Source of the DNA: an uncultured Lysobacteraceae bacterium
GTDB lineage: Bacteria; Pseudomonadota; Gammaproteobacteria; Xanthomonadales; Xanthomonadaceae
Assembly: GCA_902825775.1 (NCBI GenBank)
Contig: CADECF010000004.1
Coordinates: 52,265 to 116,264, forward strand
Length of the DNA: 64,000 nt
Direction: 5' to 3'
The position numbers and the translations under genes are program-made. Below are positions 1-64,000 of the stretch, piece after piece. A model generated the notes under the pieces. It worked only from the letters and a program-made list of their open reading frames with translations, searched no databases and was not told the origin of the DNA. Position 1 is the first letter of the stretch. The number at the start of each line of letters is the position of its first letter.

Positions 1-1263
1 GTAGGCCTGCGCGATCTGGATCGGCGTGGCGGAAATGCCGTAGCCGTAGGACATGGTCTGCTTGGTGGTGCCGCTCCAGCGCGCCGGCACGGGGAACAGG
101 CCCGGCACTTCGCCCGGGAAGCCGCTCTGGGTGCTCTGGCCATAGCCGAATCGGCGCAGGAAATCGTAGAAAGTCTGGTTCGACAGGCGCGCGGCGATCT
201 TGGACACGCCCACGTTCGAGCTCTTGCGGATCACGCCGGTGGTGTCGAGCACGCCGTAGTTATGGGTGTCGGTGGTGCGGTAGCGGCCGTTCGGGATCCA
301 GCCCGGATTGGTGTCGAACGTCGAGCGCGGCGTGATGACGCCGGCTTCCAAGCCGGCGGCCACGGTCAGCGGCTTCATCGTCGAGCCCGGCTCGATCACA
401 TCGGTCACCGCGCGATTGCGGTGGGTGTCCCGATTGCCGGCTTCGACCGCGTTGGGGTTGTACGAAGGCAGGTTCGCCATCGCCAGCACTTCGCCCGAAG
501 CGATGTCCAAGACTACGGTCGAGCCGCTGCTCGCGCCGGACTCCAGCAACGCGTTCTTCAGCTCGCGGTATGCGAGGTACTGAATACGGCGGTCGATGGT
601 GAGGGTGAGATCCTTGCCCGGCTGCGCCGCCTTGATCAGGTCCACGTTCTCGACGATGCGGCCGCGGTTGTCGCGGATCACGCGCTTGCTGCCCGGCGTG
701 CCGCGCAGCCATTCGTCGAACGCGAGCTCCAGGCCTTCCTGGCCGTGGTCGTCGATGTCGGTGAAGCCCAGCACGTGCGCCATCGCTTCGCCCTGCGGGT
801 AGAAACGGCGGAATTCGCGTTGCGAGGCCACGCCCGGTATGTCGAGCGCCACGATCTTCTTCGCCGCCACCGGGCTGATGCGGCGCTTGAGCCACATGAA
901 TTCCTTGCCGGCGCGCTGCGAGACTTTGCGCGTCAGATAGTCGGTCGGCACGCCTAGCGCCTTGGCAAGCTCCGGCAGGCGCGCGGGATTCTTCATCAAT
1001 TCCTGCGGATCGGCCCAAACGGATTCCACCGGCGAGGACACGGCCAGCGGCTCGCCGTTGCGGTCGGTGATCATCCCGCGCGAAACCGGGATTTCGATGT
1101 CGCGCAGGAAGCGCGCATTGCCCTGCTTCTGGTAGAAATCGTTGTCGATCAGCTGCAGATCCACGGCGCGGCCGACCAGCGCCAGCGAGCACAGGCCGAG
1201 CGCGCCGGCGACCATCGCCAGCCGGGCGCGGAGATTGAACTGGGCGCGGTTGCGCGGCTTCAT
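1..1263 (-). CDS. ftsI: Peptidoglycan D,D-transpeptidase FtsI (PBP3), 3' end cut by window edge
   Basis: Septal penicillin-binding protein that cross-links peptidoglycan at the division site in the inner membrane/periplasm. 421 codons are visible and the reading frame runs off the left edge. The N-terminus is basic followed by one membrane anchor (about residues 14-32). The active-site serine lies in STMKP (about residue 294) and the second motif SSN at about residue 348; the third motif (KTG) would lie beyond the edge. The ATG overlaps the ftsL stop as ATGA, which fixes the start. It is the fourth gene of the mraZ-rsmH-ftsL-ftsI cluster, and mur genes are expected to the left. Identity is secure from motifs plus synteny. 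Confidence 0.95.
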   Translation of the reverse strand, partial: MKPRNRAQFNLRARLAMVAGALGLCSLALVGRAVDLQLIDNDFYQKQGNARFLRDIEIPVSRGMITDRNGEPLAVSSPVESVWADPQELMKNPARLPELAKALGVPTDYLTRKVSQRAGKEFMWLKRRISPVAAKKIVALDIPGVASQREFRRFYPQGEAMAHVLGFTDIDDHGQEGLELAFDEWLRGTPGSKRVIRDNRGRIVENVDLIKAAQPGKDLTLTIDRRIQYLAYRELKNALLESGASSGSTVVLDIASGEVLAMANLPSYNPNAVEAGNRDTHRNRAVTDVIEPGSTMKPLTVAAGLEAGVITPRSTFDTNPGWIPNGRYRTTDTHNYGVLDTTGVIRKSSNVGVSKIAARLSNQTFYDFLRRFGYGQSTQSGFPGEVPGLFPVPARWSGTTKQTMSYGYGISATPIQIAQAY

Positions 1264-1526
1264 GGGCGCACCACCACGATCTCGTCGGCTTCCGGGAATT
1301 TCATGCCGAGCTTGTTGCGCGCGATCTGGTCGATGCGGTTGCTCTCTGCCCAGGTCGCCTGCTCCAACTGCAGCCGGCCGAATTCGATGTTGAGCGCATC
1401 GCGCGCCTTTTCCAGTTTGGTCAGCTCGACGAACAGCTGCCGGTGCTGATGGCGCGCATACACCACCAGGATCGCGCTGCCGATGTTGGCGGCGATCAGC
1501 AGGGCCAGGAGTACGCGCAGGCTCAT
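1260..1526 (-). CDS. ftsL: Cell division protein FtsL
   Basis: Small bitopic division protein, 88 residues. It has a short cytoplasmic start, one membrane helix (about residues 4-22), then a periplasmic stretch with a heptad pattern expected to form the FtsLB coiled coil. FtsL bridges FtsB and the FtsWI synthase. The sequence is poorly conserved in general, so the call rests on size, topology and position between rsmH and ftsI. It overlaps both neighbours by the 4-nt ATGA arrangement, indicating translational coupling. Confidence 0.9.
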
Positions 1527-2485
1527 GCGGCCTCCGCCAGTTTTTCGGCCACCCGCAGCACCGCACTGCGCGCGCGCGGATTGGCCGCGGTTTCGGCCGC
1601 ACCGGCCTTCTGCGCATCGCCGATCGCGCGCAAGGTCGGCACGAAAGTTTCGGCCTCCGGCAAGCGGCGATTGGCCGGCGGTGCCTTCGCATGCTTGGCG
1701 ATGAAACGCTTGACGATGCGGTCTTCCAGCGAATGGAAGCTGATCACCGCCAGCCGGCCTTGCGGCTTGAGTGCGGCGTGCGCGGCGTCGAGGCCGGCTT
1801 CCAGATCGGCCAATTCGCGATTGATATGGATGCGGATCGCCTGGAACGAACGCGTCGCCGGATGGATCTCTTGCTTGCCGCGCGGCATCGCCGATGCGAT
1901 CAGTTGCGCGAGCTCGCCGGTGCGTTCGATCGGCTGCTGCGCGCGGCGCGCGACGATGGTCCGCGCGATGCGCCGGCTCATGCGCTCTTCGCCGTAGGTC
2001 CACAGCACGTCGGCGATGTCCTGCTCGGACGCGCTCGCCAGCCATTGCGCCGCGCTCTGGCCGCTGTCGGAATCCATGCGCATGTCGAGCGGGCCGTCTT
2101 TGCCGAAGCTGAAGCCGCGTTCGGCGACGTCGAGTTGCGGGGACGAAACGCCCAGGTCGAACAGGATGCCGTCGAGGCCGGCTGCGGCCGCTTCCCAATG
2201 CGCGAAGTCGACGAAACTGCCGCGATGGATGGAGACGCGGGGATCCGTGCCGAACTCGCGCTCGGCCACCGCAATCGCCTCGGGATCCTTGTCCATCAGC
2301 AGCAGCCGCCCTCCCGTGCCCAGCCTTTGCAGCACGCCGCGCGCATGGCCGCCGCGACCGAACGTGCCGTCCAGATAAGTTCCGTCTTCGACCACCCGCA
2401 GCCCTTCCATGACCTGCTCGTACATCACCGGTAAGTGCTGCACAGGAAGGTGGGCGGACCGGCTATCCGCGCCACCCGCCGTCAC
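1523..2485 (-). CDS. rsmH: 16S rRNA (cytosine1402-N4)-methyltransferase RsmH
   Basis: SAM-dependent methyltransferase (MraW) that makes N4-methylation at C1402 of 16S rRNA, the same nucleotide whose ribose is methylated by RsmI, also encoded in this window. 320 residues. The family signature [10 protein letters not shown], the SAM-binding loop, sits near residues 35-45, and the C-terminal stretch around [17 protein letters not shown] is typical. I chose the GTG at 2485 because it overlaps the mraZ stop as GTGA and gives a normal N-terminus; the longer reading frame upstream is read-through of mraZ DNA in another frame. The stop overlaps ftsL as ATGA. Confidence 0.93.
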
Positions 2486-2928
2486 AACTGCAAATCGAGC
2501 ATGTCCTCGCCCAGATCCGCGTCGCCGATGGTCTGGCGGATCTGCGCGTGGTGCGCCTGCTCGCTCCACAGTTCGAATTTGTCGCCCATGCCCAGCAGCA
2601 CGGCTTTTTTCTCGATGCCGACCGCGCTGCGGTGGCTGGCCGGCACGCTGATGCGGCCGCTGCCGTCGGGCTCGACGAAGCTCGCCGCGCCGACCAGTTT
2701 CAGTTGAAGGTTGCGGCTGACGCTCTTGGTGCGCGGCAGCGCGTTGATCTGGTCGCGCACGCGCTCCCAGACCGGCTGCGGGTAGAGGTAGAGGCTGCCG
2801 GCCTCGAACGGGTTGTAGGTGAGCACCAGCCGGTTGCCGCATTCGCGGGCGACAAGATCCCGATAGCCAGTGGGGATCGCCAGCCGGCCCTTGTCGTCGA
2901 TCGTGATGGCGGTCTCGCCCTGGAACAC
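2482..2928 (-). CDS. mraZ: Transcriptional regulator / division cluster protein MraZ
   Basis: MraZ is an AbrB-like DNA-binding protein that represses its own dcw operon through TGGGN repeats. Two MraZ repeats are visible (around [19 protein letters not shown] and [21 protein letters not shown]). I favour the GTG at 2928, giving VFQGETAI and 148 residues, the usual family length and N-terminus. An in-frame ATG at 2970 would add 14 residues but lies only 5 bp from the operator repeats and has no ribosome binding site. The stop overlaps rsmH. The start choice is the main uncertainty. Confidence 0.9.
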
Positions 2929-2975
2929 ACAGCCGTCCGGTTCTTGCCCGTCTTCGGCGGGCTTCAGCATCGGAA

Positions 2976-3000
2976 AACCACAAAAACCCAGGTTTCCCCA
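2976..3000 (-). promoter_or_regulatory. MraZ operator: three 10-bp-spaced TGGKN boxes
   Basis: Reading on the minus strand, TGGGG (3000-2996), TGGGT (2990-2986) and TGGTT (2980-2976) follow each other with exact 5-nt spacers. Known MraZ sites are direct TGGGN repeats with 5-nt spacers just upstream of mraZ. They sit immediately downstream of the predicted start point, so bound MraZ should block promoter clearance. Confidence 0.8.
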
Positions 3001-3009
3001 CGAGATGCC

Positions 3010-3038
3010 ACCTTAGGAGTGCCTCACAGGGTTGTCAA
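3010..3038 (-). promoter_or_regulatory. Predicted sigma70 promoter of the mra/dcw operon
   Basis: On the minus strand TTGACA (3038-3033, a perfect -35) is followed after exactly 17 nt by TAAGGT (3015-3010, -10 matching TA...T). The start point is expected near 3003, directly before the MraZ boxes. The pairing of a perfect -35 with the operator makes this one of the better-supported promoters in the window. Confidence 0.7.
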
Positions 3039-3380
3039 CAACTTTCAAGTCCGAATTTCGCTAGGCGCGTCAAGGACTTGCAGCAAACTTCAGAGACTTG
3101 TTCAAGCTTTATCCACAAGCTGCTGTTTCGTCTCAAATTTTGAGATTTGTCAAATTCTCACGCATGGTGAGACTTTCGTCTCGGCTTATGAATACGTCTT
3201 GCTGCGTCGCAACAATTCATAATATTGAACAAATTTGGGACAACCATCGGCTCATATCGATGATTGTTGCATTAGATGGCATCCATCCGATTTCTCCGAC
3301 GGCGGTCGTGCGAGGTTGCACAAATGGTTAATGCGCCGCTTGCTACGAATGTCACGCCCCTGCCAACGGAGATTTGGACA
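3039..3380. other. AT-rich intergenic region with DnaA box and paired palindromes
   Basis: No credible gene lies here. The stretch is clearly AT-richer than its surroundings. It contains a perfect DnaA box TTATCCACA (3109-3117), a palindrome TCTCAAA-T-TTTGAGA (3131-3145), a second inverted repeat TCTCAC-gcatg-GTGAGA (3156-3172), and two copies of TTTCGTCTC (3125-3133 and 3174-3182). These look like operator sites between the divergent mraZ operon and the lipoprotein pair; the binding protein is unknown. Confidence 0.5.
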
Positions 3381-3941
3381 ATGACCACACGCCGGATGCT
3401 GTCGCTGCTCGCCCTTTGCTTGCTTGCCGCTTGCAAGCAGCCATCGCCCGATACAAGCGCAACACAGTCCGCGGCCGATACGTCCGGCGCCGCCACCGAA
3501 GCGGCAACACCACCGAATCCAACCGTCGCACCGCAACCAACAGCGCCTCCTCCGGCTGCGGGGCCGATCGCCACGCAGATCGGCCCGAAAGGCTCGCAAT
3601 GGGACCTGTCCAAAGTCGCCGTGACCGGAAACGTGTTGACCGTGCAGTTCAACGTCCGCACCGGCGAAGAAAACCTGTGGAATCCGTCGCTGCCGCTGAG
3701 CGATGTCAGCGTCGTGGACGACGCCACTTCGCAACGCTACAGCCCGCTGAAGGACAATTCCGGCAAGCCGATGGCGGCTCCGTTGAATACGATCAATGAC
3801 CAGAAGCTCAAGCTCGACATCAAGAAGAATTCGAGCGGCGTGATCTGGGTCAAATTCCCGGCGCCGCCGGCGACGTCGCAGACCGTTTCGATCAACATTC
3901 CGGAAGTCGCTCCCTTCGACGGCGTGGCGATCCAGCGATGA
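3381..3941 (+). CDS. Lipoprotein of unknown function
   Basis: 186 residues. A signal peptide with lipobox LLAAC places the lipidated cysteine at residue 18. A Pro/Ala/Thr-rich linker (about 20-65) precedes a roughly 120-residue domain beginning near GSQWDLSKVAV that looks like a small beta-rich fold (alternating hydrophobic strands, no catalytic motif seen). I chose the ATG at 3381 because GGAG lies about 10 nt upstream and the lipoprotein signal starts there; the reading frame is open further upstream to 3276 but that part is not a signal peptide. It overlaps the next gene by ATGA, so the two lipoproteins are probably made together. Function not recognised. Confidence 0.8.
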   Translation: MTTRRMLSLLALCLLAACKQPSPDTSATQSAADTSGAATEAATPPNPTVAPQPTAPPPAAGPIATQIGPKGSQWDLSKVAVTGNVLTVQFNVRTGEENLWNPSLPLSDVSVVDDATSQRYSPLKDNSGKPMAAPLNTINDQKLKLDIKKNSSGVIWVKFPAPPATSQTVSINIPEVAPFDGVAIQR

Positions 3942-4558
3942 AATTTCTATTGCCGATTGCGCTGATCGGGCTTGCCTGCGGCTGCTCGCGGCCGGATGCG
4001 TCCGCAGGGCCGCAGCAGGAAGCCCGTCAGCCGAATTCCGAATCGACCCCGCCGCCATCGGCGCCGTCCCAAGACAATGCACAATCACCGGTTGCGCAAG
4101 GTTCTGCTTTGACCGGAAACGTCAGCGCACTCGCCGGCGACGTCTCGCAATTGCGAGGCCTGGTCGACAAGCTCGGCGGCGAGATTCGCGAGAGCGAAAT
4201 CTATGTCGCATTGCCGGCGGACACGCTGTTCGATTTCGACAAGGCCGAAATCCGCCCGGGCGCCGAAGCCGACCTGCGCACGCTTGCCGAGTTGATAGGC
4301 AAGACCCAGGGTACCGTGCAGCTCAAGGGATACACCGATGCCAAGGGCGAGGACGCCTACAACCTGGGGTTGTCCAAGCGCCGCGCCGACGCGGTCAAGA
4401 CCTGGTTGGCAGCGCACGGCGTGCCGGACGCACGCCTGCAGGCGGCCGGTTTCGGCGAAGCCGATCCGGTCGCGCCAAACCATAAGTCCGACGGCAAGGA
4501 CGACCCCGAAGGGCGAGCGAAGAATCGTCGCGTGGAGGCGATCATTCCGCGAAGCTGA
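3938..4558 (+). CDS. OmpA-family lipoprotein (peptidoglycan-binding)
   Basis: 206 residues. N-terminal lipoprotein-like signal with cysteines at residues 14 and 16, then a low-complexity linker and a short helical segment (about 60-85). The C-terminal half is an OmpA/Pal domain: FDFDKAEIRPGAEADLRTLA, then GYTDAKGEDAYNLGLSKRRA, with the conserved Asp and Arg that bind diaminopimelate of peptidoglycan. It probably links outer membrane to cell wall. The ATG overlaps the stop of the preceding lipoprotein gene, suggesting a two-gene operon. Confidence 0.85.
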   Translation: MKFLLPIALIGLACGCSRPDASAGPQQEARQPNSESTPPPSAPSQDNAQSPVAQGSALTGNVSALAGDVSQLRGLVDKLGGEIRESEIYVALPADTLFDFDKAEIRPGAEADLRTLAELIGKTQGTVQLKGYTDAKGEDAYNLGLSKRRADAVKTWLAAHGVPDARLQAAGFGEADPVAPNHKSDGKDDPEGRAKNRRVEAIIPRS

Positions 4559-4587
4559 TAAGCGGCCGAACGCCACGAGCGAGATCA

Positions 4588-4614
4588 AGAGCTCGCGGCT
4601 GAAGCCGCTCCCAC
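4588..4614. repeat. REP-A palindromic repeat, single copy
   Basis: Copy of the AGCTCGCGGCTGAAGCCGCT family that recurs at 11.8, 44.9, 54.7, 55.4, 62.2 and 63.9 kb. The core CGGCTgaAGCCG is itself palindromic. Located just after the OmpA lipoprotein gene. Confidence 0.85.
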
Positions 4615-4657
4615 GAAAAGCAGAAAGCCGATCGCGAGAAGCTAGACAAAAGGAATA

Positions 4658-4678
4658 GCCCCCTTTAGTAAAGGGGGC
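4658..4678. repeat. Perfect hairpin of C/G tracts
   Basis: GCCCCCTTTA-G-TAAAGGGGGC, two 10-nt arms around one base. Could act as a bidirectional stop between the OmpA lipoprotein gene and rnpB, but it has no U-run. Confidence 0.55.
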
Positions 4679-4714
4679 GCGCGACAGCGCGGGGAATTGG
4701 AAACACATAGCGGG

Positions 4715-4743
4715 CCCAAATTTTAGCTTCACCAAAATTTGGG
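4715..4743. repeat. Inverted repeat downstream of rnpB
   Basis: CCCAAATTTT (4715-4724) and AAAATTTGGG (4734-4743) form a 10-bp stem with a 9-nt loop, 28 nt past the RNase P RNA 3' end. It is a candidate end-processing or termination hairpin for rnpB; no U-run follows. Confidence 0.5.
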
Positions 4744-4770
4744 GTTTTCAATGCGTAGCATTGGAAACGC

Positions 4771-5122
4771 GAGGCGGAGCCGGCCGTTAAGCCGGGTTCT
4801 GTCGTGGACAGTCATTCCTCTAGGCGCATCGTCGCCGATACGCTCAAGCAACCTACCCGGAGACACCGCGGGCCGCGGCATAGTCTCCCTATTTGGTCTT
4901 GCTCCCGGTGGGGTTTGCCGTGCCGGTCCGTTACCGGACTCGCGGTGCGCTCTTACCGCACCATTTCACCCTTGCCACGCATTCCGAAGAACCGTTCGGC
5001 GGTATCTTTCTGTTGCACTTTCCGTCGGCTCGCGCCGCCCAGGCGTTACCTGGCACCGTGCCCTGTGGAGCCCGGACTTTCCTCGGCACCCTTGCGGGTG
5101 ACGCGACTGCCTGGCCGACTCC
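4771..5122 (-). ncRNA. rnpB: RNase P RNA, bacterial class A
   Basis: Catalytic RNA that removes 5' leaders from pre-tRNAs. Recognised on the minus strand by universally conserved blocks in order: GAGGAAAGTCCGGGCTCCA, GGTGCCAGGTAACGCCTGG, GGGTGAAATGGTGCGGTAAG, GAGCAAGACCAAATAGGG, and AGAGGAATGACTGTCCACGA. Roughly 352 nt, somewhat shorter than the 377 nt of E. coli M1 RNA. Ends are set by alignment to M1 from memory and may be off by a few nt. Several short reading frames fall inside it and are not genes. Confidence 0.97.
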
Positions 5123-5131
5123 GCCGCGCCT

Positions 5132-5140
5132 ATTATCGCA
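5132..5140 (-). promoter_or_regulatory. Extended -10 promoter of rnpB
   Basis: Minus-strand TGCGATAAT: a GATAAT -10 hexamer (5137-5132) with the TG of an extended -10. The start point expected 7 nt downstream, near 5125, agrees with the RNA 5' end inferred independently. No good -35 is visible. Confidence 0.6.
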
Positions 5141-5173
5141 CGCGGGCCCTTCAGCCGCGGAAAGCCCGCTTTT

Positions 5174-5247
5174 TGTAGAGTCGAGCTTGCTCGACTGCTC
5201 TTATCGCCATCTGGTATGAAAAGCAGTCGAGCAAGCTCGACTCTACA
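5174..5247. repeat. REP-D head-to-head pair
   Basis: TGTAGAGTCGAGCTTGCTCG (left arm from 5174) is repeated in inverse at 5222-5247, with about 21 nt between the arms. Each arm also contains the palindrome CGAGCttGCTCG. It overlaps the last bases of the chromate transporter gene and lies between that gene and rnpB. Other copies occur at 6.5, 9.5, 35.3, 36.9 and 49.1 kb. Confidence 0.85.
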
Positions 5248-6484
5248 GAGCGCGAGGCAATGTGCTGGCGAGTAGGCCGAGCACAGCCATTCCCAGGACG
5301 ACCAGCCACGGCGGCAGTTTCCAACGGATCAGCGCGACCACGCCCAGCACGACCAGCGCCAGATCGCCGGGGCCGTGCACCGCGCTGGTCCAGACCGGCC
5401 GGTACAGAGCCGCCAGCAATAATCCGACCACGGCGGCGTTGATGCCGGCCAATGCCGCCTGCATGCGGACGTTGCGGCGCAATTCCTCCCAGAACGGCGA
5501 CACGCCGACGACCAGCAGGAACGAGGGCAGGAAGATCGCCAGCAAACAAAGCAAACCGCCCCGCCATCCGCCCGGCCCCGCCGTGAGGGACGCGCCGAGA
5601 AAAGCGGCGAAGGTGAACAACGGTCCCGGTACTGCCTGCGCGGCACCGTAACCGGCCAGGAAAACATCGTCGGTGATCCAGCCGACCGGCACCACCGCCG
5701 CCTGCAGCAACGGCAGCACCACATGGCCGCCGCCGAATACGAGCGCACCGGCGCGGTAGAACGCCGAAAATACAGCCAGACCTTCAAGCGGCCAGATGCG
5801 CGTAGCCAACGGCAGGGCCAGCAACAGTGCGAAGAAGAGCGCAAGCGATACCGCGCCGAAGCGCCGCGATACGCGGGTCGGCAAGGCATCGTGCGGCGCC
5901 GATGCGACGCGTCGTAAAAACAATATTCCGATGATGCCGCCGAATACGATCACACCCACCTGACCCCAGGCATCGGGCCGCAGCAACACGGCGACCGCCG
6001 CCAGTATCGCGATCGCGATCCGCGGCCGATCCGGGCAGAGCGTGCGCGCCATCCCCCATACCGCCTGCGCGACTACCGCGACCGCGACCAGCATCAAGCC
6101 ATGCACCGCGCCCGGCGACCATTGCATGCCCCAGGCCGAGGCCGCCTGCGCAAACAGGATCAGCGCGATCGCCGACGGCAACGTGAAGCCGCACCAAGCC
6201 GCCAAGGCGCCGCGCATGCCGCCGCGCGCGAGGCCGATCGCGATGCCGGCCTGACTGCTCGCGGGGCCCGGAAGGAACTGGCAGAGCGCGATCAAGTCGG
6301 CGTAGCTGCGTTCGGAGAGCCAGTGTCGCCGCACCACGAATTCGTCGCGGAAATAACCCAGGTGCGCGATCGGGCCGCCGAACGAGGTCAACCCCAATCG
6401 CAGGAATACGAGGAATATCGTCCAGGCGCTGTCGTGCGCCCGATCGGCGGCACCGGTTCCGTTTTCAGTCACGGGACGGAACAT
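5243..6484 (-). CDS. chrA: Chromate transporter, CHR family (two-domain ChrA)
   Basis: Inner-membrane CHR-family protein, 413 residues, the length of the long two-domain type. Each half starts with the family signature: FLRLGLTSFGGPIAHLGYF near residue 28 with LCQFLPGPASSQ near 67, and a degenerate second copy (GALVFGGGHVVLPLL, then AVPGPLFTFAAFLG) near residues 240-290. About ten hydrophobic segments. Proven members expel chromate using proton force, but many homologues have no tested substrate, so the chromate role is family inference. Stands alone, flanked on both sides by REP-D hairpin pairs. Confidence 0.88.
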   Translation of the reverse strand: MFRPVTENGTGAADRAHDSAWTIFLVFLRLGLTSFGGPIAHLGYFRDEFVVRRHWLSERSYADLIALCQFLPGPASSQAGIAIGLARGGMRGALAAWCGFTLPSAIALILFAQAASAWGMQWSPGAVHGLMLVAVAVVAQAVWGMARTLCPDRPRIAIAILAAVAVLLRPDAWGQVGVIVFGGIIGILFLRRVASAPHDALPTRVSRRFGAVSLALFFALLLALPLATRIWPLEGLAVFSAFYRAGALVFGGGHVVLPLLQAAVVPVGWITDDVFLAGYGAAQAVPGPLFTFAAFLGASLTAGPGGWRGGLLCLLAIFLPSFLLVVGVSPFWEELRRNVRMQAALAGINAAVVGLLLAALYRPVWTSAVHGPGDLALVVLGVVALIRWKLPPWLVVLGMAVLGLLASTLPRAL

Positions 6485-6488
6485 GCTT

Positions 6489-6557
6489 TGTAGAGCGGGG
6501 CTTGCTTCGCTGCTCTTGATTCAAGGCGAAAAGCAGCGGAGCAAGCTCCGCTCTACA
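6489..6557. repeat. REP-D head-to-head pair
   Basis: TGTAGAGCGGGGCTTGCTTC at 6489 faces its inverse AGCAGCGGAGCAAGCTCCGC at 6532, in the gap between rsmI and the chromate transporter. Same family as the pair at 5174-5247, with a few substitutions. Confidence 0.85.
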
Positions 6558-6588
6558 AGGCAACATCGCAGCTCCGATGGCCATTCGG

Positions 6589-7437
6589 CTAACTGCCATA
6601 CAACGCCTTGCGCGGCGCGCCGCTCAGTTCCGCGGCCAACTTAGCGGCCGTCGACGGCGGCAGATGCTCGCTGAGTTTGGCGTAGAGGCGGCGGCCTTCG
6701 GCGATCTTGGCGTCGGCATCCTCGCCCGCGCCATGCACGAGCAGCACGAATTCGCCTTTGCGCTGATTGGGATCGGCGTCGACGCGCGCGCGCAGCTCCT
6801 CGAGTGTGCCATCGAGCACCGTCTCGAACAGTTTGGTCAGTTCGCGCGCGATCACGGCCGCGCGCTGCGCGCCGAAAGCGACGACGGCATCGGCCAAAGC
6901 GTCTTCGATGCGGTGCGCGGATTCGTAGAACACCAGCGTGCGCGTTTCGCTCGCAAGCGCGGACAGGCGTTCGCGCCGCGCGGTCGCCTTCGCCGGCAGG
7001 AAGCCTTCGAACACGAAACGGTCGCTGGGCAATCCCGCCACGCTGAGCGCGGCGATCAATGCGCTGGGCCCAGGCACGGCACTCACTGCGACGCCCGCCG
7101 CGCGCGCCGCGCGGACCAGCCGGAACCCGGGATCGCTGACCAGCGGCGTGCCGGCATCCGAGACCAGGGCCAGCGATTCGCCGGCGAGCAGCCGCGTCAC
7201 CAGCCGTTCCGCGATCTCGTCCTCGTTATGCTCGTGCAGCGCGATCAAGGGCCGTTCCACCCCGAAATGCGCCAGCAATTGGCGCGTATGACGGGTGTCT
7301 TCGGCGCAGATCGCCGCGACGCTCTTGAGCGTGTCCAACGCGCGCGGACTGAGGTCGCCCAAATTGCCGATCGGGGTCGCGACCACGAACAGGCTGCCTG
7401 AACGGACCGCGCCGGCGGGTTGTGAAGGGCCTGACAT
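6589..7437 (-). CDS. rsmI: 16S rRNA (cytidine1402-2'-O)-methyltransferase RsmI
   Basis: Methylates the 2'-OH of C1402 in 16S rRNA using SAM, completing the m4Cm modification with RsmH. 282 residues, tetrapyrrole-methylase fold: N-terminal LFVVATPIGNLGDLSPRAL, EDTRHTRQLL near 41, SDAGTPLVSDPG near 88, and FYESAHRI near 158. GGAGAAA lies about 6 nt upstream of the ATG. Transcribed away from lpoA with 61 bp between them, the yraL/yraM arrangement known from other gammaproteobacteria. Confidence 0.95.
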   Translation of the reverse strand: MSGPSQPAGAVRSGSLFVVATPIGNLGDLSPRALDTLKSVAAICAEDTRHTRQLLAHFGVERPLIALHEHNEDEIAERLVTRLLAGESLALVSDAGTPLVSDPGFRLVRAARAAGVAVSAVPGPSALIAALSVAGLPSDRFVFEGFLPAKATARRERLSALASETRTLVFYESAHRIEDALADAVVAFGAQRAAVIARELTKLFETVLDGTLEELRARVDADPNQRKGEFVLLVHGAGEDADAKIAEGRRLYAKLSEHLPPSTAAKLAAELSGAPRKALYGS

Positions 7438-7460
7438 CGTTTCTCCAGCGGCTGCGCGGG

Positions 7461-7466
7461 TAGAAT
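7461..7466 (+). promoter_or_regulatory. Candidate -10 of lpoA
   Basis: TAGAAT in the 61-bp divergent gap, 32 nt before the lpoA ATG. No convincing -35. The same TAGAAT hexamer appears before other genes in the window. Confidence 0.35.
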
Positions 7467-7498
7467 CCTAGCCGTTCTTCCCACCGAGACCCGCAACG

Positions 7499-8911
7499 AT
7501 GCGGAATGCGATGACACGGACTGCCGGATCGAAGCTGTTGCTGGCGTTGGCGATGCTGCTGCTGTTGGCCGGCTGCGCCACAGTGCAGGTCAGCGGCACG
7601 GACGGCAAGCCGGCCGGTGCTTCCGACAATGCGGCCATCCAGGCCGCCGGCGCGCTGGCGCGCAACGACGCTGCGCTGGCCGGACAGGCCAGGGTCGACA
7701 ACGCTCGTCAGATCGATCGCCTGCTCTCGGGCCTGGACGACGCCACCCTGGCGCGCGAAACCGCCGCGTTGGCCGCCAACGACCCGCTGTACAACTTCGC
7801 CGGCCGCGCGCTGCTGCGGCGCGGGCTGCCGTTGCCGCGGCCATTCGATCGCGGCGCGCAATGGGGCTTCGACGCCAGCAAGCGGCCGCCGGCCGATCGC
7901 GACGGCTATCGCCCGCCGACCAAGTTGGCCGTGCTGCTGCCGCTGTCGGGCAGCCTGGCCACCGCGGCGGCGCCGGTGCGCGATGGTTTGCTCGCCGCTT
8001 ATTACGGCGAAGGCCGGCAGCGTCCGGACATCCAGTTTTACGACACCGCCGGCACGCCCGGCGGCGCGGTGGCCGCTTACGCCAAGGCCGCTGCCGAAGG
8101 CAACGATTTCGTCGTCGGTCCGCTCGGCCGCGATGAAGTCAGCGCGCTGTTCAACCAGGGCAATCTGAGCGTGCCGATGCTCGCACTGAACCGCGGCAAC
8201 GTCGCGCCGCCGGCCGGCAATGCGAGCTTCTCGCTCGCACCCGAAGACGAAGCGATTTCCGCAGCCGAATATTTGATATCGAACAACGCACGCCGTGCGC
8301 TGGTGCTGACTAGCGGCGACGCCACCATGCGCCGCGCGGCGGAAGCGTTCCGCGACCGCTTCGGCGAGCGCGGCGGCAGCGTGGTGGAAACGCTGACCGT
8401 GGGCGAGAGCGCCGAAGGCTTCACGCCCGCCCTGCAGGCCGCAGCCGCGAAGCAGGGCGGCGTGGATGCGATCTTCCTGGCATTGAAAGGCAGCCAGGCG
8501 CGCGCGCTGGCGCCGCAACTGGCGGCGGCCGGACTGGCCGGCAAACCGCGCGTCGCGACGTCGCAATTGAATTCGGGCACCGGCAAGCCGGAACAGGACC
8601 GCGCGCTGGACGGCATCATCTTCCCCAGCGACGCATGGAGCGTGCGGGGCGCGCCCGGTTTGCCGGCGGCGAGCGTCACCGGACAGACGCTGCCGACCGC
8701 ACGCGGACCGGCCGCGAGGCTGTTCGCTTTCGGTTTCGACGCCTGGCTGATCACGGCTTACCTGGAACGCCTCGCCACCAGTGCGGAAGGCGACGTGAAG
8801 GGCGCGACCGGCGATCTGCGCATCGATGGTTTCGGCAACATCATCCGCATGCCGGCCTGGTCGACGTTCAGCGGCGGCATCGTGGTACCGCTGTCGCGCG
8901 GTGGCGGTTGA
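7499..8911 (+). CDS. lpoA: Penicillin-binding protein activator LpoA (LppC family lipoprotein)
   Basis: Outer-membrane lipoprotein that stimulates PBP1A from the periplasm. 470 residues. Signal peptide with lipobox LLAGC (Cys about residue 26), a short N-terminal helical region (about 35-110), then the large periplasmic-binding-protein-like domain from [22 protein letters not shown] to the end. E. coli LpoA is longer because of an N-terminal TPR-like domain that is reduced here, as in other Xanthomonads. An internal ATG at 7511 is an alternative start. Followed by yraN with overlapping ends. Confidence 0.87.
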
Positions 8912-9290
8912 CCGTCGCGCGCGCGGCGCGGCGGTCGAGGCCGCCGCGCGTGCGCATCTGAAAAAAGCCGGGCTCGCCGATGTCGCGGCCAATGCGAACT
9001 ATCGCGGCGGCGAAATCGACCTGATCATGCTGGACAAAGGCGGACGCGACGGCGGCACGCTGGTATTCGTCGAGGTCCGCTACCGCCGCGACCCGCGTTT
9101 CGGCGGCGGCGCCGCGTCGGTCGACGCGGTCAAGCGCCGCAAGCTGATCCATGCCGCGCAAATGTTCCTGCTCGCGCACCGCGAGTACGCCGACGCGCCG
9201 TGCCGCTTCGATGTGGTCGAGGCCGCGGGAGATCCGGATGCGCCGCAGCTCAACTGGCTACGCGATGCGTTCCGTGGCGATGATGTTTGA
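8901..9290 (+). CDS. yraN: YraN family protein (UPF0102), predicted endonuclease-like fold
   Basis: 129 residues if started at the GTG at 8901, which overlaps the last 11 nt of lpoA. That start matches the family N-terminus ([21 protein letters not shown]). The motif GGEIDLI...LVFVEVRYR carries the E-x-D...E-x-K/R pattern of PD-(D/E)XK nucleases, but no activity is established for the family. An earlier in-frame ATG at 8826 lies inside lpoA and is unlikely. The rsmI-lpoA-yraN neighbourhood supports the call. Confidence 0.85.
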
Positions 9291-9331
9291 CCGCTTCGAT
9301 CCAGTTCGCGAAAACAACTCCGACAGCAGAA

Positions 9332-9417
9332 GTAGCCCGGGTAAGCAAAGCGCACCCGGGATGCGATCTCTCCGCTGCGGCGGACCCGGGTGCGGCCTTC
9401 GGCCTTACCCGGGCTAC
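9332..9417. repeat. REP-E head-to-head pair
   Basis: GTAGCCCGGGTAAGCAAAGC (from 9332) faces its inverse ending CCTTACCCGGGCTAC (to 9417). The same family recurs at 47.27 kb. Confidence 0.85.
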
Positions 9418-9429
9418 GGCACTGCAAAT

Positions 9430-9492
9430 GTAGGTGCGAATTCATTCGCACGCTGTTGATGCCGAAAAGCGTGCGAATGAATTCGCACCTAC
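9430..9492. repeat. REP-F head-to-head pair
   Basis: GTAGGTGCGAATTCATTCGC (left, 9430-9453) and its exact inverse (9469-9492), 15 nt apart. Each arm contains the palindrome GCGAATtcATTCGC. A second pair lies at 49.18 kb. A single REP-D arm follows at 9504-9528, so three repeat families are packed in the 263-bp gap before the flavoenzyme gene. Confidence 0.85.
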
Positions 9493-9553
9493 GAAAAGCA
9501 AGGGCAGCGGAGCAAGTTCCGCTCTGCAAACGAAGCGCGGCTACAATCGACGC

Positions 9554-10930
9554 ATGGCCACCCTCCCCGCTTCGCTCGACCAAGAACTCTCCGCACTGCT
9601 CGGCGACGGCTGGCAGACCGGCGAAGCGCAGCGCCAAGCGCATGGCAACGACAATTCGCGCCGCTCCGCATTGCCCGACGCGGTGGCGTTGCCCCGCAAC
9701 CGCGAACAAGTCGTCGCGCTGGTGCGCGCCTGCATCGCCCATCGCGTACCGATCGTCGCGCGCGGCGCCGGCACCAGCAGCACCGGCGCCGTGCTGCCGA
9801 CGGCCGGCGGCGTGGTGGTGTCGTTCGAACGCATGAACCGCATCCTCGACATCCGCGCCGGCGACCGCTACGCCATCGTCGAACCCGGCGTATTGAACGG
9901 CGATTTGCAACGCGCGCTGGCCGCGCACGGACTGTTCTGGCCGCCGGACCCGGCCAGCGCCGAACTGTGCACCGTCGGCGGCAACCTGGCCTGCAACGCC
10001 GGCGGACCGCATACCGTGAAATACGGCGCCACGCGCGACAACGTGCTCGGCCTGACCGCCGTCACCGGCACCGGCGAATTGATCCGTTGCGGCAGCGCGA
10101 CCACCAAGGACGCCACCGGATACGACCTCACCCATTTGATCGTCGGCAGCGAAGGCACGCTGGCGCTGATCGTCGACGCCACGCTCAAACTCGCGCCGCT
10201 GCCGCCGCAACGCGCCAGCCTGCGCGCCCTGTACGCCGACGTCGCCAGCGCCGCCGCAGCGGTATCGCGGATCATGGCGCAGCCGACCACGCCGGCCATG
10301 CTCGAATTCATGGATGCGGCCTGCATCAAACTGGCGCGCGACGTCGGCGGCGCCGACATTCCCGATGCCGGCGCGCTGCTGATGATCGAAGCCGACGGCG
10401 ATGCGGCGACGTTGCCGCACGCCGTCGCCGTGCTCGCGCAAGCCGCGCGGGGCGACGGCCTGCTGTCGCTGGACACCGCGCCGGACGAGATCGCCAGCGA
10501 AAAACTCTGGGCCGCGCGCAAGGCGCTATCGCCGGCGCTGCGCAGCATCGCGCCCGGCAAGATCAACGAAGACGTGGTGGTGCCGGTGTCGCGCATACCC
10601 GAACTCGTGGATGGCATCCAAGCGCTCGCCCGCGAATTCGACTTGCCGATCGTCGCCTTCGGCCACGCCGGCAACGGCAACCTGCATGCCAACATCCTGT
10701 TCGATCCGGGCGACGCCGGCCAGGACGCCCGCGCGCAGGCGGCGTTGCCGCGCCTGTTCGCGCTGACGCTCGAGCTGGGCGGCACGCTGTCCGGCGAACA
10801 CGGCATCGGCATCGCCAAGCGGGATTTCATGGCGCGCGCGTTCGATCCGGCCACGTTGGCGGCGATGCGGGCCGTAAAAGCCGCATTCGACCCGAATGGC
10901 CTATTGAATCCCGGCAAAGTACTGCCGTAG
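9554..10930 (+). CDS. FAD-binding oxidoreductase, GlcD / D-lactate dehydrogenase type
   Basis: 458 residues, vanillyl-alcohol-oxidase fold. The FAD pyrophosphate loop is VARGAGTSSTG (about 69-79), followed by GGNLACNAGGPHTVKYG near 144-160. The C-terminal oxidase domain has the His motifs FGHAGNGNLHANIL (about 371) and SGEHGIGIAKR (about 414). Such enzymes oxidise D-2-hydroxy acids (D-lactate, glycolate, D-2-hydroxyglutarate) and pass electrons to quinone or cytochrome; the substrate cannot be fixed from sequence. The ATG at 9554 is only 6 nt past a TACAAT hexamer (9542-9547), so the mRNA may be leaderless. Open frame further upstream is repeat DNA. Confidence 0.85.
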   Translation: MATLPASLDQELSALLGDGWQTGEAQRQAHGNDNSRRSALPDAVALPRNREQVVALVRACIAHRVPIVARGAGTSSTGAVLPTAGGVVVSFERMNRILDIRAGDRYAIVEPGVLNGDLQRALAAHGLFWPPDPASAELCTVGGNLACNAGGPHTVKYGATRDNVLGLTAVTGTGELIRCGSATTKDATGYDLTHLIVGSEGTLALIVDATLKLAPLPPQRASLRALYADVASAAAAVSRIMAQPTTPAMLEFMDAACIKLARDVGGADIPDAGALLMIEADGDAATLPHAVAVLAQAARGDGLLSLDTAPDEIASEKLWAARKALSPALRSIAPGKINEDVVVPVSRIPELVDGIQALAREFDLPIVAFGHAGNGNLHANILFDPGDAGQDARAQAALPRLFALTLELGGTLSGEHGIGIAKRDFMARAFDPATLAAMRAVKAAFDPNGLLNPGKVLP

Positions 10931-10964
10931 CTTGCGCGGTGAATGCCCTGCGCCGAGGCCGGCC

Positions 10965-11780
10965 ATGCGAATCCGATATGCGTTGCCGCTGTGCTGTCTG
11001 CTCTTGTGTTGCATGTCTTCGTTCGCGGCGACGGCCGCGCGACCCGCGCAACGGGTGTTGCTGATCGGCAACAGCCTGATCTACACCCAGAACGTACCGG
11101 GTTTGATGCGTGCGCTGGCCGCTGCGCAATCGGAAGGGCCCACATTCGAAACCGCCAGTTTCGTCGCACCGGGCGGCACGCTCGCCGAGCGTTGGAAAGA
11201 CGGCGCCGCCGCGAAGACCTTGCGCGAACATCAATGGGATGTGGTCGTGCTGCAGGAACGCGGCGGGCTACTGGCCTGCATGACCAGTTCGGAACAACGC
11301 CAGCAACCCGAATGCCGCGCCAGCCAGCGTGCGCACAAGCAGTTCGCCGATCTTGCGAAATCGCGCGGCGCACGCGTGCTGCTGTTCGGCACCTGGGGTC
11401 CGGATGCCGCGTGGCAGCAGAATCTGGATCGCGGTCTCGCGGCGATCGCTCGGAATACGGGCGCAGAAGCTGTCGAGTTGGGCGAAATGCTGCGCGCGCA
11501 GGACAAACGCCATCCGTCCGCACCGATGTTCTCCGATGGGGTGCACGCCAGCCTGGAAGGCGCGGTGCTGATCGCGGCGCGGCTTTATCGCAGCATCTCC
11601 GGACGCGCTCCGGCCGCGATTGATTTGGAATTTGATTTTGCATTGCTGCCGCCTAATGCGGCGATCAAGCCGGAGTCGCCGATCGAGCAGCAGCCGCAGT
11701 TGGCGCGCAGCGGCAAGCCCATCCATGTTCCGGCGAATTCGATTGCGGGGTTGATTGCGGTCGCCAATGCGGCGCCGTAG
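10965..11780 (+). CDS. Exported SGNH/GDSL-type hydrolase
   Basis: 271 residues. Signal peptide of about 25 residues (MRIRYALPLCCLLLCCMSSF...). Block I is LLIGNSLIYTQN with Ser in GNSL, block V is FSDGVHAS with the catalytic Asp and His. It is therefore a probable periplasmic or secreted esterase/lipase-like enzyme of the SGNH fold; substrate unknown. A TTG at 10932 would lengthen the frame, but the ATG at 10965 begins a clean signal sequence. It starts 34 nt after the flavoenzyme gene, probably co-transcribed. Confidence 0.75.
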   Translation: MRIRYALPLCCLLLCCMSSFAATAARPAQRVLLIGNSLIYTQNVPGLMRALAAAQSEGPTFETASFVAPGGTLAERWKDGAAAKTLREHQWDVVVLQERGGLLACMTSSEQRQQPECRASQRAHKQFADLAKSRGARVLLFGTWGPDAAWQQNLDRGLAAIARNTGAEAVELGEMLRAQDKRHPSAPMFSDGVHASLEGAVLIAARLYRSISGRAPAAIDLEFDFALLPPNAAIKPESPIEQQPQLARSGKPIHVPANSIAGLIAVANAAP

Positions 11781-11800
11781 CTGCCGTTGCTCATCGCTCT

Positions 11801-11974
11801 AAGCCGTCATTCCCGCGAAGGCGGGAATCCAGCGACTTGGTTTTCTTGTGGGAGCGGCTTCAGCCGCGAGCTCTTCAAGTGAGCTCCCATGCCGCAAAAG
11901 CTCGCGGCTGAAGCCGCTCCCACAAGTAACGGAGCCAAGCCGCTGGATTCCCGCCTTCGCGGGAATGACGGCTT
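11801..11974. repeat. Nested palindrome: REP-A pair inside REP-B pair
   Basis: The outer arms are 34 nt (11801-11834 and 11941-11974), perfect inverse copies of the GTCATTCCCGCGAAGGCGGG family (REP-B). Between them sit two inverse arms of the REP-A family (11846-11875 and 11897-11925). The result is concentric: B-A-A'-B'. It separates the convergent SGNH hydrolase and thiL genes, where a strong bidirectional hairpin would stop transcription from both sides. Confidence 0.88.
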
Positions 11975-11993
11975 AAAAGCAAAAAAAGCTATT

Positions 11994-12947
11994 TCAAGAA
12001 ACGAAATGCGTGTAACCCACGCTGGGCGGCGTCCATCGGCTTCCGTCGTCCTGCAACGCGCGGACGCCCTGCCCCGCAACGATGCACCCGATCCGCGTGA
12101 GCCGAGTCCCGCTCTGTTCGCCCGCTTTTTCGACCGCGTTTCGGGCCTGCGATGATGCCGTGAAGCACAATTCGTAATCGTCGCCGCCGCTGGTCTGCAG
12201 CACGCGGCGCGCTTCGCTTTCGAAAACCGAAAGCAATGCATCCGATGCGGGCAGGTCCGTTACCGAAACCTCCGCGCCGACACCGCTCCGATCGCAAATA
12301 TGGCCCAGGTCGGCCAGCAGTCCGTCCGACACGTCGATGCAGCTGTTCGCGATGCCCGCCAGCGCCAGGCCCAAACCGATTCGCGGCGTCGGCCGGTCCA
12401 GCCTCGCTTTCAACTCGGGAACGACAGGTTTGGCCTCGCGCCATTGCGCCAACGCTCCGGCCGCATCGCCCAGCGTACCGCTGACCCAGATGTCGTCGCC
12501 CGGCTGTGCGCGATCGCGCCGCAACGCTCTGCCTTCGTCGACGAAGCCGTGCGCCGTCACGCAAACCGACAAAGGCCCGCGCGTGGTATCGCCGCCGACC
12601 AGCGCGATGCCGTGGCGGCCTGCGAGCTCCGAAAATCCGTCGATGAATGCATCCAACCAAGCTTGCTCGGCCTGCGGCAACGATAGCGACAAGGTGCACC
12701 AGGCCGGCTGCGCGGCCATCGCCGCCAGATCGGACAAGTTGACGGCCAGCGCTTTCCAGCCGATATCCGCAGGCGCAGTTTCCGGCGGGAAATGCACGCC
12801 TTCGTTCAGCGTGTCCATCGTGACGACCAATTGCTTGCCTGCGGGCGGCTGCAACACGGCGGCGTCGTCGCCGATACCCAGAATCACATCGTTGCGCGCA
12901 TCCGCGCGCATGCGGATGCGATCGATCAGGTCGAATTCGGCGGTCAC
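11994..12947 (-). CDS. thiL: Thiamine-monophosphate kinase
   Basis: Phosphorylates thiamine monophosphate to thiamine pyrophosphate with ATP. 317 residues, PurM-like fold. Family motifs: EFDLIDRI at the N-terminus, GIGDDAAVL (Mg/ATP site), TMDTLNEGVHF, VGGDTTRGP, IDVSDGLLADLGH and SGGDDYELCF. I start at the GTG at 12947, which overlaps the nusB stop as GTGA and gives the normal [10 protein letters not shown]-terminus; the ATG at 12983 would add 12 residues from nusB. Last gene of the riboflavin/nusB cluster. Confidence 0.93.
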   Translation of the reverse strand: MTAEFDLIDRIRMRADARNDVILGIGDDAAVLQPPAGKQLVVTMDTLNEGVHFPPETAPADIGWKALAVNLSDLAAMAAQPAWCTLSLSLPQAEQAWLDAFIDGFSELAGRHGIALVGGDTTRGPLSVCVTAHGFVDEGRALRRDRAQPGDDIWVSGTLGDAAGALAQWREAKPVVPELKARLDRPTPRIGLGLALAGIANSCIDVSDGLLADLGHICDRSGVGAEVSVTDLPASDALLSVFESEARRVLQTSGGDDYELCFTASSQARNAVEKAGEQSGTRLTRIGCIVAGQGVRALQDDGSRWTPPSVGYTHFVS

Positions 12948-13408
12948 TTCGGCCGCGCGGCGTTCACTTCCACCGCGCGCCATTCGACGGCGGCATGGTC
13001 GAGCACGCCGTTGACGTAGGTGTGGCCGTGTTCGGAGCCGAAGCGTTTGGCCGTTTCCAGCGCTTCGTTGATGATCACGCGGTAAGGCACATCGATGCGG
13101 TGGCGCATTTCGTACGCCGCGATGCGCAGCACCGCGCGTTCGATCGGGTCGACCAGCTCTATCTCGCGATCGAGGTATTGCTGCAGGGCTTGGTCGAGCT
13201 CGCTGCGATGATGCAGCACGCCGCGCACCAGATCTTCGAAATATTCCAGGTCCGCGACTTCGTGCGCCTGCTCGTGCGCGAATTGCGCGATCACCTGGCG
13301 CACGTCGCCGCCGGAAATCTGCCAGGCGTACACGGCCTGCATCGCGCGGCGCCGCGCGCGCGAACGCGCGACCGGGTCGATGCCGCCCTTCGGACGGTGG
13401 CGCGTCAC
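12944..13408 (-). CDS. nusB: Transcription antitermination factor NusB
   Basis: RNA-binding factor that with NusE (S10) assembles antitermination complexes on rRNA leaders. 154 residues. Typical segments: [16 protein letters not shown] near 15-30, FEDLVRGV near 68, [15 protein letters not shown] near 100, [27 protein letters not shown] near 125-148. Starts at GTG 13408, overlapping the ribH stop as GTGA; ends overlapping thiL the same way. Confidence 0.94.
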
Positions 13409-13872
13409 GGCAGCTTGCCCATCAGGCTCGCCATCTCGATCGCGACCAACGCGCATTCCTCGCCCTTGTTGCCGTGGCTGCCGCCGGCGCGCGCTTCCGC
13501 GTCTTCGGGCTCGTCCACGGCCAGCACGCCGTTGGCGACCGGCACGCGGAAATCCAACGAAACGCGCATCAAAGCCTGCGCGCAATTGTCGGCGACGTGC
13601 TCGTAGTGACGCGTGTCGCCGCGGATCACGCAACCCAGCGCGACGATCGCGCTATGCGAACCGGCCGCGGCCAGGCGCGCGGCCGCAGCCGGGATTTCCC
13701 AGGCGCCGGGCACTCGGATCACGTCGACGGCCTGTTCCGTCACGCCATGCTCGGCGAAGGTCTTGCGCGCGCCCGCCACCAGCGCGTCGGTGATACGCGG
13801 GTTCCAGCGGCTGGCGATGATCGCGAAGCGCGCGCTGTCGGGTGCGCGCAGGTCGCCTTCGTGGAGGGTCAT
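13405..13872 (-). CDS. ribH: 6,7-dimethyl-8-ribityllumazine synthase
   Basis: Condenses 5-amino-6-ribitylaminouracil with dihydroxybutanone phosphate, the penultimate step of riboflavin synthesis. 155 residues. Substrate-site motifs: [27 protein letters not shown], and [16 protein letters not shown] holding the catalytic His. I use the ATG at 13872 (MTLHEGD); an upstream in-frame ATG at 13908 would add 12 residues of no recognisable character. No strong ribosome binding site is visible for either. Separated from ribBX by a REP-C pair. Confidence 0.94.
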
Positions 13873-13940
13873 GAGGGTGGCGGTCTGTTGGGTTGGGCAG
13901 TTTAGCAAGCGGAGGCCTGGAACACTCGGATGCCCCCATT

Positions 13941-14030
13941 CCCGTCATCCCAGCGAACGCTGGGACCCATTTTGATTTTGCTAAGCCGAACCAACAGCAA
14001 CATGGGTCCCAGCGTTCGCTGGGATGACGG
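13941..14030. repeat. REP-C head-to-head pair with conserved spacer
   Basis: Left arm CCCGTCATCCCAGCGAACGC (from 13941) and its inverse (14001-14030). The 30-nt spacer begins TTTGATTTTGCT and ends ACAGCAA. The pair at 15169-15258 has nearly the same spacer, so the whole unit, not just one arm, is the repeated element. Confidence 0.87.
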
Positions 14031-14039
14031 CGGGATGGG

Positions 14040-15149
14040 CTATGCCTCCACGTACTCCACGACTTCCAACCCGAACCCCGCCAACCCCACCTGCTTGCGC
14101 GGCGTCCCGAGCACGCGCAGTTTGCCCAGGCCCAGGTCGGCGAGGATCTGGCTGCCGGCGCCATTGCGCCGCCATTCCGCCAGGGCGCCGCCACGGCCAG
14201 CGGGCTCTGCGCGGGCCTGTTCGGGCTGTTCGCGGATGCGGGCGAGCAACGTTTCCGCGTTTTGCGCTTCGCCCAGCAGCACCAACGCACCCGTGCCGGC
14301 CCTGGCGATGGTCGCCAGCACTTCGCCGACCGCCGGGCCGAAATCGACACGCCGCCAATGCAAGGCATCGGCCAATGGATTCAGCATGTGCACGCGCACG
14401 AGCGTCGGCGCGGACGGGTCGGGTTCGCCGCGCAACAGCGCGAAATGCAGCGCATGGCTGACGCGATCGCGATAGGTATGCAAACGGAACGGGCCATGCT
14501 CGGTGTCGATCTCGCGCACATCGACGCGTTCGATGGTGTGCTCGTTGTGCAGGCGATAGCGGATCAGTTCCTCGATCGAACCCATCTTCAGCCCGTGCTC
14601 GCGCGCGAAGGCTTCGAGCTGCGGGCGACGCGCCATCGTGCCGTCCGCATTGAGGATTTCGACCAGCACGCCGGCAGGTTCGAAGCCGGCAAGCAACGCC
14701 AGATCGCTGGCCGCTTCGGTATGGCCGGCGCGATTGAGCACGCCGCCGGGCTGGGTCATCAGCGGGAAGATGTGGCCGGGTTGCGACAGGTCGGCGGCGT
14801 TGGCGTCGGGCCGCACCGCGGTGCGGATCGTGTGTGCGCGGTCGTAGGCCGAGATGCCGGTGGTGACGCCTTCGGCCGCTTCGATGCTGACGGTGAAGTT
14901 GGTTCCGTGCGGCGAGGTGTTGTCGCGCACCATCGGCGGCAGGCCGAGTTGGCGGCAGCGCTCGCGCGTCAGCGACAGGCACACCAGACCGCGCGCATGC
15001 GTGACCATGAAATTGATGTCGGTGGGCCGCACCAGTTCGGCGGCCATGATCAGGTCGCCTTCGTTTTCGCGGTCTTCGTCGTCGACGATGACGACCATGC
15101 GGCCGGCGCGGAGTTCTTCGAGGAGTTCGGGGATCGGGGCGAAGGTCAT
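14040..15149 (-). CDS. ribB: RibBX: 3,4-dihydroxy-2-butanone-4-phosphate synthase with degenerate RibA-like domain
   Basis: 369 residues. The N-terminal domain (about 1-205) is an intact DHBP synthase: VVIVDDEDRENEGDLIMAAE, GLVCLSLT, HTEAASDLALLAGF. It makes the four-carbon precursor from ribulose 5-phosphate. The C-terminal domain (about 208-369) aligns with GTP cyclohydrolase II, but all three zinc cysteines are gone: the usual H-S-E-C...C-D-C stretch reads HMLNPLADALHWRRVDFG, and the R-Q-E-G-R loop reads LGEAQNA. This is the RibX pattern described for RibBX proteins, so cyclohydrolase activity is not expected. Start at ATG 15149; 16 further codons upstream are REP-C DNA. Confidence 0.9.
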   Translation of the reverse strand: MTFAPIPELLEELRAGRMVVIVDDEDRENEGDLIMAAELVRPTDINFMVTHARGLVCLSLTRERCRQLGLPPMVRDNTSPHGTNFTVSIEAAEGVTTGISAYDRAHTIRTAVRPDANAADLSQPGHIFPLMTQPGGVLNRAGHTEAASDLALLAGFEPAGVLVEILNADGTMARRPQLEAFAREHGLKMGSIEELIRYRLHNEHTIERVDVREIDTEHGPFRLHTYRDRVSHALHFALLRGEPDPSAPTLVRVHMLNPLADALHWRRVDFGPAVGEVLATIARAGTGALVLLGEAQNAETLLARIREQPEQARAEPAGRGGALAEWRRNGAGSQILADLGLGKLRVLGTPRKQVGLAGFGLEVVEYVEA

Positions 15150-15168
15150 GATGATTGCGCTCTTTTTT

Positions 15169-15258
15169 CCGTCATCCCAGCGGAAGCTGGGACCCATTTT
15201 GATTTTGATCTTTACGGCAACAACAGCAACATGGGCCCCAGCTTTCGCTGGGATGACG
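15169..15258. repeat. REP-C head-to-head pair
   Basis: Same unit as 13941-14030, with arms at 15169-15198 and 15230-15258. It begins directly at the ribE stop codon (15261-15259) and ends 19 nt before the ribBX ATG, so it lies inside the transcript of the rib operon. Confidence 0.87.
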
Positions 15259-15855
15259 TTACGTGGGGGCCTGAAGCAATCGCTCGACGTAACGCGCCAC
15301 CAGATCGACTTCGAGGTTCACTTCATCGCCCACCTTCGTGACCGAAAACGCGGTATGCGACACCGTGTGCGGGATCAGCGCGACTTCGAAGCCCTCGGCA
15401 TCGACCGCATTCACGGTCAGGCTGACGCCGTCGACGCAGATCGAGCCCTTCTGCGCGATGTACTTGAGCAGCGGCGCCGGCGCCGAAAACTTCCAGCGCT
15501 GCGCACGCGCGTCCTCGGCGATGCTCAGCACGCCGCCGACGCCGTCGACGTGGCCGCTGACCAGGTGCCCGCCCAAGCGATCGGTCGGCTTCATCGCGCG
15601 CTCGAGATTCACCGCGCCGCCGATCGGCAGCCGGCCCAGCGTCGTCAGCGACAAGGTTTCGTTGGACGCGTCGACATCGAACCACGCCGCATCGAACGCG
15701 ACCGCGGTCAGGCAGACGCCGTTGACCGAGATGCTTTCTCCCATCGAGACATCGGCGAAAGGCAGCGTGCCGGTGGCGATGCGCAGACGGGCATCGCCGC
15801 CGCGCGACTCGCGCGCAGCCAGCGATCCGACGCCTTCGATAAGACCTGTGAACAT
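15259..15855 (-). CDS. ribE: Riboflavin synthase (alpha chain)
   Basis: Dismutates two lumazine molecules to riboflavin. 198 residues with the two tandem lumazine-binding repeats: MFTGLIEGVG at the start, ESISVNGVCLTAV, GGHLVSGHVDGVG, then GSICVDGVSLTVN and IPHTVSHTAFS in the second half. First gene after the FMN riboswitch and its attenuator. Confidence 0.95.
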   Translation of the reverse strand: MFTGLIEGVGSLAARESRGGDARLRIATGTLPFADVSMGESISVNGVCLTAVAFDAAWFDVDASNETLSLTTLGRLPIGGAVNLERAMKPTDRLGGHLVSGHVDGVGGVLSIAEDARAQRWKFSAPAPLLKYIAQKGSICVDGVSLTVNAVDAEGFEVALIPHTVSHTAFSVTKVGDEVNLEVDLVARYVERLLQAPT

Positions 15856-15882
15856 GAAACGCTTCCCGCATTGGACAACGCG

Positions 15883-15900
15883 AAAAACGCCCCAAGGCGT
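15883..15900 (-). terminator. Attenuator hairpin after the FMN riboswitch
   Basis: Minus-strand ACGCC-ttgg-GGCGT followed by TTTT, between the aptamer and ribE. A short Rho-independent terminator placed where FMN-dependent attenuation should act; the stem may extend with flanking bases. Confidence 0.6.
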
Positions 15901-15936
15901 GAGGCAGGCGCACGACCGCCAGGCCGCACCTTGCCG

Positions 15937-16103
15937 TCTTCTTTCATCCGGACTATCACCGTCGGCCCCGGCATCGGACCGGGTCTGCTGACCTTCCGGC
16001 GCCCGTACGGATACGGCTGCCGGAAGCGCTCGCGGGCTCGTGCGCGCTCCGTGGAGCGCCGCACCTACCGCCGGTGGGGAATCGCACCCCGCCCTGAAGA
16101 CGT
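15937..16103 (-). ncRNA. FMN riboswitch (RFN element)
   Basis: Minus-strand sequence carries the conserved RFN blocks: TTCAGGGCGGGG at the 5' side, GATTCCCCACCGGCGGTA, AGCCCGCGAGCG, GGTCAGCAGACCCGGT, GCCGGGGCCGACGGT and ATAGTCCGGATGAAAGAAG at the 3' side. Binds FMN and represses the genes below it. It sits between the methyltransferase gene and ribE, so it controls ribE-ribBX-ribH and probably nusB-thiL, but not ribD. Confidence 0.96.
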
Positions 16104-16148
16104 TTCAACGAATTGTGGTTGAGACGATGCCGGCGAACCGGCCTGCGC

Positions 16149-16157
16149 ATTCTATCA
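16149..16157 (-). promoter_or_regulatory. Extended -10 promoter feeding the FMN riboswitch
   Basis: Minus-strand TGATAGAAT: TAGAAT -10 (16154-16149) with an extended TG. The TGA is at the same time the stop codon of the methyltransferase gene. Start point expected near 16142, about 40 nt before the aptamer. A -35 is not evident. Confidence 0.5.
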
Positions 16158-16904
16158 CCCGGCCTTCTTGCGCCGGGCGTGCACGAACAGCGGCCAGCGC
16201 AGACGCTGCGTTGCGCTGGCGTCGCCCCAAGCCGCGGCCAGCGCGGCCGCATGGGCCGCCACGGGGTCGGCGCCGTGCGCCTGGCGGTACTGCTTAACCG
16301 CCGAATAGCTCGAAAAATAAGCCAGCAAGCGCTGCAGCGGCCAGTCGGCTTCCATCGCGAAAACCGGCGCCTGGATCGGCTCGAACGGCCATTCGAAATC
16401 CGCGTAGGCCTCATCGATCAGGCGCCGCTCCGGCGGCCAGTACGTGCGGATATCGTCCTGGAACGCGTTATTGGCTGCGGCCAAGGCCGGCGGCGGCACG
16501 ATGTCCTGATAACCCCAAGCAACGAGCACACCGCCCGGCTTGAGCACGCGCTCGCATTCGGCGAAGAAAGCCGCGCGATCGAACCAATGCAGCGCCTGCG
16601 CCACGCAAACCGCATCGACGCTGTCCGGCGGCAGCACGCAACGCTCCCCGGCCTCGACCGCGAATACGACGTTATCCGGCCCACTGGCCTGCGCGATCTG
16701 CGCGGCGCTCGGGTCGGTGGCGTAGACCGCATCGAAATGCATCGCCAGGTCGCGCGTGGCTTGGCCGCTGCCGCATCCCGCTTCCCACACCCGGCCGCGC
16801 GCCGCCGAAACCGAGGCGATCCAGTCGAACAGCGCTTGCGGATACTCCGGCCGCGCGGCCGCGTAATCCGCCGCGGAGGCGGAAAAATGGTCCTTGAAAC
16901 TCAT
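16155..16904 (-). CDS. Class I SAM-dependent methyltransferase
   Basis: 249 residues. Starts MSFKDHFSASAADYAAARPEYP, the N-terminus of a common methyltransferase type resembling trans-aconitate/UbiE-like enzymes. Motif I is VWEAGCGSGQATRDLA (about 38-53); motif II region VDAVCVAQALHWFD; post-motif VLKPGGVLVAWGYQD. Substrate unknown. The ATG overlaps the ribD stop as ATGA, and the gene ends at the promoter of the riboswitch leader, so it is the tail of the nrdR-ribD transcript. Confidence 0.8.
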   Translation of the reverse strand: MSFKDHFSASAADYAAARPEYPQALFDWIASVSAARGRVWEAGCGSGQATRDLAMHFDAVYATDPSAAQIAQASGPDNVVFAVEAGERCVLPPDSVDAVCVAQALHWFDRAAFFAECERVLKPGGVLVAWGYQDIVPPPALAAANNAFQDDIRTYWPPERRLIDEAYADFEWPFEPIQAPVFAMEADWPLQRLLAYFSSYSAVKQYRQAHGADPVAAHAAALAAAWGDASATQRLRWPLFVHARRKKAG

Positions 16905-18019
16905 GCGCCGCCATCCGGTTGCAGCAGCACGCGCACGTCGTCGCCGATGCGGCGCGTTTCGACGATGCGCAGGCGCAGGCGCTGCGCCATCTCGTCGATG
17001 CACAAGCCTTCGAACAACGGGCGCGCGCGTTCGCCTAGCAGCACCGGCGCGACGTACAGCAGCAGCTCGTCCACCAGGCCGGCGCAGATGAAAGCGCCCG
17101 CGAGCGTGGCGCCGGCTTCGACCTGCACTTCGTTGATCTCGCGCTCGGCGAGCAGCTTCAGGACCGCGTCCAGATCGAGTTTGCCTTCGCGCATCGGCAC
17201 GGCGGCGTGCTGCGCGGAAAGTTCGCGCGGCGGCTTGGCGTCGGCGGCGTGCAGGTACAGCGTCGGCGCATCGCCTTCGCGCACGTGGCCGCGGGCGACG
17301 GTGGCCAAACCGGGATCGAGCACCACGCGCAACGGCGCCACGAATTCGGTCGGCTCGTCGAAGCGCACGGTCAGGTGCGGATCGTCGGCGAGCACCGTAC
17401 CCGAACCGGTCAGGATCGCGCCGCTGCGCGCGCGCCAGCGGTGCACGTCCTCGCGCGCGGCGTCGCCGCTGATCCATTTGGAATCGCCATTGGCCATCGC
17501 GGTGCGGCCGTCGATGCTGGTGGCGAGCTTGATCCGCAGCCAGGGCCGGCCGCGCTCGATGCGCGACAAAAAGCCGCGGTTGAGATTGCGCGCCTGCGCT
17601 TCCATCAGACCGTGTTCGACGGCGACGCCGGCCGCGCGCAGCTTGTCGAAGCCGGCGCCGTTCACTTGCGGAAACGGATCGCGCATCGCCGCGACCACTC
17701 GCGCCACGCCGGCCGCGATCAGCGCATCCGCGCAAGGCCCGGTACTGCCGGTGTGCGCGCAAGGTTCGAGGGTGACGTAAGCGGTCGCGCCGCGCGCGCG
17801 TTCGCCGGCGGCCTGCAACGCGAAGACTTCCGCATGCGGCCCGCCTTTGCGCCGATGCCAGCCTTCGCCGACGACTTCTTCGCCTTGCGCGATCACGCAG
17901 CCGACCATCGGATTGGGCTTGGTGGTGTAAGCGGCACGCTCGGCCAGGCGCAGCGCCTGCGCCATCATCGCGTGGTCTAGGGCGGTGAAGGCCGGCACGT
18001 TCGCGTTCGCTTCATTCAC
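16901..18019 (-). CDS. ribD: Bifunctional riboflavin deaminase/reductase RibD
   Basis: Deaminates and then reduces the pyrimidine intermediate of riboflavin synthesis. 372 residues. The N-terminal zinc deaminase has HAEVFAL (about 63) and PCAHTGSTGPC (about 87-97); the C-terminal NADPH reductase begins near RPWLRIKLATSIDGRTA and has GSGTVLADDPHLTVR. Start is a GTG at 18019, overlapping the upstream gene by 8 nt. It lies upstream of the FMN riboswitch and so is not under its control from this position. Confidence 0.94.
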   Translation of the reverse strand: MNEANANVPAFTALDHAMMAQALRLAERAAYTTKPNPMVGCVIAQGEEVVGEGWHRRKGGPHAEVFALQAAGERARGATAYVTLEPCAHTGSTGPCADALIAAGVARVVAAMRDPFPQVNGAGFDKLRAAGVAVEHGLMEAQARNLNRGFLSRIERGRPWLRIKLATSIDGRTAMANGDSKWISGDAAREDVHRWRARSGAILTGSGTVLADDPHLTVRFDEPTEFVAPLRVVLDPGLATVARGHVREGDAPTLYLHAADAKPPRELSAQHAAVPMREGKLDLDAVLKLLAEREINEVQVEAGATLAGAFICAGLVDELLLYVAPVLLGERARPLFEGLCIDEMAQRLRLRIVETRRIGDDVRVLLQPDGGA

Positions 18020-18734
18020 GTGCGTAACGACCCCGCTCCTTGCCGCCTTCCCATGGCCACGACGGCACCAGTTCCCTGCCGTCGACGCGCAATTCCAATA
18101 TTTCGAAAGCGCTCTGCCGATAGGCAGAAGCGTCTTTGACGAAATACGCGGCGAAACGCTCCGACTGCCAAGGCTTGGGCAGCGCGAACCATTGCCACGC
18201 TTCGTTGCGGCCCTGCCTGCGCAATGCGACGCGCGCCCAGTTGCGGCCTTTCGGGAACGGGCTCAACGTGGCCATGCCATCGGCGCCAGTCGTAACGGTT
18301 TGGGTCTTGCCGTCGTCGCTTTCGAACAGGACTTCGACGCCGGACATCGGTCCTTGCTCCGGAATGCCGACCACGGCCGTCCACGCATCGGCGGCCGACG
18401 GCGGATGCGATTGCATCTCCGCATCGGTAAAAGGCCGGAATTCTGGCGTTTTCGTCACCGGATCCGAACGCAGCACCACCCGATCGCCTTCGCGCTGCCA
18501 GCGACCTTGGGCGAATTGATCGAGCGCGCCGTAAGCCAGCATCCATTGGAAGCGGCCGTCCGCATTCAGCAGCAATTCGGAGCCGGTTTCCATGACGCCG
18601 TTGAGGTAGTAGTGGCCGACCATTGCCGGGTCGATGCGGCCGGCGGATGCGTCTTTCGCTTGCTGCGCGTGGACCAGGCCCGTACCCGCGATCAGCAACA
18701 AGACGGAAAGACACCCGCGCGCGGCTGCGTTCAT
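18012..18734 (-). CDS. Exported protein of unknown function
   Basis: 240 residues. A signal peptide ([20 protein letters not shown]..., cleavage near HAQQ, residue 23-25) predicts periplasmic export. The mature part has a region [36 protein letters not shown], the look of a lipocalin-like or 'DUF' beta domain reporting on a metabolite, followed by a domain near [17 protein letters not shown]. No catalytic motif recognised. Its ATG overlaps the nrdR stop (ATGA) and its end overlaps ribD by 8 nt, so it is part of one operon. Confidence 0.75.
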
Positions 18735-19252
18735 TTTTTTCGTCCCTTTTCGATCGGCACCACGTCGGCCGCGAGCAACGGCAGCTGGCCTTCTCCGGGC
18801 AGATCGCGCTCGAGCCGGTCGAGCTCCTCGCGGAAATCGGCCACGTCCTCGAACGAACGGTAGACCGACGCGAAACGCACGAAGGCGACATGGTCGAGCT
18901 TGCGCAATTCGGCCATCACGAACTCGCCGACCCGGCGCGACGGCAGCTCGCGCTCGGTGGTCATGCGCAGCTGGTGCACGACGGCGCGCACGGCCGATTC
19001 GATCTGTTCTTCCGACACGGGGCGCTTGTGCAGCGCGCGATCGAAACCCTGGCGCAGCTTGCGCGCATCGAAGTTGTCGCGGCGGCCGTCGGACTTGATG
19101 ATCGCCGGCAGCTTGAGTTCGACCGTTTCCAACGTGCTGAAACGCTCGCCGCAGGCTTCGCATTCGCGGCGGCGGCGGATCGTCGCGCCGTCGTCGCTGA
19201 CGCGCGAGTCGATGACGCGGGTGTCTACGTGCTGGCAGAAGGGGCAATGCAT
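18731..19252 (-). CDS. nrdR: Transcriptional repressor NrdR
   Basis: Represses ribonucleotide reductase genes when dATP is high. 173 residues. The zinc ribbon is CPFC...CEAC (residues 3-34) with the basic stretch IRRRREC; an ATP-cone domain follows (about 49-139), starting near [26 protein letters not shown]. The C-terminal tail is longer than in E. coli. First gene of the nrdR-ribD cluster. Confidence 0.95.
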
Positions 19253-19304
19253 CAGGCGTCCTGGATCCGTATCGCATCGCCGGCGGCGTCCGATACCTCA
19301 AAGC

Positions 19305-19387
19305 TTGTCGTCCCGAGCGTAGCGAGGGATCTATTGTGGCTCCGTGCGTAGCTGGAAAGCAGATCCCTCGCTACGCTCGGGATGACA
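19305..19387. repeat. REP-H head-to-head pair
   Basis: GTCCCGAGCGTAGCGAGGGA (left arm 19305-19332) faces AGATCCCTCGCTACGCTCGG (right arm 19360-19387). Another pair is at 44814-44892 and a lone related palindrome at 24719. Lies between glyA and nrdR. Confidence 0.85.
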
Positions 19388-19441
19388 GGACGGGAAGGGA
19401 TCTTGTTCGACCTCTCGTCAGCCATGGCGTTTGCCATCAGC

Positions 19442-20695
19442 TCAACCATATACGGGGTATTGCCTGCATTGCTTGGTGACGTTCTCGCGCACGCCCGCGA
19501 TGACGTTCTCGTCCTTCGGATTGTCCAGCACATCGCAGATCCAATTCGCCAGCGCCACGCAATCGGCTTCCTTGTAGCCGCGCGTGGTCACCGCCGGCGT
19601 GCCGATACGCAAACCGGAAGTGACGAACGGCTTCTGCGGATCGTTGGGCACCGCATTCTTGTTGACGGTGATGTGCGCCTTGCCGAGCGCGGCTTCGGCG
19701 TCTTTGCCGGTGATGCCCTTGCCGATCATGTCGACCAGCATCAGATGGTTCTGGGTGCCGCCGGAGACGATCTTGTAGCCGCGCTTGATGATGGTGTCGG
19801 CCATCGCTTGCGCATTCTTCACCACCTGCTGCTGGTAATCCTTGAAGTCGGGCTCCAGCGCTTCCTTGAAAGCGACGGCTTTGGCGGCGATCACGTGCAT
19901 CAGCGGCCCGCCCTGGATGCCGGGAAATACGATCGACTGCAATTTCTTCTCGATCTCTTCGCCCGCGCCTTTCGCAACGATAATGCCGCCGCGCGGCCCG
20001 CGCAGCGTCTTGTGCGTGGTGGAGGTGACCACATGCGCATGCGGCAGCGGACTCGGATAGACGCCGGCGGCGATCAGGCCGGCGACGTGCGCCATGTCGA
20101 CGAACAAATAGGCGCCTACCTTGTCGGCGATAGCGCGGAAACGCGCCCAATCAACGACCTGCGAATAGGCCGAGAAGCCGGCCACGACCATCTTCGGCTT
20201 GTGCTCCAGCGCCAAACGCTCGACTTCGTCGTAATCGATGAAGCCGTTTTCGTCGACGCCGTACTGGATCGCATTGAGGATCTTGCCGCTCAGGTTGACC
20301 TTGGCGCCGTGGGTGAGATGTCCGCCGTGCGCCAACGACATGCCCAGGATGGTGTCGCCCGGGTTGAGCAGCGCGAAATACACGGCCTGATTGGCCTGCG
20401 AGCCCGAATGCGGCTGCACGTTGGCGTAATCGGCGCCGAACAGCTGCTTGACCCGGTCGATCGCCAGTTGCTCGGCGATATCGACGTATTCGCAGCCGCC
20501 GTAATAGCGCTTGCCCGGGTAACCCTCGGCGTATTTGTTGGTCAGCTGGCTGCCCTGCGCCTCCATGACCCGCGGGCTGGCGTAGTTTTCCGACGCGATC
20601 AGCTCGACATGGTCTTCCTGGCGCCGCGCCTCGTCGGCGATGGCCTTGGCGAGTTCGTCGTCGTAACCGGCGATACGGGCGGAGCTGGGGAACAT
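19442..20695 (-). CDS. glyA: Serine hydroxymethyltransferase
   Basis: PLP enzyme that interconverts serine and glycine while loading one-carbon units on tetrahydrofolate. 417 residues, normal length. Motifs: [11 protein letters not shown] near 32, [17 protein letters not shown] near 52, and the PLP lysine in [16 protein letters not shown] near 229. I use the ATG at 20695 ([15 protein letters not shown]), with AGAGG about 7 nt upstream; the frame is open beyond it but not homologous. Confidence 0.97.
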
Positions 20696-20853
20696 CGCAA
20701 ACCTCTGTGGGGGTTGAAAAAACGGGTTCGGGCCGCACCTCGGACCGGAGCTGCATGGTAGCCCAGGGCTTAGAATGCGGCCACAACCGACCCCCTGCCG
20801 CAGCAGGGCGGACAAGGCCTCGCCGCCGCCCGCCCACCGAGGAAAGCCCGCCC

Positions 20854-21759
20854 TTGAAATGGATCCTAGTCCTGCTGTTCGTCGCCAGTGCGCTGTACGT
20901 GCACTTCCGCGGCGCGGTGCGCCACCGCTGGAACCGTCAGCTGCTGGACCATTCCACCTTCATGGCGCCGATCAACGTGCTGATGTACGCGCTTTCGCGG
21001 GTGCCCACGACGCCTTACGTCAGCGATCTGGAGCGCCACTTTCCCGAGTTGGAACCGCTGCGGGCCAACTGGCAGAACATCCGCGAGGAAGCTCGCTACC
21101 TGCGCGAGCAGCAGCACATCAAAGCCGCGTCCGGCTATAACGACGTCGGCTTCAATTCGTTCTTCCGGCGCGGCTGGAAGCGCTTCTACCTGAAGTGGTA
21201 CGACGACGCGCACCCATCCGCCGCCGAACTGTGCCCCAACACGACCGCGCTGCTGCGCTCGATTCCCAGCGTCAAGGCGGCGATGTTCACCGAACTGCCG
21301 CCGGGTTCGGAATTGCGCCCGCATCGCGACCCGTATGCCGGTTCGCTGCGCCTGCACCTGGGCCTGGAAACGCCGAACGACGACGCCTGCTTCATCAGCG
21401 TCGACGGCCAGCGCTACAGCTGGCGCGACGGTCAGTGGACGATGTTCGACGAGACCTATATCCACTTCGCCCGCAACGATTCGGACGAGAACCGGATCAT
21501 CCTGTTCTGCGACATCGAGCGGCCGATGAGATTCGGCTGGGCGCGGGCGCTGAACCGCTTCATCGCCCGCCATCTGATCGCCGCTGGCGCCTCGCCGAAC
21601 ATGGAAGGCGACAAGACCGGCGGCATCAATCGCGCTTTCAAGTACTTCTATGCGTTCCGGCTCAAGGCCAAGGCCCTGCGCGAGCGCAACAAGACGCTTT
21701 ATTACGGTCTGAAGTACGCGTTGGTGGCGGGCGTGGTGGCGTTCATCGTCTGGATCTGA
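20854..21759 (+). CDS. lpxO: Aspartyl/asparaginyl beta-hydroxylase family, LpxO-like lipid A hydroxylase
   Basis: 301 residues, matching the ~302 of Salmonella LpxO. Fe(II)/2-oxoglutarate dioxygenase with hydrophobic segments at both ends (about 2-15 and 284-300), fitting an inner-membrane enzyme. Iron and cosubstrate motifs: [18 protein letters not shown] (H-x-D) and the distal [17 protein letters not shown]. LpxO adds a 2-hydroxyl to a secondary acyl chain of lipid A; that specific role is inferred from overall likeness. Start is a TTG at 20854 with GAGGAAA just upstream. A TAGAAT hexamer at 20772 may be its -10. Divergent from glyA. Confidence 0.82.
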
Positions 21760-21785
21760 ACGTGGTTCTGTCCCACGCTCGCACC

Positions 21786-21904
21786 CGTAGGGTGGGCCTT
21801 GGCCCACCATTGCCATCTACCAATATCTGAATGCAACCGGCGAAGCTTCGCCCCATGTTCGTGGTGATCAAAGATGGTAACGGTGGGCCAAGGCCCACCC
21901 TACG
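21786..21904. repeat. REP-G head-to-head pair
   Basis: GTAGGGTGGGCCTTGGCCCA (left from 21786) and its inverse (21880-21904), with ATGG/CCAT flanks also inverted. A fragment of this family lies in frame inside valS at 43183-43215. Confidence 0.83.
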
Positions 21905-22005
21905 CCCCTGGCACGGCGCGCCCGCCTGCGGGATAATTAACCCCTAGCCCGCCCACGCCCTAGGCCATCCGGCCGAGCTCGGCGCGCCCGGAATCCGGAG
22001 TCGAC

Positions 22006-23667
22006 ATGCAATACATCTACACCATGAACGGCGTCAGCAAGGTCGTGCCGCCGAAGCGCCAGATCATCAAGGACATTTCGCTGTCGTTCTTCCCTGGCGC
22101 CAAGATCGGCCTGCTCGGCCTGAACGGCGCGGGCAAGTCGACGGTGCTCAAGATCATGGCCGGCGTCGACAAGGATTTCGTCGGCGAAGCGCGCGCCGCC
22201 GCCGGCATCAAGGTCGGCTATCTGGCGCAGGAACCGCTGCTGGACGCCACCCAGACCGTGCGCGAAGCCGTCGAACAAGGCGTCGGCGAAGTGCTGCAGG
22301 CGCAGGCCGCGCTCGACAAGATCTACGAAGCGTATGCCGAGGAAGGCGCCGACTTCGACAAGCTCGCCGCCGAGCAGCAACGGCTGGAAGCGATCCTCGC
22401 CGCCGGCGACGCGCATACCCTGGAAAACCAACTGGAAGTGGCCGCCGACGCACTGCGTCTGCCGCCGTGGGATGCCGTGATCGGCAAGCTCTCCGGCGGC
22501 GAAAAGCGCCGCGTCGCGCTGTGCCAGCTGCTGCTGCAGAAGCCGGACATGCTGCTGCTCGACGAACCGACCAACCATCTCGACGCCGAGTCGGTGGAAT
22601 GGCTGGAACAATTCCTCGCACGCTACACCGGCACCGTGGTGGCGGTGACGCACGATCGCTACTTCCTCGACAACGCCGCCGAATGGATTTTGGAACTCGA
22701 CCGCGGCCGCGGCATTCCGTGGAAGGGCAACTACACCCAGTGGCTGATCCAGAAGGAAGAGCGCCTGAAGCAGGAAGAGTCTTCCGAAAAGGCGCGCCAG
22801 AAGGCGATCGCCCGCGAACTGGAATGGGCGCGCAGCAACGCCAAGGGCGGCCGCAGCAAGGGCAAGGCGCGTCTGGCGCGGATCGAGGAACTGCAATCGG
22901 TCGACTACCAGAAGCGCAACGAGACCAACGAAATCTTCATCCCGCCGGGCGAACGCCTGGGCAACTCGGTGATGGAGTTCAAGGGCGTGAGCAAGTCGTT
23001 CGGCGACCGTCTGCTGATCGACGATCTCAGCTTCATCGTGCCGCCGGGCGCGATCGTAGGCATCATCGGCCCGAACGGCGCGGGCAAGTCGACGCTGTTC
23101 AAGATGATCATCGGCAAGGAAAAGCCGGACAAGGGCGAGATCGTCAAGGGTCCGACGGTCAACATCGCCTATGTCGACCAGAGCCGCGAGAAGCTGGAAG
23201 GCAACCACAACGTTTTCCAGGAAGTCTCCGGCGGCGCCGACATCCTCAACATCAACGGCGTGGAGATCCAATCGCGCGCCTATATCGGCCGCTTCAACTT
23301 CAAGGGCCAGGACCAGCAGAAACTGGTCGGTACGCTCTCCGGCGGCGAACGCGGCCGCTTGCATCTGGCCAAGACGCTGCTGCAGGGCGGCAACGTGCTG
23401 CTGCTCGACGAACCGTCCAACGACCTGGACATCGAAACGCTGCGCGCATTGGAAGACGCGTTGCTGGAATTCCCCGGCAATACGTTCGTGATCTCGCACG
23501 ACCGCTGGTTCTTGGACCGCATCGCCACGCACATCCTGGCTTTCGAAGGCGACAGCCACGTGGAGTTCTTCCAAGGCAACTACCGCGAGTACGAGGAAGA
23601 CAAGAAGCGGCGCATGGGCGACGAGGGCGCGCAGCCGCATCGGTTGCGGTTCAAGGCGCTGAAATGA
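22006..23667 (+). CDS. ettA: Energy-dependent translational throttle protein EttA (ABC-F ATPase)
   Basis: Soluble ABC-F protein that binds the ribosomal E site and gates entry into elongation according to ATP level. 553 residues, the usual size. Two ABC domains: Walker A GLNGAGKST (about 39) and GPNGAGKST (about 357), signatures LSGGEKRRVAL and LSGGERGRLHLAK, Walker B LLLDEPTNHLD and LLLDEPSNDLD. The linker and arm region lies between about 240 and 320 with many basic residues. GGAG is about 9 nt before the ATG. A clear terminator follows. Confidence 0.95.
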   Translation: MQYIYTMNGVSKVVPPKRQIIKDISLSFFPGAKIGLLGLNGAGKSTVLKIMAGVDKDFVGEARAAAGIKVGYLAQEPLLDATQTVREAVEQGVGEVLQAQAALDKIYEAYAEEGADFDKLAAEQQRLEAILAAGDAHTLENQLEVAADALRLPPWDAVIGKLSGGEKRRVALCQLLLQKPDMLLLDEPTNHLDAESVEWLEQFLARYTGTVVAVTHDRYFLDNAAEWILELDRGRGIPWKGNYTQWLIQKEERLKQEESSEKARQKAIARELEWARSNAKGGRSKGKARLARIEELQSVDYQKRNETNEIFIPPGERLGNSVMEFKGVSKSFGDRLLIDDLSFIVPPGAIVGIIGPNGAGKSTLFKMIIGKEKPDKGEIVKGPTVNIAYVDQSREKLEGNHNVFQEVSGGADILNINGVEIQSRAYIGRFNFKGQDQQKLVGTLSGGERGRLHLAKTLLQGGNVLLLDEPSNDLDIETLRALEDALLEFPGNTFVISHDRWFLDRIATHILAFEGDSHVEFFQGNYREYEEDKKRRMGDEGAQPHRLRFKALK

Positions 23668-23674
23668 TGATCCG

Positions 23675-23701
23675 GGCCGCAAGTTTTTTGCGGCCTTTTT
23701 T
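23675..23701 (+). terminator. Rho-independent terminator of ettA
   Basis: GGCCGCAA-gtttt-TTGCGGCC followed by six T, starting 8 nt after the ettA stop. Perfect 8-bp stem. Confidence 0.9.
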
Positions 23702-23702
23702 A

Positions 23703-23841
23703 AGCCGTCATTCCCGCGAAGGCAGGAATCCAGTGACTTTGATCCTCAAGGAAGAGGCCTAAAGTCAAAGCGGTCCCAGCTTTCGCAGGGATGGCGGGAG
23801 AGCAAAGTCGCTGGATTCCCGCCTTCGCGGGAATGACGGCT
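23703..23841. repeat. REP-B pair with an embedded REP-C arm
   Basis: GCCGTCATTCCCGCGAAGGC (left from 23703, one mismatch from consensus) and its inverse (23810-23841). A single REP-C-like arm (23771-23797) lies between. Fills the gap between ettA and pyrF. Confidence 0.83.
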
Positions 23842-23894
23842 AAAAAACAACGGCCGGGCAAGCCCGGCACCGACGAAACGGATCGGGAGCACGC

Positions 23895-24707
23895 ATGAAT
23901 TTCGTAACGGCTCTGAAGAAGCGGTGGCACGATGCGAATTCCCTGGTCTGCGTCGGCCTCGACCCCGAACCGGCAAAATTTCCGGCGGAATTCGCAAACG
24001 ACCCGGACGCGATTTTCGCCTTCTGCCGCGACATCGCCGACGCCACCGCCGAGTACGCGTGCTGCTTCAAGCCGCAGATCGCCCACTTCGCCGCGCACGG
24101 CGCGGAAGGCGCGCTCGAACGCCTGATCGCGCACATCCATGCCGAACACCCCGGCGTTCCGGTGATCCTGGACGCCAAGCGCGGCGATATCGGCAGCACC
24201 GCGCAGCAGTACGCCGCGGAAGCTTTCGATCGATACCGGGCCGATGCGGTCACCGCCAATCCCTACCTGGGCCGAGATTCGGTGCAGCCGTTCCTGGACC
24301 GCGCCGACAAGGGCGTGGTGATCCTGTGCCGCACTTCCAATCCCGGCGCGGGCGACCTGCAGGACCTGCCGGTCGACGGCCGCCCGCTGTACCAGCACGT
24401 GGCCGAGAAAGTGGCGCGCGAATGGAACGATAACGGCAACTGCGCGCTGGTCGTCGGCGCCACTTGGCCGGAACAACTGCGCGAGGTACGCGCCATCGTG
24501 GGCGATGTGCCGTTCCTGGTGCCGGGCGTCGGTGCGCAGGGCGGCGATGTCGAGGCGGTGGTGGCGAATGCGAAGACTGCAGACCGCACTGGCCTGATCG
24601 TCAGCTCGTCGCGGGCGATCCTGTACGCGTCGAAGGGCGGCGATTATGCCGCGGCGGCCGCGACTGCAGCTAAAGCCCTTCGCGACGAAATCAACAGACA
24701 TCGCTAA
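23895..24707 (+). CDS. pyrF: Orotidine 5'-phosphate decarboxylase (PyrF, type 2)
   Basis: Last step of UMP synthesis. 270 residues, the longer type 2 family. The catalytic motif is [18 protein letters not shown] (about 90-107), with Asp-Lys-x-x-Asp; N-terminal [13 protein letters not shown] and C-terminal [10 protein letters not shown] and [10 protein letters not shown] are family typical. Stand-alone gene between repeat regions. GGGAGC is about 8 nt upstream of the ATG. Confidence 0.94.
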
Positions 24708-24718
24708 ACCTTCTCGCC

Positions 24719-24747
24719 TGTCATCCCGAACGCGTTCGGGATGACAG
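24719..24747. repeat. Single perfect palindrome, REP-H related
   Basis: TGTCATCCCGAACGCGTTCG and its continuation GGATGACAG form one palindrome, CATCCCGAACG/CGTTCGGGATG. Convergent position between pyrF and a glycosyltransferase gene, so a likely bidirectional terminator. Confidence 0.75.
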
Positions 24748-24758
24748 CTTATGAAGGA

Positions 24759-25595
24759 TCAGGAAGAACGCGCAATCGCACGCACAGCGGCGAACGGAAA
24801 ACGCAACCAAATCATCGCAAAAACGGCCGCACGCATCGCCAGGCCGCGTCGCGAGGCCTCGAACTTCTTGAAATACCGCCACAGGCCGCGGTGCTTGTGC
24901 CATTCGACGAACAACGGCCGCGACTGGCTGGACACGCCGCGCACATGCAGCACCCGCACGTCGTTGGCCACGGCGATCGCCGCGCCGGCCGCGCGCGCTC
25001 GGCGGCAGAGATCCAGATCTTCGGCATGGAGACGATAGTTCTCGTCGAAGCCGCCGATGCTTTCGAACAAAATACGCGGCATCAGCATCAGCGCGCCCGA
25101 CACCGCATCGACCGGCTGCAGGCTTTGCAAGTCGTCCGGCGCCACATCCAACGAGCGTGCCGCGCGCGAGCCGAGCATGGCGCCGAAATCGGGATCGCAG
25201 CGGCGCGCGGCGGCATCGCGTACGCCGGATTCGTCGACCAGATCGGCGCCCAGCAACGCTTCGCGCCCCAACCGCTGGGTATGGGCGCGCAGACGCGCGA
25301 GCGTGTCGGTTTCCACCAGGCAATCCGGATTGACGAACGCCAGCCAGGGCGCGTCGCAGTCGCGCGCGCCCTGGTTGCAGGCCACTGCGAAACCGGGATT
25401 GTCGGGATTCCCGATGAAGCGCAGGCGCTCGTCGCTGGCGGCGTGGCGCAGCACGATGTCGAGCGTGCCGTCCTGCGAGCCGTTGTCGACCACCCGGATC
25501 TGCGCCACGCCGTCGGCCGCGCGCAGACGCGACAGGCATTCGTCGAGAGTGGCGGCGCTCTGGTAGGCGACGACGATGGCGGCGATGTCGGCCAT
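24759..25595 (-). CDS. Glycosyltransferase family 2
   Basis: 278 residues. GT-A fold: IAAIVVAYQSAATLDECLSRL at the start, VVDNGSQDGTLDIV (about 35), NPDNPGFAVACNQGA (about 63) and the metal motif region LAFVNPDCLVE (about 86). Later AVSGALMLMPRILFESIGGFDENY and the EDLDLCRRAR motif near 190 are rhamnosyltransferase-like. The C-terminus has a weak hydrophobic stretch. Sugar and acceptor unknown; probably surface polysaccharide. Begins 8 nt after the stop of the next gene upstream, so the pair is an operon. Confidence 0.85.
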   Translation of the reverse strand: MADIAAIVVAYQSAATLDECLSRLRAADGVAQIRVVDNGSQDGTLDIVLRHAASDERLRFIGNPDNPGFAVACNQGARDCDAPWLAFVNPDCLVETDTLARLRAHTQRLGREALLGADLVDESGVRDAAARRCDPDFGAMLGSRAARSLDVAPDDLQSLQPVDAVSGALMLMPRILFESIGGFDENYRLHAEDLDLCRRARAAGAAIAVANDVRVLHVRGVSSQSRPLFVEWHKHRGLWRYFKKFEASRRGLAMRAAVFAMIWLRFPFAAVRAIARSS

Positions 25596-25603
25596 GCCGT
25601 AGC

Positions 25604-26464
25604 TCAACGCTCGCCCGCGCGATCGCGCGGGAACAGATCGTGTTGCGATTGCGGCAAATCGACCTGCGCATAGCGATGCGCCAGCCGCTCCCGCGTTTCG
25701 CGCAGCGGATCGTTCATCAGGAAATGGGCGATGCGCGCATGCCAGTCGGGCCAACGCGCGGCCAATGCGTCCATGTCGCCGTCGTAAGGGCCGCCTTCGC
25801 CGCCGCGCGCGACGTATGCGGTCTCGCACAAGGCATTGCGCCAGCCCAGACCGGACAAGCGCAATGAAAGATCGATGAGCGCCGCGTACCAGGAACCATA
25901 ACTGTCCGCATCCAATCCACCGGCGCGGCGGCGCGCGCTGCCGCGCAACAGCACGGCATGGCCGACGGCGGCCGGCAGTTCCGGATGCAGTGGCGGGAGC
26001 GTGGAAGCGGCTCGCGCCAAGCGTTCCGGGTCGTCGGGCAATGGCGCGATCTCGCCGCACCGCGGCCATGCGGCCGATTCGCCCGCGTTGCACCACGGGG
26101 TCGCGGTGGCGATGGATGGATCGCGTGCCAGGCACGCCGTGAGCTGCTGCAACCATCCCGGTGCTGGCATCGCATCGGCGGCAAGTACGGCCACATCGGC
26201 ATCGCCGCAAGCCTTGAGCGCTTCGTCCAGGTGCGCGACCTCACCCACCATGCGCTGTCGGCGCGTGTAATCGGCGGCCAGCGGAGTGCGCCGCAACCAG
26301 CGCTCGATGATCGCCAATCCACGCGGGCCAGCTTGCGCATCATCGGCCAACCAGACACGAATACCGCGCGGCGAGCCGGCGTCCAGCGCGGCCAGGCAGC
26401 GATCGAGCGCTTCGTCGTCGGTGCCGACCGGCAGAAGCGCAATGGGCAGCACGTTCGACGTCAT
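25604..26464 (-). CDS. Glycosyltransferase-like protein (GT-A fold, degenerate)
   Basis: 286 residues. The N-terminal half looks like a GT2 enzyme (LPIALLPVGTDDEALDRCLAALD, VWLADDAQAGPRG, DADVAVLAADAMPAPGWLQQL), with AADAMP in the place of a D-x-D motif, so metal binding is uncertain. The second half (SLRLSGLGWRNALCETAYVARGGEGG) also fits GT2. I start at the ATG at 26464 with GAAAGGAC just upstream; upstream frame is not homologous-looking. Pairs with the downstream glycosyltransferase. Confidence 0.7.
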   Translation of the reverse strand: MTSNVLPIALLPVGTDDEALDRCLAALDAGSPRGIRVWLADDAQAGPRGLAIIERWLRRTPLAADYTRRQRMVGEVAHLDEALKACGDADVAVLAADAMPAPGWLQQLTACLARDPSIATATPWCNAGESAAWPRCGEIAPLPDDPERLARAASTLPPLHPELPAAVGHAVLLRGSARRRAGGLDADSYGSWYAALIDLSLRLSGLGWRNALCETAYVARGGEGGPYDGDMDALAARWPDWHARIAHFLMNDPLRETRERLAHRYAQVDLPQSQHDLFPRDRAGER

Positions 26465-26882
26465 TGTCCTTTCACAGGAATTCGATAGCCGCGACCCAAC
26501 GCGCGGCGGGATGAACGGATGCCTGCGGAGATCGTTGCAAGAGGCTTCGCCTGGCTTCCGCGCATTGACCCCTCCTATGTCCGGCAATCGCTATTTTAGC
26601 AGTTGCCGAATAGTGCTATGGGACGGTCATGAAGCCGCCCGCCGCAAGCGTTTCGGCACGGCGGCACGCCCTCCGCGCGCGACGCCGGCCCCGAAACGGC
26701 GTCGAGACTCGCGTCCGCCGCCCGGCCGCAGCATATCCGGCTCGAGTTGGCCACCTTTGTTCGAGATTCGCGTCTTACTGGACGCCGTTGTCGCCGAACG
26801 CTTGTTTTGGGCTGCGATCGTGCACATGCGTAACGGCGCAGATTCCATGACCAACAAACATCTTCAGCGAGGAACTACCACC
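26465..26882. other. Intergenic region upstream of secreted-protein gene
   Basis: 418 bp without a credible gene between divergent transcription units. Contains a short inverted repeat GGCAA...TTGCC (about 26584-26607) in the only AT-rich part, a reasonable place for promoters of both directions. The rest is GC-rich with no recognisable element. Confidence 0.4.
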
Positions 26883-27395
26883 ATGAAAAAGGTTATTGCG
26901 GTATTGCTTTTGAGCCTGCTCGGGATGTCGGCGGCCCAGGCCGCGGACTCCAAGCATTATAGCGGCGGCAACTGCGCACCGTTCACCACCGGCATGCCGA
27001 ACTACAATGAGTTGCGCTTCCGTCCGGATGGCGTGCAGAACCAGTCCACCGGATATCGCTATGTGATTTGCCCGATCGTTCGGGATAGCGAAGCGGATTG
27101 GGGCAGCGGAGAGGCGGACTACATCCATATGTATGCTCAACTCAGAGGCAACGCGGCGGGCAATTTCCAGTGCACCTTGACTGTCGGGTCGACCACCAAC
27201 GGGTCCTTCAGTAAGACCCAGAGCGCCGATGCCGCCGCCGGGGAAACGGTCACGTTGTTCTGGGATTCGATCAACGTGACCGAGACCGGAGTCCTTGATC
27301 ACCCAGCCACGATAGTGTGTCGCCTCCCGCCCAAGGGCACCTTGGCGATGTACAACGTCATCGAAGAAACGGTCACCGATCTGACATCACCGTAA
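26883..27395 (+). CDS. Small secreted protein, first of a paralogous pair
   Basis: 170 residues, unknown family. Clear signal peptide (MKKVIAVLLLSLLGMSAAQA, cleavage after AQA). The mature protein shares a spaced pattern with the product at 27797: GGNCAPFTT..PNYNELRF...GV.N....YRYVICP, then CTLTVG, then CRLPPKGTLAMYNVIEE. Four cysteines are conserved between the two, suggesting two disulfides in a small beta-rich fold. AGCGAGGAAC is a good ribosome binding site. Lower GC than neighbouring genes. Followed by its own terminator. Confidence 0.8.
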   Translation: MKKVIAVLLLSLLGMSAAQAADSKHYSGGNCAPFTTGMPNYNELRFRPDGVQNQSTGYRYVICPIVRDSEADWGSGEADYIHMYAQLRGNAAGNFQCTLTVGSTTNGSFSKTQSADAAAGETVTLFWDSINVTETGVLDHPATIVCRLPPKGTLAMYNVIEETVTDLTSP

Positions 27396-27424
27396 CCGCC
27401 CATTCGCCATCGAGCGCCAACCTC

Positions 27425-27452
27425 ATGGCCGGCACAAAGCCGGCCATTTTTT
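27425..27452 (+). terminator. Rho-independent terminator
   Basis: ATGGCCGGC-acaaa-GCCGGCCAT followed by TTTTTT, 30 nt after the first secreted-protein gene. Perfect stem. Confidence 0.92.
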
Positions 27453-27796
27453 GAAGCTGCGAAGCCAGGTTCCCGACGGCGCTTTCGTTTGAGGCCGTAA
27501 CGCGGACGCTATCGACCGAAAGCTGGGGACACCCGGGAGATCGGCAGAACCCGTGCGCAACGGCCCGCCGGGGCATCCGGCCTTCGCAGGAAGCTCCTGC
27601 GGCCCATTCCTGCCACTTTAGTCAGGCCTCGCGGCCTCACCCGCGACGGTACCGGCCCACCGCAGGATCCGGATGATAGGCCGCACACGGCCCTGCAAGG
27701 GTCGAAACGTTAGCGGCGTTCTTTCTATCGAAACGCCGCCAGCGGGCGTTAAAGAAACCCGGCCGGTCCATCCACCCCATACCACAGGGAAGACGT
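27453..27796. other. Intergenic region before second secreted-protein gene
   Basis: 344 bp with no supported gene. An inverted repeat GCGGCGTT (27713-27720) / AACGCCGC (27732-27739) lies about 60 nt before the ATG and may be an operator or leader hairpin. AGGGAAG at about 27786-27792 is the ribosome binding site of the next gene. Confidence 0.4.
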
Positions 27797-28360
27797 ATGA
27801 AAGCACATCCATTCTTCTTGTCCGCGCTCATCGGCATATCCGCGATCGCCGTGTCGGGCGAGTCCAATGCAGAAAAACTCCTATTCCACGACTATAAGAG
27901 TTTCGGTGGCGCCACCTGTACGCCTTACACCACCACCGCTCCCGACTACAGCAAACTGAAATTCAAGGCGACGGGCGTGACGAACGAAGGCAACTCTTTC
28001 GCATATGTGATCTGCGCCCTGCCAATGGATGCCGATTGGGGCTGGCTGCAAGACGACGTGAATCACCTGGGATATGCCGACTTTTACGTATATTTCCGTG
28101 CGAATACCGAAGGCACGGACCAATGCACGCTGACTATCGGCACCAATGCATCATTCAGCCCGATCCAGACGGAAACGAAAACCCTGGCGGGAACGATCGG
28201 CGAAACTACATTCATGAACTTCAGAAGTGCGCCGGGCGCGGACTACCTCTCGCCGCCGACGTTCGTATGCAAAATCGCACCCAAGCATACATTGGCGATG
28301 ATTTCTATGATGGAAGGTTTTTCCGAATCGGACATCATAGAAGCGCCTCAGGTGCCCTGA
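27797..28360 (+). CDS. Small secreted protein, second of a paralogous pair
   Basis: 187 residues, unknown family. Signal peptide MKAHPFFLSALIGISAIAVS..., cleavage near SNA. Shares with the product at 26883 the order GGATCTPYTT..PDYSKLKF...GVTNEGNSFAYVIC, CTLTIG and CKIAPKHTLAMISMMEG, with the same four cysteines, but overall identity is low. Base composition is visibly poorer in GC than core genes here. It has its own terminator, so the two are a diverged tandem duplication with separate transcription rather than an operon. Confidence 0.8.
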   Translation: MKAHPFFLSALIGISAIAVSGESNAEKLLFHDYKSFGGATCTPYTTTAPDYSKLKFKATGVTNEGNSFAYVICALPMDADWGWLQDDVNHLGYADFYVYFRANTEGTDQCTLTIGTNASFSPIQTETKTLAGTIGETTFMNFRSAPGADYLSPPTFVCKIAPKHTLAMISMMEGFSESDIIEAPQVP

Positions 28361-28388
28361 GCGCGATCGGTTGTTGTAGCTTTCCCGA

Positions 28389-28414
28389 ACGGCTGGCGCA
28401 TGCCAGCCGTTTTT
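28389..28414 (+). terminator. Rho-independent terminator
   Basis: ACGGCTGGC-gcat-GCCAGCCGT followed by TTTT, 28 nt after the second secreted-protein gene. Confidence 0.9.
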
Positions 28415-28592
28415 GCCTTCTAAGTCGGGTTTCGTTGCCTTCGCGGCGACCTTTGATCCGCAGCCCCAAGGCGGCAAAACTACTCGATCGCTTGGCCGCT
28501 TTTGGCTCGTTTACTCGTCTTGGCTCTAGAACACGACGGCGTACCGACCCAATATCGATAGACCAGCGCCTGGTCGAGAAAGGACATAACCC

Positions 28593-29222
28593 GTGAAAAC
28601 CCTGCACATCGTTGCGATCGCATCGCTCCTTTCCGCCGGCGGGGCGTTTTGGCTGGCCAGGACCACCGCATCGACCGCCATCCCCACCGACGACGGATCG
28701 TCTCAAGCCCAGATCGAAGCCAGGCTCGCACGCCTGGAGGACGCGTTGGCGCAGGGTCGACCCGCTGCTGCCGACAGGACCGGCGGCGGCGCCCCGCCCG
28801 CGTTCGCGCGCGCAAGCGGTCCTCCAACTCAGCGCTCGGCAGCGCAACCCACTCGAGCGCAAGGCGAGGCCGAGTTCGCCAAGCTCGAGCCTGCATTCCG
28901 TGCCCAGCCGATCAACGCCGCTTGGGCCGTGAGCGCGGAGAGCGTGGTGCTCGACGCCTTCGGGTCGAAGGAAGCAGCGAGGATGGGCGTTGTCGCGCCC
29001 TCGGATCCCGATGTGCAGTGTCGCTCCAATACCTGCCGGATAAACGCCACCTATGCCGATGAAGGCGCTGCCGCCGATGCGGCGCAGATGCTTCTAATGG
29101 ACATCGCGCAGAAGCTGCCGAACGCGCGATCAATGATGTTGCTTAAGCCCGACGGCCGCACCGAACTGATCGTTTACGCTTCCGCGCCCTCTGCCAAGGC
29201 TTCAACCGGAAGCGGCCGGTAA
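28593..29222 (+). CDS. Exported protein of unknown function with C-x4-C motif
   Basis: 209 residues. Starts with GTG, preceded by AAAGGAC. An uncleaved-looking N-terminal hydrophobic segment (about 5-22) gives an anchored or exported protein. A helical stretch (about 36-52) and a Pro/Ala/Gly/Arg-rich linker (about 55-95) precede a compact C-terminal domain (about 96-200) with the pattern CRSNTCRINATY, two close cysteines followed by a beta strand. I have seen this type as conserved hypothetical in Xanthomonads but know no function. Convergent with purL, 31 bp apart. Confidence 0.7.
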   Translation: MKTLHIVAIASLLSAGGAFWLARTTASTAIPTDDGSSQAQIEARLARLEDALAQGRPAAADRTGGGAPPAFARASGPPTQRSAAQPTRAQGEAEFAKLEPAFRAQPINAAWAVSAESVVLDAFGSKEAARMGVVAPSDPDVQCRSNTCRINATYADEGAAADAAQMLLMDIAQKLPNARSMMLLKPDGRTELIVYASAPSAKASTGSGR

Positions 29223-29253
29223 CGCCCGATCCACGCGCAGCTTTGGTCTGCGC

Positions 29254-32200
29254 CTACCCGACCCAGGTTCTGGCGTTGCGGAACATGCGCATCCACGGCG
29301 ATGCATCCGGCCATTCGCGCGGATGCCAGCTCAGGTTGACGCTGCGCGGCGTGCGCTCGGGGTGCGGCATCAGGATCGTCGCGCGGCCGTCGTCGCTGGT
29401 GAGACCGGCGATCGCGTCGGTCGAGCCGTTCGGGTTTGCGGGATACGCCGTCGCCGAGCGGCCGTCGCCGTCGATGTAGCGCATCGACACCGCCGCATGG
29501 GACCGATCGGCGGCATCGCCGAACACCGCCCTGCCCTCGCCGTGCGACACGACCACCGGGATGCGCGAACCGCCCATGCCGGCGAAGAACAGCGACGGCG
29601 ACTCGGGCACTTCGACCAGACTCAAACGGCCTTCGAACTGCTCGCTGCGATTGCGCTGGAAGGTGGGCCAGCGCGCCGCGCCGGGAATGATCTCGCGCAG
29701 CTGCGCCAACATCTGGCAGCCGTTGCACACGCCCAGCGAGAACGTATCGCCGCGCGCGAAGAATGCGGCGAAGGCGTCGCGCAGCGCGCTGCGTTCCAGG
29801 ATCGACGTCGCCCAGCCGCGGCCGGCGCCGAGCACGTCGCCGTAGCTGAAACCGCCGCAAGCCGCGATTCCGCGGAAATCCTCCAGCTTCGCGCGTCCGG
29901 CGATCAGGTCGCTCATGTGCACGTCGTAAGCGGAGAACCCGGCGCGGGTGAACGCGGAGGCCATTTCGATCTGGCCGTTGACGCCCTGCTCGCGCAGGAT
30001 CGCGACCTTCGGCTTGGCGCCGAGATTCAGGTAAGGCGCAGCCAGATTCTCGGCGGGATCGAAACCGAGTTTTGGCAGCAGACCGGGCGCGGCGAACATG
30101 CGCGACGCGTCGCGTTCTTCGTCGGCGCAGGCCGGATCGTCGCGCAACTTCTGCATCGCATGCGTCACCGACCACCATGCATCGAACAGCGCATCCCAGC
30201 GCCACTCGGCCAGGGTTTCGTTGTCGTGGCGCACGCGGATCGTCGGCGCGGTGGTGGGCCGTGCGATGCGTTGCGCGCATTCGACCAGGCCGTGACGCGC
30301 GACGAGATCGGCGAATTCGGCGCGATCCTCGGACGCGATCTGCACCACCGCGCCGAGTTCTTCGTTGAACAGCGTGCGGCAAGGATCGTCGCCCCGGCCT
30401 TCGCCCCAACCGTCGAGCAGGATGTCCAGGCCCAGGTGCGAGCAGAACGCCATTTCGCACAATGCGGCGAAGGCGCCGCCGTCGGAACGGTCGTGATAGG
30501 CCAGCAACAGGCCGGCCTGGCGCGCGTCGCGGATCAGCTCGAAGAAGCCACGCAGACGTTCCGGGCTGTCGAGGTCCGGGCAATCGCCGCCGAAGCGGTC
30601 GTAGCACTGCGCCAGGATCGAACCGCCCAGACGCTGCTTGCCGGCGCCCAGGCCGATCAGCCACAACTCAGTATCCGCTTCGCGCGACAGCAGCGGCGTC
30701 AGCTGCGCGCGCGCATCGGCGACGGGGGCGAACGCGCTCACCACCAGCGACACCGGCGATACGGATTTGTGCGCCTTGCCGTCCTGCGACCATTGCGCCT
30801 GCATCGACAGCGAATCCTTGCCGACCGGAATGCTGAGGTCGATCGCCGGACACAACTCCATGCCGACGGCTTTGACCGCATCGAACAGCCGCGCGTCCTC
30901 GCCGGCGTGCCCGGCCGCGGCCATCCAATTGGCCGACAGCTTGACGCGTTGCAGGCTTTCGACCGGCGCCGCGCACAGGTTGGTGATCGCTTCGCCTACG
31001 GCCATGCGCGCGGACGCGGCCGCGTCGAGCAATGCCAGCGGGGTGCGTTCGCCGATCGCCATCGCCTCGCCCGCTTCGCCTTCGAAACCGGACAACGTGA
31101 TCGCGCAATCGGCTACCGGCAGTTGCCACGGGCCGATCATCTGGTCGCGCGCGGTCAAGCCGCCGACGCTGCGGTCGCCGATGCTGACCAGGAAGTTCTT
31201 CGCCGCGACGGTGGGATGCGCGAGCACGCGCAGGCCGACGTCGTGCAGCACTTGACCGGGGTTTTCGCCGAGCACGTCGCTGTCCAGCTCCGGCCAGCGT
31301 GCCGCATGCGGGCGTTGCGTATCGCGGTGCATCTTGGGCGGCTTGCCGAATAGCACGTCCATCGGCAGATCGATCGGTAAAGCCCCCCTCCCCTCGGGGC
31401 GAGGCGATACGGCTTGCGCGCCATTGGCGCGCGTATCGTCGAGCGCCCGCGCCGCTGGCGCGGGCTGGGGCGCGGAGCGGGGGTTGGGGTGAGGGTTCGG
31501 CGAAGCGACGGCGTTCCGACTGGCGTCGTACTGCGTACCCTCATCCGCCCTTCGGGCACCTTCTCCCGAAGGAAGAAGGGAAGAGCTCACGCCGTAACCG
31601 ACCACCAGTCGCTCTTCCGCCGTCGCCGTACCGACCACCGCGAACGGGCAACGCTCGCGCTCGCAAATGGCGGTGAAATCGGCGATGCGCTCCTGCGGGA
31701 TGCCGAGCACGTAACGTTCCTGCGACTCGTTGCACCACAGCTGCATAGGCGACAGCGAGGGATCGTCGGTCGGCACTTTGCCCAGGTCGATCGCGCCGCC
31801 CACGCCGGAATCGTGCAGCAACTCCGGAATCGCGTTGGACAGGCCGCCGGCGCCGACATCGTGGAACCAGAGGATGGGATTGCGTTCGGCCAATGCCACG
31901 CAGCGGTCGATGACTTCCTGGCAGCGGCGTTCCATTTCCGGGTTGTCGCGCTGCACGCTGGCGAAATCGAGGTCTTCGGCGCTGTCGCCCGAAGCGACCG
32001 AACTGGCCGCGCCGCCGCCCAGGCCGATCAGCATCGCCGGGCCGCCGAGCACGATCACCGCATCGCCCGGCGACAGCCGCCTCTTCTCCACCAGCGGGCG
32101 GTCGATCGCGCCGAGGCCGCCGGCGAGCATGATCGGCTTGTCGTAAGCGCGCACCGTCGCATCGGGTTCGCGCAACTCGAAACTGCGGAAATAGCCGGTG

Positions 32201-33351
32201 AGATTCGGGCGGCCGAATTCGTTGTTGAACGCAGCCGCTCCGATCGGGCCGTCGAGCATGATTTCCAGCGCCGGCGCCATCCGCGGATTCAAAGCGCGTT
32301 CGTTTTCCCACGGTTGCGGCAGCGTCGGAATGCGCAAATGCGACACGCTGAAGCCGCACAAACCGGCTTTGGGTTTTCCGCCGCGGCCGGTGGCGCCCTC
32401 GTCGCGGATTTCGCCGCCCGCGCCGGTGCTGGCGCCCGGGAAAGGCGCGATCGCGGTCGGATGGTTATGGGTTTCGACTTTGATGCAGAACGCGCTGTCC
32501 TGCACGGCTTCGGCGCGGTATTCGCCGCTGGCCGCATCGGGACGGAAACGGCGCGCCGCATAGCCTTCCACCACCGCGGCGTTGTCGCTGTACGCCGACA
32601 GCGTGTGCTCGGGCGTCTGCGCGTGGGTGTGCTTGATCATCTTGAATAGTGACGCCGGCCTGCCGGCGTCGAGCAATTGCTCGCGGCCGTCGATGGTCCA
32701 GGAGGCGTTGAAGATCTTGTGCCGGCAGTGCTCGGAATTGGCCTGCGCGAACATCATCAGCTCGACGTCGGACGGATCGCGGCCGAGTTCGGCGTAGCGC
32801 TGGCGCAGATAGTCGATTTCGTCGTCGGCCAGGGCCAGGCCCAGGCGCGCGTTGGCCGATTCCAGTTGCGCCAGCGGGATGCGTTCGAGCGTGCCGCGCG
32901 GCGGCGTGGCGAACAGCGCCGCGGCGGCTTCGCGGTCGGCCAGCAACGATTGCGTCATCGGGTCGTGCAGAAGCTTGGCCAGTGCGGCTTGCGCGGCGGG
33001 ATCGTCGGGCAACCCCAGAAGATCGATGCGAGTACCGCGCTCGACGCGTTTCACCGGCAAGCCGGCGCCATGCAGCAGCTCGGTGGCCTTGCTGGCCCAG
33101 GGCGAGATGGTGCCCAACCGCGGCAGCACGAATCGCGAAGCGGTGCCGACGGGCAACGGCTGCGCCTGCGGCTCGGCCTGCAGGATGCGGCGCAGCGCAT
33201 CGATATCCGGCTGGGCGCCGCTCTCGGGTTCGACCCAATAGACGTGCCAGGCACCGGAAATCCGGACGGTGGGAACAAGGGCTTGCAGGCGGGCTTCGAG
33301 CCGCTCGCGTCGGAACGGCGACAGGGCCGGCTGGCCCTCGAGGACGATCAT
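29254..33351 (-). CDS. purL: Phosphoribosylformylglycinamidine synthase (PurL) with repeat-derived insert
   Basis: Fourth step of purine synthesis: ATP- and glutamine-dependent conversion of FGAR to FGAM. 1365 residues; about 70 longer than the 1295 of E. coli, and the excess is one insertion. Domains: N-terminal linker, two PurM-like synthase halves ([34 protein letters not shown]), C-terminal class I glutaminase with the nucleophile in [12 protein letters not shown] and catalytic His/Glu in HPERTP. The insert (about residues 588-657, between the motif near [16 protein letters not shown] and [13 protein letters not shown]) is palindromic-repeat DNA read in frame. Confidence 0.97.
31381..31590. 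repeat. In-frame palindromic repeat insert in purL
   Basis: About 210 nt, an exact multiple of three, encoding a Pro/Ala/Arg-rich stretch absent from PurL in general. Its right part, ACCCTCATCCGCCCTTCGGG then CACCTTCTCCCGAAGGAAGA, is the same unit as in the valS insert at 43786-43920. The left part contains further short hairpins (CCCCTcCCCTCGGGGcGAGG type). The reading frame stays open throughout. Confidence 0.85.
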
Positions 33352-33429
33352 GTCCGGCGATAAACCGTGGAACGGGGGATTATTGTAGCCGGCCGGCCCG
33401 GGTTCTGTCCGCCGCCGACGGGTTTCGGC

Positions 33430-33876
33430 TCACTGACCGGTGATCTGCACGCAGTGCTCGGACAGGATTTTCCAGCCGTCCGCGGCCTCTCGGGCCAGGA
33501 CCAGGCTGCAGCGCTGATCGTCGCGGAACGGCTTGCCGTCGTAGCTGCCATGGCCTTTCCAGCGGCTGCCGACCACGGCGGTATCGGCCGTGCGATGCAC
33601 TTGGAGTTCGCTGCGCTCGGCCGATTCCAGCCTGTATTTCGGGGAACCCAGGAAGGTCACCCATTGCTGCCGCGACCTGACGCCTCCCTTCGAGGTGAAA
33701 TAGACGTATTTCGCGCCGAGCGTACGCCCGAATGCGGCAGCGTCTTTTTGGTTCCAAGCCTGATCGTAGGCTCGGACCGCCGCTTCGACTTTAGTGTCCG
33801 GCGTCTGCGCATGGGCGCCGGCATCGGCGAAGAACAAAACGGGCAGCATCGCCCACATCGGCAAAACGTTTCTCAT
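33430..33876 (-). CDS. Exported NTF2/SnoaL-like protein (DUF4440 type)
   Basis: 148 residues. Signal peptide MRNVLPMWAMLPVLFFADAG.., then one NTF2-like domain: VEAAVRAYDQAWNQKDAAAFGRTLGAKYVYFTSKGGVRSRQQW at its start and DGWKILSEHCVQITGQ at its end, the usual helix-helix-strand opening and final strand. Such domains bind small ligands or act as accessory enzymes; no specific role can be given. I take the ATG at 33876, with GGAG 9 nt upstream; a TTG at 33894 is the alternative. Gene lies between purL and dsbC, same strand. Confidence 0.75.
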   Translation of the reverse strand: MRNVLPMWAMLPVLFFADAGAHAQTPDTKVEAAVRAYDQAWNQKDAAAFGRTLGAKYVYFTSKGGVRSRQQWVTFLGSPKYRLESAERSELQVHRTADTAVVGSRWKGHGSYDGKPFRDDQRCSLVLAREAADGWKILSEHCVQITGQ

Positions 33877-33911
33877 CGCCACGCTCCGACGCAAGGGGAA
33901 ACGGTCGCGGA

Positions 33912-34742
33912 TCAGCCGCTGGACGCGGTCTTCTGGGTCGTTTCGGGCTCGCCCAGCTTGTCCAGATAATTGCGCATTTCCTGCGGCGGCATGTAGCCGG
34001 GCACCTGCTCGCCGTTAGCGGTGATGATCATCGGCGTGCCGGTCAGGCCCAGGCGCTGGCCGAGATCGTATTCCATCGTCACCGGGTTCTTGCAGTCCTT
34101 CATCGGCACCGATTTGCCCGATTTGGCCGCAGTCAGCGCCTGCTTGCGATCGGCGGCGCACCACACCGCGATCATCTTCTTGTGGTCGATGCTGCCCAGG
34201 CCTGCGCGCGGAAACGCGAGGTACTGGATCTCGATGCCCTGCCGGTTGTATTCGGCGATCTCGCTGTGCATTTTCTGGCAATAGCCGCATTCGATGTCGG
34301 TGAATACGGTCAGCGTATATTTGGGATTGGCCGGCGCGAACACGATGCGGTCGCTGACGGGTATTTGCCTGAGCATGTCCTTGCGCAGCTTTGACAGGCT
34401 GATTTCGCTCAAATCCTGCTTGACGCTCATGTCGTACAGCGAGCCCTGGATCAGGTATTTGCCGTCGTCGGAAACATAGAGCGTCCTGCCGCCGACGATC
34501 ACCTCGCGGAAACCCGGCATCGGCGCCGCACCGACGCGATCGATCGGGACCTGCTGGTTCAATGCGCGGATGGCCGCGACCGCATTCGCATCGGGCGTGC
34601 CCGGCGTGGTCTTGGGCTGAGTGCCGGCGGCAGATGCAGCGGGCGCTGCCACCGCCTTCGCGTCGGCGCCCGGCGCCTGCGGCTGCGCGCAGGCGGACAG
34701 GCTGATCGCGCCCAACAGAGCGGCGGTGGCGTAGCGTTTCAT
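33912..34742 (-). CDS. dsbC: Thiol:disulfide interchange protein DsbC-like, lipoprotein
   Basis: Periplasmic disulfide isomerase. 276 residues. Signal with lipobox LSAC (Cys about residue 18) followed by an Ala/Pro-rich linker, so unlike E. coli DsbC it appears lipid-anchored. N-terminal dimerisation domain (about 55-125), then thioredoxin fold with active site CGYC in FTDIECGYCQKMHSEI (about 155) and the cis-Pro loop TGTPMIITANG (about 243); a second cysteine pair is WCAADR...MKDCKNP. Upstream frame beyond ATG 34742 is open but has no signal peptide. Starts 35 nt upstream of the NTF2-like gene. Confidence 0.88.
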   Translation of the reverse strand: MKRYATAALLGAISLSACAQPQAPGADAKAVAAPAASAAGTQPKTTPGTPDANAVAAIRALNQQVPIDRVGAAPMPGFREVIVGGRTLYVSDDGKYLIQGSLYDMSVKQDLSEISLSKLRKDMLRQIPVSDRIVFAPANPKYTLTVFTDIECGYCQKMHSEIAEYNRQGIEIQYLAFPRAGLGSIDHKKMIAVWCAADRKQALTAAKSGKSVPMKDCKNPVTMEYDLGQRLGLTGTPMIITANGEQVPGYMPPQEMRNYLDKLGEPETTQKTASSG

Positions 34743-35417
34743 GCGGTGTGATATCCGTGAAGGAGGCCGGGTTGGACCGCGGCCGGGAGCGCAAGTTCTG
34801 GATTTTCGCATAGATGCAAGCTTGTCCGGCCCTGATGACAGTTACGGCGTTCAGGAGGGTTGCAGGCCAATGCAGGCCGAGGTTGTTTGCTTTGGATCTT
34901 GGATCGGCACCCACTGCTGCCGCGCATCCACGAAGACCTGAAGGGCGGCGGCCAAGGATGGCCGCCGTTTTCCGACCGAGCCAAGGGTGAGCCGGTGCGT
35001 GCTTGCGAGCCATGGCTCGCGCACCGGCGAACGCCCGCGCCGCAAGCGCGGGCCGGACTTTTTGCCGCAGGCAAAAGGCGAGTCGGAAAATCCCCGCGCC
35101 GCGACACGCTCACGCGTTAGCTTCGTCGAGGAAGACCCTTTTCTTTGGTTACTTTCTTTTGGGTCAGCAAAAGAAAGTAACTCGGGCGCAGCCCGAAAGC
35201 TTTTTTCCATGGTGCGAGTCGCACCGCCATTCGCCGGCCACATCGTGCCTGGATACCAGCGTTAGCCGAGCAGTTTCAAGAGCAAGAACAGCGGAGCAAG
35301 CCCCGCTCTACAAAGAGCAAAGCAAAGTCGCTGGGTCCCCGCTTTCGCGGGGATGACGGCTTTAGAGCAAAAGCAGCGGGGCAAAGCTCCGCTCTATAGA
35401 GCAGGGACGTGCTCGTC
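34743..35417. other. Repeat-rich intergenic region
   Basis: 675 bp with no supported gene between dsbC and xerD, both minus. Holds short hairpins (GGCGGCCaaggatGGCCGCC near 34951-34967; GAGCCATGGCTC near 35006-35017; GCAAGCGCGGGC types), one REP-I unit (35137-35235), REP-D arms near 35285-35314 and 35370-35400 and a REP-B/C arm near 35328-35361. The reading frames crossing it are repeat DNA and have no ribosome binding sites. Confidence 0.7.
35137..35235. repeat. REP-I unit (TTTCTTTGGTTACTTTCTTT type)
   Basis: Contains TTTCTTTGGTTACTTTCTTT, then the inverse AAAAGAAAGTAACTCGG and GGCGCAGCCCGAAAGC, then CCATGGTGCGAGTCGC. The same ordered string recurs at 49412-49502 with a handful of substitutions, both times next to REP-D and REP-B/C arms. 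Confidence 0.8.
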
Positions 35418-36371
35418 TTATCCTCGCGGGTGGTGCTTGGCATGCAGTTGTTTGAGCTGCTCGCGCGCGACCAGCGTGTAAATCTGCGTCGTCGACAAGG
35501 AGCTGTGGCCCAGCAGCATCTGCAGCGCGCGCAAATCCGCGCCGTGGTTGAGCAGATGGGTGGCGAAACTGTGGCGCAGGCCGTGCGGGCTGACCTTGGC
35601 CGGATCGATGCCGGCGGCCCCGGCATAACGCTTGACGATCAGCCAAAACTGCTGCCGCGACGGCGGCTCGCCGCCGCCGCTCACGAACAAGGTCGCCACA
35701 CTGCGCTTACCGGCCAATGCAGGCCGCGATTGCGCCAAGTAACGCTCCAGCCAGTGCTGCGCCTCCTCGCCCAGCGGCACTAACCGCTCCTTGCTGCCTT
35801 TACCCATCACTCGCAGCACGCCTTGACGCAGGTTGACCGCCGTCGCCGGCAAATGGACCAGCTCGCTCACCCGCAGACCGCAGGCGTACATCAACTCGAG
35901 CATGGCGCGGTCGCGCAAGCCCAACGGCGAATCCACGTCGGGCGCAGCCAGCAGCGCCTCGATCTGGCTTTCGGCCAACGCCTTGGGCAAGGAACGCGGC
36001 AGCTTGGGCGGATCGAGCAGCGCAGTGGGATCGTCGCCGCGGTCGCCGCGGCGCACGCGATGGGCGAAGAACGCGCGCAGCGACGACAGCAATCGCGCGT
36101 TGCTGCGCGACGAATAGCCGGCGCGCGCGCGCCAGGCCAGATATTCGAACAATGCGGCGCGATCGGCGCCGGCCAAGCCGCCGCCGCGACCCTCGCGCCA
36201 GCGCGAATAACCTTCCAGATCGCGGCGATAACTATCCAGCGAGCTACGCGCCAGGCCGCTTTCGGCCCAGGTCGCGTCGATGAACGCCTGGATCGCGGCA
36301 TCGTCGGCGTCGGGCACCGGCGGCAAAGCATTCACGGACTTGCGGCGATCGGCGGGCGTGCTGGCAACCAT
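35418..36371 (-). CDS. xerD: Site-specific tyrosine recombinase XerD
   Basis: Acts with XerC at dif to resolve chromosome dimers. 317 residues, slightly longer than usual owing to an N-terminal extension. N-terminal SAM-like core-binding domain (about 22-110), catalytic domain with all residues: Arg in [10 protein letters not shown] (about 165), Lys in [12 protein letters not shown], His/Arg in [12 protein letters not shown], His in [13 protein letters not shown] and Tyr in the same motif. XerD rather than XerC by overall likeness and by the [14 protein letters not shown] ending. Confidence 0.92.
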
Positions 36372-36418
36372 ATCGCCAGCTTAGCGAGCGGCACTGCGCG
36401 CGGCTATGCTGATGCGCT

Positions 36419-36910
36419 ATGGAAGACACCGAAGCTACCGAAGAACTGCGCACGCCGGGATCGAATCCAGCGCGGGCCCTGATCCTGTGGCGCTTGTTCG
36501 CCCTGCTCTACGATCTGTGGCCGGTCCTAGCCTTGTGGATGCTGGTCGGCACCGCGTTCACCCTCGCCTACACCGCGGCCGGTCACGACGCGAGGCAGAA
36601 CATCGCGCCGTTCAGCCCGCTGCAGATCCTGTTGTGGGCGGTGTGCTGGCTGGTCACCGGCGTTTATGCGGTGCTGAGTTGGCGCAAGGGCGGGCAAACC
36701 TTGGGTATGCGGCCCTGGCGGCTGCGCGTGACCGATGCCGAAGGCGGCGCCGCCGGCACGCGCGCCTTGTGCCTGCGCTATGCCGTCGGCACGTTGTCGC
36801 TGTTGCTGGGCGGGCTGGGATTCTGGTGGGCATGGGTCGATCGCGCCCGACTGACCTGGCACGACCGCGCCAGCGACACGCGGATGGTGCGCGAGCCGAA
36901 AAAGCGCTGA
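36419..36910 (+). CDS. RDD family membrane protein
   Basis: 163 residues. Three or four membrane segments (about 23-52, 70-90, 118-140). RDD signature: LWRLFALLYDLWPVLALWML, and GGQTLGMRPWRLRVTDAEGG in the loop; ends WHDRASDTRMV as is typical. Function of the family is unclear (transport or small-molecule sensing suggested). Divergent from xerD; a REP-D pair follows. Confidence 0.85.
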   Translation: MEDTEATEELRTPGSNPARALILWRLFALLYDLWPVLALWMLVGTAFTLAYTAAGHDARQNIAPFSPLQILLWAVCWLVTGVYAVLSWRKGGQTLGMRPWRLRVTDAEGGAAGTRALCLRYAVGTLSLLLGGLGFWWAWVDRARLTWHDRASDTRMVREPKKR

Positions 36911-36917
36911 TTGCTCT

Positions 36918-36988
36918 TGTAGAGTCGAGCTTGCTCGACTGCTTTTCCTTGCCTGGAGCAAGAGCAGTCGAGCAAGCTCGACTCTACA
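36918..36988. repeat. REP-D head-to-head pair
   Basis: TGTAGAGTCGAGCTTGCTCG (from 36918) and its inverse (36963-36988), between the convergent RDD and lptG genes. Virtually identical to the pair at 5174-5247, although the spacers differ. Confidence 0.87.
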
Positions 36989-36994
36989 AAAGCA

Positions 36995-38098
36995 TTAGCC
37001 GGAGCGGCGGCGGAACAGATACGCCGAGATCGCCAGCATCAGCGCCGGCGGCAGCAGATACGCGACCCTGAAATCGAACTTGAACACGCCGGCCAGCTGC
37101 ACGAACTGTTCCTGCAGCATCCAGAACCCGAGCGCGAAAACGATGCCGATGAACAAGCGCTTGCCCAGGCCGCCGCTGCGCAAAGTGCCGAACGCGAACG
37201 GGATCGCCGCCAGGCACAGCGCCAGCACGTTCACCGGGTAGAACCAGCGCGCCCAGTAATGCCTTTCGAACTCGCTCGCGTCCAGACCGTTGCGCTTGCG
37301 GTAGTTGATGCTGTCGCTCAACGCAGCCGCGCTGAGGTAGCGCGGCCGAGCGACGCTGGCCGCCAATGCCGCATCGTCGAGTTGCGATTCCCACTTTTCC
37401 TGCGCGACTTTGGTGCGCACCACCGACTTGTCCTCGAAGCGCGTGCGGTTGACGTCGCGCAGCAGCCACCCGCCCGGACGGTGCTCGGCGACCGCGGCGT
37501 GCGCCAGCGATTCCAGTCGGCCCTGCTCGGAAAATTCGTACAGGCGCACGTCGCGCAGTTCCAGCCAGCGGTCGTCGCCGTCGCTCATCTCCTGCCCCGT
37601 CTGCGCATTGAGGAAGATGTCGCCTTCGCGCGCCCACAGGCCGGAGTATTCGGCCACGATCAGGTCCTTGGATTTGGCCGCGGCTTTCACGCCATCCGCG
37701 CGTCGCTGCGCCCACGGCGCCAGGGTTTCGCCGTTGACCACCATCAGCGCCGTCAGCAGCGCCAGCGACAGCGCCACCGCGATGCTCAGCCGCCGCCGCG
37801 ACAAGCCCAGCGCGCGCAGCGCGGTGAGTTCCGACGTCGCCGCCAGTTGGCCCAATCCCATCAACGAGCCGATCACGGCCGCCGTCGGGAACAGCGTGTA
37901 GGCGCGGCGAGGCAAGGTGTAACTGACCGTAGTGAGCGCGGTGAAGAAGTTGTAGTCGCCCTTGCCCAGATCGCTGATCTGCGGCACCAGACCGCCGATG
38001 ATGAAATCCAGGCCCAGCAGCACCATCCAGGTCAGCAGCACGGTGCCCAGCACGACGCGGCCGATATAGATGTCGTGCAGTTTCGGGAACGGACTCAT
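36995..38098 (-). CDS. lptG: LPS export permease LptG
   Basis: With LptF forms the transmembrane part of the LptB2FG transporter that pulls lipopolysaccharide out of the inner membrane. 367 residues, YjgP/YjgQ family, six membrane helices (three near residues 12-125, three near 270-365) with a periplasmic beta-jellyroll between. MSPFPKLHDIYIGRVVLGTVLL and TALRALGLSRRRLS (coupling helix) are typical. The ATG overlaps the lptF stop as ATGA. Confidence 0.93.
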   Translation of the reverse strand: MSPFPKLHDIYIGRVVLGTVLLTWMVLLGLDFIIGGLVPQISDLGKGDYNFFTALTTVSYTLPRRAYTLFPTAAVIGSLMGLGQLAATSELTALRALGLSRRRLSIAVALSLALLTALMVVNGETLAPWAQRRADGVKAAAKSKDLIVAEYSGLWAREGDIFLNAQTGQEMSDGDDRWLELRDVRLYEFSEQGRLESLAHAAVAEHRPGGWLLRDVNRTRFEDKSVVRTKVAQEKWESQLDDAALAASVARPRYLSAAALSDSINYRKRNGLDASEFERHYWARWFYPVNVLALCLAAIPFAFGTLRSGGLGKRLFIGIVFALGFWMLQEQFVQLAGVFKFDFRVAYLLPPALMLAISAYLFRRRSG

Positions 38099-39177
38099 TT
38101 CGCCCGCCCCAGCCGCCAGAAGCGGCCGTCGCGCATGTACAACCAGAGCGCCAGCGTCAATACCGGCAGCAGCAGCCACCACAATCCGAGGAACATCGGC
38201 ATGCTGCCGTCGGTCAGCGCCTGGGTGCCCAGCATCATCAGATTGACGCAAACGATGTAACCGAGGAAACCGATCGCGATCCGGCCATAACGCGCCTGCC
38301 GCGGCGAGCTGCGCGCCAGCGGCAGCGCCAGCAGCATCAGCGCCAGCGCCATCAGCGGCGGCGCGATGCGCCAATGGATCTGCGCCTGCGCGGCGCGGCG
38401 CGAATCGCCGAACAGGGCCGTGGTCGGCATCAGCTCCGGATCTTCGTCGTCGCGCACGTCTTCGCGGTCGGGCATGCGCAGCTCGTTGCTGGCGTAACGC
38501 ATCATGCGGTAGTCGAGGCCCGCGTCGAGCGGTCCTTCGACTTGGAAGCCGTCTTCCAGGCGCAGATAGCGATCGCGATCGCCCTGCAGCGACAGTCCGC
38601 CGTGCGCGGCGGTGGTCACGTCCAAACGATCGGCGTGCTGGCGGTAGACGAAGATGCGGCTGAAACGGGTGCCGTCGTTGGACATGCTGCCCAGATACAC
38701 CACCCCGCCTCCGCCCGGCAACTCGGTGAAGCGCCCGGGTTCCAGACCGACCAGCAGCAGGCTGCGGTTGGCTTCCTCGATCATCTTGTGCGAGAAACGG
38801 TCCGCCCACGGCCCCAGCCACAGCGAGCACAACGCGATCACGGTGATCACCGGCGCGGCGGCCATCAGCAAGGGTTTCAATAGCCGCTTGGGCCCGACTC
38901 CGATCGCCGCCAGCACCGGCATTTCCGAATCGCGGTACAGGCGGCCGATCGACAGCAACAGGCCCAGCATCAGCGCCAGCGGCAGGATCAGCGGCAGCCA
39001 CTTGATCACCTGCAGGCCCAATTGCGACAGCATCATCACCGCCGGCAGCTTGCCGCGGGCGATATCGCCCAGCACGTCGGCGAAGATGCCGCCCAGGCTG
39101 ACCATCATCAGCACCACCAGCGCCGCGAAGACGGACTGGGCGAACTCGCGGAACAGATATTGGTCCAGCTTGGGCAT
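38095..39177 (-). CDS. lptF: LPS export permease LptF
   Basis: Partner of LptG, 360 residues, same topology. MPKLDQYLFREFAQSVFAALVVLMMVS at the start; coupling helix VLAAIGVGPKRLLKPLL; C-terminal three helices after HWRIAPPLMALALMLLALPLARSSPRQARYG. First gene of the lptF-lptG operon, divergent from pepA with about 250 bp between. Confidence 0.93.
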   Translation of the reverse strand: MPKLDQYLFREFAQSVFAALVVLMMVSLGGIFADVLGDIARGKLPAVMMLSQLGLQVIKWLPLILPLALMLGLLLSIGRLYRDSEMPVLAAIGVGPKRLLKPLLMAAAPVITVIALCSLWLGPWADRFSHKMIEEANRSLLLVGLEPGRFTELPGGGGVVYLGSMSNDGTRFSRIFVYRQHADRLDVTTAAHGGLSLQGDRDRYLRLEDGFQVEGPLDAGLDYRMMRYASNELRMPDREDVRDDEDPELMPTTALFGDSRRAAQAQIHWRIAPPLMALALMLLALPLARSSPRQARYGRIAIGFLGYIVCVNLMMLGTQALTDGSMPMFLGLWWLLLPVLTLALWLYMRDGRFWRLGRAK

Positions 39178-39427
39178 CGATGCGCTTGGTCTGCGGTGGT
39201 GGGGACGGGCATCCGGCCGCTCACGCTGCTGGGCGGCCGGCCCTGCGCCGGGCTCGCTTCCGCCGAATCAAGCGTTTAGGCGCCAGATCCGGCGATGCAG
39301 CGGGTCCGTCGCGGCGTATCAGGAGCTCTCGCCCTGATAAACTTGAACGTTCGCTCGTCGGCAAATCCGCCGCTTAAGCCGCCGGAACGCCGAACGATTG
39401 TACGGAATCACTGACGGAATCTGTTTG

Positions 39428-40927
39428 ATGGCCCTCGAATTGGAACTGAACCACGATGCTCCCGCGACCGTGCAGACCGACTGCGTGGTGGTAGGCGCCT
39501 ACGCCGACAATACGCTCACAGCGGCCGCGCAGGCGCTCAATACGGCCAGCGGCGGCCGTCTGACCGCCTTGATCGAACGCGGCGACATCAACGGCAAGAC
39601 CGGCCGCACCGCTCTGTTGCACGACCTGCCCGGCGTCGCCGCGCCGCGCGTGCTGGTGATCGGCCTGGGCGAAGCCGCCAAATTCGGCGTGCCGCAGTAC
39701 CTGAAAGCGGTCGGCGACGCCGCGCGCGCGCTCAAGAGCGGCGCCGTGCGCAAGGCGGTATTCACCCTTTCCGAAGTGGCCGTCAAAGACCGCGATGCCG
39801 CCTGGAACATCCGCCAGGCCGCGATCGCCGCCAGTCACGCGATCTACCGCTACACCGCCACGCTCGGCGAAGCCAACAAAGCCAAGAAGGACGACGCCGG
39901 CCTGAAGACGCTGGCCATCAGCGGCGACGACAAGCAGGCGCTGGCGCAGGGCCAGGCCATCGCCGCCGGCGTCGCTTTCGCGCGCGAGCTCGGCAATTTG
40001 CCGCCGAACATCTGCAACCCGGCCTATCTGGCGCAGCAGGCGCAGGAATTCGCTTCGCGCTTCGACCAGGCCGAATGCGAGGTGCTCGAGCGCGAACAGA
40101 TGCAGCAGCTCGGCATGGGCTCGCTGCTGGCCGTGTCGCAAGGTTCGGCCAATCCGCCGAAATTGATCGTGCTGAAGTGGAACGGCGCTCCCGATAACGG
40201 CAGCGGCGATGCCAAGCCTTACGTGCTCGTCGGCAAGGGCATCACTTTCGACACCGGCGGCATCAACCTCAAGACCCAGGGCGGAATCGAGGAGATGAAG
40301 TACGACATGTGCGGCGCCGCGACCGTGATGGGCACCTTCGTGTCCGCGGTGGGCCTGCAATTGCCGATCAATCTGGTCGTCGTCGTGCCCGCCGTCGAAA
40401 ACATGCCCGACGGCAACAGCTATCGTCCCAGCGACGTGCTCACCAGCATGTCCGGCAAGACCATCGAAGTGGGCAACACCGACGCCGAAGGCCGCCTGAT
40501 CCTGTGCGACGCGCTGACCTATGCGCAGCGTTTCGAACCGCAGGCGCTGCTGGACGTCGCCACGCTCACCGGCGCCTGCGTGGTCGCGCTGGGCAAGTAC
40601 GCGGCCGGCCTGATGAGCAAACACGACGACCTGTCCGGCGAATTGCTGGCCGCCGGCGAGAACGTATTCGATCGCGCCTGGCGCCTGCCGCTGTGGGACG
40701 AATACCAGAGCCTGCTCGACTCGACCTTCGCCGACGTCTACAACATCGGCGGCCGCTGGGCCGGCGCGATCACCGCCGGCTGCTTCCTGGCGCGCTTCAC
40801 CGAAGGCCAGCGCTGGGCGCATCTGGACATCGCCGGCGTCGCCAACGACGACGGCAAGCGCGGCATGGCCACGGGTCGTCCGGTGGGTTTGCTGAGCCAG
40901 TGGCTGCTGGATCAAGCCGGGAATTGA
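39428..40927 (+). CDS. pepA: Leucyl aminopeptidase (PepA, M17)
   Basis: Dinuclear-metal aminopeptidase; in E. coli also an accessory DNA-binding factor for Xer recombination at plasmid sites. 499 residues. Catalytic region: [31 protein letters not shown] (Lys and Asp ligands, about 270-300) and the family signature [10 protein letters not shown] (about 351). I start at ATG 39428 (MALELELNH); ten codons upstream are open but not conserved. An extended -10 like TGATAAACT lies near 39335-39343. Confidence 0.95.
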
Positions 40928-40930
40928 GCA

Positions 40931-41035
40931 TCGGGAATCGAGAATGGTGAACAGCAACAGCTTCGGTCTTCATCGGTTTTAGCCTTGCGCATCGCTCTTC
41001 ATCGATTCCCCATTCCCTAATCCCGATTCCCGCCC
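40931..41035. repeat. REP-J: GGGAATCG / CGATTCCC type inverted repeat
   Basis: GGGAATCGAGAATGGTGA at about 40935 faces GATTCCCCATTCCCTAATCC then CGATTCCCG ending just before holC. The inverse GGGATTAGGGAATGGGG-type sequence reappears at the start of the lipoprotein gene at 53937. Confidence 0.65.
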
Positions 41036-41461
41036 ATGCCCCGCGCCGACTTCTACCTGATCGCCAAAGACCGCTTCAAGGCCGAGCCCTTGCGTCTGGT
41101 CTGCGAGCTGGTGCGCAAGGCTTACGACGCGAATCTGTGGACGCTGGTGCTCGCACGCGATGCGGCGCAGGCGGAAGAACTCGACGAACTGCTGTGGGCA
41201 TTCGACGACGATGCCTATATCCCGCACCAGGTCGCCGGCACCGACGACGAAGATGAGCTGACGCCGGTGCTGATCGCCGCGCCCGATACCGATGCGCCTT
41301 TACGGCCGCTGGTGATCAATCTGCGCGATGGCGCGGTGGACGGCAGTTTCGAGCGTGTGCTGGAAGTGGTGCCTGCGGACGAATCGGCGCGCGGGCCGCT
41401 GCGCGAGCGCTGGACGCAGTACAAGGCGCGCGGGTTGGAAGTGAACAAGCACGATATGTAA
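41036..41461 (+). CDS. holC: DNA polymerase III chi subunit
   Basis: Chi links the clamp-loader psi subunit to single-strand-binding protein. 141 residues. N-terminal RADFYLIAKDRF, then LRLVCELVRKAYDANLWTLVLARDAAQAEELDELLWAFDDDAYIPH, the chi fold signature (W and D-x-F/Y...P-H), and PVLI....RPLVINLRDGAV. Lies between pepA and valS as in many gammaproteobacteria, which supports the call strongly. Confidence 0.94.
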   Translation: MPRADFYLIAKDRFKAEPLRLVCELVRKAYDANLWTLVLARDAAQAEELDELLWAFDDDAYIPHQVAGTDDEDELTPVLIAAPDTDAPLRPLVINLRDGAVDGSFERVLEVVPADESARGPLRERWTQYKARGLEVNKHDM

Positions 41462-41464
41462 CTC

Positions 41465-41670
41465 CCCGTCATCCCAGCGAAAGCTGGGACCCATTTTGCT
41501 TTTGCTCTGAAATTCGAAATCAAGATCAAGATGGGTCCCAGCTTTCGCTGGGATGACGGGAACAAAGTCACTGGATGACCAACCTGCAGTTGTTGAAAAC
41601 CCCGCCTTCGCGGGAATGACGGCTAAATTCAAAGGCACTGGATCCTGGCTTTCGCCGGGATGACGGACGA
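41465..41670. repeat. REP-C pair followed by single REP-B/C arms
   Basis: Arms CCCGTCATCCCAGCGAAAGC (41465-41494) and inverse (41530-41560) with a spacer resembling that of the other REP-C pairs; then lone arms CCCCGCCTTCGCGGGAATGA (about 41601-41622) and GGCTTTCGCCGGGATGACGG (about 41647-41666). The last supplies an in-frame ATG before valS that is not its start. Confidence 0.82.
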
Positions 41671-41683
41671 AAGAAACGACACG

Positions 41684-44600
41684 ATGACCACCCTCAGCTC
41701 CGGCTACGAGCCCAAAACCTTCGAAACCCGCCTCTACGCCGAGTGGGAAAGCAGCGGCGTATTCCAGCCGCAGGGCGACGGTCCCACGTACGCCATCCTG
41801 CTGCCGCCGCCGAACGTGACCGGCACGCTGCACATGGGCCACGCCTTCCAGCACACGCTGCAGGACGCGCTGATCCGCTATCACCGCATGCGCGGCTATC
41901 GCACGTTGTGGCAGATGGGCACCGACCACGCCGGCATCGCCACCGAGATGGTCGTCGCCCGCAACCTGAGCCGCGAAGGCCTCACCCGCGACGATCTGGG
42001 CCGCGACAAATTCATCGAAAAAGTGTGGGAATGGAAGGGCGAATCCGGCGACACGATCGAACGCCAGATGCGCCGCCTGGGTACGTCCGGGGACTGGACG
42101 CGCAGCGTGTTCACGATGGATCCGATGGCGGCCGACGCGGTGACCGAGGCCTTCGTGCGCCTGCACCAACAAGGCCTGATCTATCGCGGCAAGCGCCTGG
42201 TGAACTGGGATCCGGTACTGAAAACCGCGATCTCCGATCTGGAAGTCGAGAACCGCGAAGTGCCCGGGCACATGTGGCATTTCAAATACCCGCTGGCGGG
42301 CGGCGAAACCTACGAATACATCGAGCGCGACGCCGACGGCAACGTGACTTTGCGCGAAACGCGCGATTACATTTCGATCGCGACCACGCGCCCGGAAACC
42401 ATGCTGGGCGATGGCGCGGTGGCGGTGCATCCTTCGGATGCGCGTTACGCGCCGATCGTCGGCAAGCTGTGCGAAATCCCGGTCGGCCCGAAACAGCACC
42501 GGCGCCTGATCCCGATCATCGTCGACGACTATCCCGATCCGGACTTCGGTTCGGGCGCGGTAAAGATCACCGGCGCGCACGATTTCAACGATTACCAGGT
42601 GGCGAAGCGCCACGGCATTCCGCTGTATGCGCTGATGGATGAGCAGGCGCGAATGCGTACGGACGGCCTGTCGTACACCGACAGCGCCGCCATCGCCGGC
42701 CGCGCGGCGCGCGGCGAAGACATCGGCGACGCATCTGCCGTGAATCTGGTGCCGGACGAACTGCGCGGCCTCGACCGCTACGAAGCCCGCGCCCGCGTGG
42801 TCGCCGAGATCACCGCCGAAGGCCTGGCCGTGACCGACGGCGAAGGCGCGCCGCTGGTCGACTCCAAACCCATCATGCAGCCGTTCGGCGACCGCAGCGG
42901 TCAGGTGATCGAACCGTTCCTCACCGACCAGTGGTTCGTGAAGATGGACGATCTGGCGAAGCGCGGGCTCGAATTGGTCGAGGGTACCGACCAAAAGCCG
43001 GGTCGGATCAAATTCGTTCCGCCGAATTGGATCAACACCTATCGCCACTGGCTGGAGAACATCCAGGATTGGACCATCAGCCGGCAGTTGTGGTGGGGTC
43101 ATCGCATTCCGGCATGGTTCGACGAGGCGGGCAACGTTTATGTCGCTCGCAACGAGGAGGAAGCCGTCGCGCAGGCGTCCAAAAAGAACGGCGGGTCAGG
43201 ACCCGCCCTACGGCAGGACGGCGATGTGTTGGAGACGTGGTTCTCATCGGCGATGTTCCCGTTCTCGACCATGGGCTGGCCCGACGCGGCGGCGATGCGC
43301 GAACGCGGTTTCGAAGATTTCCTGCCGACCAGCGTGCTCGTCACCGGCTTCGACATCATCTTCTTCTGGGTCGCGCGCATGATCATGATGACCGACGCGC
43401 TGACCGGGCGGATCCCGTTCAAGGACGTCTACATCACCGGCCTGGTGCGCGACAAGGATGGACAGAAAATGTCCAAGTCCAAAGGCAACATCCTCGACCC
43501 GCTGGACATCATCGACGGCATCACGCTCGAAGAACTGCTGAGCAAGCGCACCACCGGCCTGATGCAGCCGAAGATGGCCGAGAAGATCGAGAAGGCCACC
43601 CGCAAGGAATTCCCGAACGGCATCGCCGCCCACGGCGCCGATGCGCTGCGCTTCACCATGGCCGCGCTGGCCGGCCCCGGCCGCGACATCAAGTTCGATC
43701 TGGGCCGCGCCGAGGGCTACAAGAATTTCTGCAACAAGCTGTGGAATGCGAGCCGGTTCGTGCTGATGAATACCGACGGCTTCGTTGTTCCTTCCCCCGC
43801 CGGGGGAAGGTGGCGCGAAGCGACGGATGGGGGTACGGAGCACCTTGAGCTTCGCGCTCGCGCCGAACCCTCATCCGGTCCTTCGGACCACCTTCTCCCG
43901 ACGGGAGAAGGAAACCGCCAGCAACCGCAGACCGACGCCGAACGCTGGATCCTGTCGCGCTTGGCGAAAGTATCCGCCGAGGCGCAGGTGCATTTCGCCA
44001 ACTACCGCTTCGACCTGCTCGCGCAGGCTTTGTACGAATTCGCGTGGAACGAATTCTGCGACTGGTTCGTGGAATTGGCCAAACCCGCTTTGCAGGGCGA
44101 GGACAAGGCCGCTGCCGACAGCACGCGCCACACCTTGCTCCACGTGCTGGAAGCGCTGCTGCGCCTGCTGCATCCGCTGATCCCGTTCGTCACCGAGGAA
44201 TTGTGGCGGCAGGTCGCGCCGAAACTGGGTATCGACGACGCCACGATTTCGCTGCGCCCGTATCCGCAGACCGGCGAGTTCGGCGCGCAGGATTTCGCGC
44301 GGGCCGAAGACGATATCGAATGGCTCAAGCAGATGGTCTCCGCGCTGCGCCGCATCCGCAGCGAGCTCGGCGTGTCGCCCACCCGGACCGTCAATCTGCT
44401 GGTGCGGGACGGATCGTCGAACGATGCCGTGCGCCTCGAGCGTTTTTCTTCGCAGCTGAAATTCCTCAACCGGCTGGAAGGCATCGAAACGATCGCAGGC
44501 GATCCGCCGCCGGCCGCTCCCGCGCTCGTCGGCGACCTGAAATTGTTCGTGCCGCTGGAAGGCCTGGTCGATCTCGACGCCGAGCGCACGCGCCTGGACA

Positions 44601-44767
44601 AGGAAATCAAGCGCGTCGGCGGGGAGAAGGCCAAGTCGGAAAACAAGCTGGCCAGCGAAACCTTCGTGAGCAACGCGCCGGCCGCGGTGGTGGAGCAGGA
44701 ACGCCAGCGCCTGACCGATTGGACCGCGCAGCTCGAAGCCCTCACCGCGCAGCGCGCGCGCCTCTGA
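41684..44767 (+). CDS. valS: Valyl-tRNA synthetase with repeat-derived inserts
   Basis: Charges tRNA-Val and edits misacylated threonine. 1027 residues, against 951 in E. coli. Class I signature: [20 protein letters not shown] (HIGH-type, about 48) and QKMSKSKGN (about 595); editing domain around [11 protein letters not shown]-terminal coiled coil after [20 protein letters not shown]. Part of the extra length is two repeat-derived stretches: about residues 500-511 and about 701-745, the latter in the loop between the catalytic domain and the anticodon domain. I start at ATG 41684; the ATG at 41660 belongs to a repeat. Confidence 0.96.
43183..43215. repeat. In-frame REP-G fragment in valS
   Basis: GGCGGGTcaggACCCGCC followed by CTACGG: a 7-bp hairpin plus the CCCTAC tail, matching the inverse of REP-G at 21786 (GTAGGGTGGG...). 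It sits where ValS proteins vary, just before [15 protein letters not shown]. Confidence 0.6.
43786..43920. repeat. In-frame palindromic repeat pair in valS
   Basis: Two inverse copies of a roughly 46-nt unit: left CCTTCCCCCGCCGGGGGAAG-GTGG..., right ...CCACCTTCTCCCGACGGGAG-AAGG, with about 33 nt between. Total 135 nt keeps the frame and encodes a Ser/Pro/Gly/Arg/Glu-rich loop. The right unit is shared with the purL insert. Confidence 0.88.
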
Positions 44768-44813
44768 TCCGCGATCGTTATGGGAGCCGCATTAATCGCG
44801 GATCCCCTTTTAC

Positions 44814-44929
44814 TGTCATCCCGAGCGAAGCGAGGGATCTGCTTCACGCAAGCCGCCGCGATAGCAGATCCCTCGCTTCGCGAGGGATGACAAAAGCACC
44901 AAGAGCTCGCGGCTGAAGCCGCCCCCACA
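44814..44929. repeat. REP-H pair plus single REP-A arm
   Basis: TGTCATCCCGAGCGAAGCGA (from 44814) with inverse at 44865-44892, followed by a REP-A arm at 44902-44929. Located between convergent valS and rimI. Confidence 0.85.
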
Positions 44930-44938
44930 AAAGCTCGA

Positions 44939-45427
44939 CTATTGATCGGCGAATAACTCCATGGCCATCACCAACGCATCCTCGCGCCCGTCCTTGGCCG
45001 GGTAGTAGCGCGGCCGGCGGCCGATCTCGTTGAAGCCTTCATCGTGGTACAGCGCGATCGCGTGCGGATTCGACGGCCGCACTTCCAGGAACATGCGCCG
45101 CACGCCGCGCCCGCGCGCGATCTGCAGCAGCGAGCGCAACAGCCGGCGGCCGTGGCCGCGGCCCTGCGCTTCGGGTGCGGTGCAGATGTTGAGGATGTGC
45201 GCCTCGTCGGCGGCGATGCTGAGTACGCCGTAACCGATGATCTTTTCGCGCTCGATCAGCACCCAGGCCGGATAGTCGGCGCGCAGGCAGTCGCGCAGGA
45301 TACCGCGCGTCCATGGGAACGGGTACGCGCGTTGCTCGATCGCGATCACCGCATCCAGATCATCCTCGCGCATCGGCCGCAGTGCGGCGTTAGCGCCGGA
45401 GTCGGCATCGACGGCGACCGCACTCAT
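44939..45427 (-). CDS. rimI: Ribosomal protein S18 alanine N-acetyltransferase
   Basis: GNAT acetyltransferase acting on the N-terminal alanine of S18. 162 residues with an unusual 15-residue N-terminal lead. RPMREDDLDAVIAIEQRAYPFPWTRGILRDCL is typical RimI; acetyl-CoA loop APEAQGRGHGRRLL (about 89-102); FLEVRPSNPHAIALYHDEGFNEIGRRPRYY in the C-terminal half. The ATG overlaps the stop of the next upstream gene as ATGA, as rimI does with holD in E. coli-type operons. Confidence 0.93.
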   Translation of the reverse strand: MSAVAVDADSGANAALRPMREDDLDAVIAIEQRAYPFPWTRGILRDCLRADYPAWVLIEREKIIGYGVLSIAADEAHILNICTAPEAQGRGHGRRLLRSLLQIARGRGVRRMFLEVRPSNPHAIALYHDEGFNEIGRRPRYYPAKDGREDALVMAMELFADQ

Positions 45428-45693
45428 CTGTCCGCGCCTCGCCGCAGTGCGCGCAGCCGCGGCCACAGCGCGCGCTTGGCCGCGGAGTCGGCGCGCAGGC
45501 GCTGCGCGGCGGTCAGCAGGAGCTGCAGCTCGGCGTCGCCGGGATCACGACGATCGGCCGCACGCAGCACCGCGCGCTGCAGCGCCGTCATCGCGGCCGG
45601 ATCGAGCGCCGGCGGCGCTTCGCCGCCGCCCAGTCGGTAGAGCGTGTGGCCGAGCGCATCGAGCGCATCGCGTTGGAACGCATCCCAACTCAA
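45424..45693 (-). CDS. Small protein, candidate DNA polymerase III psi subunit (HolD-like)
   Basis: 89 residues, start TTG at 45693, fixed by a TTGA overlap with the pssA stop; end overlaps rimI by ATGA. No strong family is obvious. The N-terminus (RDALDALGHTLYRLGGG) resembles the psi peptide that binds chi in E. coli HolD (LQQLGITQWSLRRPG), and the C-terminus (LRADSAAKRALWPRLRALRR) resembles the HolD ending (LRANPTARAALWQQI). holD precedes rimI in enterics. The middle is Ala/Leu-rich helix. The HolD link is my inference; the existence of the gene is better supported than its function. Confidence 0.6.
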   Translation of the reverse strand: MSWDAFQRDALDALGHTLYRLGGGEAPPALDPAAMTALQRAVLRAADRRDPGDAELQLLLTAAQRLRADSAAKRALWPRLRALRRGADR

Positions 45694-46463
45694 TGCTGCG
45701 GCTCCACCGATGCGAGCCGGCGTCGCTTGAACCAGAACACCGGTCCGGATAGCGCATACAGGCCGGCCGCGACCAGCAGCGTCTTGGGCGGATCGATCCA
45801 CAGCGCGATCAGCACCGCCACCGCGATCAGCAGCGCGAAGAACGGCACCCGATCGGACTTCGGTCCGCTGCCGCTGCCTTTGAAGCTGTTGTAGCGCAGG
45901 CGGCTGACCATCAGCAGCCCGGCGACCACCGATACGGCGATCGCGGCGTAGCGCAGTTCCTCGCCGGTCAGGCCCAGGTCGTGGCAGGTCCAGACGAAAC
46001 TGGCCATCAGCCCGGCCGCCGCCGGGCTGGCCAGACCGATGAACCAGCGCTTGTCGACCTGAGCCACCTGGCTGTTGAAGCGCGCCAGGCGCAGCGCGGC
46101 GCAGGCGGCGTACAGGAAGGCGGCCAGCCAGCCGATCCGGCCGGCGGTCAGCCCGTCGAGCTTCAGCGACGCCAACGCCCAGTGGTACATCACGAGCGCC
46201 GGGGCCATACCGAAGCTGACCAGATCGGCCAGCGAGTCGTACTGCACGCCGAATTCGCTCTGGGTATTGGTCAGGCGCGCTACGCGGCCGTCGATGCCGT
46301 CCAGGATCGCCGCCACGAAGATCGCCACGCAGGCGGCCTCGTAACGGCCCTGCGAGGCGGCGATGATCGCGAAGAAGCCGGCGAACAGGCCGCCGGTGGT
46401 GAACAGGTTCGGCAGCAGGTAGATGCTGCGCGACCGCGGGCGGGGCGGTAAGGATTCGGTCAT
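45690..46463 (-). CDS. pssA: CDP-diacylglycerol--serine O-phosphatidyltransferase
   Basis: Makes phosphatidylserine, precursor of phosphatidylethanolamine. 257 residues, integral membrane (about seven to eight hydrophobic segments). CDP-alcohol phosphotransferase motif DG-x2-AR-x8-G-x3-D-x3-D is present as DGIDGRVARL...FGVQYDSLADLVSFG (about 56-85). I start at ATG 46463 (MTESLPPRPRSRSIYLLPN); upstream frame is open but not conserved. Confidence 0.92.
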   Translation of the reverse strand: MTESLPPRPRSRSIYLLPNLFTTGGLFAGFFAIIAASQGRYEAACVAIFVAAILDGIDGRVARLTNTQSEFGVQYDSLADLVSFGMAPALVMYHWALASLKLDGLTAGRIGWLAAFLYAACAALRLARFNSQVAQVDKRWFIGLASPAAAGLMASFVWTCHDLGLTGEELRYAAIAVSVVAGLLMVSRLRYNSFKGSGSGPKSDRVPFFALLIAVAVLIALWIDPPKTLLVAAGLYALSGPVFWFKRRRLASVEPQH

Positions 46464-46575
46464 AACCAAAGTGTAGCCGCTCGGCCGCGTGCCGAAGCTG
46501 TGACCGACCCGACTTGCGCCCGCCAGGCCGCGGTGCTGCAATCCCCGCCCTATCCGTCCCCCGCAGGAACCCCGC

Positions 46576-46962
46576 ATGCAACGTCTGGCCTTAGGAATGA
46601 TGCTGGCCCTGGCCGCCGGTGCCGTCTCGGCGCAATCGGCCTACCAGTGGAAGGACGCCAACGGCGTCACCCATTACTCCAGCACCCCGCCGCCGAGCGG
46701 CGCCTATCAGACGCGGGCCGTCAGCAATAACGGCGCCAGCATCGCCGCAACCACCGCCGCTGCCGTGCCCGCCGAAGACGCGCAATGCACCACGGCGCGC
46801 GCCAATCTGAAACTGCTGCAGGGCAAGGGCGGCGTTCAGATCGACAGCAACGGCGACGGCAAGCCGGATCGGTCGCTGAGCGACACCGAACGCGCAGACC
46901 AGGCCGCACTGGCCGAAGCCACGCTGAAAGCCAACTGCAGCGCCGCGCCCGCCAAACCCTGA
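46576..46962 (+). CDS. Exported DUF4124-domain protein
   Basis: 128 residues. Signal peptide MQRLALGMMLALAAGAVSAQ, then the short DUF4124 motif AYQWKDANGVTHYSSTPPPSGAYQTR right after cleavage. The rest is Ala-rich with two cysteines (QCTTARANL...LKANCSAA) and an Asp-rich DSNGDGKPDRS stretch. DUF4124 proteins are common periplasmic proteins in Xanthomonads without assigned role. Divergent from pssA; 20 nt before another DUF4124 gene. Confidence 0.85.
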   Translation: MQRLALGMMLALAAGAVSAQSAYQWKDANGVTHYSSTPPPSGAYQTRAVSNNGASIAATTAAAVPAEDAQCTTARANLKLLQGKGGVQIDSNGDGKPDRSLSDTERADQAALAEATLKANCSAAPAKP

Positions 46963-46982
46963 CCGCCGGAGCGCGCTGAGCC

Positions 46983-47258
46983 ATGCGTCTCGCTTGGGCC
47001 CTCCTTGCCGGGCTGGCCGTCGGCATCGGCCTGGCCTGGTGGCTGTCGCGCGATACGCCGGAAGAAGCGGCCCGCAAACAGTCCCGCGCAGAACGCGCGG
47101 CCGCGGCCAATGCCGAGGACGCCAGACCCGTGCTGTACCGATGGGTCGACGCCGACGGCGTCGTGCAACTCACCGACAAGCCGCCGAAAGGCCGCAAGTA
47201 CAAGAAGATCGACATGAACCCGCAGCCGGGCATGAAAGTCGACGGCAGCCGCGAATAG
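46983..47258 (+). CDS. Membrane-anchored DUF4124-domain protein
   Basis: 91 residues. One N-terminal membrane helix (about 4-20), a charged linker, then the DUF4124 pattern VLYRWVDADGVVQLTDKPPKGRKYKKID (about 50-77). Unlike its neighbour it looks uncleaved. Likely co-transcribed with the preceding DUF4124 gene. Confidence 0.82.
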   Translation: MRLAWALLAGLAVGIGLAWWLSRDTPEEAARKQSRAERAAAANAEDARPVLYRWVDADGVVQLTDKPPKGRKYKKIDMNPQPGMKVDGSRE

Positions 47259-47271
47259 ACGCAGGCCAGGA

Positions 47272-47351
47272 CGTAGCCCGGGTAAGCGCAGCGCACCCGG
47301 GAAAACACGCCGCGACGTGGTCCCGGGTGCGCTGCGCTTACCCGGGCTACG
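47272..47351. repeat. REP-E head-to-head pair
   Basis: GTAGCCCGGGTAAGCGCAGC (from 47272) and its inverse (47321-47351), upstream of proS. Same family as at 9332. Confidence 0.87.
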
Positions 47352-47420
47352 CTCTTCCCATTCCAGCGACACGCTTGCTGCATGGCACAATGCCAGGCCC
47401 CGTTCCATGAAGCCGCACCG

Positions 47421-49115
47421 ATGCGCCTGTCGCAATTCCACTTGCACACCACCAAGGAAACCCCGGCCGACGCCGAAATCGTCAGCCATCGGCTGATGCT
47501 GCGCGCCGGCATGCTGCGCAAGCTGGCCGCCGGCCTGTACACGTGGTCGCCGCTGGGCCTGCGCGTGCTGCGCAAGGTCGAGCGCATCGTCCGCGAGGAG
47601 ATGAACCGCGCCGGCGCGGTCGAAGTGCTGATGCCGACCATCCAGCCGCGCGAGCTGTGGGAAGAGACCGGCCGCTGGCAAAAGTTCGGCGGCCAACTGC
47701 TCAAGATCAAGGACCGCAAGGACGCCGAGTACTGCTACGCGCCCACCGCCGAGGAAGTGATCACCGATTTCGCCCGCGGCGAGCTGTCCAGCTACAAGCA
47801 GCTGCCGGTGAACTTCTACCAGGTGCAGACCAAATTCCGCGACGAGATCCGTCCGCGCTTCGGCGTGATGCGCGCGCGCGAATTCCTCATGAAGGACGCG
47901 TACTCGTTCCACCTGACCGACGAGGATCTGGTCCGCGAGTATCAGAACATGCACACGACCTACAGCCGCATCTTCACCCGTCTGGGCCTGAAGTTCCGCG
48001 CGGTGCAGGCCGATTCCGGCGCGATCGGCGGCGACGCCTCGCAGGAATTCCACGTGCTGGCCGACTCGGGCGAAGACGCGATCGCGTTCTCCACCGGCTC
48101 GGATTACGCGGCCAATATCGAGGCCGCGCAGGCCGCCGCGCCGGGCGCGCGTCCCGCAGCGGGCGAAGCGATGCGCAAGGTCGACACGCCGACGCAGAAG
48201 ACCTGCGAGGACGTCGCCGCATTGCTCGGCATCGCGCTGGCGCGCACGGTGAAGTCCGTGGCGGTGATGACGGACGACGGCTTCGTGCTCGCGCTGGTCC
48301 GCGGCGACCATGCCGTCAACGAAATCAAGCTGCGCAAAGTGCCGGGTCTGAGCGACTACCGTTTGGCCACCGAGGCTGAAATCGTCGAATACCTGGGCAG
48401 CGAGCCTGGTTTCCTCGGCCCGATCGGCGCCAAGAAGGCCGTGCGCGTGATCGCGGATCGCGAAGTCGCCGCCATGGCCGATTTCGTGGTCGGCGCCAAC
48501 GAAGCCGACTTCCACACCGCCGGCGTCAACTGGGGCCGCGATTTGCCCGAACCGGAAATCGTGGCGGACATACGTAACGTAGTCGAAGGCGATCGCGCCA
48601 TCGACGGCGGCGAGCTGCGCCTGGCGCGCGGGATCGAGGTGGGGCATGTGTTCCAGCTCGGCCGCAAATACGCCGAAGCGATGAACGCGACCGTGCTCGA
48701 CGAGAACGGCAAGGCGGCCGTGATGTCGATGGGTTGCTACGGCATCGGCGTGAGCCGCATCGTGGCCGCGGCGATCGAGCAGAACTACGACGACGCCGGC
48801 ATCCTCTGGCCCGAGCCGATGGCGCCGTGGCGCGTGGCGGTGTGCGTGATCAATCCGAAGAACGACGCGAATGTCGCTGCCGCCGCGGAAGCGTTGTACG
48901 CCGAATTGAACGGCGCCGGCATCGAAACGGTGCTCGACGACCGCGGCCTGCGCCCCGGCGCGATGTTCGCCGACATCGAACTGATCGGCATCCCGCACCG
49001 CGTAGTGGTGTCCGAGCGCGGCTTGGCGGCGGGTACGTTCGAATATCGCGCGCGCAATGCCGGCGAGTCGGAAAACCTGGATCGCGCGGCGCTATTCGCC
49101 AAGCTAGCCGGCTGA
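47421..49115 (+). CDS. proS: Prolyl-tRNA synthetase (bacterial type with editing domain)
   Basis: Class II aminoacyl-tRNA synthetase. 564 residues. [42 protein letters not shown] is the family N-terminus; motif 2 [25 protein letters not shown]; an insertion (editing) domain at about 225-390 containing [30 protein letters not shown]; motif 3 [17 protein letters not shown] start at ATG 47421 (MRLSQF); the ATG at 47382 adds 13 unconserved residues. Confidence 0.95.
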
Positions 49116-49696
49116 CCATACGCCAAATCGCTCCGCTCTCTGTAGAGCGGAGCTTGCTCCGCTGCCCTTGCTTTCGTAGCTGCGAATTCATTCGCACGCT
49201 TTTCGACGCATTCAAGGGCGTGCGAATGAATTCGCACCTACATTCGTGAAGCGGAGCTTGCTCCACTGCCTTTGCTATGGATTAGCGCCAATCCGCAAAA
49301 GCCACGTCACCCATATACGACGAATCAAAATCTAATACCTGCGTAAGAAGTTCACCTACGACGGAAGCTAGGCCGCCGACGGACCTTGCAGTCGCGACGA
49401 ATCGCACCGCAGTTCAGGCCCTTTCTTTGGTTACTTTCTTTGGGCCAACAAAGAAAGTGACCCGGCGCAGCCGGAAGCGTTTATCCATGGCGCGAGTCGC
49501 GTCGCAGCTACCCATAAGGACGCGAGCCTGGATTACTCGCTTCGCTCGCCCTTCGGGCCATCTGCAGATGTTCGCTTCGGCCTTCGGCCTACGCAGTCCG
49601 GCGTTCGCCGGGATGACGGCTTGAGAGCAAAGAGCAGCGTGGCAAGCCCCGCTCTACAAAGCAGAACGAGTCGGGCTTCGCTCTTCGAGCTGGGCG
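49116..49696. other. Repeat-filled intergenic region
   Basis: 581 bp with no supported gene between convergent proS and the ThrE-type exporter. In order: REP-D arm (49140-49165), REP-F pair (49176-49241), REP-D arm (49248-49270), a unique stretch to about 49410, a REP-I unit (49412-49502), a REP-B/C arm (about 49598-49622) and a REP-D arm (about 49632-49660). The F pair lies between the two D arms. Confidence 0.8.
49412..49502. repeat. REP-I unit, second copy
   Basis: CTTTCTTTGGTTACTTTCTT, then CAACAAAGAAAGTGACCCGG and CGCAGCCGGAAGCG, then CCATGGCGCGAGTCGC: same order as 35137-35235. Confidence 0.8.
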
Positions 49697-50944
49697 TCAG
49701 AGATTGCGACGGGCCGGCACCAGCAGATTGCCGATCAGCAGACCCGCGATCAATGCCAGCAGGATGTTGAGCACCGTCATCATCGCCGCCTGCCCCACAT
49801 CCGGATTCTGCTGCTGGATCAGGCTCAACAGCCCGCGCAAACTCGTGCTGCCCGGCACCAGCATGATGATGCCCGGCACCCGGATCAGCGCACCGGGCCG
49901 CTGGCCCCAGCGCGCGTACGCATTGCCGGCGGCGGTCAACGTCAACGCCGCCAGGAAGATGCCGACCGGACTACCCCAAGCATCGCCCGCGAATCGCGAC
50001 ACCAGATAACCGGTGGCCGCCGCCAGCATCACGATCGGATAATCGCGGCGATGCGCACGGAACAACACCGCGAACGCATACGCCGCCAGCACCAGCGCGC
50101 CGCCTTCCACCCATGCCGGCTGCGGCCGCAGACTGCGCACCGCCGGCTCGATGCCCAGCAACTGCGCTACCGTCAGCGCGATCATCGTGCCGATCGCCAG
50201 CTTGAGGACCGTCATCAGCGCACCGGCGAAACGCGCCGTGCCCGAGACCAAATGCTGGCTGGCCAATTCGTTGACCGCATTGGTCAGCGCCAGACCGGGC
50301 AGCAACACGATCAGCGCCGCAATGATCACCGTGTTCAGATTCAAAGCCCCGACGTAGGCCGCCACCAGGATCGCGATGGCGCTGGCCAGCATCGCCGCGA
50401 TCGCATCGCTGGCCTCCTTCAGCCGTGGCCGCGACTCCGACCATTGCTCCAGCGCACCGATGCACAGACCGGTCAGGCCCGCGGTGGCGATATCCAGCCA
50501 GGGCAGCCGCAACAGACCGGCCACCGCCGCCGCCGCCAGACCGAACGCGAACATCTGCATCGCCCGCCAGCGCGCGCTGGGCAGGCGATCCAGCTTCTGC
50601 AGCGCCGCCTGGCCCCCGGCCAGATCCATGCGTCCGTCCATCACCTCTTCGGCGATGCGGTCGGCCTCGCACAGCTTGTAGAGATCGGTCTGGCCGGGCG
50701 CCAGGCGGATCACGCGGGTCGTGTCGGTATCGCCCGGCGGCCGCGACGGATCGCTGAACGACAGGATCATGCCGGTCGGGTTGGACCACGGCTCGCAATC
50801 CAGCTTCAGCCGGTGCGCGACCGCCACCACGGCGGCTTCGAGGCGTTGCGCGGTGGTGCCGTAGCTGTGCAGCCGGCCGGCCAGATCGACCACGAATTCG
50901 ACGCGCGCCGCGTAGCGCTCGCTGGCGGGAGAAAAGATCGACAC
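49697..50944 (-). CDS. Threonine/serine exporter family protein (ThrE-like)
   Basis: 415 residues from the GTG at 50944, fitting single-chain ThrE proteins. N-terminal cytoplasmic domain with FVVDLAGRLHSYGTTAQRLEAAVVAVAHRLKL (the His-Ser-Tyr-Gly...E pattern seen in ThrE/YjjP), followed by ten hydrophobic segments from about residue 130, including GGALVLAAYAFAVLF and PGIIMLVPGSTSLRGLLSL (YjjB part). Family members export threonine and serine; substrate here not proven. The start is uncertain because no ribosome binding site is clear and the frame stays open to 51223. Confidence 0.8.
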   Translation of the reverse strand: MSIFSPASERYAARVEFVVDLAGRLHSYGTTAQRLEAAVVAVAHRLKLDCEPWSNPTGMILSFSDPSRPPGDTDTTRVIRLAPGQTDLYKLCEADRIAEEVMDGRMDLAGGQAALQKLDRLPSARWRAMQMFAFGLAAAAVAGLLRLPWLDIATAGLTGLCIGALEQWSESRPRLKEASDAIAAMLASAIAILVAAYVGALNLNTVIIAALIVLLPGLALTNAVNELASQHLVSGTARFAGALMTVLKLAIGTMIALTVAQLLGIEPAVRSLRPQPAWVEGGALVLAAYAFAVLFRAHRRDYPIVMLAAATGYLVSRFAGDAWGSPVGIFLAALTLTAAGNAYARWGQRPGALIRVPGIIMLVPGSTSLRGLLSLIQQQNPDVGQAAMMTVLNILLALIAGLLIGNLLVPARRNL

Positions 50945-51059
50945 TAGCGGCCGGTCCGAAAGCGGGAAAGCGACAGGATCGCATGCCCGCGTACAGGGAC
51001 GCAGCCCGACCGGGGGCGGATAGCCGTATTCACGCCGCGCATGGGAAACTCCGCCCGGA

Positions 51060-52181
51060 ATGCCCCACTCCACCGCCAATGAAGCGCCGCAGATCGTCGT
51101 CGACGAAAACGACGCCAGCCGCCTGCGCCTGCGCGGCCGCTGGACGCTGCGCTTCGCCGGCCACGTCGCCGAGGCTTTGCGCGGTGCGCCCGAGGACGCC
51201 AAGTCGCTGGACGCCAGCACCATCGAACGCCTCGACTCGGCCGGCGTGCTGCTGCTGTTGCGCTTCCTGCGCCGCCGCGGGCTGGACTACGACGCGATCA
51301 AGTTCCGCGACGACCATCAGGCCCTGGTCGCCGCCATCGAGGACGTCGCCGACGACCGCCCACGCAAGAAGCGCGACTACGGTTTCGAAGCCGCCCTCGC
51401 CCGCCTGGGCATGGCGGTGCAGGACAACTGGAACGAAATCGTCGCGCTGGTCAGTTTCATGGGCGAGAACCTGGCCAAGATGGTGCGGATGTTCAAGGAG
51501 CCGCGCCGCTTCCGGCTGACCGCGACCGTCTTCCATATGGAACAGGTCGGCCTGGATGCCGTGCCGCTGGTGGTGCTGCTGTCGTTCCTGGTCGGCGCGG
51601 TGATCGCGTTCCTGGGTTCCAACATCCTGGCCGATTTCGGCGCGACCATTTTCGTGGTCGAGCTGGTCAGCATCGCTTTCCTGCGCGAATTCGGCGTGTT
51701 GCTGACCGCGATCATCCTGGCCGGCCGCACCGCCAGCGCGTTCACCGCGCAGATCGGCGCGATGGTCAGCCGCGAAGAAGTCGACGCGATCCGTACGTTG
51801 GGCCTGGACCCCATCGACCTGCTGGTGCTGCCGCGCGTGATCGCGTTGCTGATCATGCTGCCGCTGCTGACCTTCATCGCGATGGTGTCCGGTTTGGCCG
51901 GCGGCCTCACGGTCGGCGCTTTCAGCCTGGACATCCCGCCGCAGGCGTATTTGGCGCGCATGCAGGACACGTTCCAGATGCGGCACATGTGGGTGGGTTT
52001 GTCGAAGGCGCCGATCTTCGCCCTGCTGATCGCTTTGATCGGCTGCCTGGAAGGTCTGCAGGTGCAAGGCACCGCGCAGTCGGTGGGCGAACGCACCACG
52101 TCCAGCGTGGTGCAGACGATTTCGCTGGTGATCGTGCTCGATGCGATCGCCGCGATCTGGTACATGCAGATGGGCTGGTGA
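51060..52181 (+). CDS. MlaE/LinK-type ABC permease with N-terminal STAS-like domain
   Basis: 373 residues. Residues about 8-105 look like a STAS domain (LRLRGRWTLRFAGHVAEAL, KSLDASTIERLDSAGVLLLLRFL), which in E. coli is the separate MlaB protein. From about 145 the MlaE permease follows: GLDAVPLVVLLSFLVGAVIAF, AFLREFGVLLTAIILAGRTASAFTAQIGAMVSREEVDAIRTLGLDP (family signature), ending LDAIAAIWYMQMGW. Moves phospholipids between inner and outer membranes in a complex with the following genes. The stop overlaps the next ATG (TGATG). Confidence 0.9.
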   Translation: MPHSTANEAPQIVVDENDASRLRLRGRWTLRFAGHVAEALRGAPEDAKSLDASTIERLDSAGVLLLLRFLRRRGLDYDAIKFRDDHQALVAAIEDVADDRPRKKRDYGFEAALARLGMAVQDNWNEIVALVSFMGENLAKMVRMFKEPRRFRLTATVFHMEQVGLDAVPLVVLLSFLVGAVIAFLGSNILADFGATIFVVELVSIAFLREFGVLLTAIILAGRTASAFTAQIGAMVSREEVDAIRTLGLDPIDLLVLPRVIALLIMLPLLTFIAMVSGLAGGLTVGAFSLDIPPQAYLARMQDTFQMRHMWVGLSKAPIFALLIALIGCLEGLQVQGTAQSVGERTTSSVVQTISLVIVLDAIAAIWYMQMGW

Positions 52182-53011
52182 TGGCGCATCACGACGACAA
52201 CGACGAACCGATCGTCTCCGTGCGCGGGCTGGTCAACCGCTTCGGCGAGCAGGTCGTGCACGACGGACTGGACCTGGACGTGCGCCGCGGCGAGATCCTC
52301 GGCGTGGTCGGCGGTTCGGGTACCGGCAAGTCGGTGCTGATGCGCTCGATCCTGGCGCTGCGCCGGCCGGACGAAGGGAAAATCGAAGTATTGGGCGTGG
52401 ATGCGCGGTCGGAAGACGCCGCAGACCGCCGTCACATCGAACGCAACACCGGCGTGCTGTTCCAGGACGGCGCGCTGTTCTCGTCGCTGACCGTCGGCGA
52501 GAACGTGCAGGTGCCGCTGAAGGAGTACTACCCGCACATGCCCGACTCGCTGCGCTACGAACTGGCGCTGCTGAAGGTGAAACTGTCGGGCCTGCCGGCC
52601 GATGCGCTGAACAAGCTGCCGTCGCAGCTGTCAGGCGGCATGCGCAAGCGCGCCGGGCTGGCGCGCGCGCTGGCGTTGGACCCGCCGCTGCTGTTCCTGG
52701 ACGAGCCCACCGCCGGCCTGGACCCGATCGGCGCGGCCGCTTTCGACCAACTGATCAAGACGATGCAACAGGCGCTGGGGCTGACCGTGTTCCTGATCAC
52801 ACACGATCTCGACACGCTATACGCTATCTGCGATCGGATCGCGGTATTGGCCGACCGCAAGGTGATCGCCGTGGCGCCGATGGCGGAAGTCGAAAAACTG
52901 GACCACCCCTGGGCCCATGAATATTTCCACGGCCCGCGCGCGCGCGCGGCGCAGGATGCCCGCGAACGCGAAGCCCGCAACGGCGGGCAACCTCAGACAC
53001 AGGCGATGTAA
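52181..53011 (+). CDS. MlaF/LinL-type ABC ATPase
   Basis: 276 residues. Walker A GGSGTGKSVLMRS (about 42-54), Q-loop FQDGALFSSLTV, signature LSGGMRKRAGLARAL (about 147), Walker B LLFLDEPTAGLDP, switch His ITHDLDTL. Highly similar in layout to MlaF. Drives lipid transfer through the permease just upstream. A GTG directly before the ATG is an equally possible start. Confidence 0.92.
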   Translation: MAHHDDNDEPIVSVRGLVNRFGEQVVHDGLDLDVRRGEILGVVGGSGTGKSVLMRSILALRRPDEGKIEVLGVDARSEDAADRRHIERNTGVLFQDGALFSSLTVGENVQVPLKEYYPHMPDSLRYELALLKVKLSGLPADALNKLPSQLSGGMRKRAGLARALALDPPLLFLDEPTAGLDPIGAAAFDQLIKTMQQALGLTVFLITHDLDTLYAICDRIAVLADRKVIAVAPMAEVEKLDHPWAHEYFHGPRARAAQDAREREARNGGQPQTQAM

Positions 53012-53013
53012 CG

Positions 53014-53940
53014 ATGGAAACCAAAGCCAATTACGTGCTGATCGGCGCTTTCACCATCGCGGTGGCGATCTTCGGCCTGCTGTTCGCGCTGTGGGCCGCC
53101 AAATACTCGTCGGAGAAAAGCTTCCGCGAGTACGACGTGATCTTCAACGAACCGGTGACCGGCCTCACCGAAGGCAGCAGCGTGCAGTACAACGGCATCG
53201 CGGTCGGGACAGTGCAGGAACTGCGGCTGGCGCCGAACGATCCGCGTCAGGTGATCGCGCGGCTCAAGCTGCAGGCCGATGCGCCGGTGAAGACCGACAC
53301 CACCGCCAAGCTGTCGATGACCAGCCTGACCGGCAGCCCGATCATCCAGCTCACCGGCGGCGACCCGCGCAGCCCGCCGCTGCGCGAGACGCTGGGCCGC
53401 GAAGTGCCGGTGATCCGCGCCGCGCCATCGGCGCTGCAGAACATCGCCGACACCGCCAACCGATTGGTCGAGCGCTTGGACCAGGTGCTGAGCGAACAGA
53501 ACGTCAAGCGCATCGCCGCGACACTGGAGAACATCGAATCGCTGACCGGCTCGATCGCCGACCAGCGCGAGGATCTGCGCGCACTGATCGTCAACGCGCG
53601 CCAGTCGAGCGAACAATTGTCCAAGACGCTGGCCACCACCGACCGCGCGGTCAACAACGTAGACCGCGAACTGGTGCAGAAGCTGCCGGGCCTGATCGCC
53701 AAGCTCGACAGCACGCTCACACGATTGGATTCGGCCGCCAACGGCGCCAACAACATCCTCAGCGAGAACCGCACGGCCATCAACAGTTTCGCCAGCGACG
53801 GATTGGGCCAGCTCGGTCCGACGTTGGGCGAGCTGCGTTCGTTGATCCGCGATCTGCGCCGGGTCAGCGACCGCCTCGATGCCAACCCCGCGCGTTACCT
53901 GCTCGGCCGCGACGCCCCCAAGGAGTTCGAACCGAAATGA
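53014..53940 (+). CDS. MCE-domain protein (MlaD/LinM-like)
   Basis: 308 residues. One N-terminal membrane helix (about 7-28), MCE domain at about 38-118 (YDVIFNEPVTGLTEGSSVQYNGIAVGTV...TAKLSMTSLTGSPIIQLTGG), then a long helical tail (about 140-295) rich in heptads, longer than E. coli MlaD. It would form the periplasmic hexameric lipid channel. Gap of 2 nt to the ATPase gene. Confidence 0.9.
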   Translation: METKANYVLIGAFTIAVAIFGLLFALWAAKYSSEKSFREYDVIFNEPVTGLTEGSSVQYNGIAVGTVQELRLAPNDPRQVIARLKLQADAPVKTDTTAKLSMTSLTGSPIIQLTGGDPRSPPLRETLGREVPVIRAAPSALQNIADTANRLVERLDQVLSEQNVKRIAATLENIESLTGSIADQREDLRALIVNARQSSEQLSKTLATTDRAVNNVDRELVQKLPGLIAKLDSTLTRLDSAANGANNILSENRTAINSFASDGLGQLGPTLGELRSLIRDLRRVSDRLDANPARYLLGRDAPKEFEPK

Positions 53941-54623
53941 ATACGGGATTAGGGATTCTGGATTCGAGATTGGCCAAAGCGATCGCCTGCGCGGCGTTGG
54001 TATCCCTTGCAGGTTTGTCGTTGAGCGGATGCTCGATCCTCGGCAGCGGCTCGCCCCGTGATCGCGCCAGCATCTATGCGCCCGATCCGCGCATCCAGGC
54101 CGATCCAAGCTGGCCCAACGTGACCTGGCAACTGGCCATCGCGCCGGCCACGGCCGCGCGGATGAGCGACACCTTGCGCATCGCGGTGCGGCCGACGCCC
54201 GGCGAAATCCAGGTCTACCGCGGCGCGAGCTGGGCGAAGACGCCGACCGACATGCTGGAGGATGCGGTGCTGCGCGGTCTGGAGGACTCCGGCAAGATCC
54301 GCGCCGTCGCGCGCCAGGGCAGCGGCATCGCCGCGGATTTCAAACTGGTGATGGATTTGCGCCGCTTCGAAGCCGATTACGCCGGCGGCGCGACACCGGC
54401 GGCCACCATCGAGGTCAATGCGAAGCTGCTGCACAGCATCGACCAGCAGGTGGTGGCTTCGCGCACTTTCCTGGCGACGCAACCCGCGGCCAGCACGGCC
54501 GTGCAGGACGCGGCCGCTGCGTTCGAACCTGCGCTGGCGCAGCTCGCGCGCGACATCGACGGCTGGGCGTTGACCTCGGGCGAAGACCATATCCGCATCC
54601 ACAGCGACGGACGCGTGCGCTAG
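53937..54623 (+). CDS. ABC transport auxiliary lipoprotein (PqiC/LinN-like)
   Basis: 228 residues. Signal with lipobox LSGC (Cys about residue 32), then a PqiC-type domain: ASIYAPDPRI, WPNVTWQLAIAPATAARMSDTLRIAVRPTPGEIQVYRGASWAKTPTDMLEDAVLRGLEDSGKI and a C-terminal part. Outer-membrane partner of the MCE protein; the same order permease-ATPase-MCE-lipoprotein is known from LinKLMN of Sphingobium. ATGA overlap fixes the start. The first 14 codons (MNTGLGILDSRLAK) look like REP-J sequence. Confidence 0.87.
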   Translation: MNTGLGILDSRLAKAIACAALVSLAGLSLSGCSILGSGSPRDRASIYAPDPRIQADPSWPNVTWQLAIAPATAARMSDTLRIAVRPTPGEIQVYRGASWAKTPTDMLEDAVLRGLEDSGKIRAVARQGSGIAADFKLVMDLRRFEADYAGGATPAATIEVNAKLLHSIDQQVVASRTFLATQPAASTAVQDAAAAFEPALAQLARDIDGWALTSGEDHIRIHSDGRVR

Positions 54624-54655
54624 CTTTGTGGGAGCAGCTTTGTGGGAGCAGCTTT

Positions 54656-54762
54656 CGCAAGAGCGGCTTTCGTGGGAGCGGCTTCAGCCGCGAGCTTTTC
54701 GGACATAGCTGCGACCCCAAGAGCTCGCGGCTGAAGCCGCTCCCACGAAAGCCGCTCTTGCG
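54656..54762. repeat. REP-A head-to-head pair, long arms
   Basis: Arms of about 44 nt (54656-54699 and 54719-54762), from GCAAGAGCGGCTTTCGTGGG through the REP-A core. Preceded by tandem GCTTTGTGGGAGCA copies at 54622-54652. Between convergent lipoprotein and alkB genes. Confidence 0.87.
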
Positions 54763-54763
54763 A

Positions 54764-55354
54764 TCAGTCCGAAAATATCCTGCGAAAAGTGAGGTTGATC
54801 CGCGCACCGATCGGCCTGGCGGTGCGCGGCAACGCATGCCGGTAGTTCGCCTGCGTATCGCCGCGCATCACCAGCAGGCCGCCGGGCGGCAAATCGACCG
54901 CGAGCTTCACCGAGGGATCGCGGCGCTGCTTCAGCGCGAACCGTCGCGTCGCGCCCAGGCTCACCGATGCGATGGTCGGCTGCGGACCCAATTCGGTTTC
55001 GCTGTCGCTATGCCAACCCATCGAGTCGCTGCCGTCGCAATAGAGATTGGCCAGCGCGCTATTGAAATCCACGCCCAGTTCGAGCGACAGGCGCTCGCGG
55101 ACCGGCCGCAAAACATCGGGCCAGGGCCGCGGCACGAAACGCGTCCCCGAATAGGTGTAGACCGCGTCCGGGTCGCCGATCCAGCAACTCAAGCGCGGCG
55201 AATCGACCTCGCGGCCGAACAGGCGGATGCGGTGGGTTTCCCATGGCACCGCTTTGCGCAGTTCGTCGAAAAGCGTCTGCGCCTGATCGCCATCCAACCA
55301 GTGCGGATCGAATGCGAGATCGGCACCGGTCAGTGGCAGCGGCGTCAACGGCAT
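54764..55354 (-). CDS. alkB: AlkB-like alpha-ketoglutarate-dependent dioxygenase (DNA repair)
   Basis: 196 residues, closer in size and motifs to the ALKBH2/3-like branch than to E. coli AlkB. Iron ligands in GWHSDSE (His115, Asp117) and YRHALPR (His173); the cosubstrate arginine pair is in RINLTFRRIF. Upstream PRLSCWIGDPDAVYTYSG is typical. Removes 1-methyladenine and 3-methylcytosine by oxidation; substrate range not determined here. Stand-alone gene between two REP-A pairs. Confidence 0.9.
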   Translation of the reverse strand: MPLTPLPLTGADLAFDPHWLDGDQAQTLFDELRKAVPWETHRIRLFGREVDSPRLSCWIGDPDAVYTYSGTRFVPRPWPDVLRPVRERLSLELGVDFNSALANLYCDGSDSMGWHSDSETELGPQPTIASVSLGATRRFALKQRRDPSVKLAVDLPPGGLLVMRGDTQANYRHALPRTARPIGARINLTFRRIFSD

Positions 55355-55390
55355 GGCGCGACGCTAGCATGCATCCGCTTTTGTGCGAGC

Positions 55391-55477
55391 GCTTTCGTGG
55401 GAGCGGCTTCAGCCGCGAGCTTTTCGGACATGGCCGCGACTCCAAGAGCTCGCGGCTGAAGCCGCTCCCACGAAAGC
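55391..55477. repeat. REP-A head-to-head pair
   Basis: Arms at about 55391-55426 and 55444-55477, GCTTTCGTGGGAGCGGCTTC type. Together with 54656-54762 it brackets alkB on both sides. Confidence 0.86.
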
Positions 55478-55578
55478 CGCTCCTACAAACACCGCTATCG
55501 CAGAGCCGCCCAGACCGCCATTTGCCGCCTTCACGCCAAAAACGCGACAATCGCGGCCATGCAAGCCGGGCTGCCAGC

Positions 55579-57225
55579 ATGAGCGAGAACGACGAACCCA
55601 TGAACACGGACGCGATTACCCCGCCCGAGGCCGAACGCGATGTCATGGAATACGACGTGGTCGCCGTCGGCGCCGGCCCGTCCGGCCTATCGTTCGCGAT
55701 CCGGCTCAAGCAGCTCAATCCGGACCTGTCGGTCTGCGTGATCGAGAAAGGCGCGACCATCGGTGCGCACATCCTGTCCGGCGCGGTGATCGAACCCGGA
55801 CCGCTGGACGCGTTGCTGCCCGGCTGGCGCGACGCGCCGCCGCCGATCTGCGTGCCCGCCACCGAAGACGAATTCTGGCTGCTGACCAAGACCGGCGAGC
55901 ACAAACTGCCGATCCCGCCCGGCATGCACAACAAAGGCAATTTCATCGTCAGCCTGGGCGCGCTGTGCGCATGGCTGGCGCCGCAGGCCGAAGCGCTGGG
56001 CGTGGAGATCTATCCCGGCTTCGCGGCCTCGGAAACCTTGCACGACGCCGACGGCAAAGTCGTCGGCGTGCGCATCGGCGACATGGGCGTGGCCAAGGAC
56101 GGTTCGCACAAGCCGGGCTACACCGCGGGCATCGACATCCGCGCCAAGGTCACCGTGCTGGCCGAGGGCGCGCGCGGACATCTGACCAAGCGAATGGTGA
56201 AGCGCTTCAAGCTGGATGCGGACAGCGATCCGCAGGGCTATTCGATCGGCATCAAGGAACTGTGGCAGGTGCCGGCCGGGCGCGTGTCGCCGGGCAAGAT
56301 CGTGCACAGCTTCGGCTGGCCGGCCGACAACCGGATCTATGGCGGCAGCTTCCTCTACCACTTGGACAAGGACCGCATCGCGCTGGGCTACATCAGCGGG
56401 CTCGACTACCAGGACCCCGATTACAAACCCTGGGAAGCCTTCCAGCAGTGGAAGAACCACCCGACCATCAAGCCGCTGCTCGAAGGCGGCAGCGTGCTAT
56501 CGGCCGGCGCGCGCGCGATCGTCACCGGCGGCTGGCAGTCGTTGCCCAAGACCGAAATGCCCGGCGCGCTGCTGATCGGCGATACCGCCGGCTTGTTGAA
56601 CGTGCCCAAGATCAAAGGCACGCACCAGGCGATCCGCAGCGGCATGCTCGCCGCTGAACACCTGGCGGCGTCGCTGGATGCGGCAGGTTTCGACGCCAAG
56701 CTGCGCGCATCGGAAGCGATGAAGGAATTGCGCAAAGTGCGCAACATCAAGCCGGCCTTCAAGCGCGGCCTGTGGTTCGGGATGTTGAACGCGGCCTGGG
56801 AAACCGTCACCGCCGGCCTGTCGCCTTGGACGCTGAAGAACAAGCCCGACTGGTCTTCGCTCGAGAAACTGGGCGAGCACGAAACGCCCAAACGCGATTA
56901 CGTGCAACGCGAACTGCCGCCGCGCGACCGCCTGCAGGGCGTCTACTACGCGGCCACCGAGCACGACGAGGACCAGCCGGTGCACCTGCGCGTCGCCGAC
57001 ACCGACCTGTGCGTCACCCGCTGCACCGAGGAATACGGCAACCCGTGCACGCGCTTTTGCCCGGCCGCCGTCTACGAGATCGTCGACGACGGCGCCGGCA
57101 AACGGTTGCAGATCAACGCCGCCAATTGCGTGCACTGCAAGACCTGCGACATCAAGGATCCGTACGAAATCATCAACTGGGTGACCCCGGAAGGCGGGGC
57201 CGGTCCGAATTACCAGAACCTTTGA
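55579..57225 (+). CDS. etfD: Electron-transfer flavoprotein:ubiquinone oxidoreductase
   Basis: Inner-membrane-associated enzyme carrying electrons from acyl-CoA and other dehydrogenases via ETF into ubiquinone. 548 residues. FAD site VVAVGAGPSGLSFAIRL (about 27-43), membrane-associated/quinone region around KGTHQAIRSGMLAAEHLA, C-terminal [4Fe-4S] cluster cysteines in CVTRCTEEYGNPCTRFCPAAVY and NCVHCKTCDIKDP. I take ATG 55579; ATG 55600 is an alternative. Upstream frame is repeat DNA. Confidence 0.95.
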   Translation: MSENDEPMNTDAITPPEAERDVMEYDVVAVGAGPSGLSFAIRLKQLNPDLSVCVIEKGATIGAHILSGAVIEPGPLDALLPGWRDAPPPICVPATEDEFWLLTKTGEHKLPIPPGMHNKGNFIVSLGALCAWLAPQAEALGVEIYPGFAASETLHDADGKVVGVRIGDMGVAKDGSHKPGYTAGIDIRAKVTVLAEGARGHLTKRMVKRFKLDADSDPQGYSIGIKELWQVPAGRVSPGKIVHSFGWPADNRIYGGSFLYHLDKDRIALGYISGLDYQDPDYKPWEAFQQWKNHPTIKPLLEGGSVLSAGARAIVTGGWQSLPKTEMPGALLIGDTAGLLNVPKIKGTHQAIRSGMLAAEHLAASLDAAGFDAKLRASEAMKELRKVRNIKPAFKRGLWFGMLNAAWETVTAGLSPWTLKNKPDWSSLEKLGEHETPKRDYVQRELPPRDRLQGVYYAATEHDEDQPVHLRVADTDLCVTRCTEEYGNPCTRFCPAAVYEIVDDGAGKRLQINAANCVHCKTCDIKDPYEIINWVTPEGGAGPNYQNL

Positions 57226-57246
57226 CCCCGCCTCCGATAAGGCTCA

Positions 57247-59610
57247 TCAGCGATAAGGCCTCGAATTTAGCAGGCCCCATCCCGTCGGATACGATCGCAG
57301 CACGCTGGATACGTAAGTGCCGTTGGCCTGTCCCTGCCACATCAGCAACTGCGTACGCGCATTGTCGTGCAGGATGACGTCCGCCAAACCATCGCCGTTG
57401 TAATCGCCAACGGCATCGGTGGTGTAGTCTCCGATAGTAATCTGCGGACCATAAGTGACCTGCGCACTATTCATGCGCCATACCTGCAACCTGTTCAAGC
57501 CTGGGTTGTGCCAGAACAGATCGGTCTTTCCATCTCCATTTGCGTCGCCGGCCCCTATCAGGCTCCATCCGCTGCCCGGGAAGGACCGGATCAGGACCTG
57601 GGTGAATGTGCCGTCGCCCTTGCTGCGCCACAACAGCACCTGGGTCTTGGCATTGTCGATCCAAACCAGATCTGTTTTGCCGTCGCCATCGAGATCGCCT
57701 GTGGCGTATGCGGTAAGCGCTCCGACATTGTTGACCGGGCCATAACTCAGCCCGCTGCTCAGCTTCCACACCCGCAACTGTCCGGTGGTTGGATTGTGCC
57801 AGAACAGATCGTCCGCACCGTCTCCGTGCGCGTCGCCGACGCCTGCCAGCTCCCAGCCGGTGGGATAGCTGCGCAATTTGGCCGCGGTGAATGTCGCATC
57901 GGACTTGCCTTGCCAACGCCACAGTTCGGTGCCGCCAGCGGTAGCCCAAATCATGTCGGCCACGCCGTCTGCGTTGAAATCGCCGAGCCCTTTGGCCACA
58001 AAGGCAGTGACCGTGTTGACCGGACCATAAGAGATGCCGGTGCCGTTCATCTTCCAAACCCGCAGGCTTTGTTGCGTGTAGTTATGCCAGAACAGGTCTG
58101 ACTTGCCGTCTCCGTTGATGTCGTCCGGCAACCCTGGACCGACCACGGAGGCGCGGAAGGTCGCCACGATCGGCATCGACTGGTTCATGCTGCGCGCGTT
58201 GTCCGCGGTGTTGGCCACGCCCGTCGCGCGTCCGTCGTACTGCACGGCCGGATTGGCGAAATGGCGGATGGCGAACTGGCTGCTGCCGGCCAGGCGATAC
58301 GCCATCACCGTATAAAAACCGCTCGTTGAGGCTTCGCGATAGCCATAGGAATAGGCGTGCGTGCCCGCGCTGGAACTATCCTCGGCATTGTGCGCCTGAC
58401 CCATGTTGTGGCCGAATTCGTGCGCTAGCGATTCGTCCCGGCAGAAATAGGTGTTGCCGTCGCCCTCGTCCACGTCCGAGCCGTCGCTGACGACCGAATA
58501 GCCATACGGAGCGTCCCCTTGCACGATCGGGGTTTGGCCGCCGCCGATGAGCCAGGCGATGCCGCAGCCGGCGTTCTCGGGCGTGCGGAAATCGCGCACC
58601 AGCGCGACCAGGTCGGCGCCGAGCGTGTTGCGCGCGGTGCGCAAACCGGCGAAGGCCGGATCGGGCGTGATCGGCCCGCTATTGTTGAAGCCGCTCAGCT
58701 TTTCCAGGGCATCGCCATTGTCGGTGGCGTCGGTGTAATTGACGGCGACCGTGCCGACCAGGCGCAGCCGTGCATCGACCGCGCTGTTGGTATAGGCCTG
58801 ATTGGCGATGTCGACGAGATTGTTGAGCCTGGTAACGGCCTGCGACTGGCCGCCGTACGCGGACGCGAAACCGTTGGTGTAGCCGAGCAATACGTCGACC
58901 GTGGTCTGGGCCGCCGCCGCCGCGGCCGCGGATACGGGTTCCTGCGAAGCCGCTGCGGTGGCCTTATCGGCCGCCGCACCGATGGCCATTTTGGGCGGGA
59001 TGAAGAAATCAGGCTTGCCGGAGGCGCGCATCGCCGCATGGTCGGCATCCACCACCTTGTCGCTATCGGTTTCCACCAACCAGGAACGGCCGCCGGCCAT
59101 CGTCAGGCGCAACGATTCCTGGCCATCGAAAGGAATGCTGCCGAAGACCGCCTTGGCGCCGAAGGTGATGACCGCATCCGCTCCGCTGGCGTCGCGGCCT
59201 ATCCAGGTCCAGTTGCCGTCCGGGTGCTCGATATGGCGCTCGTAAGCCAAATCGATCGGCTCGCCATTGGGTGCCACCAGCTTTATCTGTCCGCCGTCGC
59301 GGGCCGCCTTGAGGGCGTGTTCCTCGCTCAAGCGCACCGAGTAGGCACGATAGGCGCCGCCGATGCGAGGCTTGGCGCCGCGGTCGTAGGCCATCAGCGC
59401 ACCACGATCGGGCAAGGATGCGAATGGGCTCGAGCCCGCCAGAGCCGCGGCGCGCGACGCCGATGCGATGCGCGCGATCCCATCGGCGCTCTGCGGAACT
59501 CCGTCGTCGCCGGCGGCACCGAATCTGCCTGCCTTGCCCGGATCCCAATCTGAAGTGCAGCCCACCAGCAGGCCCAACAGGGCCGCAACCATTACGAATC
59601 TGGATATCAC
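57247..59610 (-). CDS. Lipoprotein metalloprotease with FG-GAP/VCBS repeats
   Basis: 787 residues from the GTG at 59610, which has GGGGGG about 10 nt upstream. Lipobox GLLVGC (Cys about 18). Zinc site HEFGHNMGQAHN (about 397) with a Met-turn in YTVMAYRL, the metzincin pattern near the reprolysin/M12B group. A propeptide-like region comes before (about 80-180). From about 495 to the end are around six FG-GAP/VCBS-type repeats, each with a Ca-binding D-x-[ND]-x-DG-x-x-D (DINGDGKSDLFWHN, DFNADGVADMIW, DLDGDGKTDLVW, DANGDGKTDLFWHN, DYNGDGLADVIL), likely a beta-propeller. Predicted surface or periplasmic protease; substrate unknown. Confidence 0.87.
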   Translation of the reverse strand: MISRFVMVAALLGLLVGCTSDWDPGKAGRFGAAGDDGVPQSADGIARIASASRAAALAGSSPFASLPDRGALMAYDRGAKPRIGGAYRAYSVRLSEEHALKAARDGGQIKLVAPNGEPIDLAYERHIEHPDGNWTWIGRDASGADAVITFGAKAVFGSIPFDGQESLRLTMAGGRSWLVETDSDKVVDADHAAMRASGKPDFFIPPKMAIGAAADKATAAASQEPVSAAAAAAAQTTVDVLLGYTNGFASAYGGQSQAVTRLNNLVDIANQAYTNSAVDARLRLVGTVAVNYTDATDNGDALEKLSGFNNSGPITPDPAFAGLRTARNTLGADLVALVRDFRTPENAGCGIAWLIGGGQTPIVQGDAPYGYSVVSDGSDVDEGDGNTYFCRDESLAHEFGHNMGQAHNAEDSSSAGTHAYSYGYREASTSGFYTVMAYRLAGSSQFAIRHFANPAVQYDGRATGVANTADNARSMNQSMPIVATFRASVVGPGLPDDINGDGKSDLFWHNYTQQSLRVWKMNGTGISYGPVNTVTAFVAKGLGDFNADGVADMIWATAGGTELWRWQGKSDATFTAAKLRSYPTGWELAGVGDAHGDGADDLFWHNPTTGQLRVWKLSSGLSYGPVNNVGALTAYATGDLDGDGKTDLVWIDNAKTQVLLWRSKGDGTFTQVLIRSFPGSGWSLIGAGDANGDGKTDLFWHNPGLNRLQVWRMNSAQVTYGPQITIGDYTTDAVGDYNGDGLADVILHDNARTQLLMWQGQANGTYVSSVLRSYPTGWGLLNSRPYR

Positions 59611-59777
59611 GACTGCACTACCCCCCGGATGAACGTCCACAGGATACGGTCAGTATCCATACGATTCATCCTAACTTTGGACAGGGTATTGAGCCAGACC
59701 TATCGCGACGGCCGCCTGAACATGACGCCGGCGGCAGCGAATTGTGCGCTAGTTCGCGATTACCGCCTGTTCACCTT

Positions 59778-60407
59778 TCAGCTGCGGAAGGGCGTTCCGG
59801 TCTTCTCGCGCAATTCTTCGGCGCTGATGCCCGGCGCGGTCTCGACCAGCACCAGCCCGTCTTCGGTCACATCCATCACGGCGAGTTCGGTGATGATCCG
59901 ATTGACCACGCCCACGCCGGTCAGCGGCAGCGTGCATTCGGGCAGGATCTTGTGCTCGCCGTTCTTGGCGGTGTGTTCCATCAGCACCACGACGCGCTTG
60001 ACGCCGGCGACCAGATCCATCGCGCCGCCCATGCCCTTGACCATCTTGCCGGGCACCATCCAGTTGGCGAGATCGCCTTTGTCGGTGACCTGCATCGCGC
60101 CGAGGATCGCCAGATCGATGTGGCCGCCGCGGATCATGGCGAAACTGTCGTGGCTGCCGAAATAGCTGGCGCCCTTGCGTGCGGTGACGGTCTGCTTGCC
60201 GGCGTTGATCAGATCGGCGTCCACTTCGGCTTCGGTCGGGAACGGGCCGATGCCGAGCAGCCCGTTTTCGGACTGCAACCAGACGTCCATGCCATCGGGG
60301 ATGAAGTTGGCCACCAGCGTCGGCAGGCCGATGCCGAGATTGACGTAGGCGCCGTCGGTGAGTTCCTGCGCGGCGCGCTGCGCCATTTGGTCGCGGGTCC
60401 AGGGCAT
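59778..60407 (-). CDS. scoB: 3-oxoacid CoA-transferase subunit B
   Basis: Beta subunit of succinyl-CoA:3-ketoacid CoA-transferase, which activates acetoacetate. 209 residues. The catalytic Glu lies in [14 protein letters not shown] (about 46-59); [17 protein letters not shown] and [24 protein letters not shown] are typical. Start 15 nt below scoA stop, one operon. Confidence 0.94.
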
Positions 60408-60422
60408 GTCGGTTCCTCGATG

Positions 60423-61142
60423 TCAGGCGGCGCGCACGGTGCGCTGTTCGATCCGCTTTTCCGGATTCGGGTTATGGACGATGGCGTCCACGTAGATGCC
60501 GGGCAGGTGCACGTGGTCGGGATCGATCGCGCCGACTTCGACCACTTCCTCCACTTCGGCGATGCAGACCTTGCCGGCCATCGCCACCGCTGGATTGAAG
60601 TTGCGCGCGGTCTTGCGGAACACCAGATTGCCGGACTTGTCGGCTTTCCACGCCTTGACCAGCGACACGTCGGCCTTGAGCGCGGTCTCCATCACGTAAT
60701 GATGGCCGTCGAATTCGCGCGTCTCCTTGCCTTCGGCCACCACCGTGCCGTAGCCGGTGCGGGTGAAGAACGCGGGAATGCCGGCGCCGCCCGCGCGCAG
60801 CCGCTCGGCGAGCGTGCCTTGCGGATTGAACTCGAGCTCGAGTTCGCCGGACAGGAATTGGCGCTCGAACTCTTTGTTCTCGCCGACGTAGGACGAGATC
60901 ATTTTCTTGATCTGCCGCGTTTCCAGCAGCAGTCCCAAGCCGAAGCCGTCGACGCCTGCGTTGTTGGAGATCACCGTCAAACCCTTGACGCCGCTGTCGC
61001 GCAAAGCCGCGATCAGCGCTTCGGGAATGCCGCACAGGCCGAACCCGCCGACCGCGAGCGTCTGGCCGTCGGCGACCACGTCCCGCAGCGCTTGTTCTGC
61101 GCTTGCCTGGACCTTGTTCTTGCTGCGTGCGGCATCACCCAT
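60423..61142 (-). CDS. scoA: 3-oxoacid CoA-transferase subunit A
   Basis: Alpha subunit, 239 residues. CoA-transferase I signature [20 protein letters not shown] (about 33-52), then [30 protein letters not shown] and [32 protein letters not shown]. Works with ScoB; links ketone-body or branched-chain catabolism to acetyl-CoA. Divergent from the ATP-grasp gene. Confidence 0.94.
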
Positions 61143-61246
61143 GGAACGGCTCCGTTGCTGGACAACGGCATTTTAGCCCGCCCGGGCTTCGCGCGGCACC
61201 GGACTTTCGGGCAATGGCAGCAATAACGACACGCTAGAATTCGGGG

Positions 61247-62182
61247 ATGACCCGTATCGCCTTAGCCACCGCCATCGCCGCTACCGGCCTCGACGACGAC
61301 ATGCCTTCTCTGCTGGCCGCCTGCGCCAAGGCCGGACTTTCGGCGCAAGCGCTGGCATGGGACGACCCCACCGTGAGTTGGGATCGTTTCGATGCCGTAC
61401 TGCTGCGTTCGCCGTGGGACTACACCGAGCGGCTGCCCGAATTCCTGGCGTGGTGCGAACGCGTGGATCGCGTCACGCACCTGCTCAATCCGTTGCCGGT
61501 GCTGCGTTGGAATACCGACAAGCATTATCTAGCCCAGCTCGCGGCCCACGGCGTGCCGGTGGTACCGAGCGTTTTCGTCGAACCCGATATGGAGCCGATG
61601 CCGAGCCTGCAGGCATTCCTCGCCGCCCATCCGGATGCGGGCGAGTTCGTGGTCAAGCCCGCGGTCAGCGCCGGCTCTCGCGATACCCAGCGTTATTCGC
61701 GCGTGCAAGAATTCGCCGCCGCCAACCAGGTCGGCCGCCTGCTGGACGCCGGGCGCAGCGTGCTGCTGCAGCCCTATCTGGCCTCGGTCGACCGCGACGG
61801 CGAGACGGCGCTGATGCATTTCGACGGCGAATTCAGCCACGCCATCCGCAAGGGGCCGTTGTTGCAGCCGGACCAGGGCGCGACCGACGCATTGTTCGCG
61901 GCCGAAGCGATCGTGCCGCGGACGCCGGGCGACGACGAAAAAGCGCTGGCGCGCGAGGTGCTGGCCGCCATGTCCGAACTGCTGCCGCTGGACGCGCCGC
62001 TGCCGTATGCGCGCGTCGACCTGATCCGCGATGCGGACGGCACGCCGCGCCTGCTGGAACTGGAGCTGTGCGAGCCGTCCTTGTTCTTCGATCACGCCCC
62101 GGGCAGCGCCGACGTTTTCGTGGAGTTGCTGGCCGAACGTCTTGCCGGTCCCGCGCCGGAAGAACGGCGCGCCGCCCTGTAG
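61247..62182 (+). CDS. ATP-grasp domain protein
   Basis: 311 residues. N-terminal part IALATAIAATGLDDDMPSLLAACAKAGL resembles a pre-ATP-grasp domain; RSPWDYTERLPEFLAWCERV; then ATP-grasp pieces: FVVKPAVSAGSRDTQRYS (about 135-152), VLLQPYLASVDRDGETALMHFDGEFSHAIRKGP, and LLELELCEPSLFFDHAPGSADVFVELL with the Glu/Asn-type metal site at the end. Similar overall to DcsG/RimK-like ligases that make peptide-like bonds. Substrates unknown. TAGAAT at 61235-61240 ends 6 nt before the ATG, suggesting a leaderless message. Confidence 0.75.
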   Translation: MTRIALATAIAATGLDDDMPSLLAACAKAGLSAQALAWDDPTVSWDRFDAVLLRSPWDYTERLPEFLAWCERVDRVTHLLNPLPVLRWNTDKHYLAQLAAHGVPVVPSVFVEPDMEPMPSLQAFLAAHPDAGEFVVKPAVSAGSRDTQRYSRVQEFAAANQVGRLLDAGRSVLLQPYLASVDRDGETALMHFDGEFSHAIRKGPLLQPDQGATDALFAAEAIVPRTPGDDEKALAREVLAAMSELLPLDAPLPYARVDLIRDADGTPRLLELELCEPSLFFDHAPGSADVFVELLAERLAGPAPEERRAAL

Positions 62183-62189
62183 AGCGGCT

Positions 62190-62350
62190 TTTCGTGGGGC
62201 TTTTCGTGGGAGCGGCTTCAGCCGCGAGCTCTTCGGGCATCGACGCGTCCCCAAAAGCTCGCGGCTGAAGCCGCTCCCACAAGATCAATAGCTCGCGGCT
62301 GAAACCGCTCCCACAAGATCAATAGCTCGCGGCTGAAACCGCTCCCACGA
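62190..62350. repeat. REP-A array: inverted pair plus two tandem arms
   Basis: Left arm about 62204-62233, inverse arm about 62254-62282, then two further copies of the inverse arm in tandem with a 34-nt period (unit beginning AAGATCAATAGCTCGCGGCT at 62281 and 62315). Follows the ATP-grasp gene and precedes the end of xanB (convergent). Confidence 0.85.
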
Positions 62351-62375
62351 AAAGCCGCTCCCCCGAAAAACCAAC

Positions 62376-63788
62376 TCAATCGCGGCCGTAGACGTCCTCG
62401 AGCCGGACGATATCGTCCTCGCCGAGATAACTGCCGGACTGCACTTCGATCAGCTCGACCGGTTCGGCGCCGCGGTTGCGCAGGCGATGCACGCTGCCGA
62501 GCGGAATGTAGGTGCTCTGGTTCTCGTGCAGATCGAACACCTTGTCGTCGCAGGTCACCTCGGCCGTACCCGACACCACGATCCAATGTTCGGCCCGGTG
62601 CGCGTGCTTCTGCAGGCTGAGCGCAGCGCCGGGCTTGACCACGATGCGCTTGACCTGGAAACGCTCGCCCATGTCGATCGAGTCGTAACTGCCCCACGGG
62701 CGGTACACCTTGCGATGGAACAGATGCTCCTGGCGCCCGGCGGCTTTGAGCTTGTCGACGATCGTCTTGACGTCCTGCACGCGATCCTTGCGTGCGATCA
62801 GCGTCGCGTCGGCGGTATCCACGATCACCAGATCCTCGACGCCGATGGTCGCGATCATGCGCCGGTCGGAAGCGCGCACCAGGCTGTCGCGGGTGTCGAC
62901 CGAGATCACATCGCCTTCGTAGCGATTGCCGTCCTCGTCGCGTTCGGCGACCGACCACAACGAAGACCACGAACCGATGTCGCTCCAACCGCAGCTCACC
63001 GGAACCACCGCCGCGCGGTCGGTCTTCTCCATCACCGCGTAGTCGATCGAATCGCTGGGGCTGGCGGCGAACGCCTCCTTGCCTATGCGGATGAAGTCCA
63101 AATCGGATTCGGCCGCGGCATAGGCCGCGCGCGTGGCCTCGAGCATGGGCTGCGCATGCCGCGACAGCTCGTCCAGGTAACGCTGCGCCTTGAACAGGAA
63201 CATGCCCGAGTTCCAGGCGTACGCGCCGTCGGCGACATAGCGCTCGGCCGTCTCCAGATCGGGCTTTTCGACGAAACGCTCGATGCGATAGCCGCCGTCG
63301 CCCAGGGCTTCGCCGCGCAGGATGTAACCGTATCCCGTCTCGGCGTAATCGGGACGTATGCCGAAAGCCACGAGCCAACCCTGTTCCGCCAGCGCGATGG
63401 CGCGAACGACGGCTTCGCGGAATGCGGCCTCGTCTTCGATCAGATGGTCCGCGGGCAACACCAGCATGGTGGCGTCCGGGTCCTGCGCCGCCACATGCCA
63501 GGCCGCCAGCGCGATCGCCGGCGCGGTATTGCGCGCGACGGGTTCCAGCAGGATGCCGCCATTGCCCACGCCCGTCGCCTGCAACTGTTCGCCGACCATG
63601 AAGCGATGGTCCTCGCTGCAAACCGTGACCGGCGACTGCGCCTGCGGCAGCGCAGCGGCACGGCGCACCGTTTCCTGGAACAACGACAGATCGCCCACCA
63701 GCGACAGGAACTGCTTGGGCATGTTCTGCCGCGACAGCGGCCATAGGCGCGAGCCGCTGCCGCCGCTGAGGATCACCGGATGGAGCAT
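62376..63788 (-). CDS. xanB: Mannose-1-phosphate guanylyltransferase / mannose-6-phosphate isomerase
   Basis: Bifunctional type II PMI: makes mannose-6-phosphate from fructose-6-phosphate and GDP-mannose from mannose-1-phosphate and GTP, for exopolysaccharide and LPS. 470 residues. Nucleotidyltransferase: PVILSGGSGSRLWPLSR (about 4-20), LLEPVARNTAPAIALAA, FVEKPDLETAERYV. C-terminal cupin PMI domain: PWGSYDSIDMGERFQVKRIVVKPGAALSLQKH.AHRAEHWIVVSG, STYIPLGSVHRLRN. No other polysaccharide genes are adjacent; flanked on both sides by REP-A arrays. Confidence 0.95.
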   Translation of the reverse strand: MLHPVILSGGSGSRLWPLSRQNMPKQFLSLVGDLSLFQETVRRAAALPQAQSPVTVCSEDHRFMVGEQLQATGVGNGGILLEPVARNTAPAIALAAWHVAAQDPDATMLVLPADHLIEDEAAFREAVVRAIALAEQGWLVAFGIRPDYAETGYGYILRGEALGDGGYRIERFVEKPDLETAERYVADGAYAWNSGMFLFKAQRYLDELSRHAQPMLEATRAAYAAAESDLDFIRIGKEAFAASPSDSIDYAVMEKTDRAAVVPVSCGWSDIGSWSSLWSVAERDEDGNRYEGDVISVDTRDSLVRASDRRMIATIGVEDLVIVDTADATLIARKDRVQDVKTIVDKLKAAGRQEHLFHRKVYRPWGSYDSIDMGERFQVKRIVVKPGAALSLQKHAHRAEHWIVVSGTAEVTCDDKVFDLHENQSTYIPLGSVHRLRNRGAEPVELIEVQSGSYLGEDDIVRLEDVYGRD

Positions 63789-63884
63789 GGTCGCGGTCTC
63801 GCTGCGGCGTGGGACTTACAGTCTATCCGCAGCAGCCGCGCGTAGCCCAATCGCGGTGCTTGGCTGTTCGTTGGACCGGCTTTT

Positions 63885-64000
63885 GTGGGAGCGACTTTTG
63901 TGGGAGCGGCTTCAGCCGCGAGCTCTTCGGGCATCGCCACATCCCCAAGAGCTCGCGGCTGAAGCCGCTCCCACAAGATCAAGAGCTCGCGGCTGAAGCC
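63885..64000. repeat. REP-A array, runs off window end
   Basis: Left arm about 63899-63927 preceded by a partial TTTTGTGGGAGCGACTTTTG duplication, inverse arm about 63946-63974, then a further inverse arm from 63981 with the same AAGATCAAGAGCTCGCGGCT joint as the array at 62.2 kb. Cut by the window edge. Confidence 0.83.

Follow-up and report, generated by a model that had tools for sequence, protein, structure and literature searches.

A dispersed palindromic unit lies in frame within valS

The window, by which we mean the whole 64,000-nucleotide stretch of DNA analysed, contains valS, an essential gene for protein building, and two mutually unrelated repeats lie within its reading frame. 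The features discussed below are the following.

41684..44767, + strand: valS, valyl-tRNA synthetase, 1027 aa, the gene that carries both repeats (ORF, NCBIfam, Pfam)
43789..43912, + strand: class A doublet, an in-frame, dispersed palindromic unit of ~125 bp with two inverse halves, at about residues 703-743 (dispersed matches, hairpin, short linkers of relatives)
43790..43810, + strand: left palindromic core, CCTTCCCCCGCCGGGGGAAGG
43891..43911, + strand: right palindromic core, CCTTCTCCCGACGGGAGAAGG
31559..31579, strand not given: another class A palindrome, present singly at this place of the window, with 1 mismatch
43190..43211, + strand: second in-frame repeat, unrelated to class A, GGCGGGTCAGGACCCGCCCTAC, at about residues 503-510 (reverse strand a GTAG plus hairpin, i.e., a REP)

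The open frame is uninterrupted across the doublet (ORF 41660-44767, with an ATG at 41684). NCBIfam names the product valine--tRNA ligase, and Pfam places the catalytic domain upstream of the doublet and the anticodon-binding domain downstream of it. The protein has one match in its own genome at E ≤ 1e-50. A preliminary description of this DNA had reported an inverse palindromic pair translated within the gene, and both cores were found where it had placed them, in an open frame. The core pattern has six matches in the window (three places, each on both strands) against a shuffle mean of 0.08, and a 146-nt stretch over the doublet folds into one long imperfect hairpin of -91.1 kcal/mol (z -8.1), which none of 200 shuffles equalled. 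When the unit was searched against the whole genome (G000; 3.76 Mb in 26 contigs), the doublet gave 55 matches merging to 40 places, and near full-length matches (125-132 nt) were present at six places other than valS. Neither core has a GTAG beside it, and the unit is therefore not a REP of the GTAG type; its two halves are inverted with respect to each other.

Two more intergenic palindromes, which resemble further repeats, lie on either side of valS, at 41463-41562 (CGTCATCCCAGCGAAAGCTGGGA...) and at about 44818-44890 (ATCCCGAGCGAAGCGAGGGATC...). Rfam matched the palindrome at 41463-41562 only below the gathering score.

The valS copy is absent from sampled genus-mates

From NASRF to ILSRL inclusive, the linker that holds the doublet comprises 73 residues here versus 33 in three sampled genomes of the same genus (G001, G002 and G003), and the class A unit is absent from valS in all three. 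Alignment with related ValS proteins, which the preliminary description had proposed, thus supports an insertion, but the size estimated there, about 45 residues at 701-745, has to be revised to a net gain of 40 at about 703-743, counted from the ATG at 41684. Elsewhere than in valS, class A has 58 matches in G001 and 60 in G003, near full-length ones among them in both genomes, and a search of the G002 genome for the unit returned no match. As the linkers of the genus-mates are short and G001 and G003 carry copies elsewhere, class A is resident in the genus, with the valS copy specific to this lineage among the four genomes sampled. A target site duplication is not demonstrable at the valS insert, the short sites of the relatives being too diverged.

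The ValS of G003 (L032) is a mosaic when compared with that of G002, with mostly 87-100% identity before the linker, 47-73% at residues 701-860, 20-43% at 861-954 and 87-92% thereafter. Judging from this sequence pattern, its central segment (~701-954) seems to have been exchanged, and the linker in question coincides with the breakpoint.

The insert is predicted to form a disordered loop

An AlphaFold2 model of ValS, built from 32 ValS sequences, has a mean pLDDT of 86.4, and its sole run with pLDDT below 50 comprises residues 706-743, between a helix at 673-695 and a helix at 751-772. The top structural match of the model is the T. thermophilus ValRS chain 1gax, and by sequence alignment the insert falls at about residues 598-602 of that chain. 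The 40 extra residues are predicted to form a disordered loop that leads from the catalytic core to the anticodon-binding bundle. This placement on a structure, together with the dispersed copies and the short linkers of the genus-mates, supports the earlier proposal that a mobile palindrome had entered a permissive linker between the catalytic and anticodon domains.

Class A units are in frame in other conserved genes

All 40 class A places of the genome were checked for open frames, and 30 ORFs spanning a repeat (25 with class A, five with the second repeat) were scanned with Pfam. A Pfam domain was found in seven of the 30, and in five of these ORFs (L017, L023, L027, L297 and L301) a class A unit is read in frame, either between two domains or within one. 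The unit lies between the E3-binding and catalytic domains of a 2-oxoacid dehydrogenase E2, ahead of the second ABC domain of an ABC-F ATPase, within the D3 domain of Mfd, which it splits, and in frame in HrpB and in a 4Fe-4S protein, where the sole domain match ahead of the unit is weak. The count excludes L073, a chaperonin ORF with a REP, because the element precedes the domain and is perhaps upstream of the start.

The ValS linker is a recurrent receptacle of dispersed repeats

The segment before the linker was detected in 284 of 297 genomes of the family, with about 160 places among the matches listed. We assembled a sample of 150 from 120 fetched regions and 30 loci, two of which (G046 and G047) belong to different families within the order, and linkers could be read from 147. 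Linker length is 34 aa in 93 of the 147 and at least 43 aa in 33. Dispersed repeats occupy 31 linkers and fall into seven classes, labelled by our own reading of the DNA.

Class A, the unit of valS described here and its kin: 14 linkers
Class B, REPs of the GTAG/GTGG types: 7 linkers
Class C, runs of GGGAATC-like heptamers, not long palindromes or hairpins: 6 linkers
Classes D, E, F and H: one linker each

No insert was recognised in 105 of the 147 linkers, and 11 longer linkers fit no class. Additional cases were found in named genomes (L085, L094, L113 and L125, of which L094 is Pseudoxanthomonas sangjuensis and L125 Luteimonas salinisoli) and outside the family list (L126, L128 and L143, with the class again by our reading).

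The inserts are repeated elsewhere in the genomes that carry them. A single class A unit, used as one common query, has between 5 and 86 matches in 10 of 10 genomes, and the doublet has 34 in G227, 53 in G206, 58 in G069 and one in G231. Class B has 4 to 72 matches in six of seven genomes, the class C pattern 2 to 143 in six of six (phases of one run being counted apart) with none in the control, class E 87 and class F 15; the counts for these five classes may include the valS copy itself. Class D has four matches within its own 20 kb. Altogether, 28 of the 31 inserts have support for further copies outside valS in their own genomes; the search for them gave no match in G207, one weak match with another query in G231, and two pattern matches, possibly valS itself, in G209.

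In 129 genomes, inserts of at least 8 aa were also subjected to a blind BLAST test against pooled non-ValS DNA, an insensitive test with a threshold of three regions. The 31 linker inserts that entered it are not the 31 labelled genomes but comprise 21 labelled and 10 unassigned cases; 13 passed and 18 fell below the threshold. None of 387 random ValS segments passed, although three of them matched within their own 20 kb, and linkers without an insert of at least 8 aa passed in five of 98 cases, these 98 including five class C and three class B rows. The neighbouring genes pepA (114 genomes) and holC (128 genomes) contain no internal insertion of at least 8 aa. Within ValS, length variation is seen at several further positions. 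One of these, site S0 (about residues 318-355), was considered as a further receptacle and set aside as ordinary length variation, since none of its 47 inserts reached three pooled regions.

These data indicate that the ValS linker is a recurrent receptacle of dispersed repeats across related bacteria. The preliminary description had treated the case as one insertion; the insertion itself stands, but the phenomenon is wider, with unrelated repeats in the same linker of many species.

Linkers of genus g7 (e.g., L254-L258) share a 25-residue insert around NASPRAQ[MV]ANHA, which is present in eight g7 genomes and more diverged in G033. It had no match in pooled DNA in the eight tested and is perhaps an old, eroded insert. 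The ValS of a record titled Bacillus subtilis SK7B5 (L101) resembles those of Stenotrophomonas records, and this assembly is perhaps mislabelled or contaminated.

Linker repeats change often across ValS trees

The tree set, like the linker set, comprises 147 of the 150 sampled, and the two differ by one genome, G292 being absent from the tree and G284 from the linker set. On a first ValS tree, built after removal of variable columns, 27 parsimony changes of the class label are needed (not separated into gains and losses, with 42 of 144 inner branches weak, and omitting the 11 unassigned rows); 50 shuffles of the labels gave 28-31, with a mean of 30. With the unassigned rows as a state of their own, 34 changes are needed, and the 14 class A rows require 14. 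Four trees, based on the N-terminal half, the C-terminal half, all columns and the local flanks, need 25-26 changes, with shuffle means of about 31; G284, an eroded class C, is corrected in these four counts and was labelled as lacking an insert in the first-tree and clustering counts.

Sister rows were found to carry different repeats (A in G206 and D in G313; A in G227 and B in G239; A in G289 and H in G231; A in G081 and F in G006), G190 has an insert-free sister (G248), and G229 has an insert-free near relative (G265). Labelled inserts, taken together irrespective of class, show some clustering on the tree (23 changes versus 24-31 in shuffles). When rows with an insert are considered alone, their class agrees slightly with the tree, with 12 changes against a shuffle mean of 15.4 and three of 200 shuffles as low.

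Insertion, targeting and maintenance

We consider it very probable that a dispersed, non-autonomous repeat was inserted in frame in the ValS linker, where it is tolerated, and that this linker is a recurrent receptacle for such elements. The identity of the repeat, its dispersed copies, the short linkers of relatives, the recurrence on the trees and the position of the linker in the model are observed in the sequences or the model, and we infer that the protein is made at its full length of 1027 aa and that the effect of the insert is near neutral. A MITE-like unit of ~125 bp with two inverse halves would have entered the linker in frame after the split from the three sampled genus-mates and would be translated as a disordered loop of 40 residues. 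It may have been kept owing to the tolerance of the linker, which could accept 40-50 extra residues, and to the small number of stop codons in any frame of the unit. Among the class A units of valS, five of six examined are open in all six frames, and in some of six copies elsewhere only one frame is closed; REP pairs are, by our reading, open solely in the VGGASAPT frame, which is the frame used. The linker has taken up unrelated repeat families in many related species, and a second ValS loop, near residue 500, may do the same. As to how the repeats move, a REP transposase is a plausible route for the GTAG types; we know of no mobiliser of class A.

Several other readings have to be weighed against in-frame insertion into a tolerant linker. 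An ordinary lineage-specific GC-rich loop would fit the variation in length seen at this position across the family, but the unit occupies 40 dispersed places in the genome and is absent from valS of the sampled genus-mates with their 33-residue linkers, and we reject this reading with near certainty. The preliminary description had named the same alternative in terms of a stretch carried by all close relatives and matching no repeats, which is the opposite of what we find. It is also improbable that the inserts spread between species through recombined valS segments with a break near the linker, instead of by repeated insertion. Exchange of gene halves does occur: G003 and this ValS are 93% identical before the linker and 61% after it, and G217 and G243 are 96% and 73% identical, respectively. 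This does not explain the pattern, however, because all four trees, including those of the N-half, the C-half and the local flanks, still need 25-26 changes; moreover, when each of the 14 class A rows is compared with its nearest valS, that neighbour lies outside class A in 10 cases on the N side of the linker and in 11 on the C side. We doubt strongly that the insert has a selected function, such as slowing of the ribosome by an mRNA hairpin at the boundary between the domains. A very stable hairpin does sit at that boundary, and inserts recur in many lineages, yet 105 of 147 linkers do without a recognised insert, no sequence is common to the classes, class C consists of heptamer runs and not of long hairpins, and close sisters differ.

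A targeted landing site is the alternative that we would still entertain, although we regard it as unlikely. The linker DNA would then be a preferred target of a REP transposase or another enzyme, with insertion at the same nucleotide, in the same orientation and frame, and with mutual replacement of elements. Ten class A inserts of one peptide type (G229, G004, G241, G089, G289, G147, G253, G019, G081 and G190) share one frame and orientation, and six of them begin, by our reading, at the same offset, 15 nt past the LMN codon, even though most of the units examined could be read in any frame. This constancy of site, orientation and frame exceeds the expectation from plain tolerance, and both peptide selection and a preferred target are possible reasons for it. 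Class B REPs come after TCT in four of seven cases (G016, G239, G087 and G278, by our reading), and a REP transposase of S. maltophilia is described, in the part of the source covered here, as cleaving at CT in vitro (PMC8266576). Of two Y1_Tnp matches in the genome, one is flanked by inverted GTAGAGCGGAGCTTGCTCCGCT-type repeats, like a REP-transposase unit (L305 1150-2100, G000:C7); its flanking GTAG hairpins belong to another REP type than the repeat at 43190-43211, and the GTAGAGCGGAGCTTGCTCCGCT-type REP is also found in a second ValS loop, S1, of G089, with a variant in G238. The different repeats in sister species would likewise fit targeting. On the other hand, the classes differ in their ends and some begin elsewhere in the linker, no target duplication can be made out against the diverged short sites, stop codons leave class B (by our reading) no choice but the frame used, as both alternatives are closed, and class A units in other genes of this genome are also read in other frames and orientations. 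One may tentatively suppose that the linker is actively targeted or functionally maintained, with unrelated repeats entering and replacing one another there at the species level and with class A fixed in position, orientation and frame, a proposal that we think unlikely to hold. If true, an essential enzyme would be a regular, heritable docking site for mobile palindromes.

Relation to known palindromic elements

Rickettsia provides the best-known palindromes in reading frames, and scattered cases of REPs come from other bacteria. The Rickettsia palindromic elements (RPE) are described, in the parts of PMC2229807 covered, as palindromic dispersed units of 105-146 bp that lie in frame in several conserved protein genes as well as in intergenic DNA; Wolbachia counterparts are named there in a reference title. 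The likeness to these elements suggested by the preliminary description is borne out in form, as class A is a dispersed, hairpin-forming palindromic unit of ~125 bp, within a range of ~100-150 bp, and is in frame in ValS and in five unrelated conserved genes with Pfam domains, one of these hosts having a weak match on one side only. These are other bacteria, however, and the comparison is one of form; we claim no RPE membership. As far as the same parts of that source go, one kind of RPE enters many genes, whereas valS receives several unrelated kinds of repeat in a single linker throughout a bacterial family. ERIC, RU and Correia elements, the enterobacterial and neisserial MITEs, are similar in being short and non-autonomous and in having open frames that become joined to those of host genes, and differ in sequence and hosts; recurrence at a single site is not seen in the covered parts of the source (PMC2229807).

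The preliminary description knew of no comparable report for xanthomonads. This cannot be upheld, since the parts of PMC3733652 covered already describe intragenic REPs, in recB of X. campestris and X. oryzae, in tRNA synthetases of X. oryzae and in pseudouridine synthase genes of S. maltophilia; the translation of palindromes is therefore not in itself new for xanthomonads. The text does not specify the X. oryzae synthetase, and it reports different REPs at about the same recB site in two Xanthomonas species. These intragenic GTAG/CGTC REPs ("REP-decorated" proteins) represent the type to which class B and the repeat at 43190-43211 belong, whereas the class A unit has no GTAG head. Those parts of PMC3733652 make no mention of a hot spot common to REPs, heptamer runs and palindromes of non-REP type, and our literature search for a ValS case, a further xanthomonad case or a multi-family hot spot in one essential linker found none among the results listed. 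The linker of one essential enzyme provides natural replicates by the dozen in related bacteria, and close relatives with short linkers can serve as controls. It allows one to measure which repeats are translatable and in what frame, the rate of their turnover, and any targeting of the insertion.

A second in-frame repeat in ValS

The repeat at 43190-43211, which the preliminary description lacked, reads on the reverse strand as GTAG GGCGGGTC CT GACCCGCC, with the head beside a short perfect hairpin as in a GTAG REP. GGCGGGTCAGGACCCGCCCTAC has 24 pattern matches in the genome (≤2 mismatches, some places being matched on both strands) versus none for the reversed-pattern control, and the repeat is also in frame between the domains of a B12-binding/MeaB fusion protein (L068). 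Variant palindromes are present, by our reading, at the same valS site in G003 and G016, which makes this repeat look older and changing as a palindrome. By the same kind of reading, loop S1 holds REP-like palindromes in G087, G162, G238 and G089. In the blind BLAST test with its three-region threshold, one of 15 S1 inserts passed, as did one of 114 loops without an insert. In the ValS of G087 (L189), both the linker and the separate loop S1 contain REP-like inserts.
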